In this document: positions 1 through 55,780 of the stretch, in pieces
How positions within the stretch are numbered: position 1 is the stretch's first letter
How the letters are laid out: each line of letters opens with the position of its first letter
Assembly (NCBI GenBank): GCA_015232395.1
Contig: JADFZT010000025.1
Location: forward strand, 1 to 55,780
DNA: 55,780 nucleotides
Direction: 5' to 3'
DNA from: Magnetococcales bacterium
GTDB lineage: Bacteria; Pseudomonadota; Magnetococcia; Magnetococcales; JADFZT01
Notes under the pieces: model-generated
What the model saw: the letters and a program-made list of their open reading frames with translations, nothing else
Told to the model about the DNA's origin: nothing
The model's database searches: none
Program-made: the position numbers and the translations under genes

Positions 1-324
1 GGGGGGGGGGGCACTGGGGGGGCTCAGAGTGCCCACGGCTGGCTGTCCCCGATTCCGGGATACCGTTCCATTTTCGGGGGGGGGGGCCAGGGGCATACCG
101 GGTGGGGGTGGCGCCTCCGGAGGGGGAGCCACTTCCTGCTCCTCCGACAGATTGCCCCGCACTGGGCGGTTGGCCGACTGTTCCTGCATCTCCTGCACCG
201 GACGCTGTTCCAGCTGTTCCCCGTCGTTGGTCTTGATCTCCTGGGGGGCCTGGGTGTGAGCTGTTTGCTCCACCAGAGGATTGTTGAGACCGAGAACAGT
301 GCCGGCTGGTATGGGATTGAGCAT
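1..324 (-). CDS. Proline-rich hypothetical protein, N-terminal part, cut by window edge
   Basis: An open minus-strand frame starts at an ATG at 324 (begins MLNPIPAGTVLG) and stays open to base 1, giving at least 108 codons. The visible part is polar and rich in Gln and Glu up to about residue 65. It then becomes strongly proline-rich (VAPPPEAPPPPG), with several Pro runs encoded by long C tracts on this strand. No signal peptide, membrane segment or known domain can be seen. The composition suggests a disordered linker or surface protein. The frame passes through an 11-base homopolymer, so a sequencing indel there would change the downstream reading. I do not recognise the family. It is called coding because the frame is open and has a coherent composition, but the evidence is modest. 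Confidence 0.4.
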   Translation of the reverse strand, partial: MLNPIPAGTVLGLNNPLVEQTAHTQAPQEIKTNDGEQLEQRPVQEMQEQSANRPVRGNLSEEQEVAPPPEAPPPPGMPLAPPPENGTVSRNRGQPAVGTLSPPSAPPP

Positions 325-587
325 TTTCCATTCTCCACGGCGTTAATGAGGGCGTACGCACGCCTTCTTAATCTATCTATCGACAGTGGCAAGAAGAGAG
401 TTAAGCATTTTTTTCGTTTTGGGTGATTTTTTTTGCGAAATCCTTTTCAAGGAGCGTCCAATTCCTTGAAAAACAATCTGTAACCCGCTTAAATAAAAGA
501 AAATTCAGCTGATTTTTCTCTGGCCCGGCCCAGAAATCAAAAGCCACCTTCAACCCTCCCCTTTACCGTCCAACGACTGGAGCCACC

Positions 588-1241
588 ATGTCCCTCGCCC
601 TGTTTGACCTGGATGACACCTTGATCGCCGGAGACAGCGATTATCTCTGGGGCCGTTTTTTGGTGGATCACAAAGTAGTGGAAGAAGCCCACTATGAGCG
701 GGAAAACAGGCGTTTCTATGACGATTATCTCCAGGGCAGCCTCGATATCCAGGCCTATCTACGTTTTCAGCTGGGTTATCTGGCAAAACACGACATGGAA
801 ACGCTCAACCGATGGCATACCGCCTTCATGGCAGATAAAATCACTCCCATCATGCTCCCCAAAGGGCGTGCTCTGCTGGAGCACCATCGTCAGCAAGGGG
901 ACACCCTGATGATCATCACTGCCACCAACCGCTTCGTCACCGGCCCCATTGCCCAAGCCTTTGGTGTCGATCATATTCTCGCAACCGAGCTGGAAGTAGC
1001 CGATAACCGCTTCACAGGCCACCCTCAAGGGATACCCTGCTTTCGGGAAGGCAAGGTGACCCGTCTGCAAGCCTGGCTGCAAGAGAGCGATCTCTCCCTG
1101 GCAGGCAGCCACTTTTACAGCGACTCCCACAACGACCTGCCCCTTCTGGAGATGGTAACCCACCCGATAGCAGTGGACCCGGACGACAAGCTCCGCAAGG
1201 TGGCCCAAGAACGGGGCTGGGAAATTCGCTCCCTGCGCTGA
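588..1241 (+). CDS. HAD-superfamily phosphatase, subfamily IB (phosphoserine phosphatase-like)
   Basis: A 217-residue cytoplasmic hydrolase. Motif I is at the N-terminus (FDLDDTLIAGDS, nucleophile Asp near residue 7 and acid/base Asp two residues on). Motif II is the Thr in IITATNR, followed by a conserved Lys (FREGKVTRL) and motif IV YSDSHNDLPLL, which binds Mg2+. These are the four HAD motifs in order, and the length and helical cap between motifs I and II fit the IB group that includes SerB and CicA-like proteins. The phosphorylated substrate cannot be told from sequence; phosphoserine, phospholipid or another phosphomonoester are all possible. The gene stands alone, with no close neighbour on its strand. 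ATG at 588 is the only start that keeps motif I intact. Confidence 0.85.
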   Translation: MSLALFDLDDTLIAGDSDYLWGRFLVDHKVVEEAHYERENRRFYDDYLQGSLDIQAYLRFQLGYLAKHDMETLNRWHTAFMADKITPIMLPKGRALLEHHRQQGDTLMIITATNRFVTGPIAQAFGVDHILATELEVADNRFTGHPQGIPCFREGKVTRLQAWLQESDLSLAGSHFYSDSHNDLPLLEMVTHPIAVDPDDKLRKVAQERGWEIRSLR

Positions 1242-1695
1242 CGCTCTCATCTGCTTCAGCTAAACCCTTCACACCACCTCTCGACCCGGATCATCCCATC
1301 AGGATCACCCCTCTTTTGGCCCACACATCACCGGCCAGATGAAGCGGGTATCGGCTGGGATGATCTCTCCTGTGGTGGCTTTATAAGGCAGGTTAACCCG
1401 TTTTTGTACCTCTGACAGCTTCTTGATCACATGGCTGCCAGCTGCGGCCCCTCCAGATAAAGCGCCAGGGGATGGATAGAACGGGCATAAGGGGGAAACA
1501 TGGATGGATTCTCCTAAAAAACAGAAACGTCTTTTGGATGGCAATGAAGCCCCCATCATCCCCTACCCCAACCCGCTTCTGCAACAACCCGATGGCCCGA
1601 TAAGCCGACCGCACCCATTTTTTTCTATCCGCCTCCCCCCCTCGGTTCACCTCTGACCTCCCCTGCCCTCTGAAAAAAAAATGGAATCCGTGGGG
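1242..1695. other. Noncoding spacer, possible decayed reading frames
   Basis: Between the HAD gene and the Hsp20 promoter there is no convincing gene. Two minus-strand frames (about 1305-1559 and 1393-1803) contain protein-like stretches, for example KLSEVQKRVNLPYKATTG in the first. Neither has a ribosome binding site or a recognisable domain. They could be remnants of an older gene split by a frameshift, but this is weak. Confidence 0.3.
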
Positions 1696-1723
1696 TTGCA
1701 AATTTCTGGAATCGATCCCATCT
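1696..1723 (+). promoter_or_regulatory. Candidate heat-shock (sigma-32) promoter of the Hsp20 gene
   Basis: TTGCAA at 1696-1701 is followed after 14 bases by TCCCATCT at 1716-1723. The sigma-32 consensus is CTTGAAA, an 11-16 base spacer, then CCCCATNT, so the -10 element matches at seven of eight positions. The site lies about 70 bases before the Hsp20 start, the expected position for a small heat-shock gene. It was found by eye. Confidence 0.5.
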
Positions 1724-1792
1724 GTCAGGGTGAGCGGCCACTCACATCGACCAAAACGCCCAAGAGGCTTAATGACAGACAGGAGAAATGAC

Positions 1793-2233
1793 ATGGCACG
1801 CATCCACTACACCCCGTTTCAATCCGTTCGCGCCCTGCAAGGGGAACTGAATCGCTTTTTCGAGGCTTCCGCCAGTGGCTGCAACGCCCACCGGATGGCC
1901 ACCGAACTCCCCCTGAAGGTGGATATCCTGGAAAATGAAAACCAGGTCATCCTCCAAGCGGATGTGCCGGGGTTGGAGCAGAAGGATATTCGCATCAACG
2001 TCGAAAATGGTCTCCTCACCATCAGTGGTGAGCGTCGACAGGAAGAGGAACAAAAATCTGCCGGGATGCATCGTCAGGAGCGGGCCTTCGGCCAATTCAG
2101 CCGCACCTTCCGGCTCCCCAATGTGACCGATCTGGATAATATTCGGGCCAGCTGTAAAAATGGCGAACTGCAAGTCATCCTGCCCAAGCGGGAAGAGGCC
2201 AAAGCCCGGGAAATTCCGGTAACCGTCCACTAA
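1793..2233 (+). CDS. Small heat-shock protein, Hsp20/alpha-crystallin family
   Basis: A 146-residue ATP-independent holdase that binds unfolding proteins in the cytoplasm. The alpha-crystallin domain covers roughly residues 38-140: it opens with PLKVDILENENQVILQADVPG, contains the typical GLLTISGER strand pair and ends with the FRLPNVTDLDNIRASCKNGELQVILPK segment that is the family signature. The N-terminal arm (YTPFQSVRALQGELNRFF) is the variable oligomerisation region. The frame is open further upstream, but the ATG at 1793 is preferred because AGGAG lies seven bases before it. A sigma-32-like promoter sits upstream. The C-terminal tail is short and lacks a clear IXI motif, apart from REIPVTVH, which may serve this role. 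Confidence 0.92.
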   Translation: MARIHYTPFQSVRALQGELNRFFEASASGCNAHRMATELPLKVDILENENQVILQADVPGLEQKDIRINVENGLLTISGERRQEEEQKSAGMHRQERAFGQFSRTFRLPNVTDLDNIRASCKNGELQVILPKREEAKAREIPVTVH

Positions 2234-2753
2234 GTCCTCAGGCTTCGAGGAATCAAGATAGCCCTACATAAACCGGACGCCACCCCAACAAGATCCAAAT
2301 ATTCAAACAGATTTCTCCCTCCTCCGGCGCTTGCCTCTTGATGCTGAAATCAGGTCGGCAACTGCTGGAGAGGGGGAGAGAGGTCCCCTCCCCTTTCATA
2401 CCTCACGTTGACACAACCCGCCCCAAGGCAGCTTCCAAACTCATCTTTTCCAGACACCAAAAAAACCAGATTGAAGCCACCCCTGGTCATCCCTTTCCCT
2501 CCCCCAGGGACGACTCTTCCCGCACCCCGTCAAGACCCCCTGTTTATTACCGGACAGATGGCTGGAAAACAGTATCTGGAGCTGGATTTACATGTTAGAA
2601 TTCAAGTCGCTTTTCAAATTTGGGAGGGACGAATATTCATCTCCCGCCGGTGATGTGGATCCATGGGGGAAAAATCCCGGTTTTTCCCTGCACGGGGATG
2701 GTTTTCGTCACTCTGGCTTTCAGAGGAAGAAGGGGGGGAGGGTGGCATTTCCG
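2234..2753. other. Intergenic region before the chemoreceptor
   Basis: No gene recognised. The stretch is C-rich and carries open frames without domain signal. An ATG at 2592 with GGAGC eight bases upstream is in frame with the chemoreceptor and would add 54 residues of atypical polar sequence before its first membrane helix. I regard it as leader sequence, but it could be the true start. Confidence 0.4.
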
Positions 2754-5201
2754 ATGACCATTCAAAAAAAATTGCTCACCAGTGGCATTTTGATGGGGTT
2801 TTTGCTGTTCTGTGTTCTGGGTCTCACCCTCTTTTTCTTTCATCGGCTCGAAGCAGGCTTTGAATCCATCGTTGAATCGTCCGGCATCGGCCTGAGAGAT
2901 TCCGCCACCGCCGCTGCCACCATCGATACCGTGGATCAAGACCTGGCCGCCGCCACCAAACGAATGGTCAACATCTCGGATGAGATCGCCCGGACCAACA
3001 TGACGGTGCGCATTACTGAACGAAAAGTGCGTGCCATCTCCAATACTCTGACGGAACTGACGGATGTCGTAGAAGATTTTTATGAGGATCTCCCCGATGG
3101 AGAGGCCCGCTACACCCTGGAGGATGTCGCCGACAGTGTGTCCGATCTTCAGGATTCCACCAAACGGGAAGCTTTGGTGGGCTTGGGAATATCGGTCAAC
3201 CGGATGAAGCAATTTACTGAGGAGCTTGCCCTGGAAGCGGCCCGACTGGAAAAGCTCTCCAGCGAACTCAATCGTAGTGGCGCCCTCAGTCAAACCGTCA
3301 GCACCGCCAACACCCGAATCCGCGATCTTTCCCAGGATTTCGGTGGCCGTATTCAATCCAACCGCAACTTTATCGCCGGTATCCTGATTCTTTTTCTCAT
3401 CGCTCTCATCTCGGTCACCGTCTATCTCACTCGCAGCGTTGTCCGCTCCACCAAGGCTTCCGCTCAAAGAACCTTCGATCTCAGCGAAGGAGAAGCAGAC
3501 CTGACCAAGCGGATTCCCATCGAAAATGAAGACGAAATGGGTGTGGTCGCCCACAACGTCAACCGCTTCATCGAAAAACTCCTGGGTATCGTCTGGGAAA
3601 TCACCTATCAGGTACACGCCATCGAAGCCGCCTCCGAAGAGTTGGACGAAACCAAGGACCGCTTCAAAAAAGGTATTCAAAAACTAAAAAACCAATTCGA
3701 CACAGTCCAGGAGCATGCCAATCTGCTGATGGCAGAATTGCGGCAGATCGAACAGGCTGTGGAGAGCACCGTCGGCCAAACCCAAACCTTGGCTACATCA
3801 GCCCAGGAGTTGGACAACAACCTGGCCCAGATGGCCGCCGCCACCGAGGAGGCCTCCACCAACCTCTATTCCGTCGCCTCCTCTGCCGAGGGGATGACCG
3901 GCAACATTGCCGAGGTCAATGAAAGCCTGACCCACGTCCATTCAGCGGTTACCCGGGTATCCGGAGCGGTGGACGGCCTGACCAGTGGTCTGGACGGCAC
4001 CCGACAACGGTGCGTCTCCGCCACCCAACAAGCATTGGAGGCTGAAGGCCATGCCCAGGAAACCCTGAACGTAATGGATCAATTGGCCGGCTCCGCCATG
4101 GAAATCGATGAGGTGATCCAACTGATCAACTCCATCGCCGATCAAACCAACATGCTCGCCTTGAACGCCTCCATCGAAGCGGCTGGCGCTGGAGAGGCGG
4201 GCAAGGGGTTTGCGGTGGTGGCCAACGAAGTAAAAGAGCTGGCCCAACAGACTGCTGACGCCACTCGGATGATCGAAAACAAAACCTCCGAGATCCAACA
4301 AAATGTCGGCCTGGCCGGGGAAGCCACCCGGCAGGTCTCAAGCCTGGTCAGCTCCATCAATATCGCCAACAACAACATCACCCAATCGGTCAACGAACAG
4401 ATGGCCGCCGTGGAAGAGATTTCCCGCTCCATGGGAGAGGTCGCCCAAGCCACCGACAGCGTCACCACCAACTCCCACGACCTGGAACAGGCGGCAGGGG
4501 ATGTCGCCCGGGCTGCTCGGGAAGTGGGACTCGGGGTGGAAGAGGTCTCCAAGGGGAACAATGCCGTAAAAAATGTCGCTTTGCAGGTCTCCGAAGCCGC
4601 TGTTCACGTCAAGGAGGAGACCGAAAAGGTCAACTATTCCTCCAAACAGGTCGGCAACCTCTCCTCCCGGGTGATGGATGAGATGAACATCGCCTCGGTC
4701 TCCACCAATCGCCTGACCACCAGCATCAATTTTTCCTTTGTGGAACTGGTCACAAGCATCGCCAACTCCATCGACGAGCTTAATCAGGCTGTCGCCCAGT
4801 TCAAGATCGGCACCGAGCCCTTCAATCTGGAAAACCTGATGCAAAACTATTTCCGTTCCATTCTAATCCTGCAACACGCCATCGACCGCTGTGAAGGAGA
4901 GCAGTTTCTGGACAGTATCGAACTCCCCCCCTTCGAAGAGTCGGAATTTTATCAATGGTGGGAGACAGATGGACGAAAACGTTTTTCCGATTTGGGGGGA
5001 GAGGAGTGTTTTGCCATGGAACAGATCCTCCACCAGGAAGCGGCGGCGGCTCTGGAACGGGCCAAAGCCTGCACCACTCGGGAGGATTACGGCAATCTAA
5101 TCAAATCATTGGAAATTTTTGGTGGTGAGCTACGTCCGAAAATTTTTAATAATCTGAAAAATCTCTACATTCGGGCCGCCATGAAGGAGCCTGTTGAATA
5201 G
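2754..5201 (+). CDS. Methyl-accepting chemotaxis protein with CZB-like C-terminal tail
   Basis: An inner-membrane chemoreceptor of 815 residues from this start. Transmembrane helix 1 is at about residues 10-31 ([19 protein letters not shown]), followed by a helical periplasmic sensor of about 175 residues. Helix 2 is near 206-226 ([17 protein letters not shown]), with a HAMP segment after it. The long cytoplasmic coiled coil contains the highly conserved hairpin tip ([20 protein letters not shown] then [18 protein letters not shown], about 453-500) that contacts CheA and CheW. After the signalling domain, a tail of about 120 residues ([30 protein letters not shown]) resembles the zinc-binding CZB domain, though not every metal ligand is obvious. 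No che genes are adjacent, so it probably feeds a cluster elsewhere. The start is uncertain (see the upstream spacer). Confidence 0.93.
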
Positions 5202-5495
5202 TTGAATAATCGTCGTGCGCCTCATAAACGCCCTCCCCTTTGATAAACGCCCTGCCCAGGAGAAGAATAATCCCTGGGCAGGTTCGAAACACCACGCCCC
5301 CCTGCCCTCTATCTCTTAAAAACCGTTCCTCCCCCCTGAATTTGTCCCCCTCATCCCCCTGCTCTCCACTCCTTAAATCAGCCCTTTGATCCTGTCTGGT
5401 GCGTTTTTGGCTTGAGAATGGTAAAAAGAGCCTGGAACTGACAACCGACTGTTTAACCCAACTCAATCATCCCCGTCATGGGGAACAGGCAACCC
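5202..5495. other. Intergenic region between chemoreceptor and hybrid kinase
   Basis: A C-rich 294-base spacer with no gene, no clear terminator hairpin and no recognisable promoter hexamers. Confidence 0.3.
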
Positions 5496-8400
5496 ATGAA
5501 ACGTTTTCGCTACGGCGTTGGTTTTCGGATATTCATGAGCATTGCGGCGATGGCCTTTTTGACCATCATTGCCAGTGCCGTGGGTATCCATACTTTTCGA
5601 GTATTCCAGGATGGTCTCAAGCAGATCACTGTAGAAGAGATGGAAAAGATGGCTGCAGCCTATGAGGCTGCCCGACTGAGTGAAGCCATCGTCACCTCCT
5701 CCACCAACCTGGCCACTGCCAATAGCCAGTCAGCACGGCAAATCCGAATGCTCAGGCTCACCGATCAGGTGGCCGATATGAAGGCACTCACCCAGCGGCT
5801 GGTCAAGTTGGGCATCGGCCAGGAAAAGCTGGCTACCATCCGGGAAAACCGTCGGGATCTGGCCAAAAATCTGGAACGGCTCAACGCCCTCATTGAAGGC
5901 CGTCTCCAAAGCCGCGACCTCCACAAAAAGCAACTGGAGGAGGTGCTGGCCTTGAAAAACCGGCTTTTCGAGCTGGCCGGCCAATCCCTTTTTGCCCCAT
6001 CCAGCCATTCCTTGCCTCCCGCTCTGGAAAACAGCTCCCAGGCCGATAGCGATTCCCTGAATTCCAGCAACACCCTCACCCCCTGGGGATCGGCCCTGGA
6101 CCGGGTATTCGAACTGATTCTGGAGGGATTTACTGCCACCGATGTACAAAAAATCCGTGAGCTTTCCCTCTTGGCTGCACTGGCTCTGGAAGAGGTGGAA
6201 CCTCTGCTGCAAAGCGCTCCAGGTGAGCAGGGGGCTGAACTTTGGACCTCTTTTCAGGATTTGCGCCAACTGGTGACCGGCAACAACAATGTTTTCCAGC
6301 TGGGCAAAAGCCAACTGCTTCTTGAAAGGCGAGGGCAGGCGGTCTTAAGCCGCAACAAGTTTTTTTCCGACCGCTTTGTCACCACCCTCCATCAATTTCG
6401 TGATGAAGTGCGCAATCAGATTGCCGGGCATAACCAATCCCTGGTTAAATTCGCCTCCTCCCGGGCCAATCTTCTGGCCTTGATCGCCCTGGCCTGTAGC
6501 GGCACCGCCATCTGGCTGCTTTTTTTCGTCACTCGCGGCATCATCAACCGCCTGGGAGAGTTGCAGGAGGCCATGAGCCGTCATGCCCGGGGTGAAGAGG
6601 CCCCCATGCCCCAGCTTGCTGAGGATGAAATTGGTGAGATGGCCCACTCTCTGGGCTGCTTTGTGGAGGCGATCCGCAAACGGGAGGCCGCACTCAGTCA
6701 GAGTGAACAACGCCTGCGCCTGGCGATGGAGGTGAGTGGGGCCGGGGTTTACGAGCACGCCATTCCCTTTACCAAGGCAGGTTATTTCAGCGATCGCTGG
6801 CAGGATATTTTGGGTTCACCTCCCAACCCCGACCAAGAGAGCCTGGAGGAGTGGACCACCAAAGTTCTTCATCCGGAAGATTGGGAAATTTTTTCCACCG
6901 CCTATGGGGCTTTGGTGAGTGGTCGTCAGGCCAGTATCAACATGGATCTTCGGTTTGGCCCATCAACTGACAACACCCACCACGTTCAGTGGCGAGCCAT
7001 GGCGGTCACCCATCAAGAAGACGGCGAGGAGCGCGTCAAAGGGGTGGTGGGGCTCATCCTCGACATTACCGAACGCAAAAAAATTGAAAATGAACTCCGC
7101 CTGGGCCGTTTTTCCTTCGAAAACATTCACGATGCCGTCTTCTGGATCACTCCCGAGGGCAAGCTTTCCTTCGTCAACAAGGCAGCCTGCCGCCTTTTGG
7201 GTTATAGCCGAAAGGAGTTGATCGGCATGGGGATCTCGGAAATGGGGTCCAAACTGCCCAAAAGAATTTGGCCCAAGCACTGGCCGGAGATGGGTGGCCG
7301 GGAAAAAATATTTTTCGAGACCGTTGCCCGACGCAAAGATGGTTCGGTCTTTCCGGTGGAGGTGAACGCCAGCCTGTTGGAGCAACCCAACCAGGCGTTT
7401 CATCTGGCTTTTATCCGGGATATCAGCGAACGCAAACGCAACGAGGGATTGCGGGAGGCCAAACTGGAGGTGGAGGCCGCCAGCCAAGCCAAAACAGCCA
7501 TTTTGGGAACCCTGGGCCACGAAATTCGCGCCCCCATGGATACCATTATCAATACCGGTCAGCTCCTTTCCGAAGCCAAGCTCCCCACCGCGCATAAAAT
7601 GCTCGTCGAGCGCCTCATGCGCCACAGCGAGGTTCTCTTTTCACGCATCAACAACATTCTCGACTTTTCCAAGATTACCAGTGGTGAAATCTCCCTGGAA
7701 CAGGTGCCTTTCGATCTCACCGAACTGGTCCGGGAGGTCAAAACCGGATTTCAGTTGATGGTCCGGGATTCCGGAGTCACCTTCAGTGAATCCATCGACC
7801 CGAATCTCAGGGCCATGCGCTTGGGGGATCCCAGCCGGTTGCGGCAGGTGCTCTTGAACCTGGTGAGTAACGGCATCAAGTTTGCCCCTGAAGGCCGTGT
7901 TGAGTTTCGGCTGGAGTCCGACCCCGGCTATCCCGACGGGGTGCGCTTTTCGGTGCTCGATTCAGGCCCCGGTATTCCCCAGGAGTTGCGGGGGACCATT
8001 TTTACCTCCTTTTCCCAGACTGGGCCGGAACTCACCCATCGATTGGAGGGTGGTTTGGGGTTGGTCATCTGCAAGGGGCTGGTAGAGCAGATGGGTGGAC
8101 GGATTTGGGCGGAAAGCGAAGAGGGCAAGGGAAGTGGCTTTTTTGTCAGCCTGCCCCTGGAAACCATCGTGATCAAGGGCAAACGCAAAGAGGATCGCAA
8201 GGAAAAGGAGCGCGCTGAAAAAAAACTGAAGAGCCCCCCCATGCAAATTCTCATGGCGGAAGATTCCGAGGGGGATGCCCTGCTCTTTCAGAATCATCTC
8301 AAAAAAATTCACCACCATCTGGTATGGGTCGAAGATGGCATGCAGGCAGTGGAGCATTTTAAAACCCAGGCGTTTGATCTGATTTTGATGGACATTGAAA

Positions 8401-8645
8401 TGCCCCAGATGGATGGTCTGGCCGCCGTGCAGGAGATCCGCCGTCTGGAGCAGGAGCTGGGTCGATCGCCTGCTCCCATTGCGGCAGTCACCGCCAACGC
8501 CACTGAGGCTGATCGAAAAAAATGTCTGGATGCGGGTTTTACCATGCACATGGCTAAACCCATCAAGAAAAAACAGTTTCTACGAAATCTGGGGCGCCTG
8601 ACCCACCAGTTTCGCCGCAAGCGGACGCACAAAAAAGACAATTGA
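5496..8645 (+). CDS. Membrane hybrid sensor histidine kinase (HAMP-PAS-PAS-HisKA-HATPase-REC)
   Basis: A 1049-residue inner-membrane kinase. TM1 is at about residues 8-30 and TM2 at about 326-348 (LLALIALACSGTAIWLLFFV), enclosing a helical periplasmic domain of nearly 300 residues like that of TorS-type sensors. HAMP follows, then two PAS domains (about 407-530, ending in DITERKK, and 539-650, ending in DISERKR). The dimerisation/phosphoacceptor motif GTLGHEIRAPM has His near 675. The ATPase domain has the N box NLVSNGIKFAPEG, DSGPGIP and GGLGLVICKGL. The receiver domain has its Asp near 966 (LILMDIEMPQMDG) and a conserved Lys in HMAKPIKKK. The receiver would relay phosphate through an Hpt protein not present here. 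The ligand is unknown. An in-frame ATG at 5478 lacks a ribosome binding site; 5496 has a weak AGG six bases before it. Confidence 0.93.
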   Translation: MKRFRYGVGFRIFMSIAAMAFLTIIASAVGIHTFRVFQDGLKQITVEEMEKMAAAYEAARLSEAIVTSSTNLATANSQSARQIRMLRLTDQVADMKALTQRLVKLGIGQEKLATIRENRRDLAKNLERLNALIEGRLQSRDLHKKQLEEVLALKNRLFELAGQSLFAPSSHSLPPALENSSQADSDSLNSSNTLTPWGSALDRVFELILEGFTATDVQKIRELSLLAALALEEVEPLLQSAPGEQGAELWTSFQDLRQLVTGNNNVFQLGKSQLLLERRGQAVLSRNKFFSDRFVTTLHQFRDEVRNQIAGHNQSLVKFASSRANLLALIALACSGTAIWLLFFVTRGIINRLGELQEAMSRHARGEEAPMPQLAEDEIGEMAHSLGCFVEAIRKREAALSQSEQRLRLAMEVSGAGVYEHAIPFTKAGYFSDRWQDILGSPPNPDQESLEEWTTKVLHPEDWEIFSTAYGALVSGRQASINMDLRFGPSTDNTHHVQWRAMAVTHQEDGEERVKGVVGLILDITERKKIENELRLGRFSFENIHDAVFWITPEGKLSFVNKAACRLLGYSRKELIGMGISEMGSKLPKRIWPKHWPEMGGREKIFFETVARRKDGSVFPVEVNASLLEQPNQAFHLAFIRDISERKRNEGLREAKLEVEAASQAKTAILGTLGHEIRAPMDTIINTGQLLSEAKLPTAHKMLVERLMRHSEVLFSRINNILDFSKITSGEISLEQVPFDLTELVREVKTGFQLMVRDSGVTFSESIDPNLRAMRLGDPSRLRQVLLNLVSNGIKFAPEGRVEFRLESDPGYPDGVRFSVLDSGPGIPQELRGTIFTSFSQTGPELTHRLEGGLGLVICKGLVEQMGGRIWAESEEGKGSGFFVSLPLETIVIKGKRKEDRKEKERAEKKLKSPPMQILMAEDSEGDALLFQNHLKKIHHHLVWVEDGMQAVEHFKTQAFDLILMDIEMPQMDGLAAVQEIRRLEQELGRSPAPIAAVTANATEADRKKCLDAGFTMHMAKPIKKKQFLRNLGRLTHQFRRKRTHKKDN

Positions 8646-8699
8646 GTTGAGGTGGCGGGGAGTAATGGTATAGCCGTGCTGTTTAAAAAAATGGACACA

Positions 8700-8742
8700 C
8701 TCTCCTGACTCGCCATCCTGGCAAAGATGGGAGTCTGGAGAG
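8700..8742. terminator. Bidirectional terminator-like hairpin between convergent genes
   Basis: Imperfect stem of three blocks: CTCTCC with GGAGAG, GACTC with GAGTC, and CCATC with GATGG around an eight-base loop. On the minus strand a run of seven T follows within about ten bases, as expected for intrinsic termination of the kinase or recombinase transcripts that converge here. Confidence 0.6.
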
Positions 8743-8795
8743 AAAAAGTTTGCACTCAAGAATAATTCATACCTGATCCCAATCGGTTATCTCTT

Positions 8796-9773
8796 TCAGG
8801 CAGTGGGAGAGTGCTCTCCATGCTGCTGCCTGGTATAGCGGGCCACCATGATGGGAGAACGCCAGCCTCCAGCTGCCATCACCCGGTCAAACTCCACCCC
8901 TTCACCCACCATGTCTTGAACCGCGCCTACCCGGCAAGAGAGACCTGAAATCCCCGCAGGATCGAGCCCAGCCTGACGAGCCAACCGTTGGAAAGCCCGT
9001 GCAACCCCCCGATCACTCAACCGCCCCCCTACCCGGCTCGCCTTGTCGATGGAACGAAACAGAGGACCGTTGTGGATGGCGCCATCCGCTATCCAGCGCT
9101 TGAGTAGCGAGACTGTTTTGGCATCCATGTGGCGGATGTTACCGGGCTCCTCGCCGGCAAAATCGAGAACCACCCAGGCGGTGCCGTCATCACGAAAATC
9201 GATGGCCTCCAGATCCAGATTGGCCAGTTCAGTGCGGCGCAACAGGGTATCGTAAGCCACGGTCACCATGGCCAGATCCCGACGATCCCGCAAATGACCG
9301 TGATCGTTGGCCAACATTTTATTGATGGTGTTGCGACGAATGGGCCGAACCCGCTGCACCTGGCTCCCTTTGACCCGTCCGGCATCCCGAAGAACCTGTT
9401 TGATTTCAGGGGAACGAACCGGATTTTCGACTCCGGCTTCCCGGTGGAGGGTAGAGATGGTGGAGACGTAGCGGCGTACCGTAGAGAGTGCCCGGATTTC
9501 CAGCATGGCTCGGATAAATGAGCGCACCGTCCCCACCGAAGCCGGAAGAGGAGTCAATTCCCGCTCCTGACACCATTTAAAAAAAAGCCCGGCATCCGCC
9601 TGTCTGGCCCGAAGAGTGGAAGGAGAGGATGGGGAGGTTTCCAGCAGCTTGTCTGAAATCGTGGAGCCTGAAGATGATTTCAGAGAGTTGTCCGGAATCG
9701 AGGGATCCAAAGTTGATTCCAAAAGATTGAGGGTGGTTTCCCCAGTCGATGATTCCGCGCTAAAAAAATCCAT
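8796..9773 (-). CDS. Tyrosine recombinase/integrase family protein
   Basis: A 325-residue site-specific recombinase. After a low-complexity Ser-rich N-terminus (about 45 residues) come a helical core-binding domain (RQADAGLFFKWCQERELTPL onwards) and the catalytic domain. The box I Arg is in LLRRTELANLDLEAIDF and the box II Arg in SGLSCRVGAVQDM. The late Trp is in AAGGWRSPIMVARYTR, which also carries the nucleophilic Tyr. The usual box II pattern is HxLR; here the His position is Leu, an unusual substitution that may lower activity. The frame is open upstream to a GTG at 9797, but ATG 9773 is chosen because GGAGG is five bases before it. No partner excision gene, att site or cargo is visible, so this looks like an isolated recombinase. 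Confidence 0.88.
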   Translation of the reverse strand: MDFFSAESSTGETTLNLLESTLDPSIPDNSLKSSSGSTISDKLLETSPSSPSTLRARQADAGLFFKWCQERELTPLPASVGTVRSFIRAMLEIRALSTVRRYVSTISTLHREAGVENPVRSPEIKQVLRDAGRVKGSQVQRVRPIRRNTINKMLANDHGHLRDRRDLAMVTVAYDTLLRRTELANLDLEAIDFRDDGTAWVVLDFAGEEPGNIRHMDAKTVSLLKRWIADGAIHNGPLFRSIDKASRVGGRLSDRGVARAFQRLARQAGLDPAGISGLSCRVGAVQDMVGEGVEFDRVMAAGGWRSPIMVARYTRQQHGEHSPTA

Positions 9774-10021
9774 TTTAACCTCCACCCGGTGACGCACACT
9801 GTTGTCGATGGTGGGAGGATAAAATATATTTCAAACGAATTAGCGACTTTTATGTAAAGATTCGGTCACAATCAGGCCTTTCCATAAACAACAATCATTC
9901 GCAACAGCGATTCAAACGCCAATAGTGCCATGCATACACTTGAATTCAAAGGATATTACAAGGCAACAACTGGAAAGATGGCGGGAGGTAAATCGATTAA
10001 AACAGGGGTTCGGTGAGACAT

Positions 10022-10516
10022 TTATTTGGTAAAGATGCCCCACTGGGAGAGAAAAGCGATCACGCGGATCTGTTTGTCAGTGAATTGGGAAACATGTTTG
10101 AAATAGACCAGATGATCGTGGGGGCTGGTGCGTTTTTGATTGAGGCCTGTTTTTTCCAGAAAGGCCATAAACCAGTCAAAATGGGGAACGGGAGAGGTGA
10201 GGAGCAGCTTGCCACCGGGTTTTAACAGGTCGTGACAGGCCTGAAAACAGTCCACATGCTCCACCACCTCAAAAGCCACGATCACATCGAAAGATTCAGC
10301 CGCCAGGCCCAGCTGCTGCCACTGGTTGATATCCCCCACCACCTGGGCCGGGGGAGAGATATCGAGGCCTGTGTGGTGAATAAAGCCATTCTCCCGCAGC
10401 CATTCTCCCACCCAGCCCGAGCCGCTTCCCACCTCCAAAATCCGGGCATCCCGAGGAAGATTTCTGAAAAAATAGTCGATTTTCTTTTTTTGGGCGATAT
10501 CGCTCAACAGGGGCAT
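10022..10516 (-). CDS. Class I SAM-dependent methyltransferase
   Basis: A 164-residue soluble protein with a Rossmann-fold methyltransferase core. Motif I is ILEVGSGSGWVGEWL near residues 26-40, followed by the acidic end of strand 2 (TGLDIS), motif IV (FDVIVAFEVVEHV) and the post-motif region LLKPGGKLLLTSPVP. This order is that of the Methyltransf_11 group acting on small molecules, lipids or quinones. At 164 residues it is short for the family. The target cannot be assigned. It begins 14 bases after the stop of the FAD oxidoreductase gene on the same strand, so the two are probably cotranscribed and may act on the same polysaccharide or lipid pathway. Confidence 0.85.
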   Translation of the reverse strand: MPLLSDIAQKKKIDYFFRNLPRDARILEVGSGSGWVGEWLRENGFIHHTGLDISPPAQVVGDINQWQQLGLAAESFDVIVAFEVVEHVDCFQACHDLLKPGGKLLLTSPVPHFDWFMAFLEKTGLNQKRTSPHDHLVYFKHVSQFTDKQIRVIAFLSQWGIFTK

Positions 10517-10530
10517 GACCGCCCTCTCTT

Positions 10531-12126
10531 TTACTCTTCGGAGCCGCTCTCTTCGTGATAGTCGGTCTCGGTGTTGACGCTCCAGATCTCTCCCCGGGGA
10601 TCCCGGCCCGCAGCGATGCCGTCCACAGCCACCATGGCGGTCAACATGGAGTGATCCATATTATTGTAGCGATGCAAGCCGTTACGGCCCAGAAGATAGA
10701 GATTTTCGAAGCTGTCCACGGTTTTGCGAATTTCACTAAACTGGTCGTAGGTGCCAAAATAGGCTGGATAGGCCTTGGGAACCCGGATGACGGTGGTGTC
10801 GAGCACATCCGCTGGATCCACCCAGCCGATCTGCCCCATCTCCCGAATGGCAAGGGCAGCCATCTCTTCATCAGGGAGGGTCCAAAGTTCGTCACCGACG
10901 TTGACAAAAAATTCAGTTCCGATCCAGATGGTATTGGGATCCCGCACCATGAAGGGGCTCCAGTTGTTGTAAACCTGAAACCGCCCCACCATGAGATCCG
11001 GCTCCTGGACATAGATCCAGTTGTCGGGGAGTTTTTCACGCAGGTTATCGCCGTTAACCCCCCCCCGCAGTGTGAGCCCCTTGAGCAGTATCCCCACAGT
11101 CAGAAAATCCCGAAAAACGAGGCCACCAGCCACATCACGAACCTCTTTTGGGGGAGGTGGGCTTAAACTGGCGATCAATTCGTTGACCGGAATGGTGGAA
11201 AAAAAGAGCTCTCCTGATATCTCTTCCCGCCCCTTTTCCACAGATTCCACAGTGACGCTCTGTACCTGCCCCTGATCGGTGGTGATGCCCACCACCCGGT
11301 GTTGCATGCGCACTTCCCCCCCATGTTCCGTAACCAGACGAGCGGCTTTTTCCCACAGCTGGCCGGGACCAAATTTAGGATAGAGAAATTGATTGATCAG
11401 AGAGGTCTCCCCCTCCTTTTGGGCGTCGAGTTCCTTGCTGCGCCAGAGGGAGCGGATGGCATGCTTGAAGATTTCAGTAAGGGAGAGCCCCTTGACCCGC
11501 TGAGCCCCCCATTTGGCGGGTATTTTTTCACAGGGGATACCCCACACCTTTTCGGTATATTTTTCAAAAAAGGTGGCATAAAGCTCCCGCCCAAAGCGGT
11601 TGACGAAAAACTCCTCCAGGGTATTTTCCGGCTTGATTTGGGAGAAGCGCGCTTTGAGAAAACTCAAGATAATCTTGACGGAGTTCCAAAGCCCCAGTTT
11701 GGCCAAGGTCTGGAGATTGGGGGAGATGGGATAGTCGAAGAGCTGCTGGCGATAGAGAATTCGGGAGACCCGGGGACGCAGCAACATCACCTCGTCCTCT
11801 GGGCTCGATACCGACTCCGGCAGTGGCTCCCCGTTCCGCCCCGCCTGACGGCGTTTTTCCAGCAGGGCTTCATCCGCCTGGGTCAGCTCTGCCAGGGGAA
11901 GCAGTTCCCCCCACCAATCCATCACCCGATCGGACTTGGAAAAAAAACGGTGTCCACCGATATCGATGCGATTGCCCTTGAAATTGACCGTGCGGGAGAT
12001 TCCACCCACCTGGGTGGAAGCTTCCAGGACGATGGGGTGAATATCGGTGCGACGGGCGAGCTCCAGGGCTGCGGTCAAACCGGCGGGGCCTCCCCCCATG
12101 ATGATGGCGGTGCGTTTTTTTTCCAT
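10531..12126 (-). CDS. NAD(P)/FAD-dependent oxidoreductase, UDP-galactopyranose mutase-like
   Basis: A 531-residue flavoprotein. The N-terminal dinucleotide-binding motif is [20 protein letters not shown]. It is followed by VGGISRTV and [16 protein letters not shown], which contact FAD in the Glf/amine-oxidase superfamily. The C-terminal part contains [17 protein letters not shown] and DHSMLTAM, typical of Glf-like proteins found in polysaccharide clusters. The reaction could be a sugar-ring isomerisation or a desaturation of a lipid intermediate; sequence alone does not decide. A TTG at 12174 would extend the frame by 16 residues, but ATG 12126 immediately precedes the Lys-rich start of the Rossmann fold. 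It is followed closely by the methyltransferase gene, and a radical SAM gene lies about 300 bases upstream on the same strand. Confidence 0.88.
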
Positions 12127-12428
12127 CTTGCAATCAACCTCGGGATGGTTGGGTTCGGATACCTCTGCCCCCAACCGTGATCCATCTGAATGATGATGGT
12201 TTGCCCCTCAACCGTAGTCCATCAAGGGAAAGTGCAAAACCGGTTTAACGGATAAACGGTTTCATGTGCTTGAGCCGTCCGGGTTTATTTTTAAGATCCG
12301 ATTCAGCCTAGCCAACTTTGCCCGGGATGTAAATCCACACCCCATCGGACTTTCCTGAAGAAATCCGAGCGGTTTGGATCCATATTCATTGGGCTCTCTT
12401 GGCATACCCAATATGCATGTTAGTGCCA
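12127..12428. other. Spacer between radical SAM and FAD oxidoreductase genes
   Basis: About 300 bases without a gene. Near 12393-12420 there is a weak inverted repeat (ATTGGG and CCCAAT) just after the radical SAM stop codon, without a T run. It may mark a transcript end, but this is uncertain. Confidence 0.25.
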
Positions 12429-14093
12429 TCACCGCTGCTTTTTTCTGACCAGGATACGCAAACGCTGTTCCAGGGCCGTCTCCGCCCGGTTATTAAAATA
12501 GATATTGCGAATGGTGCGAACGATCCGGGAGGGATGGAACAGGTAGCCGATCACGATGCCCATGGACATGAAAAAAAACCGGTAGATTCCCAACTCCAGT
12601 CGATCAATATGCTTACTGACAGTAAAGGGTTTAAGGTCGGTAAAGGCGCTGTTCAAGGCGTTCAGGCGCAGGAGATAGGCATCGTCGATAATGATCTTTT
12701 TTTTCGCCAGCAGCCGGTTGAAAAATTCACTTCCCGGATAAGGGGAAAAGACCCCCACCAGCACCTCATCCACCCCTTTGGCAGCCATGCGCAAGCCATA
12801 GAGCAGGGTGCGCCACATCTCCTTCCGGCTTTCATCCGGAAAACCAATAATCAGATTGAGCCGGGAGATCATCCCCACATCCCGAGCCGTGAGAATGGCA
12901 TCGTTGAGGTGGTCGAGATTGACCCGCTTGCGGACTTGATCAAGGGTCACCTGGGAGGCGCTTTCGGGAGCCAGGCAGATAAAATCGCAGCCGGTTTTTT
13001 TCAACAGTGTGAGCACCTCCCGGTCCAGGGATTCACAGCGGGTACCAGAGGGGATCGACCATTTGATATCGATGCCCTGCTCCAGCATCTTGGTGCAAAA
13101 TTCCACCACCCACGACTTTTTAATGATGGCGGTGAGGTCGTAGAGCTGCACCGAAGTGATCTGCCAGGTTTTGATATAGTGGTGAATCTCCTCCAGCACC
13201 TCATCCACATCCCGCAAGGTGTAACGGGTCGTCCACATGTTGGGGTTGGAGCAAAAAGCACACTGGAACGGGCAGCCACGGGAGATCATCAGAGGCATGT
13301 CTCGACCGGTATATTGCCCACCATAAGAGCGCTCTGCATCCCAAAAACGTTGCAGATATCCTTCAGGCCAGTAAGGCCAGGGAATGTTATCGATATCCCG
13401 AATGCGGGTGACACTGCTGGTCTGGATAAAACGACTCCCCTCATCGAGCAGGGCGGTACCCGGCATATCCAGCAAGGATTCCTTGCGCCGCACCCGTTCC
13501 AAAATTTCATAAAACAGATGCTCCCCCTCCCCCAATACCGCCAGATCCAGGCTGCGGCAATCCCGCAATGAATATTCCGCCATGGCCGTGATGTGCTCGC
13601 CTCCGGCGACAATCACCGCCTGGGGGCAGTGTTGGCGAACGGCATCGATGAGATCCCGATAGAGAGGCCACTCCCCGGAAAACATGGCGTTGATCCCCAC
13701 CACCCGACTCTCTTTGGGAATACGGCTCAAAAGCTCATTCAGGGTGAGGCCATGGCTCATATAGCCGGGATAGCGTTCCAGGGGAACGATCTGGTTGAGC
13801 CCCAGACCGATGGCGTCAATGATTTCGGGTCGATAGCCGAAGTGACGGGCATAACCGGCGATATAGGCCAGACCGATGGCAGGGGTTGCGGCGTTGTTGA
13901 TGGACGTTTCAGAGAGAACGATAGGGCCTCGTACCAGGGTCACCACCATTTTGGCCCGATCAGCCGCCTCTTCAGGGGTCATCGGGGCAGTGGTCACAAG
14001 GGCTGCCCGTTGGGTATGGATGGGCTCCCCCTCCGACTCATGGATTTGACCGGCCTCCGGCGTTGGTGATGGTTTCATAACCCTTTGGTCCAT
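12429..14093 (-). CDS. B12-binding domain radical SAM protein
   Basis: A 554-residue enzyme. The N-terminal half looks like a cobalamin-binding domain (ATPAIGLAYIAGYARHFGY then EIIDAIG, and later AVIVAGGEHITAMAE). The radical SAM core starts with ISRGCPFQCAFCSNP at about residues 269-283, which has the CxxxCxxC motif that binds the 4Fe-4S cluster. LNLIIGFPDE and VGVFSPYPGSEFF are further barrel strands common to this class. The C-terminal ~80 residues hold hydrophobic or amphipathic helices (IYRFFFMSMGIVIGYLFHP), suggesting contact with the membrane. Such enzymes methylate or rearrange unactivated carbons in lipids, cofactors or antibiotics; the substrate here is unknown. A second ATG five codons in is an alternative start. 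Confidence 0.9.
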   Translation of the reverse strand: MDQRVMKPSPTPEAGQIHESEGEPIHTQRAALVTTAPMTPEEAADRAKMVVTLVRGPIVLSETSINNAATPAIGLAYIAGYARHFGYRPEIIDAIGLGLNQIVPLERYPGYMSHGLTLNELLSRIPKESRVVGINAMFSGEWPLYRDLIDAVRQHCPQAVIVAGGEHITAMAEYSLRDCRSLDLAVLGEGEHLFYEILERVRRKESLLDMPGTALLDEGSRFIQTSSVTRIRDIDNIPWPYWPEGYLQRFWDAERSYGGQYTGRDMPLMISRGCPFQCAFCSNPNMWTTRYTLRDVDEVLEEIHHYIKTWQITSVQLYDLTAIIKKSWVVEFCTKMLEQGIDIKWSIPSGTRCESLDREVLTLLKKTGCDFICLAPESASQVTLDQVRKRVNLDHLNDAILTARDVGMISRLNLIIGFPDESRKEMWRTLLYGLRMAAKGVDEVLVGVFSPYPGSEFFNRLLAKKKIIIDDAYLLRLNALNSAFTDLKPFTVSKHIDRLELGIYRFFFMSMGIVIGYLFHPSRIVRTIRNIYFNNRAETALEQRLRILVRKKQR

Positions 14094-14725
14094 GGCCGTT
14101 GGTTGGAATCCATTGTTCCTCGATCAAATGGTCATAAATACCTGATGGGAGAGAACAAACCGCCTCTTCCCTACACCCAGGTATCTGGTACTGGGAAGGA
14201 TGATGGTGGCTGGATGAGGGCCTGACCAGGCCACTTAAGCTCCTGTTCAGACCCGTTATTCGGTCTTCTTACAACTCTATTGATGCAGGGGGCATACCAC
14301 TTTGTACCGTCCCATCAGCAAAAAAGGTGGGCACACATTTTGCTCTTTTACTCTTAAGCAGCTCACAAGCAGCCCTCATGAGTGATCCCAACAAGGTGAT
14401 CTCCGAGTGGTATTGCTCCCAGCTCCCCACTGAAGTGACTGGAGATCCTCACGGATGGAAGCCAGCCAAAGTGGGGCTCAACCTATCCCGGACAATGGAA
14501 AAAGGGATTGGCAGAAAAGGGGATAGCCACAGGCGGGCGGGCCAAAAAAGAGGGATAGGAGAGTCTCTCCCACTGTTTGGGAAATGGATGACTCTCCTGC
14601 CTTGGGGGAAGTCCCTGGGAAAGACGTATTTTTGACGGTGGATTTGGAAACACCCCTCAACGGTAGCATTGGATCAACCACCGGTTGAGCACCACCACCG
14701 GCAGATCTCCACATCAAGCTGAATA
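14094..14725. other. Divergent intergenic region
   Basis: About 630 bases between the divergent radical SAM and phosphoesterase genes. Open frames here have no domain signal and no ribosome binding sites. No promoter hexamers or hairpins stand out. It presumably holds promoters for both flanking genes, but I cannot place them. Confidence 0.3.
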
Positions 14726-16096
14726 ATGGTTCGTGACATGGACGACCAAATACAAGCAAGCCCGGGCAAAACCAAAACAGCGCCGCCCCCAACCAACCAA
14801 GGACTCGTCGGTTGGCTGGGTACCAAGGTGGGCAAAACCCTCGACCGGATTTTTGGCAGCGATGGACCCATCCCCACCAAGCCCCTGCCTGCTCCACACC
14901 GGGATCATCCAAACCTGGGCAAACCCAAACCACCCACCTTGACGGTGGTGCCCCCATCACCCCCGGTGGCTGTGGCAGAGCCCGGTTTACCCCTGGATGA
15001 CGAGACCACGACGGATGAGAGTGACGTGGATCGCCCACTCTCCCCTGTTTCAGCAGATCAGGAAAAGGTTGCAAATCTGCCGACAGAATCAGCCCCCACC
15101 AAAGGCTTGAATCAAAAAAAACGCCCCAAAGAGCGGAAAGAGCGGACCCCCTGGACCTTGGTGATCTCCGATACCGACAACGACATCGAGACGGTCTGTC
15201 TGGTGCTGTGGCTAACCGGGCTCTGCGACCGCCGAGGATTTTGGAATCCCGGGATCGGCCCGGTCAAGGTGGTTCACACCGGTGATTGGCTCAATAAATT
15301 TGATCCCGACCCCCACGCCCTGGATTTTTTCAAACGCCTGCAAAACACCGCTCCCCCCGGGTGCAGCCTGGTGCTTTTAAATGGCAACCACGAGCTGGAA
15401 ATCCTCAAGCGGGCCGAGGCTGGCGAACACACCCCCCTGACCCCTCAGGATCTCGATTTTATCCGCAGCCAGGATTTAATCCATGGGGACCAAGGTGTGC
15501 TCTATGTTCACGGCTATCCCAATTGCGACCTGCTCAAATCATTGCGGCAATTTTGTCGGGAAGGCAGCCCCCTCAACGATTTCAACAATCTCTTTCGCAA
15601 GGCCTTCTACGAAGGCAGCCACGCCCTCTTCCGGCAAAACCAGGGGCTCATGATGGTGGGAGACATCCCCAAACCCAAAGCCTATTTTGCCCGAATAAAC
15701 CGCTTTGGCATCACCAATGGCGCCCACGTTGCGGAAATGTTGCAGGAGCTGGGTTTCGATCGGGTTATCCACGGTCACAAACCCTGTGAAAACAGCCTGC
15801 AGCAAGATTATGAACTCAAAAGTGAAATTCCCGGCATTCGGGTCATCAACAACGACAACCGCATCAAACGCAGTGGTCTGGGGGGACTTTTGATCAATAC
15901 CAAAGGTCGCGTGTCATTTATCAATCCAGAGCAGATGCGGGAGGCTGGAGGGGAAAAGGAGTATCGCAAAAAGCTGCGGAAAATTCTTAAAACCCGCAAG
16001 AGGGATCTTCAAAAAGCCCGTAAGGAGGCTCTCCTCACCCCTGCTGCCCAAAAAATGCCCCGGTTGCAGGTGGTTCCCAGCCGAAAAGCGGCTTGA
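14726..16096 (+). CDS. Calcineurin-like metallophosphoesterase with long disordered N-terminus
   Basis: A 456-residue protein. Residues 1-140 are rich in Pro, Thr and Lys and look disordered. The catalytic domain then shows the metallophosphoesterase blocks in order: a first motif ISDTDNDIE near 147 (an unusual form in which the usual D-x-H is replaced by D-T-D), GDW in VHTGDWLNK near 183, LLNGNHELE near 219, VHGYPN, and the late VIHGHKP near 347. These residues bind two metal ions and hydrolyse phosphoester bonds. The C-terminus is Lys/Arg-rich (RKKLRKILKTRKRDLQKARK) and could bind nucleic acid or acidic surfaces. The substrate is unknown; Ser/Thr phosphatase-like or nucleotide phosphatase roles are both possible. 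A second ATG four codons on is an alternative start. Confidence 0.82.
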   Translation: MVRDMDDQIQASPGKTKTAPPPTNQGLVGWLGTKVGKTLDRIFGSDGPIPTKPLPAPHRDHPNLGKPKPPTLTVVPPSPPVAVAEPGLPLDDETTTDESDVDRPLSPVSADQEKVANLPTESAPTKGLNQKKRPKERKERTPWTLVISDTDNDIETVCLVLWLTGLCDRRGFWNPGIGPVKVVHTGDWLNKFDPDPHALDFFKRLQNTAPPGCSLVLLNGNHELEILKRAEAGEHTPLTPQDLDFIRSQDLIHGDQGVLYVHGYPNCDLLKSLRQFCREGSPLNDFNNLFRKAFYEGSHALFRQNQGLMMVGDIPKPKAYFARINRFGITNGAHVAEMLQELGFDRVIHGHKPCENSLQQDYELKSEIPGIRVINNDNRIKRSGLGGLLINTKGRVSFINPEQMREAGGEKEYRKKLRKILKTRKRDLQKARKEALLTPAAQKMPRLQVVPSRKAA

Positions 16097-16130
16097 AGAG
16101 CTGAATCAACCAAACAGTGGCTTAAAACTC

Positions 16131-16172
16131 AATCCGGCAGTTGGGCGTGTGCATATGCCCAACTGCCGGATT
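16131..16172. terminator. Strong hairpin between convergent phosphoesterase and mnmA genes
   Basis: A perfect 16-base-pair inverted repeat: AATCCGGCAGTTGGGC at 16131-16146 and its complement at 16157-16172, with a ten-base loop. On the minus strand it is followed by GAGTTTTAAG, a short T run. Its position between converging genes fits a shared terminator. Confidence 0.75.
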
Positions 16173-16250
16173 TGGGTTAAATGCTCTCAACGGGATATTT
16201 CCAAATCGAGACATTTACTCATATAACCGTATATACGCATAGACAATATA

Positions 16251-17330
16251 TTAGCAAATCCATCCCCCACCCAGCACCCGATCCCCCTGATAAAAAACAC
16301 ACGCCTGCCCCGGAGTGACCGCTCTTTGGGGGGTATCGAACACCACCCGAAGTGCGTCATCGGCCTGGGGCTCCAGACGGGCCGGGGTTGGCTCTGCGGC
16401 GTAACGGATGCGCACGGAAACCGAATCCCCGGCAGAGGGGGGGTGCTCACCGAGCCAGTTGAGATCCATCACCTCCAGGCTTGGCCGGTAGAGGCTTGAG
16501 GCGGGCCCTACCACCAGGCGATTTTGCTCAGGATCAATCCGGGTGACGTAGAGAGGCTCAGGGGCGGCGATGCCCAGCCCCTTGCGCTGGCCAATCGTGT
16601 AGAGCCCCACCCCCCGATGGCTTCCCAACGCCTGCCCTTGCTGATCGACTATCTCACCCGGGGTGAGCAGATGGGGACTTTGCCGGGCAAAAAAACCGGC
16701 CATATCCTGATCCGGAATAAAGCAGATATCCTGACTTTCCCGTTTGTCGGCCACATGCAGCCCAAACCGCTCCGCCAACTTGCGGGTCTCCTCTTTGGTA
16801 AGATCCCCCAGGGGAAAACGCAGATAGCCAAGCTGTGCCAGGGTAGTGGCAAAGAGAAAATAGGATTGATCCTTACTCCGATCCCGCCCCCGCCTGAGGA
16901 GAGGCTGGCCGTTGCGGCTCTCTTCCTGGATGGCATAGTGACCGGTGGCCAGAAAGGTCGCCTCCAAAGCCCGGGCCTTGGCCAAAAGATGGTTAAACTT
17001 GACCGTCTGGTTACAACGAACGCAGGGGTTGGGGGTGCGGCCAGAGGCATAAGCGGTGATAAAATCCGCCACCACCTCTTCCCGAAAAGTCTCCTCCAGA
17101 TCCACCATGTAAAAAGGAATACCCAGGGTATCGGCCACCCGGCGGGCATCGTAGGCATCTTCCGGGGCGCAGCAGGCCCGGCTACCTGGAGGGGGCTCCC
17201 CCGGGCTTGGGGACCAGAGGGCCATGGTGAGCCCCACCACTTCATATCCCTGTTCCAGCAGCAGAGCCGCCACCGTGGCCGAATCCACCCCGCCGGACAT
17301 GGCCACCGCCACCCGTTGCTTTTGTTTCAT
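16251..17330 (-). CDS. mnmA: tRNA-specific 2-thiouridylase MnmA
   Basis: A 359-residue cytoplasmic enzyme that thiolates U34 of Lys, Glu and Gln tRNAs using ATP and a sulfur relay. The PP-loop AMSGGVDSATVAALL is at residues 9-23. The two catalytic cysteines are in GRTPNPCVRCN and ESQDICFIPD. The tRNA-binding and beta-barrel domains follow (YTIGQRKGLGIA, PLYVTRIDPEQNRLVVG), and the C-terminus VTPGQACVFYQGDRVLGGG is diagnostic. Length matches the family. It starts 16 bases after the glycosyltransferase gene on the same strand, so they likely share a transcript, although their functions are unrelated. Confidence 0.97.
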   Translation of the reverse strand: MKQKQRVAVAMSGGVDSATVAALLLEQGYEVVGLTMALWSPSPGEPPPGSRACCAPEDAYDARRVADTLGIPFYMVDLEETFREEVVADFITAYASGRTPNPCVRCNQTVKFNHLLAKARALEATFLATGHYAIQEESRNGQPLLRRGRDRSKDQSYFLFATTLAQLGYLRFPLGDLTKEETRKLAERFGLHVADKRESQDICFIPDQDMAGFFARQSPHLLTPGEIVDQQGQALGSHRGVGLYTIGQRKGLGIAAPEPLYVTRIDPEQNRLVVGPASSLYRPSLEVMDLNWLGEHPPSAGDSVSVRIRYAAEPTPARLEPQADDALRVVFDTPQRAVTPGQACVFYQGDRVLGGGWIC

Positions 17331-17346
17331 GTCAGCTGATTTTCCC

Positions 17347-19185
17347 TCAAGAGGATGGGGCGGGCGTCAGGGGCAGTGCTGCCAGCCCCTCCACCCGATA
17401 GAGATAGATCCCCTCCTGCCCAGCCAGCCTTTTCCAGCCAGGGGGAGGATGGTCCACAAAGGGGGGGACTTCCCAGCCATAAGCCCCGGCCAGAGGTTTC
17501 AGGCGATGGGGGTTGACCAAGATAAACAGCGGCGTATCGGGAGCCACTTTTGCAGGCTGCACCCAGCGCCCCTCCTGTCGCCACAATTCCCAAGCCACAA
17601 AACCCAGCCCCGAACGCTGGCCAAAGCCCAAATGATAGGCCGCTGCCAGAATGGTACGCCGATCCGACAAGACAATCCCCTGCTCCTCGTCAGAAAGCTG
17701 CTCTATCACCATCTCCCGCTCAAACCGCTGCCTCGGGGTCTCCCCCACCGCGCCGTTCATGATGGGCAGGGCTCCGGTGGCGGTCAAAACCAGCACCACG
17801 AGCCCCACAAAGCCCCCCCGGTAGAGCCATCGGGGGGTACGCTGGCGCCAAGGTGAAAAAGCCTGAAACAGAGCGAAAAAAACCGGAATCCCGGCAAACA
17901 CCACCGCCCGCTTGTTATAACCCAGATATTTTAACAAAACCGCCAACACCACACAGCTGATGGAGACCACCAAAAGCTGCTTGCGAAGCCCTTGCCACTG
18001 CTCCGCCTCAGCCGAAAAGAGAGCGGCCAAAAACACCCCGGCCAAAATACACAGAGGGGGCAAAATGGGCAGCCACATCCGGGGCATCAGGTGCATGGGA
18101 CTGTAGTGGGAATAGGAGCGGGTGCCAAACCAAAAAGCCAGGAGCACCAGCCAAAAATAGAGCCCCCAAAAATATCCCCCCGGCACCCCACGAACCCCCT
18201 CAGCATCCTCCTGAAGGCTTGCCCCTCCCTCACCTTCCCCAACTACCTTCTGATGGTCAACACCTCTCCAGCTCCGCCCCATCCTCCCTAAAACAGGCAT
18301 AGAGAGCATCAGGACAGTCAGATAACCCGGCTCCCTCAAAAGCATTCTCAAAGGCTCCCAGGTCAAACGATCCACATAGGCCATCAAAGGCTTGCCCACA
18401 AAGTTCCAGCTATCCCCAGCCGTCACCGTGGCGTGGTTGACCCCGGCCAGCCGATAGAAAGGATTGCCGGTCACGAGATAATAGGGTAAGCCGTAAAGAA
18501 TCCCTCCCACCACCCCAAGAGCCAAGGTCCACCCCCAAAAATAGGCGTGCCTGCCCCGACCCAGGTCGTGGATCATGAGCACCAAAGCAAAGGGAAGCAG
18601 CCACAAAATGGTCAGCTTGGTCAACGCCCCCAGCCAAAACGTCCCGGCAAAAACCAGAGCACCCAAACGCCAACACCCCCGGGTGGTGGCGACCTCCCGG
18701 GAAAACCAAAGCACCACCCCGCCCAAAAACATATAAGCGGAAATCACCACGTCGGGCATCAAAACCAGGGTATAGGTGATCTGGAAGGGATTGGTGGCCA
18801 GTAGCAAACCGGCAAAAAAGGCCGCCACAGCCCCATACATCCGCCAGGTCACCCAAAAAAGGGTGATGATGGTCAGTGTCGAAGCCAAAAGCGGCCAGAG
18901 GGTGGCGGCATAGCCATTGAAACCAAAGAGTTTAAAGCTGAGGGCCGTAGGGATGAACAGCCCGAATCGATTGACGAAATGGCCCGGGGTCAGCTGATAA
19001 GTATCGGTGAGTATCCGATTGGCCAGCTGGGCATAGGCCAGATCGTCACTGCCTTTAAAAACCGGATGGGCCCAAAAATAGAAGAGCAAATGGAGCCCCA
19101 CGATACCGGCCAAAGCCCACAACCATTTGGCTGTCAGCTGGGGTTTGGTGGGCAACTCAGAAGTGGCCATATTTTGATTCAGCAT
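17347..19185 (-). CDS. GT-C family glycosyltransferase (PMT/ArnT-like), integral membrane
   Basis: A 612-residue multi-pass inner-membrane protein with about a dozen hydrophobic helices. The first periplasmic loop after TM1 carries the acidic pair in FKGSDDLAYAQLANRIL, the expected catalytic/metal site of GT39/GT83-like enzymes that use polyprenyl-phosphate sugars. Later loops contain GNPFYRLAGVNH and GTRSYSHYSPMHLMPRMW. The C-terminal ~130 residues form a soluble domain. A hydrophilic insertion (about residues 310-340) interrupts the membrane region. The acceptor (lipid A, protein or another glycan) cannot be deduced. It lies upstream of mnmA with a 16-base gap. The start at 19185 has no clear ribosome binding site; the ATG five codons later is equally possible. 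Confidence 0.82.
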   Translation of the reverse strand: MLNQNMATSELPTKPQLTAKWLWALAGIVGLHLLFYFWAHPVFKGSDDLAYAQLANRILTDTYQLTPGHFVNRFGLFIPTALSFKLFGFNGYAATLWPLLASTLTIITLFWVTWRMYGAVAAFFAGLLLATNPFQITYTLVLMPDVVISAYMFLGGVVLWFSREVATTRGCWRLGALVFAGTFWLGALTKLTILWLLPFALVLMIHDLGRGRHAYFWGWTLALGVVGGILYGLPYYLVTGNPFYRLAGVNHATVTAGDSWNFVGKPLMAYVDRLTWEPLRMLLREPGYLTVLMLSMPVLGRMGRSWRGVDHQKVVGEGEGGASLQEDAEGVRGVPGGYFWGLYFWLVLLAFWFGTRSYSHYSPMHLMPRMWLPILPPLCILAGVFLAALFSAEAEQWQGLRKQLLVVSISCVVLAVLLKYLGYNKRAVVFAGIPVFFALFQAFSPWRQRTPRWLYRGGFVGLVVLVLTATGALPIMNGAVGETPRQRFEREMVIEQLSDEEQGIVLSDRRTILAAAYHLGFGQRSGLGFVAWELWRQEGRWVQPAKVAPDTPLFILVNPHRLKPLAGAYGWEVPPFVDHPPPGWKRLAGQEGIYLYRVEGLAALPLTPAPSS

Positions 19186-20106
19186 GGAATCCGACCCGGG
19201 TTGGGGATTGTCAGGTGTGGATGGGACGCAACTCTGGGCAACTCAGCCTCTGGTCATTGATGGCCTGCCCCTTTGGTGGTGGGCACGAATATACCCCGGC
19301 ATCCCCCCTGGGGGAAATGCGTGAAGGGTGAATCCAAAGGGGTATGGCTGAGGGTCAAACCCGGAGACAATGGCTGAGCAACAGAATTGGCCTGATGGGC
19401 TATACGTGGGAATAACGGCTGAAGAGCCTTTTATGGGGCTGGCAAATGTGGTCTGACGAACGAGCGGGAAAGGCTTTGGACCGGGCTCATGTAACGGCCC
19501 TGGAGGAGAATAAGAGAGGATAAGGAGAAGTCAGGTGGCCGATTTCCGGAGAGTTGAGCCGATTGCTCTTGGATGCGCAAACCACCAACTGAGGGATAGA
19601 AGCACCCTCTTTGCCTGAAGATTTCCCCTCGCAGCCATCCCCCTCGGATGGGTGGAAAAGGTTGGCAGAGTAGTGACGACCAGAGAGCCTGATATGGTCG
19701 TTCCAAACTAAAATGGCTCCTCACTCTTGATTGAGGTGGTTCCCACGACTCGCTACATCCCGCATCCTAACGGAACGGCAAGTTCCCCCCTGGAAAGGAC
19801 ATATCAGGATAAAGGGTGTACGCGCCCTTCTGAATGGGGCATGAGCTACACGAAGCAGGTCGACGCCCAGAAGAGTTGCCATAAAATTGGATGCCATGGG
19901 AGGTGGATTTCCCATGAGTAGACGCTCCGATAGCTGACCAGCCCTGGAGAGTATACGGGCTTGGTCCCATGACAGTCGGAAAGCCCTTGCATCGCAGCCG
20001 GAGAGCCCTTGTCCAGAGATCAGGGAACCCCATGCTTGGAGGGGAGTGCCTTTTTCGACTCCGGGCACTTCAGAGATGCGCTCCCGGAGGGGGGGGCAGG
20101 TCTCTT
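19186..20106. other. Unexplained 920-base noncoding region, partly structured
   Basis: No convincing gene in either strand. Between about 19725 and 20100 the sequence has many short inverted repeats: CATGGGA with TCCCATG around 19895-19920, AAGGGTG with CGCCCTT near 19813-19830, and a 17-base direct repeat with two mismatches (CAAGGGCTCTCCGGCTG form on the minus strand near 19980-20015). This density suggests a structured RNA or a degenerate element. It does not match tmRNA, RNase P, SRP or 6S RNA motifs that I can recognise. It lies downstream of rpsU and upstream of the glycosyltransferase gene on the minus strand. Confidence 0.35.
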
Positions 20107-20310
20107 CTAGTTGAGACCGTTGCCAGCGCTACGGCGCAGTTTTTTGCGCAGACGCCGGACCGCCTCGGCTTTTTTCCGCCGTTTGCGCTCCGATGGCTTT
20201 TCGAAAAACTTACGCTTCTTCATTTCCCGAAACATACCTTCCCGGATCATCTTTTTCTTCAAAACTCGAATCGCTTGGTCCACATTGTTGTCGTATACGT
20301 CAATCCTCAC
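20107..20310 (-). CDS. rpsU: 30S ribosomal protein S21
   Basis: A 67-residue very basic protein. The N-terminal strand ([19 protein letters not shown]) and the long basic helix ([26 protein letters not shown]) are those of bS21, which binds the 3' end of 16S rRNA in the small subunit. The start codon is GTG at 20310, with GGAGG about eleven bases upstream. In many proteobacteria rpsU lies next to dnaG and rpoD or gatB; here it stands alone, with noncoding DNA on both sides. Confidence 0.96.
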
Positions 20311-20629
20311 GAAAACTCACTCCTCCACGCTCCTGTGTGAATACGGTTTGCCGATTCGTTCTTTCCGGGTACCACTGATATTTGGTCCGGGTCCGATCTG
20401 TTTCTCTGGCAAAAAATATACTTATATCCCAGCCCCTAGGGACAAGGCAGAGTTCTTTTATCCCATCTCCTGGAAAATAGCAAGATGGTAAAGGACAGAT
20501 AACGACTACTTTTTTATCTTTTCGCCCGCTGTTTCAAGGAAAGGAAAAGCCATCCTGACATCTGAAAACAGCTTCCAAAGCGCCCCCTGGCGCTTAAACC
20601 TGAATTCGACAGTTGGGAACTCCAAGCTT
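20311..20629. other. Spacer upstream of rpsU
   Basis: A 319-base region between the htrA stop codon and rpsU. It contains an AT-rich patch (about 20410-20430, TATAAG and TATATT on the minus strand) that could be the -10 region of the rpsU promoter, with TTGTCC upstream as a poor -35. No hairpin with a T run was seen after htrA. Confidence 0.3.
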
Positions 20630-22039
20630 CTATTTATTCCCCTGCAAGGCCAGGAACAGGGGCGCGCCATCCCTCTGGATCAACATCAATACCGGCTGCC
20701 CCTTGGTCACCTTGGAGACCGCCTTGCGGAAATCCCCCAGGGAACGAATGGGTTGGCGGTTGATTTCACTGATCAGGTCACCGGCACGCAGTCCGGCATC
20801 AAAAGCGCTGCTCTCCTTGTCCACCTCTGCCACCACCACCCCCTGGGTATCCGGTGCCAGATCCAGGCGCTCCCGCAAGAGATCTGAGAGCGGATGAACT
20901 GTCAGCCCCAGGGAACTCTCCCCCCCCTGTTCCGGATCTTTGGTGGACTTGGTCTTTTCGCTGAGTACGGCAATTTTAACACCAAGAGTGCGTTTTTGGC
21001 CGTCCCGGATCACCACCATCTGGACCTGTTTTCCCACTGGGGTGCCTGCGACGATGGCGGGCAATTCATTCATCCGGCCCACTTGGCGACCATCAAAGCG
21101 GATAATCACATCCCCTGGCTGCACCCCCGCAGCTTCAGCTGGGCTCGAACTCTCCACACTCGCCACCAACGCCCCATCCCGATTTTCCAACCCCAGGGCA
21201 TCTGCCAGCTCCTCAGTGACTACCTGGATGCGCACTCCCAGCCAGCCCCGGGTCACCCGACCATTTTCCTTCAACTGGCCGACGATGGATTTGGCCATAT
21301 TGACGGGAATGGCGAAACCGATTCCCATGGAGCCGCCGGAGCGGGAAAAAATGGCGGTGTTGATACCGATCACCTCACCGTCCAGGTTGAACAGCGGGCC
21401 GCCGGAGTTGCCGGGATTGATGGCGGCGTCGGTTTGTAAAAAATTGTCGTAGGGACCGTTGCCGATAATCCGCCCCTTGGCCGAAATAATTCCCGTCGTC
21501 ACTGTGGCTTCCAGACCGAAAGGATTGCCGATGGCGATAACCCAGGAGCCCACCTCGGCTTGATCGGAATCCCCCAGTTTGGCGGCTGGCAGCTGACCAT
21601 CAGCCTCAATGCGGATCAGGGCCAGATCGGTTTTGGCATCCCGCCCCACCACCTGGGCGGTAAACTCCCGCTCATCGGAGAGGCGCACCTGAATTTCGCT
21701 GGCATCCTCCACCACATGGTCGTTGGTGAGAATGTAGCCGTTACCGTCGATTATCACGCCGGAGCCCAAGCTGCGGGATTTTTGCTCTTCCTCGGGCATC
21801 TGCTCCAAAAAACGACGGAAAAATTCATCCAGGGGGGACATGCCGCCGAAAGGGCTCATCTGGGGTTGCCGACTGCTCTCCTTGACCTGGGTGGTACTGA
21901 TGTTGACCACCACGGGCTTGAGCTTTTTGACCAGAGGCACCAAATTGGGAAAATTGTTTGCGCCGTGGGCGGTGGAGAAAGGAACCAGCAGGACAAAAGC
22001 GGCAACGAGCCACCAAGAGGAACGTTTTTGCAGGGACAT
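20630..22039 (-). CDS. Do-family periplasmic serine protease (DegP/MucD-like)
   Basis: A 469-residue exported protease/chaperone. The signal peptide is residues 1-26 (SSWWLVAAFVLLVPFSTAHG). The trypsin-like domain has the catalytic triad: His in ILTNDHVVED (about 108), Asp in KTDLALI (about 139) and Ser in NPGNSGGPL (about 213). Two PDZ domains follow: the first around GWLGVRIQVVTEELADALGL to GDVIIRFDG, the second around VAEVDKESSAFDAGLRAGDLISEINR. It degrades or refolds damaged envelope proteins. It is the last gene of the rpoE-rseA-rseC operon, eight bases after rseC, the same place as mucD in Pseudomonas, so sigma-E control is likely. Confidence 0.95.
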   Translation of the reverse strand: MSLQKRSSWWLVAAFVLLVPFSTAHGANNFPNLVPLVKKLKPVVVNISTTQVKESSRQPQMSPFGGMSPLDEFFRRFLEQMPEEEQKSRSLGSGVIIDGNGYILTNDHVVEDASEIQVRLSDEREFTAQVVGRDAKTDLALIRIEADGQLPAAKLGDSDQAEVGSWVIAIGNPFGLEATVTTGIISAKGRIIGNGPYDNFLQTDAAINPGNSGGPLFNLDGEVIGINTAIFSRSGGSMGIGFAIPVNMAKSIVGQLKENGRVTRGWLGVRIQVVTEELADALGLENRDGALVASVESSSPAEAAGVQPGDVIIRFDGRQVGRMNELPAIVAGTPVGKQVQMVVIRDGQKRTLGVKIAVLSEKTKSTKDPEQGGESSLGLTVHPLSDLLRERLDLAPDTQGVVVAEVDKESSAFDAGLRAGDLISEINRQPIRSLGDFRKAVSKVTKGQPVLMLIQRDGAPLFLALQGNK

Positions 22040-22047
22040 GGAACGAC

Positions 22048-22557
22048 CTATCCTTCACCTTCGATGGAACAGGAAACAGGGGAAATGGGAGAAATGGGGG
22101 AAATAGGATCGTACAGCACCCGGGTGATCACCGGGCGAATGCTATCGTCCCCTTCAAGACGGCGGTTGTAGCCACGTAGCCAGATAAAACTGGCGACAAA
22201 GGTAGCCAGCCCCGAAAGGGCCCCCACCAATTCGGCGTTGTCTCCCACAATCCCCATGGAAAGGGCCAGGGAGCGGGCCAGAGCCCCACCAAAAACCAAG
22301 CCCAAAACCGGCATGGCGTAAATCAAAAAAGAGGCTTTCAGAAAAAGCCCCTCGGAAACTTCCAGAACCACCCGCTCCCCCACTTCGGCACCCGCCCGGT
22401 TATGGGCGCGGATTTGATTTTCCCGCTGCCCCAGGCCGCCGGAGAGAGTCGCACAGCTGCTTTTGGCCTGGCAGGATCCACAGGCGCTCTGCCGATGGCT
22501 GCTCACCAGGGCAAAATCGCCGTCCAGAGCCACTACCCGCCCTTCTTCCCGTAACAT
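22048..22557 (-). CDS. rseC: RseC-family SoxR-reducing/sigma-E modulator
   Basis: A 169-residue inner-membrane protein. The N-terminal cytoplasmic part carries a cysteine cluster (SACGSCQAKSSCATLSGG) as in RseC/RsxC-associated proteins. Two transmembrane helices follow (FLIYAMPVLGLVFGGALA and LVGALSGLATFVASFIWL). RseC modulates the anti-sigma factor or the SoxR-reducing Rsx complex. The C-terminus ends in a short Ile-Ser-Pro tandem (residues about 152-160) encoded by a 9-base repeat, absent from typical RseC and probably a recent expansion. The gene sits between rseA and htrA in the expected operon order. Confidence 0.9.
   Translation of the reverse strand: MLREEGRVVALDGDFALVSSHRQSACGSCQAKSSCATLSGGLGQRENQIRAHNRAGAEVGERVVLEVSEGLFLKASFLIYAMPVLGLVFGGALARSLALSMGIVGDNAELVGALSGLATFVASFIWLRGYNRRLEGDDSIRPVITRVLYDPISPISPISPVSCSIEGEG
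22079..22107. repeat. 9-base tandem repeat inside the 3' end of rseC
   Basis: Three imperfect copies of a G/A-rich 9-mer of the form GGGAAATGG. On the coding strand they give the repeated tripeptide Ile-Ser-Pro near the RseC C-terminus. The unit length keeps the reading frame, so copy number can vary without a frameshift. Confidence 0.7.
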
Positions 22558-22625
22558 GGCATTCTCCTCGTTGGGCGTTTATTCCGGGATTCTTTTGGCC
22601 TTATCTGCCTGATGGGTTTGCACTT

Positions 22626-23018
22626 TTATTTGGTGAATGATTGGCTCATTCCAGAGTCAGCCATAAAAGTGCTGGGATTAAAAGCGTCCCGCTCCTGGCC
22701 GATGGATTGTTGGATACTCCCGGCGATGGCAGCAGCGGCAATGGCAGCTGGCACCCCGAAGCGAATCAGACGCCTGCGCAGAATATCTTCGTTGGAGGTG
22801 ATTTTTTCGTTGTTGATGGCGGCCATCACCGAGGCGGTAAGCCCCTCGGGGTCAGGCAGGGTAAATTTATCTGACACCACGTCCCGCACTTGTGCCAAAC
22901 GGCTCATCATGTGGCAGCAGCTGTCACACTTGAGCAGATGTTTGGTGACCGAGTTGACAATGATGTTGTCCAACTCCCCGTCGATAAACGCTGATACCAG
23001 TTCTGGATTGCACGACAT
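22626..23018 (-). CDS. rseA: Anti-sigma-E factor, RseA-like
   Basis: A 130-residue protein that begins NPELVSAFIDGELD, the usual RseA N-terminus that clamps sigma-E. It also carries an HxxxCxxC zinc motif (His27, Cys31, Cys34 in TKHLLKCDSCC), as in ZAS-type anti-sigma factors. A hydrophobic stretch near residues 87-105 (FGVPAAIAAAAIAGSI) may be the membrane segment, leaving a short periplasmic tail. The periplasmic part is much smaller than that of E. coli RseA. It lies between rpoE and rseC. No RseB partner is encoded nearby. Confidence 0.85.
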   Translation of the reverse strand: MSCNPELVSAFIDGELDNIIVNSVTKHLLKCDSCCHMMSRLAQVRDVVSDKFTLPDPEGLTASVMAAINNEKITSNEDILRRRLIRFGVPAAIAAAAIAGSIQQSIGQERDAFNPSTFMADSGMSQSFTK

Positions 23019-23071
23019 CGCCTTTATTCCCCCTTTCCCTTCATCCCTTGTCTAGCCTGTTCGGATACGCT

Positions 23072-23656
23072 CTACGGCGTTTCATCCACCCCTTGCTGCA
23101 GGTAACCCTTCATGTGACTGATGATCTCCTGCCGGCCTCTGAAAATCCGCGAGCGCACAGTCCCGATGGGACAATCCATGATTTCAGATATTTCATCATA
23201 GGACATCCCTTCCAGGTCCCTCAGGACGATGGCTTTTTTCATTGCTGGGGCCAAAGTTTCAATGGCCACTTCCAGCCTTTTTACCATCTCATCACGGAGA
23301 ACTCTCCGCTCGGGTGTATCGTGGTCACGCAATTGTGGTGCCACCCGATCGGCGTTTTCCAGCTCCATATCATCCAAGGGTACGGTTCGATCCTTGGAGA
23401 GTAAAAAATTTTTAGCGGTGTTGACCGCAATTCGATAAAGCCAGGTATAGAAAGCCGCTTCACCCCGAAAATTGGCCAGGGCACGGTAGGCCTTCAGAAA
23501 GGCCTCCTGGGTCAGATCCTGAACTTTCTGGGGATCCGACACAAAACGGGAGATAACCGAGCCAATCTTTCCCTGATACTTGCGCACCAGCAGCTCGAAG
23601 GCTTTATTGTCCCCCTTTTTCGCCTTCTCGACCAGCAGTTGGTCAGCTGACACCAC
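23072..23656 (-). CDS. rpoE: Extracytoplasmic stress sigma factor RpoE
   Basis: A 194-residue sigma-70 family ECF factor. Region 2 contains FELLVRKYQGKIGSVISRFV, then DLTQEAFLKAYRALANFRG and FYTWLYRIAVNTAKNFL, which recognise the -10 element. Region 4 contains LAPAMKKAIVLRDLEGMSYDEI and the helix-turn-helix CPIGTVRSRIFRGRQEI for the -35 element. These sequences match the RpoE/AlgU group closely. The start is a GTG at 23656, or the adjacent GTG at 23653; no ATG is in frame. The gene is first in the operon with rseA, rseC and htrA. A GAACTT element upstream suggests autoregulation. Confidence 0.95.
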   Translation of the reverse strand: MVSADQLLVEKAKKGDNKAFELLVRKYQGKIGSVISRFVSDPQKVQDLTQEAFLKAYRALANFRGEAAFYTWLYRIAVNTAKNFLLSKDRTVPLDDMELENADRVAPQLRDHDTPERRVLRDEMVKRLEVAIETLAPAMKKAIVLRDLEGMSYDEISEIMDCPIGTVRSRIFRGRQEIISHMKGYLQQGVDETP

Positions 23657-23717
23657 CGGCCCGGCTCACTTCGGAGGTGGCGTCTAATGGCATTGTCATC
23701 AATTACCCCTTAACCTA

Positions 23718-23744
23718 AAGGACATGATCGTTGTGGAAAAGTTC
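23718..23744 (-). promoter_or_regulatory. Candidate sigma-E promoter of the rpoE operon
   Basis: On the minus strand GAACTT (complement of 23739-23744) is followed after 16 bases by TCCTTT. The E. coli sigma-E consensus is GGAACTT, 15-16 bases, then TCTGA or TCAAA. The -35 element matches well, the -10 only partly. The position, about 65 bases before the GTG start, is right for autoregulation. Confidence 0.45.
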
Positions 23745-23780
23745 ACGTTTTCTTTTTTGTGAGGCACCCTGTTGCACATC

Positions 23781-23809
23781 TTGACAGCCCCTTAATAGGG
23801 GGACAATAG
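23781..23809 (+). promoter_or_regulatory. Candidate promoter just before nadB
   Basis: TTGACA at 23781-23786 is a perfect -35 hexamer. A poor -10 (CAATAG) lies 17 bases on, at 23804-23809. A small inverted repeat, CCCCT and AGGGG, falls in the spacer and could be an operator. Transcription would begin at or beside the nadB ATG at 23817, implying a leaderless or very short-leader mRNA. Confidence 0.4.
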
Positions 23810-23816
23810 TACAATC

Positions 23817-25442
23817 ATGAACAACATGCCACCCAACACGAACCCAATCACCTCTGATTTCCTCATCATCGGCAGCGGTATTGCCGGTCTGGATCTGGCT
23901 TTGCGCCTGGCCGAATATGGTGAAGTCATCGTCCTGAGCAAGACTCAGGCAGAGGAATCCAACAGCCTCTATGCCCAAGGAGGCATCGCTGCGGTGCTTG
24001 ATCCGAAAGATCGCAACGAAGCCCACATTGAGGACACCTTAAACGCCGGGGTGGGTCTCTGCCATCTGGACACCGCACAGTTTGTGGTGGAAAACGGCAG
24101 CCCCGCCATCGAGCATCTGATCCAACTCGGGGTTCCCTTCACCCGGGATCGGAAAGGCTATCACCTGACGCTGGAGGGGGGCCACTCAGCCCGTCGGGTC
24201 ATCCATACCGACGACGCCACCGGTAAGGCGGTGGTGCAGACCCTGCTACAAAAAACCAACGCCCACCCTCGAATCAACGTGCTCCCCCACCAGATCGCCA
24301 TTGATCTGGTGACCGCCCACAAGCTGGGACAATTCATCCCCGGGCAGCCCAACCGCTGCTTCGGTTGTTATGCCCTGGATATTGGAACCCGTAAGGTTAA
24401 TACCTTTCAAGCCCGTTTTACCATCCTTGCCACCGGTGGGGCGGGCAAGGTCTATCTTTATACCTCAAATCCCGACACCGCCACCGGAGACGGCATTGCC
24501 ATGGCCTACCGGGCAGGATGCCGGGTGGCCAACATGGAATTCATCCAGTTTCACCCCACCTGCCTCTATCACCCCCAGGCCAAATCATTCCTCATTTCCG
24601 AGGCGGTACGGGGCGAAGGGGGGGTGCTGATCCTGAAAAACGGCAAACCCTTCATGAAGCGCCACCATCCCAAAAAAGAGCTGGCCCCCCGGGACATCGT
24701 CGCCCGGGCCATCGACTTTGAGATGAAGCGCACTGGGGATGATTGCGTTTTTCTGGACATTACCCACCAGGGTAAAAAATTTCTTCAGACCCGCTTTCCG
24801 ACCATTTTTGAAAAATGCCGTGATCTGGGCATCAACATGGCCAAGGATCCGATTCCGGTGGTGCCTGCCGCCCACTATTCCTGTGGCGGGGTCATTTCAG
24901 ACTTGAACGGCAAGACCGATCTGGATGGCCTGTTCGTTGTGGGTGAAGCAGGCCATACCGGCCTCCACGGCGCCAATCGACTCGCTTCCAACTCCATCCT
25001 GGAGTGCCTGGTTTTTGCCATCGCCGCAGAAAAACGCATTCATCAGGAGATGAGCCAGCCCCTTCCCTATCCCCCCCCCAAAATTCCTTCCTGGGACAAT
25101 TTTGATACCGGCCTGTGCGAAGAGGAAGTCCTCATCTCCCACAATTGGGACGAAATCCGTCGTTTCATGTGGAATTATGTGGGCATCGTCCGTTCAGATC
25201 AGCGCTTGGCTCGGGCCAAGCGGCGAGTGGAAATGCTCTCCCGGGAGATCAACGAATATTACTGGAACTGTCAGATATCCCGGGATTTGATTGAGCTACG
25301 CAATCTCACCCTGGTGGCCTCTTTGATTATTCGCTCTGCCATCCATCGCAAAGAGAGCCGGGGCCTGCACTTCAATACCAACCATCCCGAGCGGGATGAT
25401 GAAGCGTGGGGCAAGGATACAATCCTGCCCATCATGGGCTGA
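23817..25442 (+). CDS. nadB: L-aspartate oxidase
   Basis: A 541-residue cytoplasmic flavoenzyme that oxidises L-aspartate to iminoaspartate, the first step of de novo NAD synthesis. The FAD site is DFLIIGSGIAGLDLALRLA near the N-terminus and SNSLYAQGGIAAVL is conserved. The active-site region includes MEFIQFHPTCLYHPQ, SEAVRGEGGVL and KELAPRDIVARAID. HYSCGGV and GLFVVGEAGHTGLHGANRLASNS are shared with succinate dehydrogenase flavoproteins, but length and the RGEGG context fit NadB. No nadA or nadC is next to it. The ATG has no Shine-Dalgarno sequence near it. acyP follows after 26 bases. Confidence 0.95.
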   Translation: MNNMPPNTNPITSDFLIIGSGIAGLDLALRLAEYGEVIVLSKTQAEESNSLYAQGGIAAVLDPKDRNEAHIEDTLNAGVGLCHLDTAQFVVENGSPAIEHLIQLGVPFTRDRKGYHLTLEGGHSARRVIHTDDATGKAVVQTLLQKTNAHPRINVLPHQIAIDLVTAHKLGQFIPGQPNRCFGCYALDIGTRKVNTFQARFTILATGGAGKVYLYTSNPDTATGDGIAMAYRAGCRVANMEFIQFHPTCLYHPQAKSFLISEAVRGEGGVLILKNGKPFMKRHHPKKELAPRDIVARAIDFEMKRTGDDCVFLDITHQGKKFLQTRFPTIFEKCRDLGINMAKDPIPVVPAAHYSCGGVISDLNGKTDLDGLFVVGEAGHTGLHGANRLASNSILECLVFAIAAEKRIHQEMSQPLPYPPPKIPSWDNFDTGLCEEEVLISHNWDEIRRFMWNYVGIVRSDQRLARAKRRVEMLSREINEYYWNCQISRDLIELRNLTLVASLIIRSAIHRKESRGLHFNTNHPERDDEAWGKDTILPIMG

Positions 25443-25468
25443 ATCCCTGTATAAAAGGAACCTCACCG

Positions 25469-25759
25469 ATGCCTCAGGAACAAAAAATCTGCCGCCATAT
25501 TCAGGTTTTTGGCCGGGTACAGGGGGTGTGGTATCGGGGCAGCACCCAGAAGGAGGCGATCCGTCTGGGGCTTGTGGGATGGGTGCGCAATAGAGCTGAC
25601 GGCTCTGTGGAGGGGGAGTTGATCGGCTTGGCTGGGGATATTGAAAAAATGATCGCCTGGTGCCGCCAGGGGCCTCCTCTGGCGTCGGTCACCCGGATGG
25701 AAGTGTCGGAACAGCCGGTTCCCCAGAAAATTCCTGGAAAATTTGAAGTCCGTTATTGA
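25469..25759 (+). CDS. acyP: Acylphosphatase
   Basis: A 96-residue enzyme that hydrolyses acyl phosphates such as carbamoyl or acetyl phosphate. The signature FGRVQGVWYRGSTQKEA holds the catalytic Arg (WYR) in a phosphate loop, and LGLVGWVRNRADGSVEGEL holds the catalytic Asn. The usual VGFR is VWYR here, a common variant. ATG 25469 is preferred over upstream in-frame starts because AAGGA lies nine bases before it and the protein then has the normal family length. It probably shares the nadB transcript. Confidence 0.93.
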   Translation: MPQEQKICRHIQVFGRVQGVWYRGSTQKEAIRLGLVGWVRNRADGSVEGELIGLAGDIEKMIAWCRQGPPLASVTRMEVSEQPVPQKIPGKFEVRY

Positions 25760-25939
25760 TGATGGGACCTTGGGAGGAATAAACGGGCGCATGCTTCTGA
25801 CTGAAAGCGCAGCCAAGTTGTCCGACAACCGCCCAGCCGGACCCTATCATCAGATTACCGCCAGGCTAAACAGAATCATCCAGTTACCGCCAGCTCAAAA
25901 AACCGATCTCTTTTTCAAAAAACAGGCCCTTCAAAAGCC

Positions 25940-26800
25940 TCAGCCCGCTTCCACTTTGATGCGTCTGATTTCGTCTTGAACCAACTTTTCGGCAATACCA
26001 GGCAGCAGATCCCGGGTCATCTCCCGGGCAGTGGTCTGGGCGATCTCAGTGACCTGGGGGGTGAAAGCTGATTCCACAGCTTTGGCCAAGCTTGCCTCGG
26101 AGAGGCCGTCGTCACCCTCCCTCTTGATCCGTTCGATCTCCTCTCGAACCAACCCTTCAGCCACCCGGGGCAGGGCTTCCCGAACAAGTTCCCCCACTGT
26201 TTCACTGGTGCTCTCCCGGATCACCTCCCGGATGCCCGGGGCCAGGGCTTTTTCGATGGTGTCGGAAATATCTTCAGCTGAGCCATTATTCCAATGATCC
26301 GAAGAAGCGGTCTCCTCCGCCAGAGCGGCTTTGTCGGGCTCCTCTTCGGAGATAAAAGTTTCCACAAAGAAGAGTTCACCATCCAGCTTGAACTGATGGC
26401 TGAGGCAGGCAAAATCCTTCTCCCGGGTTACCCCGTGACCTTCACCGGAAATCACCACCGGTGGGGACATGCGGATGGGCCCCAGGCGGCTCTCCAGATG
26501 GTTTTTGACCCCTCCACCAATCATATTGGCCAGTTCGGCAAAGGCATCCGACGCATCGGCATCCAGTTTTTCCGGTACATCCCCGAGGAGAGCTCCAGCC
26601 AGCTTAAGCACGGTCGAATCCGGACCAGCCAGGCGCAGGCTGCCTCTCAAAGCGCCACTGAAGCCGACAATGCTACTGTGGTTGACCGCCAGATCACAGG
26701 GTTCCATCCCCTCCTCACCCGGTTCGATTTGGATGAACAGCATGGTGTCGGCAAGCTCTGCGACCACCTCCCGGAGAACTGGAAAAAAATCATCGATCAT
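25940..26800 (-). CDS. CheX-like chemotaxis phosphatase domain protein with duplicated C-terminal module
   Basis: A 286-residue protein. Residues 1-155 resemble CheX/CheC: an N-terminal helix (FFPVLREVVAELADTMLF), a strand region (SIVGFSGALRGSLRLAGP) and the key helix DASDAFAELANMIGGGVKN, which carries the Glu and Asn used by this family to dephosphorylate CheY-P. A second half of about 130 residues follows. It contains two similar helical segments ending LPRVAEGLVREEIERIK and LPGIAEKLVQDEIRRIK, evidently a duplication. The same kind of tail occurs in other bacterial regulators and may mediate oligomerisation or localisation. No che cluster is adjacent. The start overlaps the stop codon of an upstream repeat-bearing frame by four bases. 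Confidence 0.75.
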   Translation of the reverse strand: MIDDFFPVLREVVAELADTMLFIQIEPGEEGMEPCDLAVNHSSIVGFSGALRGSLRLAGPDSTVLKLAGALLGDVPEKLDADASDAFAELANMIGGGVKNHLESRLGPIRMSPPVVISGEGHGVTREKDFACLSHQFKLDGELFFVETFISEEEPDKAALAEETASSDHWNNGSAEDISDTIEKALAPGIREVIRESTSETVGELVREALPRVAEGLVREEIERIKREGDDGLSEASLAKAVESAFTPQVTEIAQTTAREMTRDLLPGIAEKLVQDEIRRIKVEAG

Positions 26801-26988
26801 CTCTTCAGGTCCTCTCCCAAAAAGGGAATATCCGATTCGACAACATATATTGCACTTGCAGGGTTCAAACTAGCAGGATTCAAACCAACAGGATTCAAAC
26901 TAGCAGGATTCAAACTAGCAGGATTCAAACCAACAGGATTCAAACTAGCAGGATTCAAACCAACAGGATTCAAACCAGCGTGAACCAA
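26797..26988 (-). CDS. Possible leader ORF with pentapeptide-like repeats
   Basis: A 63-codon minus-strand frame whose stop codon overlaps the start of the CheX-like gene in an ATGA arrangement. It begins only with a TTG at 26988 and encodes alternating five-residue units of the types ASLNP and VGLNP. These loosely resemble the A(D/N)LXX pentapeptide consensus. The remaining ~20 residues (AIYVVESDIPFLGEDLKR) are not repetitive. Whether it is translated is doubtful, because the start is weak and the opposite strand is also open across the same repeats. If real, it would couple translation to the downstream gene. Confidence 0.35.
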   Translation of the reverse strand: MVHAGLNPVGLNPASLNPVGLNPASLNPASLNPVGLNPASLNPASAIYVVESDIPFLGEDLKR

Positions 26989-26992
26989 ACCA
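26858..26992. repeat. 15-bp tandem repeat array (eight units plus a degenerate ninth)
   Basis: Eight consecutive 15-base units of the form GCAGGATTCAAACTA, plus a degraded ninth (26978-26992). Copies differ only at the first base (G or A), at the last two bases (TA or CA) and, in the first copy, at one internal base. Unit length is a multiple of three, so frames stay open on both strands whatever the copy number. The array lies upstream of the CheX-like gene. Confidence 0.9.
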
Positions 26993-27421
26993 AATCAGAG
27001 CCTTTCACCTCCCCAAAAAAGTTCTGTCAGGGGGCTTGGGCTGGAGTGAATGATTTAAAAAACCAAGTCACCCGGGTGATGGTGACATCATGATACGTTG
27101 TAGGACAAAAAGACAAGCAAATTTTACCGAACTGAAAAGAAATTGAAAAAAACTTCAACTTATCAACTCTCTTGATTCACCTCAAAGAATAACGGCTTTG
27201 AGAGGTGCTCGTAACATGGATGAGTCGAAAGGATTTGGGACGAACAAAAGGGCAGGAAAAGGGGATCAGGTGTGATGCTTCAGCCTGGACCACTGAAGGA
27301 AAAAAATGGTCCAGGCTGAAAATTTTTTTAAAAGCCCGAAAGAGAGATCGGGAACGGCCAAGTGTCGGAAAAGTTACAGCTCTCGTCAAAATCAACGGTG
27401 AGGGGAGCGGCAAGAGGAAAA
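26993..27421. other. Spacer between proS and the CheX-like gene
   Basis: About 430 bases. It holds a 12-base palindrome TCACCCGGGTGA at 27068-27079, a bulged hairpin at about 27177-27206 (CACCTCAAAG with CTTTGAGAGGTG) and a strong terminator-like hairpin at 27279-27320. No protein-coding gene is supported. Confidence 0.5.
27279..27320 (+). terminator. Intrinsic terminator oriented on the plus strand
   Basis: A perfect 14-base-pair stem (TTCAGCCTGGACCA at 27279-27292 and its complement at 27307-27320) with a 14-base loop, followed directly by AATTTTTTT. The T run is on the plus strand only. Neighbouring protein genes are on the minus strand, so this may end an unannotated plus-strand RNA. Confidence 0.75.
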
Positions 27422-29146
27422 TCAGCCCAGCTGATCGTCTCCACCCCCCTGAAGCTCCCGCAGCAAGGTTTGCACTCCCTCCAGGATGGGCACTTGTTGG
27501 GCCTCACCACCGGCCCGGGCCTGCACCTCCAGAGCCCCCTGTTTAAAGCTACGCCCCCCCACAACCACCCGCAGAGGAATGCCCAAAAGGTCGGCTTCCT
27601 TGAATTTAATCCCCGGGCGCTCATCCCGATCATCCAGCAGCACCTCCACCCCATGTCCGATCAGCCGTTGATAAAGCTCCAGGGCCACCTCCCGGGTTTC
27701 CGTCTGCTTGGGGTTCAGGAGTAATATCTGCAATTGATAGGGGGCCAATCCCATGGGCCAGATGATGCCGTTGTCGTCGTGGTTTTGCTCAATGGCCGCC
27801 GCCACGATCCGCGAAACCCCGATGCCGTAGCAGCCCATGAGAGGGGTCTGCTCCCGACCCTGGTCGTTGAGCACTACCACCCCCATGGCCTGGGAATATT
27901 TATCCCCCAGCTTGAAGACGTGGCCCACCTCGATCCCGCGATCCATCTTGAGGCTGCCGGCGGAACATTTTGGACAGGGATCCCCCGCCTCGACGTTGCG
28001 AATGTCGGCAAAACGGGGTTTTTCCAGATCCCGCCCCCAGTTGACGCCGGTCAGATGCCAGCCGTCGTCGTTGGCTCCGCAGATAAAATTGCCCATCTCT
28101 TCGAGGGCTGAATCAGCCAGGATCGGCAATGCACTCCCCACCGGCCCCATGGAGCCCACAGGCAGATCGGCCAACTGTGCGGCTTTGGCGGGTTCGGGAA
28201 TGATCAGCTCCCCTGTCAGCAGGTTACCCGCCTTGATTTCGTTCAGGGTGTGATCTCCCCGTAAAAGAAGCATATGGGGCTTGCCATCCGCCAGCACCAC
28301 CAGGCTCTTGACGGTCTGGGTGAGGGGAACCTTTAAAAATCCAGCCACCTGATCGATGGTTTTTTGCCCGGGGGTTTCCACTCGGGTGAGGGGCTCCCGG
28401 GAGGTGGTCGGGGTGATATCGGCAGAGGCTCTGGCTGTCGCTTTTTCCAGATTGGCCCCATAGTCACACTCAGCACAGGAGGCGATGAGATCCTCCCCGG
28501 AGTCGGCCAAAACGTGAAATTCATGGGACGAAGCGCCGCCAATGGTCCCGGTATCCGCCTCCACCGCCCGAAAGCCCAGCCCACAGCGCCGGAAAATCTG
28601 GCCATAGGCGTCATACATCTCCTGATAGGTTTGATCCAGGCTCTCCTGATCGAGATTGAAGGAGTAGGCATCCTTCATCAAAAATTCCCGGCCCCGCATG
28701 ATGCCGAAACGGGGGCGAATTTCATCGCGAAATTTGGTCTGAATTTGGTAAAGATTGATCGGCAGCTCTTTGTAGGAGCGGATCTCCCGGCGCACCAGAT
28801 CGGTGATGACCTCTTCGTGGGTGGGACCGAAACAAAAATCCCGGTCGTGGCGATCCTGAAAGCGCAGCAGCTCTTTGCCATAGTGATCCCAGCGCCCGGA
28901 CTCTTTCCAGAGTTCCGCTGGCTGCACCGCCGGCATCAGCACCTCCATGGCCCCGGCTGCGTCCATCTCTTCCCGGACGATTTGCTCCACCTTGCGCAAC
29001 ACCCGCAGCCCCAAAGGTAACCAGGTATAAATCCCTGCCCCCAACTGCCGGACGAGACCCGCCCGGAGCATGAGGCGGTGGGAGGCGACCTTGGCCTCCT
29101 GAGGGGTTTCCTTGAGGGTGGGAATCAGGGTTTTGGTAAAACGCAT
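27422..29146 (-). CDS. proS: Prolyl-tRNA synthetase (bacterial type with editing insert)
   Basis: A 574-residue class II synthetase charging tRNA-Pro. Motif 2 region: IRPRFGIMRGREFLMKDAYSF. Motif 3: MGCYGIGVSRIVAAAIE. Between motifs 2 and 3 lies the ~180-residue INS editing domain (TIDQVAGFLKVPLTQTVKSL, HMLLLRGDHTLNEIKAGNLL) that removes Ala-tRNA-Pro. The anticodon-binding domain is C-terminal (LLDDRDERPGIKFKEADLLGIPLR). Length matches the E. coli type. The start is seven bases after the folE2 stop codon, so the two form an operon. Confidence 0.97.
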   Translation of the reverse strand: MRFTKTLIPTLKETPQEAKVASHRLMLRAGLVRQLGAGIYTWLPLGLRVLRKVEQIVREEMDAAGAMEVLMPAVQPAELWKESGRWDHYGKELLRFQDRHDRDFCFGPTHEEVITDLVRREIRSYKELPINLYQIQTKFRDEIRPRFGIMRGREFLMKDAYSFNLDQESLDQTYQEMYDAYGQIFRRCGLGFRAVEADTGTIGGASSHEFHVLADSGEDLIASCAECDYGANLEKATARASADITPTTSREPLTRVETPGQKTIDQVAGFLKVPLTQTVKSLVVLADGKPHMLLLRGDHTLNEIKAGNLLTGELIIPEPAKAAQLADLPVGSMGPVGSALPILADSALEEMGNFICGANDDGWHLTGVNWGRDLEKPRFADIRNVEAGDPCPKCSAGSLKMDRGIEVGHVFKLGDKYSQAMGVVVLNDQGREQTPLMGCYGIGVSRIVAAAIEQNHDDNGIIWPMGLAPYQLQILLLNPKQTETREVALELYQRLIGHGVEVLLDDRDERPGIKFKEADLLGIPLRVVVGGRSFKQGALEVQARAGGEAQQVPILEGVQTLLRELQGGGDDQLG

Positions 29147-29152
29147 GGTCGA

Positions 29153-29989
29153 TCAGTCCTTGGGGCCACCTTCGATGAAAGCGTAGGCCGAATGGTTGTG
29201 AATGGATTCAAAATTTTCCGACTCGACAGTATACCACTCCACACGGGAATCCGCTTCCAGATCAGCGGCAACCCCACGCACCATATCTTCCACAAAACGG
29301 GGATTGGCATAGGCGCGCTCGGTGACATATTTTTCATCCGAACGTTTGAGAATGGCGTAAAGTTCACAGGAGGCGTTTTTTTCGACGATGTCGATCACCT
29401 CCTCCACCCAGAGAAACTTATTAAACCGAAGGGCCACCGTCACCTTGGAGCGCTGATTGTGGGCACCTTGGTCGGAAAGTTCCTTGGAACAGGGGCACAA
29501 GGAGGTCACCGGCACCTCTACTGCCAAGGTCATCTGGTAGGCATCGCCCCGCACCACACCGGAAAAACGCACCCGATAGTCCATCATCGACTCAAGGCCA
29601 GACACCGGGGCTTTTTTGTGGATAAAATAGGGAAATTCCAGATCGATGTGGGCCTCCTGGGCGGCCAGGCGTTCCTGAATTTTCCCTAAAATCACCGGCA
29701 GGTTTTTAACTGAAATGGCCCGGTCGTGCTCCGTCAGCACCTCCAAAAATCGGGACATGTGCGTCCCTTTGAAGTGGTGTGGCAGGTTGACGTACATGTT
29801 GACCGAGGCGATGGTGTGTTGTGTCCCTTGGCGACGATCCCGGACTTCAATGGGATAGCGGATATCCTTGACCCCCACCTTGTCGATGGAGAGCTGGCGA
29901 TTATCGGTCTGGGACTGAACATCTGCCAGGGGATCCTCTTCAGAACAATCGAGGGGCGGAGGGGCATTGCCGGTACTGTTCAGAGTCAT
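29153..29989 (-). CDS. folE2: GTP cyclohydrolase FolE2 (type IB)
   Basis: A 278-residue enzyme converting GTP to 7,8-dihydroneopterin triphosphate, the first step of folate and queuosine precursor synthesis. Recognisable are [14 protein letters not shown], the substrate region [15 protein letters not shown], and the metal-binding cysteine motif [37 protein letters not shown] and the C-terminal [16 protein letters not shown] complete the family pattern. FolE2 can use metals other than zinc and in many bacteria is expressed when zinc is scarce; no Zur site was found here. It precedes proS in the same transcript and is divergent from the DUF815 ATPase. Confidence 0.95.
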
Positions 29990-30137
29990 GGGGCGCTATC
30001 CTGGAGAAAAGTCTCAAAAATTTCGGCTACGGGAAAATAGTACCCCCGAATCCAAAGTAATCGGTCACTATATCGGCATTCCTCAAATAACGCAAAGCAA
30101 GGGTGGGAACCTTCCCGCTGACAAGATAGGGTTTTCC

Positions 30138-31019
30138 ATGCATTTTCAGACTGGTTGGATCTCTCAAAGGCGACTGAAACGACTCCTCACAGGGCTCGAA
30201 ACTTTTTTAACCCGAGGGGCTCCTGCCATGCCCCTCTCCCGGGAAATATTCCAACAATACAGCGCCTTTCGCTGGCAGGTACCTCTGGAGGGGGAAGCAA
30301 GCCTGCGACCGGTAGCCCATCCCCATCGACTGGATCCGGATGAACTCCTGGGCATCGACCGGGCCAAGGCGGTTCTCACCCGCAACACCCGCTGTTTTGT
30401 CGATGGCCTGCCCGCCAACGATGCCCTGCTCTGGGGCAGCCGTGGCACGGGTAAATCATCTTTGGTCAAAGCCCTGGCCACCCGGTTTGCCGACAAGGGG
30501 CTCAAAATTGTCGAAATCAACAAAGGGGATCTGCTGCATCTGCCGGATATTTTGGAGCAATTGCGCCCCCTGCCCCATCCTTTTCTACTCTTTTGTGATG
30601 AACTCTCCTTCGAAGCGGGAGATCCGGCACACAAAACCCTGAAAGGGGTGCTGGAAGGAGGGGTGGAAGCCCGACCCGCCAATGTCCTGCTCTACGCCAC
30701 CTCCAACCGCCGACACCTGATGCCGAGAGCTTTTGAGGCCGACCCCACCGCAGCCCAGGGAGAGATTCATCCCCATGAGAGCGCCGAGGAGGAGATCAGC
30801 CTTTCGGACCGCTTCGGGCTCTGGCTCGGTTTTCACCCTTTCGACCAGGAGACCTATCTGGCCATTGTCATGGCCCATGCCAGGCGGTTAGATTTAGGGG
30901 TCTCGTCCGAGACATTGCGCCGGGAAGCTCTGGACTGGGCGCGCCTTCGGGGGGCCAGAAGTGGCCGGGTTGCCCGCCAATTCATGATTGACATGCGTGG
31001 ACGGGGGAGCCAAAAGTAA
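30138..31019 (+). CDS. DUF815-family P-loop ATPase
   Basis: A 293-residue AAA-like ATPase. Walker A is LLWGSRGTGKSSLVKALA and Walker B is HPFLLFCDELSFEAGD. A sensor-like LLYATSNRRHLMPR and the acidic/Arg segment SLSDRFGLWLGFHPFDQ follow, in the exact order of the widespread DUF815 family, whose role is not established. The N-terminal part (RLLTGLETFLTR) is helical. The frame is open upstream to 29967, but that would overlap the folE2 start on the other strand; ATG 30138 is preferred, with AGGG seven bases before it. nadK follows after about 140 bases. Confidence 0.88.
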   Translation: MHFQTGWISQRRLKRLLTGLETFLTRGAPAMPLSREIFQQYSAFRWQVPLEGEASLRPVAHPHRLDPDELLGIDRAKAVLTRNTRCFVDGLPANDALLWGSRGTGKSSLVKALATRFADKGLKIVEINKGDLLHLPDILEQLRPLPHPFLLFCDELSFEAGDPAHKTLKGVLEGGVEARPANVLLYATSNRRHLMPRAFEADPTAAQGEIHPHESAEEEISLSDRFGLWLGFHPFDQETYLAIVMAHARRLDLGVSSETLRREALDWARLRGARSGRVARQFMIDMRGRGSQK

Positions 31020-31161
31020 CCGATGGACCAAAAGCAACCGATTGGATCAAAAGCCCTGCTCCTGAATGGGGATGGAAACATGCAGACCAAAACACCACTT
31101 GGGAACCCTCATCTTGACTGATCCCACCCCTATTCCCCTGGAAACGCCAGACCCTTCCTCC

Positions 31162-32058
31162 ATGAAACAGATCGGCATCATCACCAAACGCTCCGACCCC
31201 CGGGCGATTGAAGCCAGCCGCGATCTGGCTATCTGGCTGGAACAACGGGGCCGCGGGGTGACGATCTGTGAAGAGGTCGCCAAGCGCCCCGGCCTGCCCT
31301 CTGCCATTCAGATTGAAACCACCCCGGAAGGATTGACCCAGGGGCAGGATCTGGTGGTGGTGATCGGGGGAGATGGCACCTTCATCGGTGCAGCCCGGGC
31401 GGTGGGTGATCGCAACGTCCCCCTTCTGGGGATCAATATGGGCAGGCTCGGATTTCTCACCGAGGTGGCCCACGACGACATATATGCGGCATTTGAAGCC
31501 ATCCTGGCGGGCCACCATAAAACCGAAACCCGGATGATATTGGAAATTTCGGTGGTTCGGGATGACGTAGAGGTACTCTCCCGACGGGTGTTGAACGATG
31601 TGGTGATTCACAAGGGTGAGCTGGCCCGGATGATTGAATTTGAAGTGGCCATTGACGACCAGTTTGTCTTTTCCAGCCGGGCCGATGGCTTGATCGTCTC
31701 TACCCCTACCGGCTCCACCGCCTATTCCCTCTCTGCCGGTGGCCCGATTATTCACCCCTCGTTGGATGCGATTTTGCTGGTACCCATTTGCCCCCATACC
31801 CTCACCAATCGCCCCATTGCCGTGCCGGGTCAGGGAACCGCCACCATCACCCTGACACCAGATGGGCAGGACCGGTTACTGACCCTGGATGGCCAGAGCG
31901 GCTTTCCCCTGCTCCACCGGGATCGAATCCTCATTCGTCAATCTGAACGTCGTTTACGGATTTTACACCGAGCGGATCGGAACTATTATGATGTCTTGCG
32001 CAATAAATTGCGTTGGGGGGAGCAGGTGGGTGACATTTATCTACCTGAAACAGAATAG
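31162..32058 (+). CDS. nadK: NAD kinase
   Basis: A 298-residue cytoplasmic kinase making NADP from NAD and ATP. The GGDGT motif is in LVVVIGGDGTFIGAARAV, followed by LLGINMGRLGFLTEV, the NDVVIHKGELARM loop and the glycine-rich STPTGSTAYSLSAGGPIIHP block. The frame extends upstream without homology; ATG 31162 begins directly at the first strand (MKQIGIITKR). It lies on the same strand as the DUF815 ATPase, the response regulator and recN, but 300 bases separate it from the regulator. Confidence 0.96.
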   Translation: MKQIGIITKRSDPRAIEASRDLAIWLEQRGRGVTICEEVAKRPGLPSAIQIETTPEGLTQGQDLVVVIGGDGTFIGAARAVGDRNVPLLGINMGRLGFLTEVAHDDIYAAFEAILAGHHKTETRMILEISVVRDDVEVLSRRVLNDVVIHKGELARMIEFEVAIDDQFVFSSRADGLIVSTPTGSTAYSLSAGGPIIHPSLDAILLVPICPHTLTNRPIAVPGQGTATITLTPDGQDRLLTLDGQSGFPLLHRDRILIRQSERRLRILHRADRNYYDVLRNKLRWGEQVGDIYLPETE

Positions 32059-32358
32059 GCTGATTTTCCAAGGGTCCAAGCGCTCCCCTCTTAGTGGATG
32101 ATGGGTGATTCATCTTCTTTTTGAAGGAGTGGATGATGCACCCGTCTGTTTGCGGAGGAAAGATAGCACCGACATTCCCTGATGAGGGGTGTAGCGGTGT
32201 GTTTCATCCCCTGGGCCACCGGTTGAATTGATCCTGAAAATGAAGAGGTTTCACTTTAATATTAATTGATTTTTTCCTTTCATTGGTTAATCTTAATACT
32301 GAACACTCTATTGTTTTAGATGCGCTTTTGGATGCGCTGCCAATGGGAGCATGACCCG
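32059..32358. other. AT-rich spacer before the response regulator
   Basis: About 300 bases with no gene. The second half is AT-rich. TTGATT near 32267 with TAATCT 16 bases on is a weak promoter candidate for the response regulator. No terminator with a T run is evident after nadK. Confidence 0.3.
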
Positions 32359-32781
32359 ATGAAGGTGCTGATCGTTGATGATGAATTTCCCAATCGCATG
32401 CTTCTCAAAACCATTTTGGGTTCCATGGCCGATTGCGACTTGGCCATCAATGGCGCTGAAGCGGTGGAAATCTTTGAAATGGAACTCATGAACGGCGAGC
32501 CCTATGATCTGGTGCTGCTGGATATCATGATGCCCGAGATGGACGGTGAGCAGGCGCTGGTGGGCATTCGGCAGATGGAAGAGAGCGCCTACGGCCCCAA
32601 ACCGGAACCTGGGCAAGGAGCCATCATCATCATGGTGACCGCCCTGGATGCCGGACAGGAACATATCAACGCCTGCTTCCGCAGTGGCTGCAACGACTAT
32701 CTGGCCAAACCGGTACTGCGCAACGTTCTGCTGAATAAACTTCGGGAGCATAAACTCCTCCCCTCCCAGCCCGGCTCTTGA
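32359..32781 (+). CDS. Single-domain response regulator (CheY-like)
   Basis: A 140-residue protein consisting of one receiver domain. Acidic pocket: VLIVDDE at residues 3-9. Phosphoacceptor Asp is in DLVLLDIMMPEMDGEQAL near residue 54. The Thr is in IIMVTALD and the conserved Lys in DYLAKPVLRNVL. No output domain is attached, so it probably acts by protein contact or in a phosphorelay. ATG 32359 is chosen over 32320 because it starts at the first strand and GGGAG lies about nine bases before it. No cognate kinase is adjacent. recN follows after 53 bases. Confidence 0.93.
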   Translation: MKVLIVDDEFPNRMLLKTILGSMADCDLAINGAEAVEIFEMELMNGEPYDLVLLDIMMPEMDGEQALVGIRQMEESAYGPKPEPGQGAIIIMVTALDAGQEHINACFRSGCNDYLAKPVLRNVLLNKLREHKLLPSQPGS

Positions 32782-32834
32782 CCGGGTTCCCTGTCGATAT
32801 TTTCCCTCGCATCTGATCAGGAATCCTCCCGCTC

Positions 32835-34520
32835 ATGCTTTGTCAGCTCACGGTGGAAAATATCGCCCTTGTGGAGCGTCTGGAAATCGCCTTCGATGGG
32901 GGACTGACCATCATTTCCGGGGAGACCGGGGCGGGTAAATCGATCCTGATCGACGCCTTGACCCTGGCCCTGGGGGAGCGGGCCACCGGCGGTTTGATCC
33001 GTACCGGGGCTGACCAGGCCACGGTTTCCGCCCGCTTCGACCCCCCTGTTGAGCATCCCGTACACGCTTGGCTTGAGGAGCTTGCTCTGGGTAGCGGGGA
33101 TGGCAGCCTGTTTTTGCGCCGGACCCTCTCCCGCACTGGCCGCAGTCGCGCCTTTTTGAACGACCATGCTGTCCCCCTCTCCACCCTGGCCCAGGCCGGG
33201 GAGCTGCTGGTGGATCTCCACGGCCAGCATCAGCACCAATCCCTGCTCCACGCATCGGCTCATCTGGCGATTTTGGACGCCTATGCCGCCCACACGCCGC
33301 TGGTGGAGGCGACTGCCACCTGTTTTGATCGATGGGATGGCATTCGTCGGGAGTTGGCCGCTTTGCAGGTGCAGGCCAGGGAAGCTTCCGAGCGGCGGGC
33401 TTTTTTGGCCTTTCAGCTGGAAGAGCTGGAAAATGCCGGGGTGGAGCCGGGTGAAATGGAGGCTTTGGAAGGACGCCGGGGGCGGCTGGCCCATGCGGGG
33501 CGGTTGGGAGAAGCGGCCAGAGAGGCGGTGGAACTTTTGGCTGATAGTGGCGACTCGGCCATGGATCTGGCTGGACGCTCTGCCGGGCTCCTGGAGGGGG
33601 TGGCCGATCTTGATCCGGTCCTGCCCCCCATGTTGGAGCGGGTCCAATCCCTGCACTATGAGCTACAAGATGCCGCAGACGCTTTGCGTCACTATGGGGA
33701 GGGTCTGGAAACCGATCCGGAAGCGTTGGCTGCCTTGGAGGAGCGCCTCGACCTGATTCGCAGGCTGGCCAGAAAGCACCACTGCGAAGCGGATGCATTG
33801 CCCCAAAAGGCCAAAACCTGGCGGGATGAGCTGGATGGTCTGGATAATCTCGATGAAACCGAAGCGGCTCTGAGCGAGGAACTTTCCCGGGCCCAGGCGG
33901 CCTATTTTAAAAAGGCCAAGGGGCTCAGCGACTCCCGCCGCAAGGCAGCCAAACGCCTGACATCGGAGGTAGAGGGGCAACTCAAGGCGCTCTACATGAA
34001 CCAAACCCGCTTTGGTGTCTCCTTTGGTGAGCGTGCTGATACTCCCAGGCGTCAGGGGCAGGACCAAATCGATTTTCAGGTGAGCGCCAACCCCGGAGAA
34101 CCCCTGAAACCCTTGCGGCAGGTCGCTTCGGGGGGAGAAATTTCCCGTATCATGTTGGCCTTGAAAACCGTCCTCGCCGATGCGGTAACCGTGCCAACAT
34201 TGATCTTCGACGAGGTGGATGTGGGGGTCGGTGGACGGGTTGCGGCAGCCATCGGGGCCAAACTCGCCCAAGTCGCCGCCACCCCCCGGCAGGTGCTCGC
34301 CATCACCCATCTGCCCCAAGTGGCTGCCTGGGGAACGGGACATCTCAAGGTGGCCAAAAAAACCCAGGGTGGCAGGGTCCGGGTGGGGGTACAGCCTCTG
34401 GACGAATCCGCCCGGGTGGAAGAGATCGCCCGGATGCTGGCGGGGGAAGAGATCACCGAAACCACACGACACAATGCCCGGGAGCTTCTACAATCAGCGG
34501 CGGCGACCCAGGGGAGTTGA
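32835..34520 (+). CDS. recN: DNA repair protein RecN
   Basis: A 561-residue SMC-like ATPase acting in double-strand break repair. Walker A is in IISGETGAGKSILIDALTLALG near the N-terminus. The Q-loop region has LLVDLHGQHQHQSLL. A central coiled coil (about 160-370) follows. The ABC signature is in LRQVASGGEISRIMLALK, and Walker B in PTLIFDEVDVGVGG, then VLAITHLPQVAA. Length is typical. No LexA box was recognised upstream. Confidence 0.97.
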   Translation: MLCQLTVENIALVERLEIAFDGGLTIISGETGAGKSILIDALTLALGERATGGLIRTGADQATVSARFDPPVEHPVHAWLEELALGSGDGSLFLRRTLSRTGRSRAFLNDHAVPLSTLAQAGELLVDLHGQHQHQSLLHASAHLAILDAYAAHTPLVEATATCFDRWDGIRRELAALQVQAREASERRAFLAFQLEELENAGVEPGEMEALEGRRGRLAHAGRLGEAAREAVELLADSGDSAMDLAGRSAGLLEGVADLDPVLPPMLERVQSLHYELQDAADALRHYGEGLETDPEALAALEERLDLIRRLARKHHCEADALPQKAKTWRDELDGLDNLDETEAALSEELSRAQAAYFKKAKGLSDSRRKAAKRLTSEVEGQLKALYMNQTRFGVSFGERADTPRRQGQDQIDFQVSANPGEPLKPLRQVASGGEISRIMLALKTVLADAVTVPTLIFDEVDVGVGGRVAAAIGAKLAQVAATPRQVLAITHLPQVAAWGTGHLKVAKKTQGGRVRVGVQPLDESARVEEIARMLAGEEITETTRHNARELLQSAAATQGS

Positions 34521-34611
34521 TGGCGTGGCACGCCTATCGGGCTGTTGGTGATTCACCTGTATAAACACCTGCCTGGGGGATTTTTCAGGTTAGATGCCCG
34601 GGAGCTGTTTT

Positions 34612-34626
34612 CTTTTCTGTTATAAT
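34612..34626 (+). promoter_or_regulatory. Extended -10 promoter candidate for clpS-clpA
   Basis: A perfect TATAAT at 34621-34626 preceded by TG one base upstream (TGTTATAAT), an extended -10 element. There is no good -35 hexamer at the usual distance, which such promoters do not need. It lies about 105 bases before clpS and after the end of recN. Confidence 0.5.
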
Positions 34627-34733
34627 TGTTTCGGGTTCGGGTAAAATAGACCCTCAAGGTTGGAAAGTCAGGCGTTGGGAATCGAGCCCTTTGGACGGCT
34701 TTCCCTTTCGCACCACCATCAGAATGAGGTTTC

Positions 34734-35051
34734 ATGAGCATCAACAACCATTCGTCGGATACGGAAGTCCTGAACAAGTCCCACTCCGATGTCAGGGAGC
34801 CTGTTTTTTTTAAGGTGGTTTTGTTAAACGACGACTTCACTCCCATGGATTTTGTCGTGGATCTCCTGATGCGCTTTTTCCGAAAATCAAGGGAACAAGC
34901 AACTCAGATCATGTTGGACGTACATCAGCAGGGACAAGGAACCTGTGGGCTCTATCCCCGGGAAATCGCTGAAACCAAGGTCGTACAGGTCAATCAGCAC
35001 GCCCGCAACAGTGGCCACCCACTTCAGTGCCGAATGGAAAAAGACGCATGA
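34734..35051 (+). CDS. clpS: ATP-dependent Clp protease adaptor ClpS
   Basis: A 105-residue adaptor that hands N-degron substrates to ClpAP. After a flexible N-terminus of ~25 residues comes the core: [21 protein letters not shown], with the Asn-Asp-Asp residues that bind the substrate N-terminus, then [21 protein letters not shown], which contacts the ClpA N-domain. GAGGT lies a few bases before the ATG. Its stop codon overlaps the clpA start codon (ATGA). Confidence 0.97.
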
Positions 35052-37339
35052 TCAGCAAACAGCTGGAATCCTCCCTGAATCGGGCCTTACGCTCCGCCCA
35101 AAAACAGGGTCACCAATACGCCACCGTTGAGCATCTACTCCTGGCCTTGACCGATAATCCGGAGGTCTCCGACGTGTTGATCGCCTGCGGTTGCGATCTG
35201 CAAAAGCTGTCGAACGATCTCGCCACCCACCTTTCCAGCCACATCCCCACCGGCAGCGAAGAGGATGAGGAGCTGGAAATCACCCCTACCGTGGGGTTCC
35301 AACGGGTCATCCAGCGGGCGGTCTATCAGGTGCAGGCTGCGGGGCAAAACACCGTCACCGGGGCTTATGTGCTGGTGGCGATGTTCAGCGAAAAAGAGTC
35401 CCATGCGGTCTTTTTTCTGGAGCGGCAAAACATTTCCCGGCTGGATGTCCAGACCGTTCTTTCCCACGGCATGGGGGTTGACAGCGAAGAGGGGAACGAA
35501 GAAGAACAGGCTGAAGGCAACCCCCAGGCCCCGGGTCAAAACCCAACCAAGCCCAAGGCCAACCCCCTGGAGCTTTATACCGTCAACCTCAACAAAAATG
35601 CCGAAGAAGGGGAAATCGACCCCCTCATCGGGCGCGGTGAGGAGATCACCCGGACCTTGCAGGTGCTCTGTCGCCGCCGTAAAAACAACCCCCTCTTCGT
35701 AGGGGATGCCGGGGTGGGCAAAACCCATCTCGCCGAAGGGCTGGCTCTGAAAATCGTCAAGGGAGAAGTGCCGGAAGTGGTGGCCAACAGCGTCATCTAC
35801 TCCCTCGACATGGGCTCACTGCTGGCAGGCACCAAATTTCGCGGCGATTTTGAAGGGCGGCTCAAGGGGGTGTTGAAGGAGCTGCAAAACCGTGAAGGAG
35901 CCATCCTCTTTATCGATGAAATCCACACCATCATCGGGGCAGGCTCCACCAGTGGCTCCACCATGGACGCTTCCAATCTTTTGAAGCCGCTCCTCGCTTC
36001 CGGAACCGTTCGCTGCATCGGTTCCACCACCCACGAGGAGTATCGGGGCATTTTTGAAAAAGATCGGGCGCTGGCCAGACGATTTCAAAAAATCGATCTT
36101 CCCGAACCCTCCCTGGAAGAGACCATTCAGATTCTGAAAGGGCTCAAAAGCCGTTACGAAGAGCACCACGGCATCCGCTACACAGCCCCGGCCATCCGGG
36201 TGGCGGCAGAGCTTTCCGGCAGGCATATCAACGACCGCCACCATCCCGACTCCGCCATCGATGTCATCGACGAAGCCGGTGCCGCAGTCCACCTGCTCCC
36301 CCTCTCCCGTCGCAAAAAATCCATCGGCGTCAAAGAGGTCGAAGGGGTTGTGGCCCGCATGGCCCGAATCCCCCCCCGCACCGTCAGTCGGGATGATCGG
36401 GAAACCCTGCAAAGTCTTGATAAAAACCTCCAAATCACCATCTTTGGCCAAAACCCGGCCATCGAGCAGGTGTGTGAAGCCATCAAGCTCTCTCGGGCAG
36501 GGCTCGGCAACCCGGAAAAACCCCTGGGTAATTTCCTCTTTTCCGGCCCCACAGGGGTGGGCAAAACCGAACTGGCCCGGCAGCTCTCCATGGAGATGGC
36601 GGTGGAGTTGATTCGCTTCGATATGAGCGAATATATGGAACGCCATACCGTCTCCCGACTGATCGGCGCCCCTCCGGGTTATGTGGGATTCGACCAGGCT
36701 GGACTCTTGACCGAAGCCGTCACCAAAAATCCCCACGCAGTGCTGCTGCTGGACGAAATAGAAAAAGCCCACCCGGATCTGTTCAATATTCTGCTCCAGG
36801 TGATGGATCACGGCACACTCACCGACAACAATGGCCGCAAAGCCGATTTTCGCAATGTGATCCTGATCATGACCACCAACGCCGGAGCCCAGGATATGGA
36901 GCGCAACACCCTGGGTTTTGTCGCCCAGGGACACAAGGGAGACGACCTGAAGGAGATCAAACGACTCTTTTCCCCGGAATTCCGCAACCGGCTGGATGCC
37001 ATCGTCTCCTTCAACCACCTGGATCGAAGCTCCATCGTGCGGGTGGTGGATAAATGCCTGCTAGTGCTGGAAGCTGACCTGGAGCGCCAAAACGTCTCCC
37101 TGGTGGCACACCCTTCAGCTCGGGAGTGGCTGGCAGACAAAGGCCACAACCGGGAGCAGGGAGCCCGACCCATGGAGCGGCTTATCAAAGATAAAATCCG
37201 CAGGCCCCTGGCAGACGATATTCTCTTCGGCGTGCTGCGCCAGGGAGGATCGGTTACTATTCGGGAGAAGGATGGCGAGTTGGATCTGGCTTGCCAGGCG
37301 ACCGCTCCAGCCGGGAAAGAGGCGGTTACTGCCAGCTAG
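35048..37339 (+). CDS. clpA: ATP-dependent Clp protease ATP-binding subunit ClpA
   Basis: A 763-residue AAA+ unfoldase that feeds ClpP. The N-domain ([20 protein letters not shown] to about 145) is the ClpS-binding part. D1 has Walker [18 protein letters not shown] and Walker [17 protein letters not shown]2 has Walker [17 protein letters not shown] and Walker [16 protein letters not shown], plus the Arg-rich [11 protein letters not shown] sensor 2 region. The frame is open seven codons upstream, but ATG 35048 overlaps the clpS stop codon by four bases, the arrangement usual for coupled translation. No clpP is nearby. Confidence 0.97.
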
Positions 37340-37838
37340 GCGTTGATTCCGTTATCAGTTAAAAAAGGCAAAATCAAAACCGTGGGGGCTCGCCTCCACA
37401 CCTCCAGGGGTATGTATAGACATACCAAACCAAAATCAGACACATGACAAAATCACAACGTGATTTTGTCGGGATTCCAAAGGGTCTGGACCCTTTGGCG
37501 GGTTTGGGCGGAGCCCAAGGTTTTAGGCCGTTGACCTTGTCTTTCCCCCCCGGGGAGTTTGAGGGCGGAGCCCTCAAGGTTTTGGCCTTGTCTTTGACTC
37601 TTGGAGGATCTTGTCCGATTTTGGTTTGGATTGACTATAAATCAAGATCAAAAACAAGATCAAAACCGTGGGGGCTCGCCCCCACACCCCCGGGGGGGTG
37701 TAAATCAAGATCAAAAGATTAAGATCAAAAGATGTAAATCAAGATCAAGATCAAGATCAAGATCAAAGGACAAACCTTGGGGAGGACGAATCCTCCCCAA
37801 ACCCCACCTCTTTTTTTTTAATAGTATAAGATCAAAAG
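37340..37838. repeat. Repeat-rich GC mosaic spacer downstream of clpA
   Basis: About 500 bases of repeated modules. A GTGGGGGCTCG hairpin module occurs at about 37380-37411 and again at 37668-37700 (perfect stem 37668-37674 with 37679-37685). A GGCGGAGCCC/AAGGTTTT module occurs twice near 37506-37540 and 37564-37600. A near-perfect palindrome of CCAAAGGGTC and GACCCTTTGG is near 37477-37498. Hexamer GATCAA repeats occur at about 37643-37770. Open frames across it are by-products. These look like dispersed intergenic repeats of the host genome rather than a gene. Confidence 0.7.
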
Positions 37839-39974
37839 CTAACCCCTCTGCCACGTGTGATACTTTTTCAGCCAACTGAGAACCCCCTCAGACACATGGG
37901 CCTTTTTCCAATTGCCAGCAACATACTTATTCGCCTCAGCCATCGTCGGATAGATGTGAATGGTGCCTAAAATCTTGTTCAAACCCAAACCATGACGCAT
38001 CGCCAATACAAACTCCGCAATCAAATCCCCCCCATGCTCCCCAACAATCGTCACACCCAACAATTTATCCCGACCCGGGACCGTCAACACCTTCACCAAA
38101 CCATGCGCCTCTTCATCCGCAATCGCCCGATCCAAATCATCAATGCCATAAGTAGTGACCTCATAAGCAATCCCCCGCTCCTTGGCCTCAATCTCATTCA
38201 ACCCCACCCGCGCCACCTCAGGCTCAGTAAAGGTACACCAGGGAATCACCGAATAATCCACCTTGAATTTTTTAAACCGACCAAACAACGCATTCACCGA
38301 GGTATACCAAGCCTGATGCGCCGCCGTGTGGGTAAATTGATAGGGGCCAGCCACATCGCCACAAGCATAAATATGAGGAAAACGCGTCGCCAAAAAATCG
38401 TTCACCTCCACCGTGCCCTTGGAAGTCACCGGAATACCCAACTCCTCCAAACCAAACCCCGATGTATTGGCACGCCGCCCCATTGCCAGCAACAGCTGAT
38501 CGAACTCAATGGCAACCTCCTCCCCACCCGCTACGCAAATCAACGTTTTCACCCCATCCACCCATCGAAATGCCTTCGGCGTGTACCCCAAGCGAAGATC
38601 AATCCCCTCCCCCCGAAACCGTGCCGCCACCATCTCGGAAATCTCCACATCCTCCCGCACCATCAAACGATCCCGCCGCTGTACTAAAATCACCTCACTC
38701 CCCAAGCGGGAAAAAGCCTGAGCCAACTCACAGCCGATAGGGCCGCCACCCATCACGAGCAGTCTCTTGGGTTGCTCCCGAATGTCCCAGATCGTGTCAG
38801 AGGTGAGATAGTCCATCTCCTCCAAACCCGGAATGTCCGGCACCAGTGGCCGAGCACCTGTGGCAATCACGATATTACGGGTAGAAAGCGTCTTGCCATT
38901 CACTTCCACATGATAAGGAGAGGTAATTCGGGCAGCCCCCTGCAAGCACTCCACCCCGAGTTCGGTATAACGCTCTACCGAATCGTGAGGCTCGATGGTC
39001 TTGATCACCCGCTGCACCCGTTCCATCACCTGGACAAAATCAAAATCAACACTCACCGGCTTGAGTCCCAGCTCAGAGGCCCGCTTGGCGTGGGAGAGAA
39101 ACTTGGCCGTGCGGATAATCGCTTTGGAAGGAACACAACCGGTATTGAGACAATCCCCCCCCATACGGTGCTTTTCAATAAGAGTGACTTCCGCTTTGAC
39201 CGCCGCCGCGATATAGGAGGTCACAAGCCCTGCTGCGCCTGCCCCAATCACGATCAGATTGCGGTCAAATTTTTTCGGTCGGGAATAGCCTGCCAACACC
39301 TTGCGCGCCTGGACCAGGGCGACCATTTTTTTGGCGATCAACGGAAAAATCCCCAACAGCACAAACGATCCCATCAAGGCTGGAGATAAAATACCCGAGA
39401 TCGAATCAATCTGAGCCAGTTGCGTACCCGCATTCACAAAAACCAGAGTCCCCGGCAGCATGCCGATCTGGCTCACCAAAAAATAGGTCGGAGTCGAAAG
39501 GGCCGTCAGCCCCATGGCCAGGTTGATCAGGAAAAAAGGAAAGGCAGGCACCAAACGCAGGGTGAAGAGATAAAAAGCCCCCTCCTTCTGGACCCCCCGA
39601 TCAATCGCACCGATCCGATTCCCAAAACGAGTGCGAATGGTCTCCCGAAAAAGAAACCGGGAAGCCAGAAAAGCCAGAGTAGCCCCGATGGTGGAGGCAA
39701 AAGAGATGAGCACCGTCCCCCATCCAAGACCAAATATCGCCCCACCAATCAAGGTCATGGGCACCGCCCCCGGCAGGGAAAGTCCGGTCACCACCACATA
39801 GAGCAAAAAATAGATCCCAGCTGCCTTGAAGGGATGACTTTCATGGAATGCCTCAATGACAGCCCGCTGGGACTTGATGAATTCCAGGTTGAGATAATCC
39901 CCCAGCCCAAAAATAAAAAATCCCCCGATCAAACCGAAAATAACAATCAACAAAACAAACTTGGCTTTTTTCAT
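37839..39974 (-). CDS. TVP38/TMEM64 membrane domain fused to pyridine nucleotide-disulfide oxidoreductase
   Basis: A 711-residue fusion. Residues 1-220 are a VTT/DedA-like membrane domain: FVLLIVIFGLIGGFFIFGLG, FLLYVVVTGLSLPGAVPMTL and FTLRLVPAFPFFLINLAMG, the last with the characteristic RLVPxFPF motif. Residues ~235-700 form a class I flavoprotein disulfide reductase. The FAD motif is NLIVIGAGAAGLVTSYIAA, the redox cysteine pair is in GGDCLNTGCVPSKAI, the NAD(P) motif is RLLVMGGGPIGCELAQAF and IYACGDVAGPYQFTHTAAHQ follows. The C-terminal interface domain lacks a mercury-binding Cys pair and ends in a dimer region with HIYPTMAEA. The substrate, perhaps a membrane quinone or thiol, is unknown. 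GGAGAGG precedes the ATG. Confidence 0.92.
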   Translation of the reverse strand: MKKAKFVLLIVIFGLIGGFFIFGLGDYLNLEFIKSQRAVIEAFHESHPFKAAGIYFLLYVVVTGLSLPGAVPMTLIGGAIFGLGWGTVLISFASTIGATLAFLASRFLFRETIRTRFGNRIGAIDRGVQKEGAFYLFTLRLVPAFPFFLINLAMGLTALSTPTYFLVSQIGMLPGTLVFVNAGTQLAQIDSISGILSPALMGSFVLLGIFPLIAKKMVALVQARKVLAGYSRPKKFDRNLIVIGAGAAGLVTSYIAAAVKAEVTLIEKHRMGGDCLNTGCVPSKAIIRTAKFLSHAKRASELGLKPVSVDFDFVQVMERVQRVIKTIEPHDSVERYTELGVECLQGAARITSPYHVEVNGKTLSTRNIVIATGARPLVPDIPGLEEMDYLTSDTIWDIREQPKRLLVMGGGPIGCELAQAFSRLGSEVILVQRRDRLMVREDVEISEMVAARFRGEGIDLRLGYTPKAFRWVDGVKTLICVAGGEEVAIEFDQLLLAMGRRANTSGFGLEELGIPVTSKGTVEVNDFLATRFPHIYACGDVAGPYQFTHTAAHQAWYTSVNALFGRFKKFKVDYSVIPWCTFTEPEVARVGLNEIEAKERGIAYEVTTYGIDDLDRAIADEEAHGLVKVLTVPGRDKLLGVTIVGEHGGDLIAEFVLAMRHGLGLNKILGTIHIYPTMAEANKYVAGNWKKAHVSEGVLSWLKKYHTWQRG

Positions 39975-40452
39975 AACCTCTCCGGCTTGTTAAAAAAGCA
40001 GTTGGCTGGATGGTGAAGGTATTTCTTGCCAATCCAAAAAAATCAAGCATCACACATCCTCAGACCATTGGGAATCGTTTATTCATAGGCAATCATTCCA
40101 ATTGAAAATGGCACACATGGAAAAATAGTCATCACTCCTGCGCAAGCGGGAATCCAGAGTAGAGACAGCTTGCGACCTAAAGATGTGTAATCCCCAGAAA
40201 AACAGTGTGACTTTTTTTGGAAAAACGCATTGATTTTATCTATCTGTGCGTGTGGCCTACTGGATTCCCGATTACGTGGGAATGACAAGGGAGAGGCCAT
40301 GCGCATGCCACTTTGGCCTAAAAAACAACACCGGCTCAGAAGCTGGCATGAGGCGTGCGAGAAAAAGATCACCTGGGCATGATTATTTCACGGCTATCGA
40401 AAAAATCGGGCTCAATATCCACCCTGCACTGTCAACCAGCCCGATAAAAACC
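39975..40452. other. Intergenic region holding an inverted repeat element
   Basis: About 480 bases between the divergent fusion flavoprotein and HELTH-protein genes. It contains the REP-like inverted repeat at 40128-40286, described separately. Frames extending the downstream gene into it have no homology signal. Confidence 0.4.
40128..40286. repeat. REP/MITE-like element with inverted ends
   Basis: Left end 40128-40157 runs GTCATCACTCCTGCGCAAGC then GGGAATCCAG. The right end 40260-40286 is an inverted, slightly diverged copy running CTGGATTCCCGATTACGTGG then GAATGAC. They are about 100 bases apart. The ends resemble the widespread GTCATTCCCG/GGGAATCCAG intergenic repeats of proteobacteria. 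No transposase frame lies between them. Confidence 0.6.
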
Positions 40453-41040
40453 ATGTTTGATCTCCCACCCCTCGATTTTCAATCCCTGTCAGACAACCGT
40501 TTTTTCCTCATGGGGATGGCGGTGCTGCTGCTTCGGATCAAGAGCTTCTCCTCCAACAATCGCTTTGCCGTAGGGATCATCAATCTGTTTGGCACTTTTT
40601 TCCACGAACTCACCCACTGGCTGGTGGGGTGGCTGCTCAATGCCAAACCGGTGGGATTTACCGTCTGGCCCCGACGCAACATCGACGGCGCCATTGTATT
40701 GGGAGCGGTAACCCTGATGAACATCCGCTTCTACAATGCCCTGCCCACAGCCCTCTCTCCCCTGCTTCTGCTCCCCTTGGCTTTTGTGGTGGAGGGACGT
40801 TTTTTTGATTTTTTTCCTGCCACGTTGCCCGCTCTTTTCGGACTGGTCTTCGCCACCACCTTTCTGCTGGAAAACGCCATCCCCTCCCGAGCCGATTTCA
40901 GGATTGCCTTTGGCAACATCTGGGGCCTGCTTTTTTATTTGGCTGTGGGGGTGGGGGTATACGGTTGGCTGACAGGGAAGTGGCCTTGGGGGGGATCGAT
41001 GCAGAGCTTGACCACTTTTGCCCCCCTCTCCATCCAGTAG
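40453..41040 (+). CDS. Small membrane protein with HELTH zinc-metalloprotease motif
   Basis: A 195-residue integral membrane protein. It has about five hydrophobic segments; near residue 50 lies INLFGTFFHELTHWLVGWLL, which contains an HExxH zinc motif inside a membrane helix, as in site-2/M50-type proteases. The usual second metal-ligand motif (NxxPxxxxDG) is not evident. NLFGTFFHELTHW and AKPVGFTVWPRR recall M50-related DUF families. It could be a protease or an inactive relative. ATG 40453 is preferred because the upstream frame lies partly within the repeat element. I do not recognise a named homologue. Confidence 0.65.
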   Translation: MFDLPPLDFQSLSDNRFFLMGMAVLLLRIKSFSSNNRFAVGIINLFGTFFHELTHWLVGWLLNAKPVGFTVWPRRNIDGAIVLGAVTLMNIRFYNALPTALSPLLLLPLAFVVEGRFFDFFPATLPALFGLVFATTFLLENAIPSRADFRIAFGNIWGLLFYLAVGVGVYGWLTGKWPWGGSMQSLTTFAPLSIQ

Positions 41041-41378
41041 ATCCAAACCTGACCATCAGATCAATTCGTTTTGGAAGAGATGACCGTTGGCTTAAGCAGG
41101 CCATGGATACGGGATGTTTTGACTGGAAATTGAAATGGAAAAGCTGTGGGAGTGGCGACCGGAAGAGAGATGTCTGACAGGAATGGCCAACCTCAAGCTA
41201 TCAGAAAAGGCCGTCAGACGGAGGGCGTCATAAAAAAATCAGGGTGGATGGAAAACCGGCGAGAAACAGCCTTAACCGCCGGTTTTCCATCTTTCCCAGA
41301 TCATCTCAAGAAGAGACGAACACACCTTCTCAAGCTATCACATTGAAACAGACAACCAACTACCAACCGCACATCCAT
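41041..41378. other. Intergenic region with terminator between convergent genes
   Basis: About 340 bases with no gene. The hairpin at 41247-41291 is the only marked structure. Confidence 0.4.
41247..41291. terminator. Perfect 15-bp hairpin, probable terminator
   Basis: GATGGAAAACCGGCG at 41247-41261 pairs perfectly with 41277-41291 around a 15-base loop. On the minus strand seven T lie five bases beyond the stem, consistent with termination of the ParB-like gene transcript. The plus-strand side has only TTT. Confidence 0.7.
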
Positions 41379-42455
41379 TTACGGCGTAATGATCATATCT
41401 GTTTCTTCTTCACAGATGTCCCCATCGAAGTTCAGGTAGAGGTAGAGGCCATCCCTGTGGTAACCGTAATCCTCTGCCTTGTATTTTTCAGGATTGGGGT
41501 TGTGGGTTTTGAGATATTCCAGAGCCTCCGGAGCACGCATCAGGCCCGGGGTTTGGCTGTAGAGGCTGAGGAATATACTGTCGTGGGCTTCGGTTTCGCT
41601 GGCGGGCCAGGGTAGTTTTTCCCGCAGATAGTTGGCCCAGACAAACTCCATGAAATCCACCGCCTTGGGGGTGACACCAATGCGATCATAGATATCCTTG
41701 CACTGGGTCTTGCCATCCTTCAGATAGAGGCAGTTTTCCCGTACCCACCGGGAGATGGAACGATATTTATCGTTATGGGCCTCCTCAAACACCACTCCAA
41801 AATCCCCGGGATAGGGACCATCTTCGCTGTTGAAGCGGCTATCAGCCAGAGGTTTGCCGTTATTGTCATAGGGCCAAGTGTAAAACTCAGCGATCATGGT
41901 GTCCCAAAAGCTGTCCCAGGATGCCTTGTCTTTGAGGTCATCTTTCACTGTGGCGATAAATTTGACTTTCTTCCTTTTTTTATCAGACAGATTCTGAAAA
42001 CCTTCATAGTTCCACACCGCCGCTCCCAGATGGTGATGGTCGGTGGTATAGAAGGTTTTGTTGCCATCGTCCCCTTTGCGACCGCGCACCAGGGGAATGT
42101 GGCGATTGTCTGCATCCAGATAGTCGTTCAGAGCATCCACCATGCTGGAGGCGCTGACGGAAGAGAGCTGCCCTTTGTATTTTTTGTCATGTTTATCAAG
42201 ATATTTCCGAACTTTACTGTCTACTTTTTTGATTTTGCACTCAACCGCTGCCTTACCGACGGCATATTGAGTCAGGTGAATATCGGTGATCGGGATCGTG
42301 CACTCTTTCCCCGTTGTTCCTGTTTTTGGATCGCCGTAATCACTGGTTTTCAAATCTTCACACGCCTTTTTTTTCGCCATGGCGGTGGTTGGAACCAGTG
42401 CCAGGCTCAACAAAAACACCCCACACACTATGCTGGTTTTAATTTTTCCATTCAT
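41379..42455 (-). CDS. Secreted ParB-like nuclease-family protein (ParBc_2 type)
   Basis: A 358-residue exported protein. Signal peptide: residues 1-27 (SIVCGVFLLSLALVPTTAMA). The mature N-terminal half has the pattern ITDIHLTQYAVGKAAVECKIKKV, followed by HIPLVRGRKG and FYTTDHHHLGAAVW. These are the conserved blocks of the PF08857-type 'putative ParB-like nuclease' family, in which the ParB/Srx fold is predicted from sequence. The second half has no known domain. ParB-like proteins normally act on DNA in the cytoplasm; an exported member suggests a different role, such as a periplasmic nucleotide-dependent enzyme. The start is set at ATG 42455, with GGAGGGG seven bases upstream. It stands alone between a terminator and a gene-free spacer. 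Confidence 0.8.
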   Translation of the reverse strand: MNGKIKTSIVCGVFLLSLALVPTTAMAKKKACEDLKTSDYGDPKTGTTGKECTIPITDIHLTQYAVGKAAVECKIKKVDSKVRKYLDKHDKKYKGQLSSVSASSMVDALNDYLDADNRHIPLVRGRKGDDGNKTFYTTDHHHLGAAVWNYEGFQNLSDKKRKKVKFIATVKDDLKDKASWDSFWDTMIAEFYTWPYDNNGKPLADSRFNSEDGPYPGDFGVVFEEAHNDKYRSISRWVRENCLYLKDGKTQCKDIYDRIGVTPKAVDFMEFVWANYLREKLPWPASETEAHDSIFLSLYSQTPGLMRAPEALEYLKTHNPNPEKYKAEDYGYHRDGLYLYLNFDGDICEEETDMIITP

Positions 42456-42727
42456 AAACAATCCCCTCCCTCTTGGCTTGATTGAACGGCCTCACCGCTC
42501 ATCATGGTGCTGTTTCGGCATTGATCACCCCCATCAACCAATCTCGCTGGAAAACAATACAACTGCGCAAAATTGTATACATCCAGTTATGATCGCACAA
42601 AAGATGACATAAACCGACACAGAAAAACCAAAAGGATACCTGTTTTCCCGAAAGAGGCAACCTTAAAAATTACCCCATATTGATGGTTATCCCCCTAAAA
42701 AACAAACTGATGCAATGGCGTGATTTA

Positions 42728-43735
42728 TCAGGGATCCAGCAAATAGTTGCGTTCGAAGGGAATCTCTTCCCCCCGACCCACTTTAACCGTTAAGTTGAGT
42801 TGTAGCTGGAGGGGGCCATGAGAGGGGATTTTCAGCAAGCCACGACCAGCCGCTTCCACCCCATCACCGATGAGTTCGATGGAGTCGAAAACCACATCGC
42901 CATAGGAGGCGCGGCTCTGGAGAATCAGATGGTCGAAGGTGGGGGGAGCGGGTTCCTTGTGGGCCAGACGCCAGATATCCCGGAAAGGTTTCAGACCGGG
43001 TTGGGGGGTGGGGGTGGAGGTGAGGCCGATATCCTCCAAGGTGAGATCAAGGGTGGTTTCAGGGCGGCTGAGACTCCCGGCAGCTTTGGCCTTGGAATGG
43101 TCAGGCATTTTGCCGGTGGCCTTCAACCGTTTGGCGTAGCCGCCCCGCACATAAGGTTCTTCTATTTCCACCCGCCCCAGCTTGGGTGTGCCGTTGGCAG
43201 AGAGGGTTTTGAAGCCCATATCCGGGGAGAGTCTCGCCTCTGAGGTGGGAGAACGGGGCAAAACAACGCTCAATGATTTCGACTGCAACCACCAGAGCCC
43301 CCCATCCTGCTCAAAATAACCGGAAAGCGCTTGAATCCCCCCTTCAGGCACCCGCACCTCCCCGGCCTGAAACTGAACCTTGCCGGGCAAAACAGTAATA
43401 TCCGTCTCTTTGAGGGCCAGATCGTTGATATCGAGGCGGGTATTGGCCAATCCCGGCAGCCGATCCCACAGCGCCGCCAAAATCGCCACCCGCTTGGGAT
43501 TGCCGTGAAATTCTCGAATGTGCAGCTCGGCAAAGAGGGGGGAGAGTGAACGCAGAACCAGCTTGCCCAACAGGGTGATATCCGCTTCCACCCGATTGAA
43601 CTGCTTGACCATCAACTCGGAGCGGGGAATGGGGGATGGCTCGGAACCGAAGGCCAACACCCTTCCGGCTCCGATCAAAACCAGAGAAACCGCCATCAGT
43701 CGCCACCAATAGCGCTGTTGGAATCTCGGTTTCAT
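42728..43735 (-). CDS. Exported protein of unknown function
   Basis: A 335-residue protein with an N-terminal signal peptide (WWRLMAVSLVLIGAGRVLA, cleavage probably after Ala-28). The mature part is predicted mostly beta-strand with repeated alternation of short strands (DITVLPGKVQFQAGEVRVP, GLLKIPSHGPLQLQLNLTVKV). It reminds me of AsmA-like or LPS-transport beta proteins, but no motif is decisive. A long acidic/basic linker sits near residues 190-230. Start 43735 is preferred over the upstream frame because it begins the signal peptide and GGGGGAAG lies about eight bases before it. It is followed by no close gene. I do not recognise the family. Confidence 0.6.
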   Translation of the reverse strand: MKPRFQQRYWWRLMAVSLVLIGAGRVLAFGSEPSPIPRSELMVKQFNRVEADITLLGKLVLRSLSPLFAELHIREFHGNPKRVAILAALWDRLPGLANTRLDINDLALKETDITVLPGKVQFQAGEVRVPEGGIQALSGYFEQDGGLWWLQSKSLSVVLPRSPTSEARLSPDMGFKTLSANGTPKLGRVEIEEPYVRGGYAKRLKATGKMPDHSKAKAAGSLSRPETTLDLTLEDIGLTSTPTPQPGLKPFRDIWRLAHKEPAPPTFDHLILQSRASYGDVVFDSIELIGDGVEAAGRGLLKIPSHGPLQLQLNLTVKVGRGEEIPFERNYLLDP

Positions 43736-43900
43736 AACCGGACTTCCCCCCTTGCCTGTTTTTGAATGAATCACGCCCGATAGCCTGAGGCAAAAAGATC
43801 CCAGCCACAGACTATCGAGCATTTCTCATTCACAAAACATGCCACAATCCGAAAAACACACCTCCTTTGTCTCTTTATTCCGATTTATTGTCCCAAAAAA

Positions 43901-45013
43901 TCACGCTTTACGGGCATTCAGATAGGCCTGCTCTGATACCGCATGCCAGGAGACCGCCTGATCCCGGAATTTTTTGAATGATTCGTAGACCTCCTTGGAG
44001 AGAGGATCCTTGCCGGCAATCTCGGCGACCACCTCATCGGAGAGGGATTTCAACTTGGAGATCACCTCATCAGGGAAACGGCGCAGGTCCACCTTGTGGG
44101 TATCCACCAAAATGGAGAGGGCGTTGTTGTTGCGGGCGGTAAAGTCAGCCAACATATCCTGGTTGGCCACCTTACAGGCGTTCAAGACGATGGATTGCAG
44201 ATCTTTCGGCAGGGCGTGGAGGGCCTTTTTGTTGATCATGCACTCCAGGGTGGTGCCGGGCTCGTGCCAGCCGGGAAAGTAGTAATATTTGGCGGCCTTG
44301 TGGAGACCGAAAGCCAGGTCATTATAGGGGCCGACCCATTCGGTGGCGTCGATGGAGCCCGATTGCAGGGAAGGAAAAATTTCCCCGCCCGGGAGGCTGA
44401 CAGGCGTCCCCCCAGCGCGTTTGAGCACCTCCCCCCCCAGCCCCGGAATACGCATTTTGAGGCCTTTGAGGTCATCAACAGTGTTGATCTGCTTGTTAAA
44501 CCATCCCCCCATCTGCACGCCGGTATTGCCGATGGCGGTGGGCACCATGCCGAACTGATCGTAGAGCTTGCTCCAGAGTTCCATGCCGCCGCCGTGATAG
44601 AGCCAGCCGTTCATCTCCTGGGCGGTCAAGCCAAAGGGCACTGCTGCAAAAAACTGGGTGGCAGGGTGCTTGCCCTTCCAATAATAGGCTGCGCCATGAC
44701 CCATTTGGGCGGTGCCCCGGGAGACCGCATCGAACACCTCAAAAGCCCCCACCAGCTCCTTGGCGCCATAGACCTTGACCTTCAAACGGCCACCGCTCAT
44801 CTCACCGATGGTTTTGGCTAAAAAGTTGGCCCCCATTCCCAAACCAGGAAAGTTTTTCGGCCAGGTGGTGACCATTTTCCAACGAATTTTTTTGCCGGCA
44901 ATAGCGATGTTGGGTGCAGAAACAGCCGCAGCAGCAGCCCCGGTGGCGGCAACAGCGCCCTTTAAAAATCCACGACGGGTTTTAGGCTCGGCAGTTGACT
45001 CTTTTTTGCTCAT
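43901..45013 (-). CDS. TRAP transporter solute receptor (DctP/TakP-like), Tat-exported
   Basis: A 370-residue periplasmic binding protein. The leader has the twin-arginine motif TRRGFLKGAVAATG followed by an Ala-rich hydrophobic stretch and AIAGKK cleavage, so it is exported folded via Tat. The mature protein carries the DctP-type blocks: KIRWKMVTTWPKNFPGLGMG, FDAVSRGTAQMGHGAAYYW, LKGLKMRIPGLGGEVLKRAGGTPVS, and SIDATEWVGPYNDLAFGLHK. This matches the TakP/2-keto-acid binding subgroup. The dctQ and dctM membrane subunits are not in this window. GGAGGG immediately precedes ATG 45013. Upstream lies htrA, separated by 110 bases. Confidence 0.95.
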   Translation of the reverse strand: MSKKESTAEPKTRRGFLKGAVAATGAAAAAVSAPNIAIAGKKIRWKMVTTWPKNFPGLGMGANFLAKTIGEMSGGRLKVKVYGAKELVGAFEVFDAVSRGTAQMGHGAAYYWKGKHPATQFFAAVPFGLTAQEMNGWLYHGGGMELWSKLYDQFGMVPTAIGNTGVQMGGWFNKQINTVDDLKGLKMRIPGLGGEVLKRAGGTPVSLPGGEIFPSLQSGSIDATEWVGPYNDLAFGLHKAAKYYYFPGWHEPGTTLECMINKKALHALPKDLQSIVLNACKVANQDMLADFTARNNNALSILVDTHKVDLRRFPDEVISKLKSLSDEVVAEIAGKDPLSKEVYESFKKFRDQAVSWHAVSEQAYLNARKA

Positions 45014-45123
45014 TATTTCCCTCCAAACAATGAATGAAAGGCATCGCACACGGGGCTCCCCTCCTCTCCCCTCGATTCGGCACGATTCCCATTTTTTAAA
45101 CAGGATCAGGGTAATTCATCCCA

Positions 45124-46491
45124 CTAGCGCACCAGGATAAAAAACCCCTCCCCCCCGCGTTCGATGTTCAGCAACATTTTATGCTTTTTCTTGCGTACCG
45201 CACGGGAAAGCTCCTTGAAGGTTTTCACCGGGATGCGGTTGGCGGAAATAATCCGGTCTCCCGGGCGCAATCCCGTTTGCCAGGCAGGGCTCTCCCGCTC
45301 CAAATCGACAATGCTGATACCGGTAGCGCCATCTTCATCCGGAATTTCCAGAAGTGCCCCTTCCAAACGGGGATCCACCTCCGAGCCATCCAGGCGCAAC
45401 TGTTCAGGCTCCGCCACATGGGCATTCACCCGCTTGGTGCGGCCATCCCGGATAAACTCGATTTTGACCTGCTCACCAATCCGGGCAAGCCCGATGAGGT
45501 TTCTCAGATCAGAGACCCCATCGATCTTTTTACCGTTGGCTTTGGTGATCACATCCCCGGCTTTAAGCCCGGCCCGCTCAGCAGCAGTCCCTGGAGTGAC
45601 CCGGGTAATCACCGCCCCCTTGGTGTCGTTATGAATACCGAAGGCAAGGGCCAACTCCGGGGTCAGGCTCTGGGCTTGCACCCCCAGCAATCCCCGGCGC
45701 ACCTCGCCATATTCCACCAGCTGGGACATCACCCGCTGGGCCATATCCACCGGGATGGCAAAGCCGATGCCGACATTCCCCCCCCCCTTGGCCAGGATGG
45801 CGGTATTGATTCCCACCAGCTTGCCGTCGAGATCCACCAGCGCCCCACCGGAGTTGCCGGGGTTGATGGAGGCGTCGGTCTGGATAAAATCTTCATACCC
45901 TTCGATACCGAGCCCCGTGCGCCCCAACGCACTGATGATACCGGAGGTGACGGTTTGACCCAGACCAAAGGGATTGCCGATGGCGACCACAAAGTCTCCC
46001 ACCCGCAGATCGTCCGAATCTCCCATTTCGATCTCTTGCAAGCCCTTGGCGGGGACTCGTATGACTGCAATATCGGTTTCCGGATCAACCCCCACCAGGT
46101 GGGCGCTGAGAATTTTGCCATCCTGGGAGGTGACGGTAATCTGGTCGGCATCTTTGATGACGTGGTGGTTGGTGAGGATAAATCCTTTGCGGGCATCCAC
46201 TACTACCCCTGAGCCCAGGCTTCGTTCCACCTTGTCCTTTTGTCGGCCCTGGCGGGGAAATTCAAAAAAACGACGGAAGAAGGGATCGGAGAGGATGGGG
46301 TGTTCCGGGGTTTCGATGGTGGTGGAGGTGGCGATATTGACCACCGATGGAATGACTTTTTCCACCATGGGAGCGAGGCTGGGCAGGCGTTTACCCCCCA
46401 CAGCCATGGGCAGCCCGGCTGTAGCGGCCACAGCGACAAACAGAATGAAAATGCTCCCAATCCAGACGCTTTTTTTCCAAGCTCGGTTCAT
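45124..46491 (-). CDS. Second Do-family periplasmic serine protease (DegQ/DegP-like)
   Basis: A 455-residue exported protease. N-terminal hydrophobic segment (SVWIGSIFILFVAVAATAGLP) acts as signal peptide or anchor. Protease domain: His in ILTNHHVIKD (about 108), Asp in ETDIAVIRV (about 140) and Ser in NPGNSGGAL (about 214). Two PDZ domains follow (LLGVQAQSLTPELALAFGI to GDVITKANGKKI; ISIVDLERESPAWQTGLRPG to IISANRIP). It is a diverged paralogue of the protease encoded at 20630-22039. Start 46491 follows the NUDIX gene after one base, so the two are cotranscribed, and its ribosome binding site GAGG overlaps the end of that gene. Confidence 0.94.
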   Translation of the reverse strand: MNRAWKKSVWIGSIFILFVAVAATAGLPMAVGGKRLPSLAPMVEKVIPSVVNIATSTTIETPEHPILSDPFFRRFFEFPRQGRQKDKVERSLGSGVVVDARKGFILTNHHVIKDADQITVTSQDGKILSAHLVGVDPETDIAVIRVPAKGLQEIEMGDSDDLRVGDFVVAIGNPFGLGQTVTSGIISALGRTGLGIEGYEDFIQTDASINPGNSGGALVDLDGKLVGINTAILAKGGGNVGIGFAIPVDMAQRVMSQLVEYGEVRRGLLGVQAQSLTPELALAFGIHNDTKGAVITRVTPGTAAERAGLKAGDVITKANGKKIDGVSDLRNLIGLARIGEQVKIEFIRDGRTKRVNAHVAEPEQLRLDGSEVDPRLEGALLEIPDEDGATGISIVDLERESPAWQTGLRPGDRIISANRIPVKTFKELSRAVRKKKHKMLLNIERGGEGFFILVR

Positions 46492-46492
46492 T

Positions 46493-46936
46493 TTATGCCT
46501 CACGTAGTGGTGCAACCTGGCCGCTCTCCCGATAGCGGACATAATCGGCCAAAATCAATCCATGATCAAATGCCAGGGTGACGGGGATTTTTTTTGGATC
46601 GACGATCATGACATTTTTGGCGTCGTCAGCGGCGACCGGATCCCCATGGGCTTCGGCGATGTAGACCGGGGTGGTGGTGTGCATGCGGGGATCCCGGTTG
46701 GGATCGGAATAGACCCCGAGCAAGGTCTTGAGCTTGACCTTGAGCCCAGTCTCCTCCAGCGCCTCCCGAACCGCCGCCACCTCCACCCGCTCCCCCCGAT
46801 CCACAAATCCCCCAGGCAGCGCCCAGCCAGGGGGCGGATTTTTCCGCTCAATCAAGACGATTGGACGGTTGGGGTGGTCCAAAAGTTCAATGATGATGTC
46901 AGCGGTGAGGAAGGGGGTTTCGGGGATCCAGGCCAT
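46493..46936 (-). CDS. NUDIX hydrolase
   Basis: A 147-residue enzyme with the Nudix box [20 protein letters not shown] followed by ETGL, matching GX5EX7REUXEEXGU. These enzymes hydrolyse nucleoside diphosphates linked to another moiety. The N-terminus ([27 protein letters not shown]) resembles ADP-ribose or NAD-related NUDIX proteins, though the substrate cannot be assigned. AAGGAA lies five bases before the ATG. It sits between a nucleotidyltransferase and htrA in a compact minus-strand run. Confidence 0.93.
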
Positions 46937-46945
46937 GGGGATTCC

Positions 46946-47308
46946 TTATGGATGATTGTCCAGTGTGGAAAGCAATTGTTGTGATGCTTGGTTTCCAGGA
47001 GATGAGGGCGAGACATAACACACTTTGGCGTCAGAGATGACCTGATCCCGGAAACGGGCGCTCAAAAAGCCGGGGGTGTTGAGATCGACCTTGCGGCCTA
47101 GAAGGTTGGAGAGTTCCATTTCCATGGTGAAAAAGGCGAGGCCTGGGGTATGGCCGGGTTGGAACTCCACCAAAACGTCGATATCGCTATCAGGGCCGAA
47201 TTCATCCCCCAGGATGGAGCCGAAGAGGGAGAGGCGTTGGATATGGTGGCGTTGGCAAAAATGGCTAATCTGCTCTTCGATGAGATTGATGCCGTGGAAA
47301 ATCGCCAT
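46946..47308 (-). CDS. MNT-type nucleotidyltransferase
   Basis: A 120-residue minimal nucleotidyltransferase. The motif LSLFGSILGDEFGPDSDIDVLVEF has the GS and the DxD metal residues of the DNA-polymerase-beta-like fold (MntA type). Such proteins usually pair with a HEPN-domain protein (HepT) in a toxin-antitoxin-like unit, where MntA AMPylates HepT. No HEPN reading frame is next to it here, so it is solitary. GGAGG lies eight bases upstream of the ATG. The C-terminus after LNTPGFLSARFRDQVISDAK is Ser/Gln-rich. Confidence 0.88.
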   Translation of the reverse strand: MAIFHGINLIEEQISHFCQRHHIQRLSLFGSILGDEFGPDSDIDVLVEFQPGHTPGLAFFTMEMELSNLLGRKVDLNTPGFLSARFRDQVISDAKVCYVSPSSPGNQASQQLLSTLDNHP

Positions 47309-47336
47309 GATTCAACCTCCCTGCCCAAAACGATAT

Positions 47337-47972
47337 TTACCCTTCAAACACCTCTCGAAAAGCCGCCAGATAGCGCTCTTCCAGCTCTTCCCGGGTGATA
47401 TCGACCCCGAGCTTTGCCAGGGATGTCACCGGGCGGCCTTGGAGCCCGCAAGGAATGATGCCATCGAAGTGGCTTAAATCCGGGTCCCGGTTGAGAGCTA
47501 CCCCATGATAGGCCACTCCCCTGGTGATGCGCACCCCCAATGCCGCGATTTTGGCTCGGTCCACCCACACACCGGGGTTGTCGGGTTCTCTGGTTGCTGT
47601 GATTCCGAGGCTGGAGAGGGTTTTCAGGATCGACTCTTCCAGCCGGGTGACGTGCTTTCGCACCATACGGCTGTGGGGCCGCAAATCCCACACCACATAG
47701 GCGATCATCTGCCCGGGCCCATGGTAGGTCACACGCCCCCCCCGATCGGTTTCAACCAGGGGGATTTTTTCCCGGGTGGAATCATCCAACACCTCCTCCA
47801 CCTTCCCCGATCTCCCCAGGGTATAGACGGGCGAGTGTTCCAACAGATAGAGGGTATGCCCCGCCCTCCCGGCAACCACCTCCCCCACCCGCTTCTGCTG
47901 CATCTCCCAAGCGGCTTCATAGTCGATCCGGTGGTGGCGGATAATCTCGAAGGATAGTGCTGCTTGGGTCAC
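47337..47972 (-). CDS. lipB: Octanoyltransferase LipB
   Basis: A 211-residue enzyme moving octanoate from ACP to lipoyl domains. Conserved blocks: TLYLLEHSPVYTLGR, DRGGRVTYHGPGQMIAYVVW, and AKIAALGVRITRGVAYHGVALN; the catalytic Cys is in FDGIIPCGLQGRPVTSL. Length is normal. The start is a GTG at 47972 that overlaps the stop codon of the TPR gene (GTGA), so translation is probably coupled. LipA, its pathway partner, is encoded in the same run, but the ATPase/TPR pair lies between them. Confidence 0.96.
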   Translation of the reverse strand: MTQAALSFEIIRHHRIDYEAAWEMQQKRVGEVVAGRAGHTLYLLEHSPVYTLGRSGKVEEVLDDSTREKIPLVETDRGGRVTYHGPGQMIAYVVWDLRPHSRMVRKHVTRLEESILKTLSSLGITATREPDNPGVWVDRAKIAALGVRITRGVAYHGVALNRDPDLSHFDGIIPCGLQGRPVTSLAKLGVDITREELEERYLAAFREVFEG

Positions 47973-49222
47973 CCTTCCTCCAGTTCGGCCAGTCGCTTGC
48001 GAGCCTCCTCAGCCCATTTCCGATGCTCCGCTTGTTGCGGATAGCTTTCAGCCAATTTTTCCCACAGTTGCAGGGATTCCTGGAAATATTCTCTGGCAGC
48101 CGCTGTTTTCCCCAATGATTTGGCAGAATCAGCACACTTCCAGTTGGATGTTGCCACTCCCCACAAGGCTTGCGGAGTATCGCCTAAATTGGTGTGTAGT
48201 CGGCCAAAAACTTCCAGCGACCTGCCAAACATCTCTTCAGCACCCTCTAGTTGCCCCAAAGCCTGGCGGATATCGCCCACCTTTTCCAGTGAAACAGCCA
48301 GATCCCGCAAAGCCTGTGGAGATTCACCCACGCTTTGAAGCAGGCGGCGGCTAATTTCCAAGGACTCCCCAAAGGCTTTCTCCGCCCCTTCCAGTTCTCC
48401 CAATTGTTCCTGGATTGCCCCCGCCTTGTTGAGGGAGATACTCAGATCACGCAAGGCTTCCGGGGTTTCGGTTTTCGCAGCAGCTCTGGCCAGCTCCAGA
48501 ACCCTTTCGGCAATCTCCTTCCCCCTTTCCCCTTGACCCATTTCGAGAGTGACATCCACCGCATGAAAACCCGCCTGAATCACCCCGGGACCGCTGCGAT
48601 CCTTCACCCGCTGCCACTCCCGGAGCATCGCTTCAGCCAGTTCCGGATGGAAAATGGTAGGTTCCTTCCCAGGATCACGACTCCCCACATCAAAAAATTG
48701 GGCTGGGGGCGTGGTGGAGAGGAGGCTGGAATCGAGGATAAAATTGTGGGTGCGGACCGACCAAAAGTCCGGGGCTATTTCGCGGATGTGGGGGCGGTAA
48801 TCACCGGGAAGAACCAGGATAAATGGACGGGAGAGACGGCTGCGCAGGAGATCCCGCTGGAGGTTTAAGCGGTGGAGAAGGGCCACACGGGCTTTTTCCC
48901 AGCTATCCCGGTCGGTTTCATCCCCCCTTTCCCAAAACTCCACCCAGAGAGGAGCGCGCATCTCCCGCAACCCCGGTTTTTCTTCCCGAATCAGGGCGAG
49001 GAGGTGATCAGGCAGATCCAGGGGCTCTTCGGTGCGCACCGGTTGCAGCCGGTTTACCTGAAACTGAAGCTGCAACTCCAGCCGCTCACGAAAAAGATTG
49101 ATCAAGCCGGGAAAAGAAGAAAAAATAACGAAAAGACCAAACCCTCCAGAGAATTGCATATGGGTGGAAAAACGGGTCCAGATCTCCTCCCCCTCCTCGG
49201 TCAGGTGTAGGGTCTCAGCCAC
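47969..49222 (-). CDS. TPR protein with degenerate N-terminal domain, partner of the adjacent ATPase
   Basis: A 417-residue protein. Residues 1-200 form an uncharacterised domain: after a charged start (TLHLTEEGEEIWTRFSTHM), a hydrophobic strand (FGLFVIFSSFPGLINLFRER) sits where a P-loop strand would be, but has no Walker A, and FILVLPGDYRPHIREIAPDF is a later strand. Residues ~250-405 contain three 48-residue tetratricopeptide-like repeats (units beginning ALRDLSISLNKAGAIQEQLG, ALRDLAVSLEKVGDIRQALG and ALWGVATSNWKCADSAKSLG). The start is a GTG at 49222, inside the end of the ATPase gene (8-base overlap), directly after its G-rich tail, which acts as ribosome binding site. Its stop codon overlaps the lipB start. 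Function unknown. Confidence 0.75.
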   Translation of the reverse strand: MAETLHLTEEGEEIWTRFSTHMQFSGGFGLFVIFSSFPGLINLFRERLELQLQFQVNRLQPVRTEEPLDLPDHLLALIREEKPGLREMRAPLWVEFWERGDETDRDSWEKARVALLHRLNLQRDLLRSRLSRPFILVLPGDYRPHIREIAPDFWSVRTHNFILDSSLLSTTPPAQFFDVGSRDPGKEPTIFHPELAEAMLREWQRVKDRSGPGVIQAGFHAVDVTLEMGQGERGKEIAERVLELARAAAKTETPEALRDLSISLNKAGAIQEQLGELEGAEKAFGESLEISRRLLQSVGESPQALRDLAVSLEKVGDIRQALGQLEGAEEMFGRSLEVFGRLHTNLGDTPQALWGVATSNWKCADSAKSLGKTAAAREYFQESLQLWEKLAESYPQQAEHRKWAEEARKRLAELEEG

Positions 49223-50564
49223 CCCCCTCCCCCTCGGCTGCCTTTTTGCGCTCCCTCTCCTGTTCGATCTCAATCATCTCCAGGATTTCATTTTTCAGCA
49301 GTGGATGCACATCATACCAGCTGTCCCCATTGCGATAGTTGAGAACGAGCTTGGTGTCGAAAAAACGAGCCAGATCAAACAGACTTTCAAGCTCGTTCAA
49401 CTCCGCCTTTTTGGTTTCAATGATGCCCCATAGCCACCAGGCATCTTGCTTGGCAATGGGGAGCATGCCCGCCTTCAGATCCACTTCAGCGGATTTGATG
49501 ATGGAATCCCCAACCGGGAGTTCCACTTTTTTGCGGCTGGCAACGGTGATCAAGACGTGTTGGATCAAGCGGAAAAAATCCCGCAAATCCCCACCCGATG
49601 AGACCGCTAATCGTCCCAACCCTTCCGGAGTAAATATTTTTTGCCAGCCGGAAAGTCGTTTGTCGACGATTTTCCGCATGATCTCCACCCCACCCTCATC
49701 CACTCCCCCATTCCGCAAGGAAACATGGACGCTGGGTAATCTATTCAGGGTCGCCCCTGCCAACAGTCCAGCGAGATTGGGAACCAGCGAGGGAAGATAA
49801 GGGGGAATGGTGTAGAGGATGCTCAGTTTGGGAATCATCAGGGATTTGGAGTGACCGGAAAAAAGGTCGGCCACCGAATGATAGATCTTGAGTGCGTTCT
49901 CCCTGCTGCCCGATCCCATTTTTTCCAGGGAATCCACCAGCACCACCACTTTTTTGTCCGGGTCGTTGCGCTCAAAACGCACCCGGTCCACCATCTTGGC
50001 CGCAAAAGCCCAAGCTTGGTTTTTTACCAGTTCGGAATAGGGTCCCAATTTTTCCCTGAGTTTGTCTTTAAAATCGTGATTTTCCTTCAAAGCCAGCCGA
50101 AGATTGTCGCCACCAACCTTCAAAGAGGCGTGATCGAGTTTAATCTCCTGGCTTAAAAATTGGGTCGTGCGTTCCCAATAGCTGGTTTCGGTTTCATCCA
50201 CCTTGAAACGTTTGTTGACCTCATCATTGAAAGCCCCCATCAGGGTGATCATAAAATCCCCCTCTTCGACGGGCTGGGTGGTGTTCAGATAATCTTCCAG
50301 ATCGCACAAAAAAACCTCACACCCCTGCTCCTCCAACAACCCCTTGAGTCGTCGCAGTTCCGTGCTTTTGCCGCTTCCCCGTTGACCAAAAAGAAGATCG
50401 ACGCTGGCAGATGCCTGCATGCTGATGTTGGCCACCAGCCTTTGGATCGGGTCGTCATCAAACCGTTTGTGGATGGGGACGTATACGGGATCCTTCGGCT
50501 CCAGAGGCCGGTCATCAAGTGCACGGAAAAATTTTTTCAGCTCCAGTTTATCTTCCGGGGTCAT
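49215..50564 (-). CDS. P-loop ATPase of unknown function, partner of the TPR gene
   Basis: A 449-residue ATPase. Walker A is DLLFGQRGSGKSTELRRLK (Gly60 to Thr68). Walker B is KKVVVLVDSLEKMG, with Asp near 211. A later LAVSSGGDLRDFFRLIQHV resembles the sensor 2 region of Orc/Cdc6- and STAND-like ATPases. The C-terminal segment (SLFDLARFFDTKLVLNYRNG then WYDVHPLLKNEI) is like a winged-helix end often found in ATPases of bacterial conflict systems. No nuclease, protease or TIR motif is seen. The tail is Lys/Glu/Gly-rich. It is 75 bases downstream of lipA, and the TPR gene starts before it ends. No family name is assigned. Confidence 0.78.
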   Translation of the reverse strand: MTPEDKLELKKFFRALDDRPLEPKDPVYVPIHKRFDDDPIQRLVANISMQASASVDLLFGQRGSGKSTELRRLKGLLEEQGCEVFLCDLEDYLNTTQPVEEGDFMITLMGAFNDEVNKRFKVDETETSYWERTTQFLSQEIKLDHASLKVGGDNLRLALKENHDFKDKLREKLGPYSELVKNQAWAFAAKMVDRVRFERNDPDKKVVVLVDSLEKMGSGSRENALKIYHSVADLFSGHSKSLMIPKLSILYTIPPYLPSLVPNLAGLLAGATLNRLPSVHVSLRNGGVDEGGVEIMRKIVDKRLSGWQKIFTPEGLGRLAVSSGGDLRDFFRLIQHVLITVASRKKVELPVGDSIIKSAEVDLKAGMLPIAKQDAWWLWGIIETKKAELNELESLFDLARFFDTKLVLNYRNGDSWYDVHPLLKNEILEMIEIEQERERKKAAEGEGGG

Positions 50565-50639
50565 GGCGTGCTGGCTTCCCTGGTGGCGTTACTGATAGCG
50601 GTCAAAGGGCGATCTTGGTTGGGCATATGCCAATGATAC

Positions 50640-51530
50640 CTACAATATAGTGCCATTTTCTGATTTTTCCACCCTCACACCCCTCTCTTCCACTTTGAGG
50701 GAAGAGCGGGCCAGTGGGTGGCTTTCCACCTGGGTGAAATGCATCTTCCGAGCCAGCTCTCCCAGCTCTTCAAACTCTTCCGGCTTCCAGTAGCGAATCA
50801 CCGGATGGTGGCTGGAACTGGGAGCCAAGTATTGACCGATGGTGAGGGATTGTACACGAGCCTCTCGCAAATCCCTCAACACCCCTTCCACCTCCTCCCG
50901 ACTCTCCCCCAACCCCAGCATGATGCCGGATTTGGTGATAACCTGATCGGAAAGCTCCGCCGCCTGCTTCAACACCCCCAATGAATATTCATAATCCGCT
51001 GCCGGACGCACATGGGCATAGAGCCGGGGAACGGTTTCGACGTTGTGGTTGAAAATCGTCGGTGCTGCCGCAACCACCCGCTCAAGCGCTCCCGCCTTAC
51101 CTCTAAAGTCAGGGGTCAGCACCTCCACGCTGGGGGCGGGTTCAAGGGTGGCCAGTTTTTCCAGACACGCGACAAATTGACCCGCCCCCCCATCAGCCAG
51201 ATCATCCCGATCCACCGAAGTGATCACCACATGTTTCAGCTTCAGGATTCGAACCGCCCGCAAAAGCCGCTCAGGTTCATCCGGATCAACGGGTAGGGGC
51301 TTGCCGGTGGTGACATCACAAAAGGCGCAATTACGGGTGCAGACTGAACCCAAAATCATGAAAGCCGCATGCCCCCCCTGCCAGCACGCACCAATATTGG
51401 GGCAGGTCGCTTCGCTACAGACCGTATTGAGCTGATGTTTTTTCAGCAGCCCCCGCATGGTGAGATATTCTTTGGAGGCGGGAAGGGGAACCTTGAGCCA
51501 GCGGGGTTTTCTGCCGGTGACCCCAACCAC
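50640..51530 (-). CDS. lipA: Lipoyl synthase LipA
   Basis: A 296-residue radical SAM enzyme that inserts two sulfur atoms into octanoyl-lipoyl domains. The auxiliary-cluster cysteines are in [16 protein letters not shown] and the SAM cluster motif is [37 protein letters not shown] and [20 protein letters not shown] are family blocks. The C-terminal RSSY motif reads RSSL here; the Ser ligand is kept while the Tyr is replaced. The start is a GTG at 51530, directly after the DHH gene stop codon. lipB lies two genes downstream. Confidence 0.96.
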
Positions 51531-52622
51531 TCACCGCTCCCGGGGATTGATGCGGGTGAAAAACTTTCGGCGGATTTTGGCGTTAAAGGCTTCCCACTTC
51601 ACCTTGGCCAGCTCCGGGTCGTCCTCCCCGGAGAGAAAGCCCAAGGGAATCTCAAACCCCCCCGCCATCGCCTTCCCTCCCCCATAAAAATGCCCATCCT
51701 CAGCCTTGCCCAGGGTCTCCTTGAGGAAGGAGTCCGGCCCCAGGGTGTGCTTGATGGTTCTGAGAGAGCCCTGAATCGACTCCCCCCGGCGCTCGTGGCT
51801 GACGATGCCGTAGACCACCACCGTGTGGACATTTTCCTCCGTGAGCAAAAAATCTGCCGCCTGGGGAATGGCGTCCCGCTCTTCGGATCTTAAAAACCCC
51901 ACCCCAGCCAGACAAAAACCATCCCGCACCATCCGATCCTTCAAGGCAGTACGAATCACCTCCATCACCCGATGGCTGCGCTGCTGGTGGAGAATTTCCA
52001 CCAAAAGATCGTTATCGGAAAAAGGCTGCAGATAAGCCGCCGAGTTAAAATCCAACGCCTGGGCGTGGATCATGGAACCGGTATCGGAAAGAATGCCATG
52101 CATGAGAGCGGTAGCCAGACGCCGATGCTCAGAGCGACCCGGGCGCAGGGTGAGAATGCCGCTGGCGAGATAATCAGCAAAGATAGCCGCACAGGAGCCG
52201 GTGGTGCGCAAATCCTTGAACTGGGGAACCAGGCGCTCCTGATCGACGTGATGATCCACCATCACCGTAATCGGCACCTCAGCCCGCTCCACGGCATCGG
52301 TCAGGTTGGAGGTGGTGCCCTGGTTATCCACAAACACCGATCCCTGGTAGCGATCTTTGGGAATATCATCTCGCTGCCAGCGAACGATGTTGATGTCGAG
52401 CAGGTGAATCAGGGCGATATTTTCCTGATGGCTGATGCGACCACCATAGAGCAGATCGGTCTCAATGCCGAATTGATCGCTGATCAGGCGATAGGCAAAG
52501 GCGCAGGAGATGGCGTCCGGATCAGGAAAATCCTGAATGATAACAGCATGGCGCTCCCCATCCCGATCCTTGAGGAGGTTGTATAGCTCCAGGGTCTTTT
52601 CGTTCTTGATTTCACTCTCCAC
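51531..52622 (-). CDS. DHH-family phosphoesterase (NrnA/RecJ-like)
   Basis: A 363-residue Mn2+-dependent phosphoesterase. The DHH motifs occur in order: QDFPDPDAISCAFAYRLI, SVFVDNQGTT, VMVDHHVDQERL and LMHGILSDTGSMIHAQA. The C-terminal DHHA1-like domain contains the glycine-rich GGGKAMAGGFEIPLGF. Members hydrolyse oligoribonucleotides, pAp or cyclic-dinucleotide products. The start is uncertain: the frame is open to a TTG at 52646, but the GTG at 52622 has AGGG about eight bases before it and is preferred. It is the first gene of a run continuing with lipA. Confidence 0.88.
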   Translation of the reverse strand: MESEIKNEKTLELYNLLKDRDGERHAVIIQDFPDPDAISCAFAYRLISDQFGIETDLLYGGRISHQENIALIHLLDINIVRWQRDDIPKDRYQGSVFVDNQGTTSNLTDAVERAEVPITVMVDHHVDQERLVPQFKDLRTTGSCAAIFADYLASGILTLRPGRSEHRRLATALMHGILSDTGSMIHAQALDFNSAAYLQPFSDNDLLVEILHQQRSHRVMEVIRTALKDRMVRDGFCLAGVGFLRSEERDAIPQAADFLLTEENVHTVVVYGIVSHERRGESIQGSLRTIKHTLGPDSFLKETLGKAEDGHFYGGGKAMAGGFEIPLGFLSGEDDPELAKVKWEAFNAKIRRKFFTRINPRER

Positions 52623-52823
52623 AGCCGATCCCTTTCCCAACGCCAAAGATGCAACCTGCTTCGATAGATGAAACCCACCTCAAAAGTTTACAAAAATTCC
52701 GCCCCCAGCACCAGACACGCACGCCAACTTGACGAAAATGGGTTTACACCGGCACCATGATGAAACATTTTGTCGGTTTTTCCTACTTATCAATTGTCCA
52801 TCACCTAGGGAAGGAGGGTTTTC

Positions 52824-53249
52824 ATGGCCGAGGTCAAGGCACGGGTCAAGCTGATTGAAGGCATTCAAATGTTGGGAGAGTCGGGCTCCGGGCACACCGT
52901 GGTGATGGATGCCGGAGAGGCGGTCGGCGGGCGCAACATGGGGGTGAGACCCATGGAGTTGCTGCTCATCGGCATGGGAGGCTGCGCTTCCATCGATGTA
53001 CTCTCCATCCTCAGAAAAGGCCGCCATCAGGTTAACGACTGCGAGGTGGCCATCACAGGCATCCGGGCTGAAACCGAACCCAAGGTCTATGTAGAGATCG
53101 AAGCGCACTTTATCGTCACCGGAATGAATCTTCCCGAAAAGGCTGTTATTCGCGCCATCGACCTCTCCAAGGAAAAATATTGCTCCGCCTCCATCATGCT
53201 GGGCAAAACCGCCAAGCTCAAAACCACCTTCGAGATCGTCGAAGGTTAA
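52824..53249 (+). CDS. OsmC-family protein
   Basis: A 141-residue protein of the OsmC/Ohr superfamily. The first redox Cys is in LLIGMGGCASIDVLSIL and the second in SKEKYCSASIML, the pair used for organic hydroperoxide reduction in this fold. The sequence is closer to the YhfA-like subgroup than to Ohr, whose activity is not established. A near-ideal ribosome binding site, AAGGAGG, stands seven to eight bases before the ATG. dsbA follows after 34 bases, suggesting a shared redox-related transcript. Confidence 0.93.
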   Translation: MAEVKARVKLIEGIQMLGESGSGHTVVMDAGEAVGGRNMGVRPMELLLIGMGGCASIDVLSILRKGRHQVNDCEVAITGIRAETEPKVYVEIEAHFIVTGMNLPEKAVIRAIDLSKEKYCSASIMLGKTAKLKTTFEIVEG

Positions 53250-53283
53250 TTTATCCATATGCACCCCCTGGAGTATCCGCACC

Positions 53284-53916
53284 ATGATGCCAGCTCGCCG
53301 TCTTGTCACCCTCGCATTTTTTTTCCTACTCTCCTTAACCCTGACACCCGGCCAAGCCCTGGCGTTGGATCTGGTGGAAGGGAAACATTATGAGGTGATT
53401 GCCGCCCCCATCACCCCCAAAGGGAGTAAGCCGGAGGTGGTGGAGGTGTTTAACTTTAAATGTCCCCACTGCTTCAAACTCCACCCCCATATGACCAAAT
53501 GGGCCTCGAAAAACCACGACAAATATGACATCAAAGCCCTGCCCATCTATTGGGGCAAGCAGACCGATGCCCCGGTGCGGGCCTACTATGCCGGGCTCTT
53601 CCTGAAAAAGGGGGAAGCGATGAAAAACGGCATCTTCCGGACCCAATTTAAGGATCAGGGCAACATTGAAGATATCGAAGAGCTGGCCTTTGTGGCAGAA
53701 GAAGCAGGGCTGGATCCGGTCAAGTTCAAAAAGCAGATGCGCGCCTTTGGAGTGACCGCCAAAGTCTCCCAAGCCAAATCCCTGCAACGCTCCTTCGGGG
53801 TCAACTCCACCCCCACCATTGTCATCAATGGCCGCTACAAAATTCATCCCGGCAAGCACGCCAAGGGTGATATGAAGCGGCTCTTTCAGATCGTGGAGGA
53901 ACTGGCTGCCCGATGA
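53284..53916 (+). CDS. dsbA: Thiol:disulfide interchange protein DsbA
   Basis: A 210-residue periplasmic oxidase that forms disulfide bonds in exported proteins. Signal peptide: residues 1-28 (LVTLAFFFLLSLTLTPGQALA). The active site is FNFKCPHCFKLHPHM, with the CPHC motif of DsbA. The cis-Pro loop is in VNSTPTIVINGRY. The helical insertion between them is of normal length. Its stop codon overlaps the etfB start by four bases (ATGA). No dsbB is present in the window. Confidence 0.95.
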   Translation: MMPARRLVTLAFFFLLSLTLTPGQALALDLVEGKHYEVIAAPITPKGSKPEVVEVFNFKCPHCFKLHPHMTKWASKNHDKYDIKALPIYWGKQTDAPVRAYYAGLFLKKGEAMKNGIFRTQFKDQGNIEDIEELAFVAEEAGLDPVKFKKQMRAFGVTAKVSQAKSLQRSFGVNSTPTIVINGRYKIHPGKHAKGDMKRLFQIVEELAAR

Positions 53917-54671
53917 ATATTCTGGTCCCGGTCAAAACAGTCCCGGACCCGGCCTCCCCGGTCAGAATCAAAGCCGATGGCTCCGGGGTTGATCTTGACG
54001 GGGTCAAAGAAATCATCAACCCCTTCGATGAGATCGCTCTGGAGGCGGGGATTCGCCTGAAGGAAGCTGGTGTTGCCCGCCAAGTGGAAGCGATTTCGGT
54101 GGGGCCTGAGGGGTGGCTTGACGGCTTGCGAACTGCCCTTGCGTTGGGAGCGGATCGGGGGATTTTGGTGGAAGCACCTGGGGGATTGGAGCCTCTGCTC
54201 GTAGCCCATGCTCTGGCCGCACGGGTCAGGCAATCCCCGGTGGATCTGATCCTCACCGGCAGGCAATCGGTGGATGGGGATCATAATCAGGTAGGGCAGC
54301 TTTTGGCGGGATTGCTCGGCTGGGGGCAAGCCACCTTTGCCTCATCCATTGAGATCACCAACCACGAAGCAGTGGTCACCCGAGAGGTGGATGGGGGGCT
54401 TGAGCAGGTTGCGGTCACCCTCCCGGCGGTTATCACAGTGGATCTGCGTTTAAATGAACCCCGCTATCCATCCCTACCCAACATTATGAAAGCCCGAAAA
54501 AAACCTCTGGAGCGGATTCCTCTTGCCGAACTGGGGATCAACGCCACCCCCCGGCTCAAAACCCTGGAGATCCACCCCCCTCCCCCCCGCAAACCGGGTG
54601 TTCGGGTGGGGAGTGTTCGGGAATTAGCGGAGCAGCTTAAGATGATTGGCGTGCAAGGGTTGATGGGATGA
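53913..54671 (+). CDS. etfB: Electron transfer flavoprotein beta subunit
   Basis: A 252-residue subunit that binds AMP and pairs with EtfA to carry electrons from acyl-CoA and other dehydrogenases to ETF-quinone oxidoreductase. Typical blocks: NILVPVKTVPDPASPVRIK, KEIINPFDEIALEAGIRLKE, ILTGRQSVDGDHNQVGQLLA and the signature VTLPAVITVDLRLNEPRYPS then NIMKARKKPLE. The ATG overlaps the dsbA stop codon, and its own stop codon overlaps the etfA ATG, so all three are translationally linked. Confidence 0.96.
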   Translation: MNILVPVKTVPDPASPVRIKADGSGVDLDGVKEIINPFDEIALEAGIRLKEAGVARQVEAISVGPEGWLDGLRTALALGADRGILVEAPGGLEPLLVAHALAARVRQSPVDLILTGRQSVDGDHNQVGQLLAGLLGWGQATFASSIEITNHEAVVTREVDGGLEQVAVTLPAVITVDLRLNEPRYPSLPNIMKARKKPLERIPLAELGINATPRLKTLEIHPPPPRKPGVRVGSVRELAEQLKMIGVQGLMG

Positions 54672-55627
54672 AAAGCCGGGTGCTGGTGGTTTCAGATCAG
54701 GAAGGTCTTGATCTTAAGGCTGGGGTGGCCAATGCCGTGGCGGCTGGAGCGCTGCTGGGAGAAGTGACGCTGTTGCTGATAGGGAGGGTGTGTCAGCAAG
54801 CTATCCAGCAAGCTTCGGAGTTGGCTGGTGTTTCAGAACTGCTCCTGACCGGTTTTTCTGATAGCCGGGAGATCCCGGGGAGTGAAAGTTTGGCAGCTGG
54901 AATCGTCAACCTGATGGAGGGTTACAGCCATCTGCTCATGCCTGCCTCCTCCTTTGGTCGGGATATACTGCCTCGGGTGGCGGGTTTGATGGATCAACCA
55001 CCGGTGACGGAGGTGGTGGGAATTCGGGACGACCACACCTTTATTCGTCCCCTCCACGCTGGTAATGCCTTGGCGACGGTGCAGCTTTCCGAGCTACCAG
55101 CCCTCCTCACCATTCGCACCACCGCCTTTGCCCCAGCCTCAACCAGCCCCACACCAGCCCCCATCCGGAAAATCACCCTCAACATTCCCCAAGAAAGCCA
55201 TGGGCTCTCCCGACGCTTAGGGTTTACCCCCTCTCCCGGCGAACGCCCGGACCTCAACACGGCCCGCATCGTGGTGGCGGGGGGGCAAGGAGTAGCGGAG
55301 GCTGGTAGCTTTGAGTTGATCGAAGCGGTGGCGGATGGTTTGGGAGGAGCGGTGGGGGCGACGAGAGCGGCGGTGGATGGGGGGCTTGCTCCCAACGACT
55401 GGCAGATTGGTCAAACCGGCAGAATCATCGGGCCGGATATTTATATCGGGGCGGGTATTTCCGGGGCGATTCAACACCTGGCCGGAATCAAGGATGCCCG
55501 CTGCATTGTTGCCATCAACAGCGACCCCACCGCTCCCCTCCATTCGGTAGCAGATGTGAGCCTCACCATGGATCTCTTCGAAGCCCTACCCGCATTGATG
55601 GAAGCGTTGGATCGGCCCCTCGACTGA
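54668..55627 (+). CDS. etfA: Electron transfer flavoprotein alpha subunit
   Basis: A 319-residue FAD-binding subunit. The N-terminal domain contains LLMPASSFGRDILPRVAGLM and FIRPLHAGNALATVQL. The C-terminal FAD domain has ARIVVAGGQGVAEAGSFELI, GGAVGATRAAVDGGLAPND, IGQTGRIIGPDIYIGAGISG, AIQHLAGIKDARCIVAINSD and APLHSVADVSL, all EtfA signatures. Length is normal. It is the last gene in the window; about 150 bases of noncoding DNA with no clear terminator follow. The acyl-CoA dehydrogenase and ETF:quinone oxidoreductase partners are not in view. Confidence 0.97.
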   Translation: MKSRVLVVSDQEGLDLKAGVANAVAAGALLGEVTLLLIGRVCQQAIQQASELAGVSELLLTGFSDSREIPGSESLAAGIVNLMEGYSHLLMPASSFGRDILPRVAGLMDQPPVTEVVGIRDDHTFIRPLHAGNALATVQLSELPALLTIRTTAFAPASTSPTPAPIRKITLNIPQESHGLSRRLGFTPSPGERPDLNTARIVVAGGQGVAEAGSFELIEAVADGLGGAVGATRAAVDGGLAPNDWQIGQTGRIIGPDIYIGAGISGAIQHLAGIKDARCIVAINSDPTAPLHSVADVSLTMDLFEALPALMEALDRPLD

Positions 55628-55780
55628 TTCCCCGTTGATGCGGGAGATTATTTCTGACTTTCCGGAGCTTTCGCCCCCCCTTTCAGTTGCCTGGAACCAA
55701 CAAACTGAAGTTTCACCGATTCATGTAGCTTTGGATCATGCGGCCAAGCCCAACAACACGGATACCAAAGGATTTCGTGA

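What the first reader, a model, noticed from the sequence alone, without database searches (positions are those of the whole stretch)
47969..50564. ATPase and TPR-protein pair embedded between lipA and lipB
Seen: a P-loop ATPase gene and a TPR gene overlap each other by eight bases. The TPR stop codon overlaps the lipB start and the ATPase begins 75 bases after lipA. Established: LipA and LipB act consecutively in lipoate synthesis and are often neighbours. Inference: an ATPase with a sensor-2-like motif and winged-helix-like end, paired with a TPR protein whose N-terminal domain looks like a P-loop fold without Walker A, is the layout of NTP-dependent conflict or signalling modules. It may have inserted into the lip operon or may link lipoylation to a signalling ATPase.
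Basis: partly seen in the sequence, partly recalled or inferred. Interest (0 to 1): 0.65.

Follow-up and report, generated by a model that had tools for sequence, protein, structure and literature searches.

The report
STAND-like ATPase/TPR pair inside lip operon
Two genes sitting between the lipoate-synthesis genes lipA and lipB are a transferred copy of a widespread but unnamed two-part molecular switch (an ATPase plus a partner protein with exchangeable repeats or toxin-type domains) that resembles bacterial and animal immune switches and probably has nothing to do with lipoate.

Summary
An intact AAA+/STAND-type ATPase (49215-50564, minus strand) overlaps an N-domain+TPR gene (47969-49222) by 8 bp. 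The pair lies 75 bp after lipA, and its stop overlaps the lipB start. Neither protein matches a curated family above cut-off, apart from TPRs. The pair is a recurrent two-gene module: 72 of 84 related ATPase genes carry the same N-domain partner directly downstream, in seven phyla, and the two trees match (r=0.87). The partner's front domain has no Walker A and keeps N120, R123 and D152. Its tail is exchangeable: TPRs, SIR2-NACHT-FGE, NACHT-FGE or nSTAND1-WD40; one ATPase paralogue is fused to TIR. In relatives from the same order the operon DHH-lipA-lipB is intact without the pair. The window's ATPase groups with Methylococcaceae, not with other copies of its order, so it was acquired horizontally. 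Comamonadaceae copies sit between hom and thrC, so lip is only one landing place; a lipoylation link is not supported. Best reading: an NLR-like conflict or signalling module analogous to, but not shown to be, the published nSTAND2 two-gene system. Immune function is inferred, not tested.

The parts
49215..50564 (-). STAND/ORC-Cdc6-like AAA+ ATPase gene (449 aa)
   Evidence: intact ORF; AF2 pLDDT 92, best PDB matches ORC/Cdc6, archaeal Walker-type ATPases, S29/DAP3, TnsC, Apaf-1, CED-4; at least 398 relatives
50361..50387 (-). Walker A, GQRGSGKST (residues 60-68)
   Evidence: G60, G63, G65, K66 invariant in 48 sequences
49923..49949 (-). Walker B, VVVLVDSLE (residues 206-214)
   Evidence: D211 invariant; strand 206-211 in model
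49581..49595 (-). sensor-2-like GGDLR (residues 324-328)
   Evidence: G324, G325 invariant, R328 at least 90%
49308..49451 (-). winged-helix-like C-terminal domain (residues 372-419)
   Evidence: helix-helix-strand-strand in AF2 model; Y410, W416, P421 nearly invariant
47969..49222 (-). partner gene: N-domain + TPR protein (417 aa from the GTG)
   Evidence: ORF and start; AF2 pLDDT 90
48734..49198 (-). partner N-domain (residues 9-163): alpha/beta, no Walker A, invariant N120, R123, D152 (LNxxR ... APD[LF])
47975..48646 (-). TPR region (residues 193-416)
   Evidence: Pfam TPR_12 1.1e-11; helical pairs in model
50640..51530 (-). lipA (upstream host-operon gene)
   Evidence: NCBIfam TIGR00510 1.6e-105
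47337..47972 (-). lipB (downstream host-operon gene)
   Evidence: NCBIfam TIGR00214 1.3e-48

Best explanation
The pair is one copy of an unnamed, widely but patchily distributed two-gene module. Gene 1 is a STAND/ORC-Cdc6-like AAA+ ATPase switch with intact motifs (AAA core, lid with sensor 2, winged helix). Gene 2 is its dedicated partner: a conserved alpha/beta docking domain without a Walker A joined to an exchangeable tail. Proposed mechanism: at rest the ATPase and the N-domain form a heteromer; the tail (here TPRs) senses an intruder-derived or stress ligand; ATP binding drives oligomerisation as in Apaf-1/NLR-type switches; the output is fused to the partner in some copies (SIR2-NACHT, nSTAND1-WD40) or to the ATPase (TIR), and is recruited through the TPRs here. 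It acts in biological conflict (anti-phage or abortive response) rather than in metabolism. In this genome it was acquired horizontally and landed between lipA and lipB, where overlapping stop and start codons probably couple its translation to the operon. Shown: pairing, conservation, co-inheritance, predicted ATPase fold, exchangeable tails, empty sites, transfer. Inferred: complex formation, oligomerisation, ligand sensing, immune output, translational coupling.
For: Pairing: of 84 ATPase genes in the window and 80 loci, 72 have the N-domain starting 6-942 bp downstream of the ATPase stop, most within 150 bp. Several of the 12 exceptions are contig ends or masked or reversed genes, and L047's next gene is a partner by eye. 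The same holds in loci L020-L023 and L025 of the same order and on plasmids. Co-inheritance: Mantel r=0.87 over 42 pairs (0.87 non-cyanobacterial, 0.69 in the window's clade; p 0.0002), the same nearest neighbours for both proteins. N120, R123, D152 invariant in 29 partners down to about 14% identity. ATPase fold matches ORC/Cdc6, 2qen, 2fna, S29/DAP3, TnsC, Apaf-1, CED-4, RdrA. Tails: TPR in 23 of 29; SIR2_2+NACHT+FGE with a second SIR2_2 gene next door in L039; NACHT+FGE in L047; nSTAND1+WD40 in cyanobacteria; ATPase-TIR fusion in Calothrix L006. STAND, TIR and FGE domains recur in published prokaryotic conflict systems (PMC7159879, PMC8195603, PMC10907252). Transfer: tree, empty sites, patchiness (11 of 61 near relatives incl. 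the window with any match; 9 of 398 phylum-wide, all of the own order).
Against: No functional data. The window's own pair carries no recognisable effector, only TPRs. Its neighbourhood is housekeeping, not a defence island. No match above cut-off in PADLOC or in NCBIfam anti-phage families, and none in phages. Complex formation was not modelled. NTP-dependent switches of this type can also be transcription or developmental regulators.
Confidence: 0.6

Rival explanations
1. A non-immune regulatory or assembly ATPase: the pair is a STAND/ORC-like chaperone or signalling device that controls assembly or transcription, with TPRs as client-binding platform.
For: Best structural matches include ORC/Cdc6 and TnsC, which are not immune proteins; most window-type partners carry only TPRs; copies sit in housekeeping operons.
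Against: Exchangeable tails with SIR2, NACHT, FGE and a TIR fusion; patchy distribution and horizontal transfer.
Confidence: 0.25
2. A selfish or addiction-type passenger that persists by embedding itself, translationally coupled, in operons of important genes (lipA-lipB, hom-thrC, fmt-rsmB).
For: Three unrelated housekeeping operons carry it; overlaps with neighbouring starts.
Against: No toxin or antitoxin recognisable in the window pair; most other loci are not visibly inside such operons.
Confidence: 0.1
3. A dedicated link between lipoylation and a signalling ATPase.
For: Position and overlap with lipB.
Against: lipA-lipB is directly adjacent without the pair in 16 genomes of the order; another genome has an unrelated FAD oxidase in the same gap; none of the other fetched family loci has lipA or lipB nearby.
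Confidence: 0.03

Closest known systems
nSTAND2 two-gene counter-invader system (eLife 2021;10:e70394, PMC8195603)
   Same: mobile two-gene operon; one active STAND-type NTPase said to be close to DAP3; second protein lacks NTP-binding motifs and carries variable tails
   Different: published tails are mostly GT4 or HEPN, here TPR, SIR2-NACHT-FGE, nSTAND1-WD40; that the partner's N-domain is an eroded STAND module could not be shown; published alignments were not available for a sequence test
STAND NTPases (Apaf-1, CED-4, archaeal Walker-type ATPases) and ORC/Cdc6
   Same: AAA core, sensor-2-bearing lid and winged helix
   Different: sensor and output modules are on a separate protein instead of the same chain
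MoxR-vWA ternary systems with iSTAND or VMAP (eLife 2020;9:e52696, PMC7159879)
   Same: NTPase core plus constant partner plus variable effectors such as FGE and TIR
   Different: no MoxR or vWA component seen; two genes, not three
Sll1717-family P-loop ATPase (NF047389), mad8 and PDC-S20 (PADLOC), DS41_1 (NF053860)
   Same: weak profile matches of some family members
   Different: far below curated cut-offs where given; the window protein itself matches only at about 1e-4 to 1e-1

Membership tests
STAND/AAA+ ATPase | Walker A and Walker B of the ASCE type | tested here: met
   G60, G63, G65, K66, D211 invariant in 48 sequences
STAND/AAA+ ATPase | AAA core followed by helical lid and winged helix | tested here: met
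   AF2 model and Foldseek matches spanning these parts
STAND/AAA+ ATPase | nucleotide-dependent oligomerisation | not testable with these tools
   needs biochemistry
nSTAND2 two-gene system | conserved two-gene operon with one active NTPase | tested here: met
   72 of 84 ATPase genes; motifs intact
nSTAND2 two-gene system | second protein is an eroded STAND NTPase | tested here: inconclusive
   no Walker A, alpha/beta order compatible; hhalign probability 9-16%, 2 of 60 block shuffles reach the score
nSTAND2 two-gene system | arginine finger in both proteins | tested here: inconclusive
   R303 and R328 in the ATPase and R123 in the partner are conserved but their place in a ring is unknown
nSTAND2 two-gene system | tails most commonly GT4 or HEPN | tested here: not met
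   neither is among the 25 commonest families of 29 scanned partners
nSTAND2 two-gene system | sequence membership in the published alignment | not testable with these tools
   source data not held
Known anti-phage system (PADLOC) | convincing match to a PADLOC model | tested here: not met
KAP NTPase (name given to some relatives by annotators) | match to PF07693 above cut-off | tested here: not met
   window ATPase has no KAP match; some cyanobacterial relatives match weakly
Lipoylation pathway component | conserved association with lip genes | tested here: not met

The most novel reading that the evidence does not exclude
A distinct, so far unnamed class of split NLR-like system across at least seven phyla: a constant ATPase switch and a constant adaptor domain (LNxxR...APD[LF]) on a second protein, into which sensors or effectors (TPR, nSTAND1-WD40, SIR2-NACHT-FGE) are plugged. 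The split lets one switch serve interchangeable outputs, and the window holds a minimal TPR-only form.
Probability: 0.5. Interest if true: 0.68.

Novelty: new variant of a known kind. Interest (0 to 1): 0.5.

Why it matters
At least 398 relatives of this ATPase exist in one collection; those seen in annotated plasmid records are labelled hypothetical, 'KAP family', 'ATP-binding' or (partners) 'ribosome assembly protein 4', and no curated family describes the ATPase or the adaptor domain. If the conflict role holds, it adds a split NLR-like architecture to bacterial immunity and a simple rule for finding effectors: read what follows the N-domain. It also shows that such modules can sit inside core biosynthetic operons, where searches based on defence islands do not look.

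Tried and rejected
Lipoylation link: rejected. Homology of the N-domain to the ATPase core: tested by hhalign with reversed and block-shuffled controls, not significant. Phage or viral-contig relatives: none found in three viral-contig scans, GenBank phages or PHROGs. The first genome-contig scan with the window protein alone found nothing; alignment A3 worked. Solved-structure sequence searches gave only generic P-loop hits or TPR designs. Foldseek of the partner is dominated by TPR proteins and says nothing about the N-domain. Terminal repeats or target-site duplications of the insert: no convincing pair at the ends. RNA elements: none. Promoter/terminator scan: a promoter-like site at 50671-50644 upstream of the ATPase and no terminator-like site at either junction, but such matches are near chance. 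A planned PADLOC count of neighbouring genes was dropped because the simple ORF calls were too noisy.

Full report
OBSERVATION. Every coordinate of the finding holds. On the minus strand the order is DHH phosphoesterase (52646-51531), lipA (51530-50640), ATPase (50564-49215), N-domain/TPR gene (49222-47969), lipB (47972-47337), a small nucleotidyltransferase (47308-46946), NUDIX (46936-46493) and a DegP-like protease (46542-45124). The 8-bp and 4-bp overlaps are real. The ATPase has somewhat lower G+C (0.516) than lipA (0.569) and lipB (0.602); the TPR gene (0.561) does not.

WHAT THE PROTEINS ARE. No curated model is reached by either protein in Pfam, NCBIfam, PADLOC or PHROGs, apart from TPRs. 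Plasmid tblastn found a 33% relative in Acidisarcina and 23-26% relatives in cyanobacteria. In 48 aligned ATPases G60, G63, G65, K66, D211, F235, L242, R303, G324 and G325 are invariant. The AF2 model (pLDDT 92, pTM 0.90) shows an AAA core, a lid and a winged-helix-like end. Foldseek's best solved matches are archaeal ORC/Cdc6, eukaryotic ORC subunits, the Walker-type ATPase 2qen, a mitochondrial 28S ribosomal chain that I take to be S29/DAP3 (6gaz_Ag), TnsC, Apaf-1, CED-4 and RdrA (E 1e-7 to 1e-4, TM about 0.3-0.45). This is STAND/ORC-type AAA+ architecture.

The partner (AF2 pLDDT 90) has an N-domain with alternating strands and helices (strands at 29-35, 60-62, 92-95, 133-139, 158-163), then TPR helices from 193 on. 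No Walker A follows strand 1 in any aligned partner. N120, R123 and D152 are invariant in 29 partners, including distant copies from the same order. Whether this domain is a decayed P-loop domain remains open: hhalign against the ATPase aligned elements in the expected order but with a probability of only 9-16%, and 2 of 60 block-shuffled controls reached the same score.

THE PAIR IS THE UNIT. In 80 loci plus the window, 72 of 84 ATPase genes have the N-domain starting shortly downstream; of the rest, several are cut by contig ends or masked bases, and L047's next gene is a partner with NACHT and FGE. The same pairing occurs in distant copies of the same order and on plasmids. Distance matrices of the two proteins correlate at r=0.87 over 42 pairs (0.87 without cyanobacteria, 0.69 in the window's own clade of 21, permutation p 0.0002 each), and four of the window's five nearest neighbours are the same for both proteins. 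Co-inheritance alone can give this, so it supports the pair as a unit but does not prove contact.

EXCHANGEABLE TAILS. Of 29 mostly non-cyanobacterial partners, 23 carry TPRs. L039 (Acidobacteria) carries SIR2_2+NACHT+FGE, with a second SIR2_2 gene just downstream. L047 (Enhygromyxa) carries NACHT+FGE. Cyanobacterial partners run on into nSTAND1-type P-loops and WD40 repeats. A second Calothrix ATPase copy is fused to TIR (L006). L077 and L079 have an extra AAA_16/nSTAND1+TPR unit fused before the ATPase. STAND, TIR and FGE domains recur in published prokaryotic conflict systems, and SIR2-like domains are known bacterial immune effectors (established knowledge). This is the main argument for an immune-type role.

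HOW IT CAME TO LIE BETWEEN lipA AND lipB. In 16 of these genomes lipA and lipB lie on one contig with about 30-110 bp between the matched parts, and the wider order OsmC/DHH-lipA-lipB-NUDIX-DegP is shared without the pair. One genome (L109) has an unrelated FAD-dependent amine-oxidase-like gene in the same gap. In the ATPase tree the window groups with Methylococcaceae (97/86), while other copies of the same order form a separate clade (100/100). So the pair arrived by horizontal transfer into an existing operon. Elsewhere the pair lies between homoserine dehydrogenase and threonine synthase in two Comamonadaceae (L044, L048) and directly after fmt-rsmB in a Methylococcaceae genome (L050). No lip gene occurs in any other fetched locus. 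The lip position is therefore incidental. The window's own flanks are housekeeping genes, so there is no defence-island evidence here.

DISTRIBUTION. The A1 profile finds matches in 11 of 61 near relatives, the window included, two of them marginal; in a phylum-wide sample of 398 genomes only 9, all of this order, reach 1e-20. Relatives come from Pseudomonadota, Myxococcota, Acidobacteriota, Actinomycetota, Cyanobacteriota, Armatimonadota and Fermentibacterota. Phages: none found.

COMPARISON WITH THE KNOWN. The nearest published description is the nSTAND2 two-gene system (PMC8195603): a mobile operon of an active STAND NTPase and an inactive one fused to variable effectors. The layout is the same in kind. 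The tails differ, and the eroded-STAND nature of the partner is not shown here, so I do not file it as nSTAND2. I found no paper in the held library that describes this ATPase/N-domain pair; most subscription papers and preprints are outside that library.

VERDICT. Real, intact, horizontally acquired; one copy of a recurrent unnamed two-gene STAND-type module with exchangeable tails. A conflict role is likely but untested; lipoylation is not involved as far as can be seen. Limit: no second genome of the window's own genus or family was held, so the age of the insertion and its constancy there are unknown.

Noticed in passing
window 46946-47308 (-): A small stand-alone Polbeta/NTP_transf_2 nucleotidyltransferase (MNT type) lies between lipB and NUDIX; relatives L109, L116, L117 and L118 have NUDIX directly after lipB, so this too looks inserted. 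No HEPN partner seen next to it.
   Followed up: partly
L109 3438-4946 (genome G007): A FAD-dependent amine-oxidase-like gene occupies the lipA-lipB gap in another genome of the order, overlapping the lipB start.
   Followed up: partly
L044 and L048 (Rhodoferax, Acidovorax MAGs): The same module sits between hom and thrC, with the partner's stop close to the thrC start: a second case of embedding in a biosynthetic operon.
   Followed up: yes
L006 7195-9288 (Calothrix plasmid): A second ATPase copy fused to a TIR domain, next to a normal copy and a partner with two N-domains in tandem.
   Followed up: partly
L039 5733-10733: N-domain fused to SIR2-NACHT-FGE, followed by a second SIR2-like gene.
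   Followed up: yes
L090 580-11126 (Trichodesmium MAG): Two ATPase/partner pairs in a row plus a third N-domain gene.
   Followed up: no
L077 3480-6332, L079 3279-6164, L059: Cyanobacterial ATPases with an extra AAA_16/nSTAND1 plus TPR unit fused in front.
   Followed up: partly
L040 4878-6237: The ATPase of a Methylovulum MAG is split over two frames: frameshift or assembly error.
   Followed up: no
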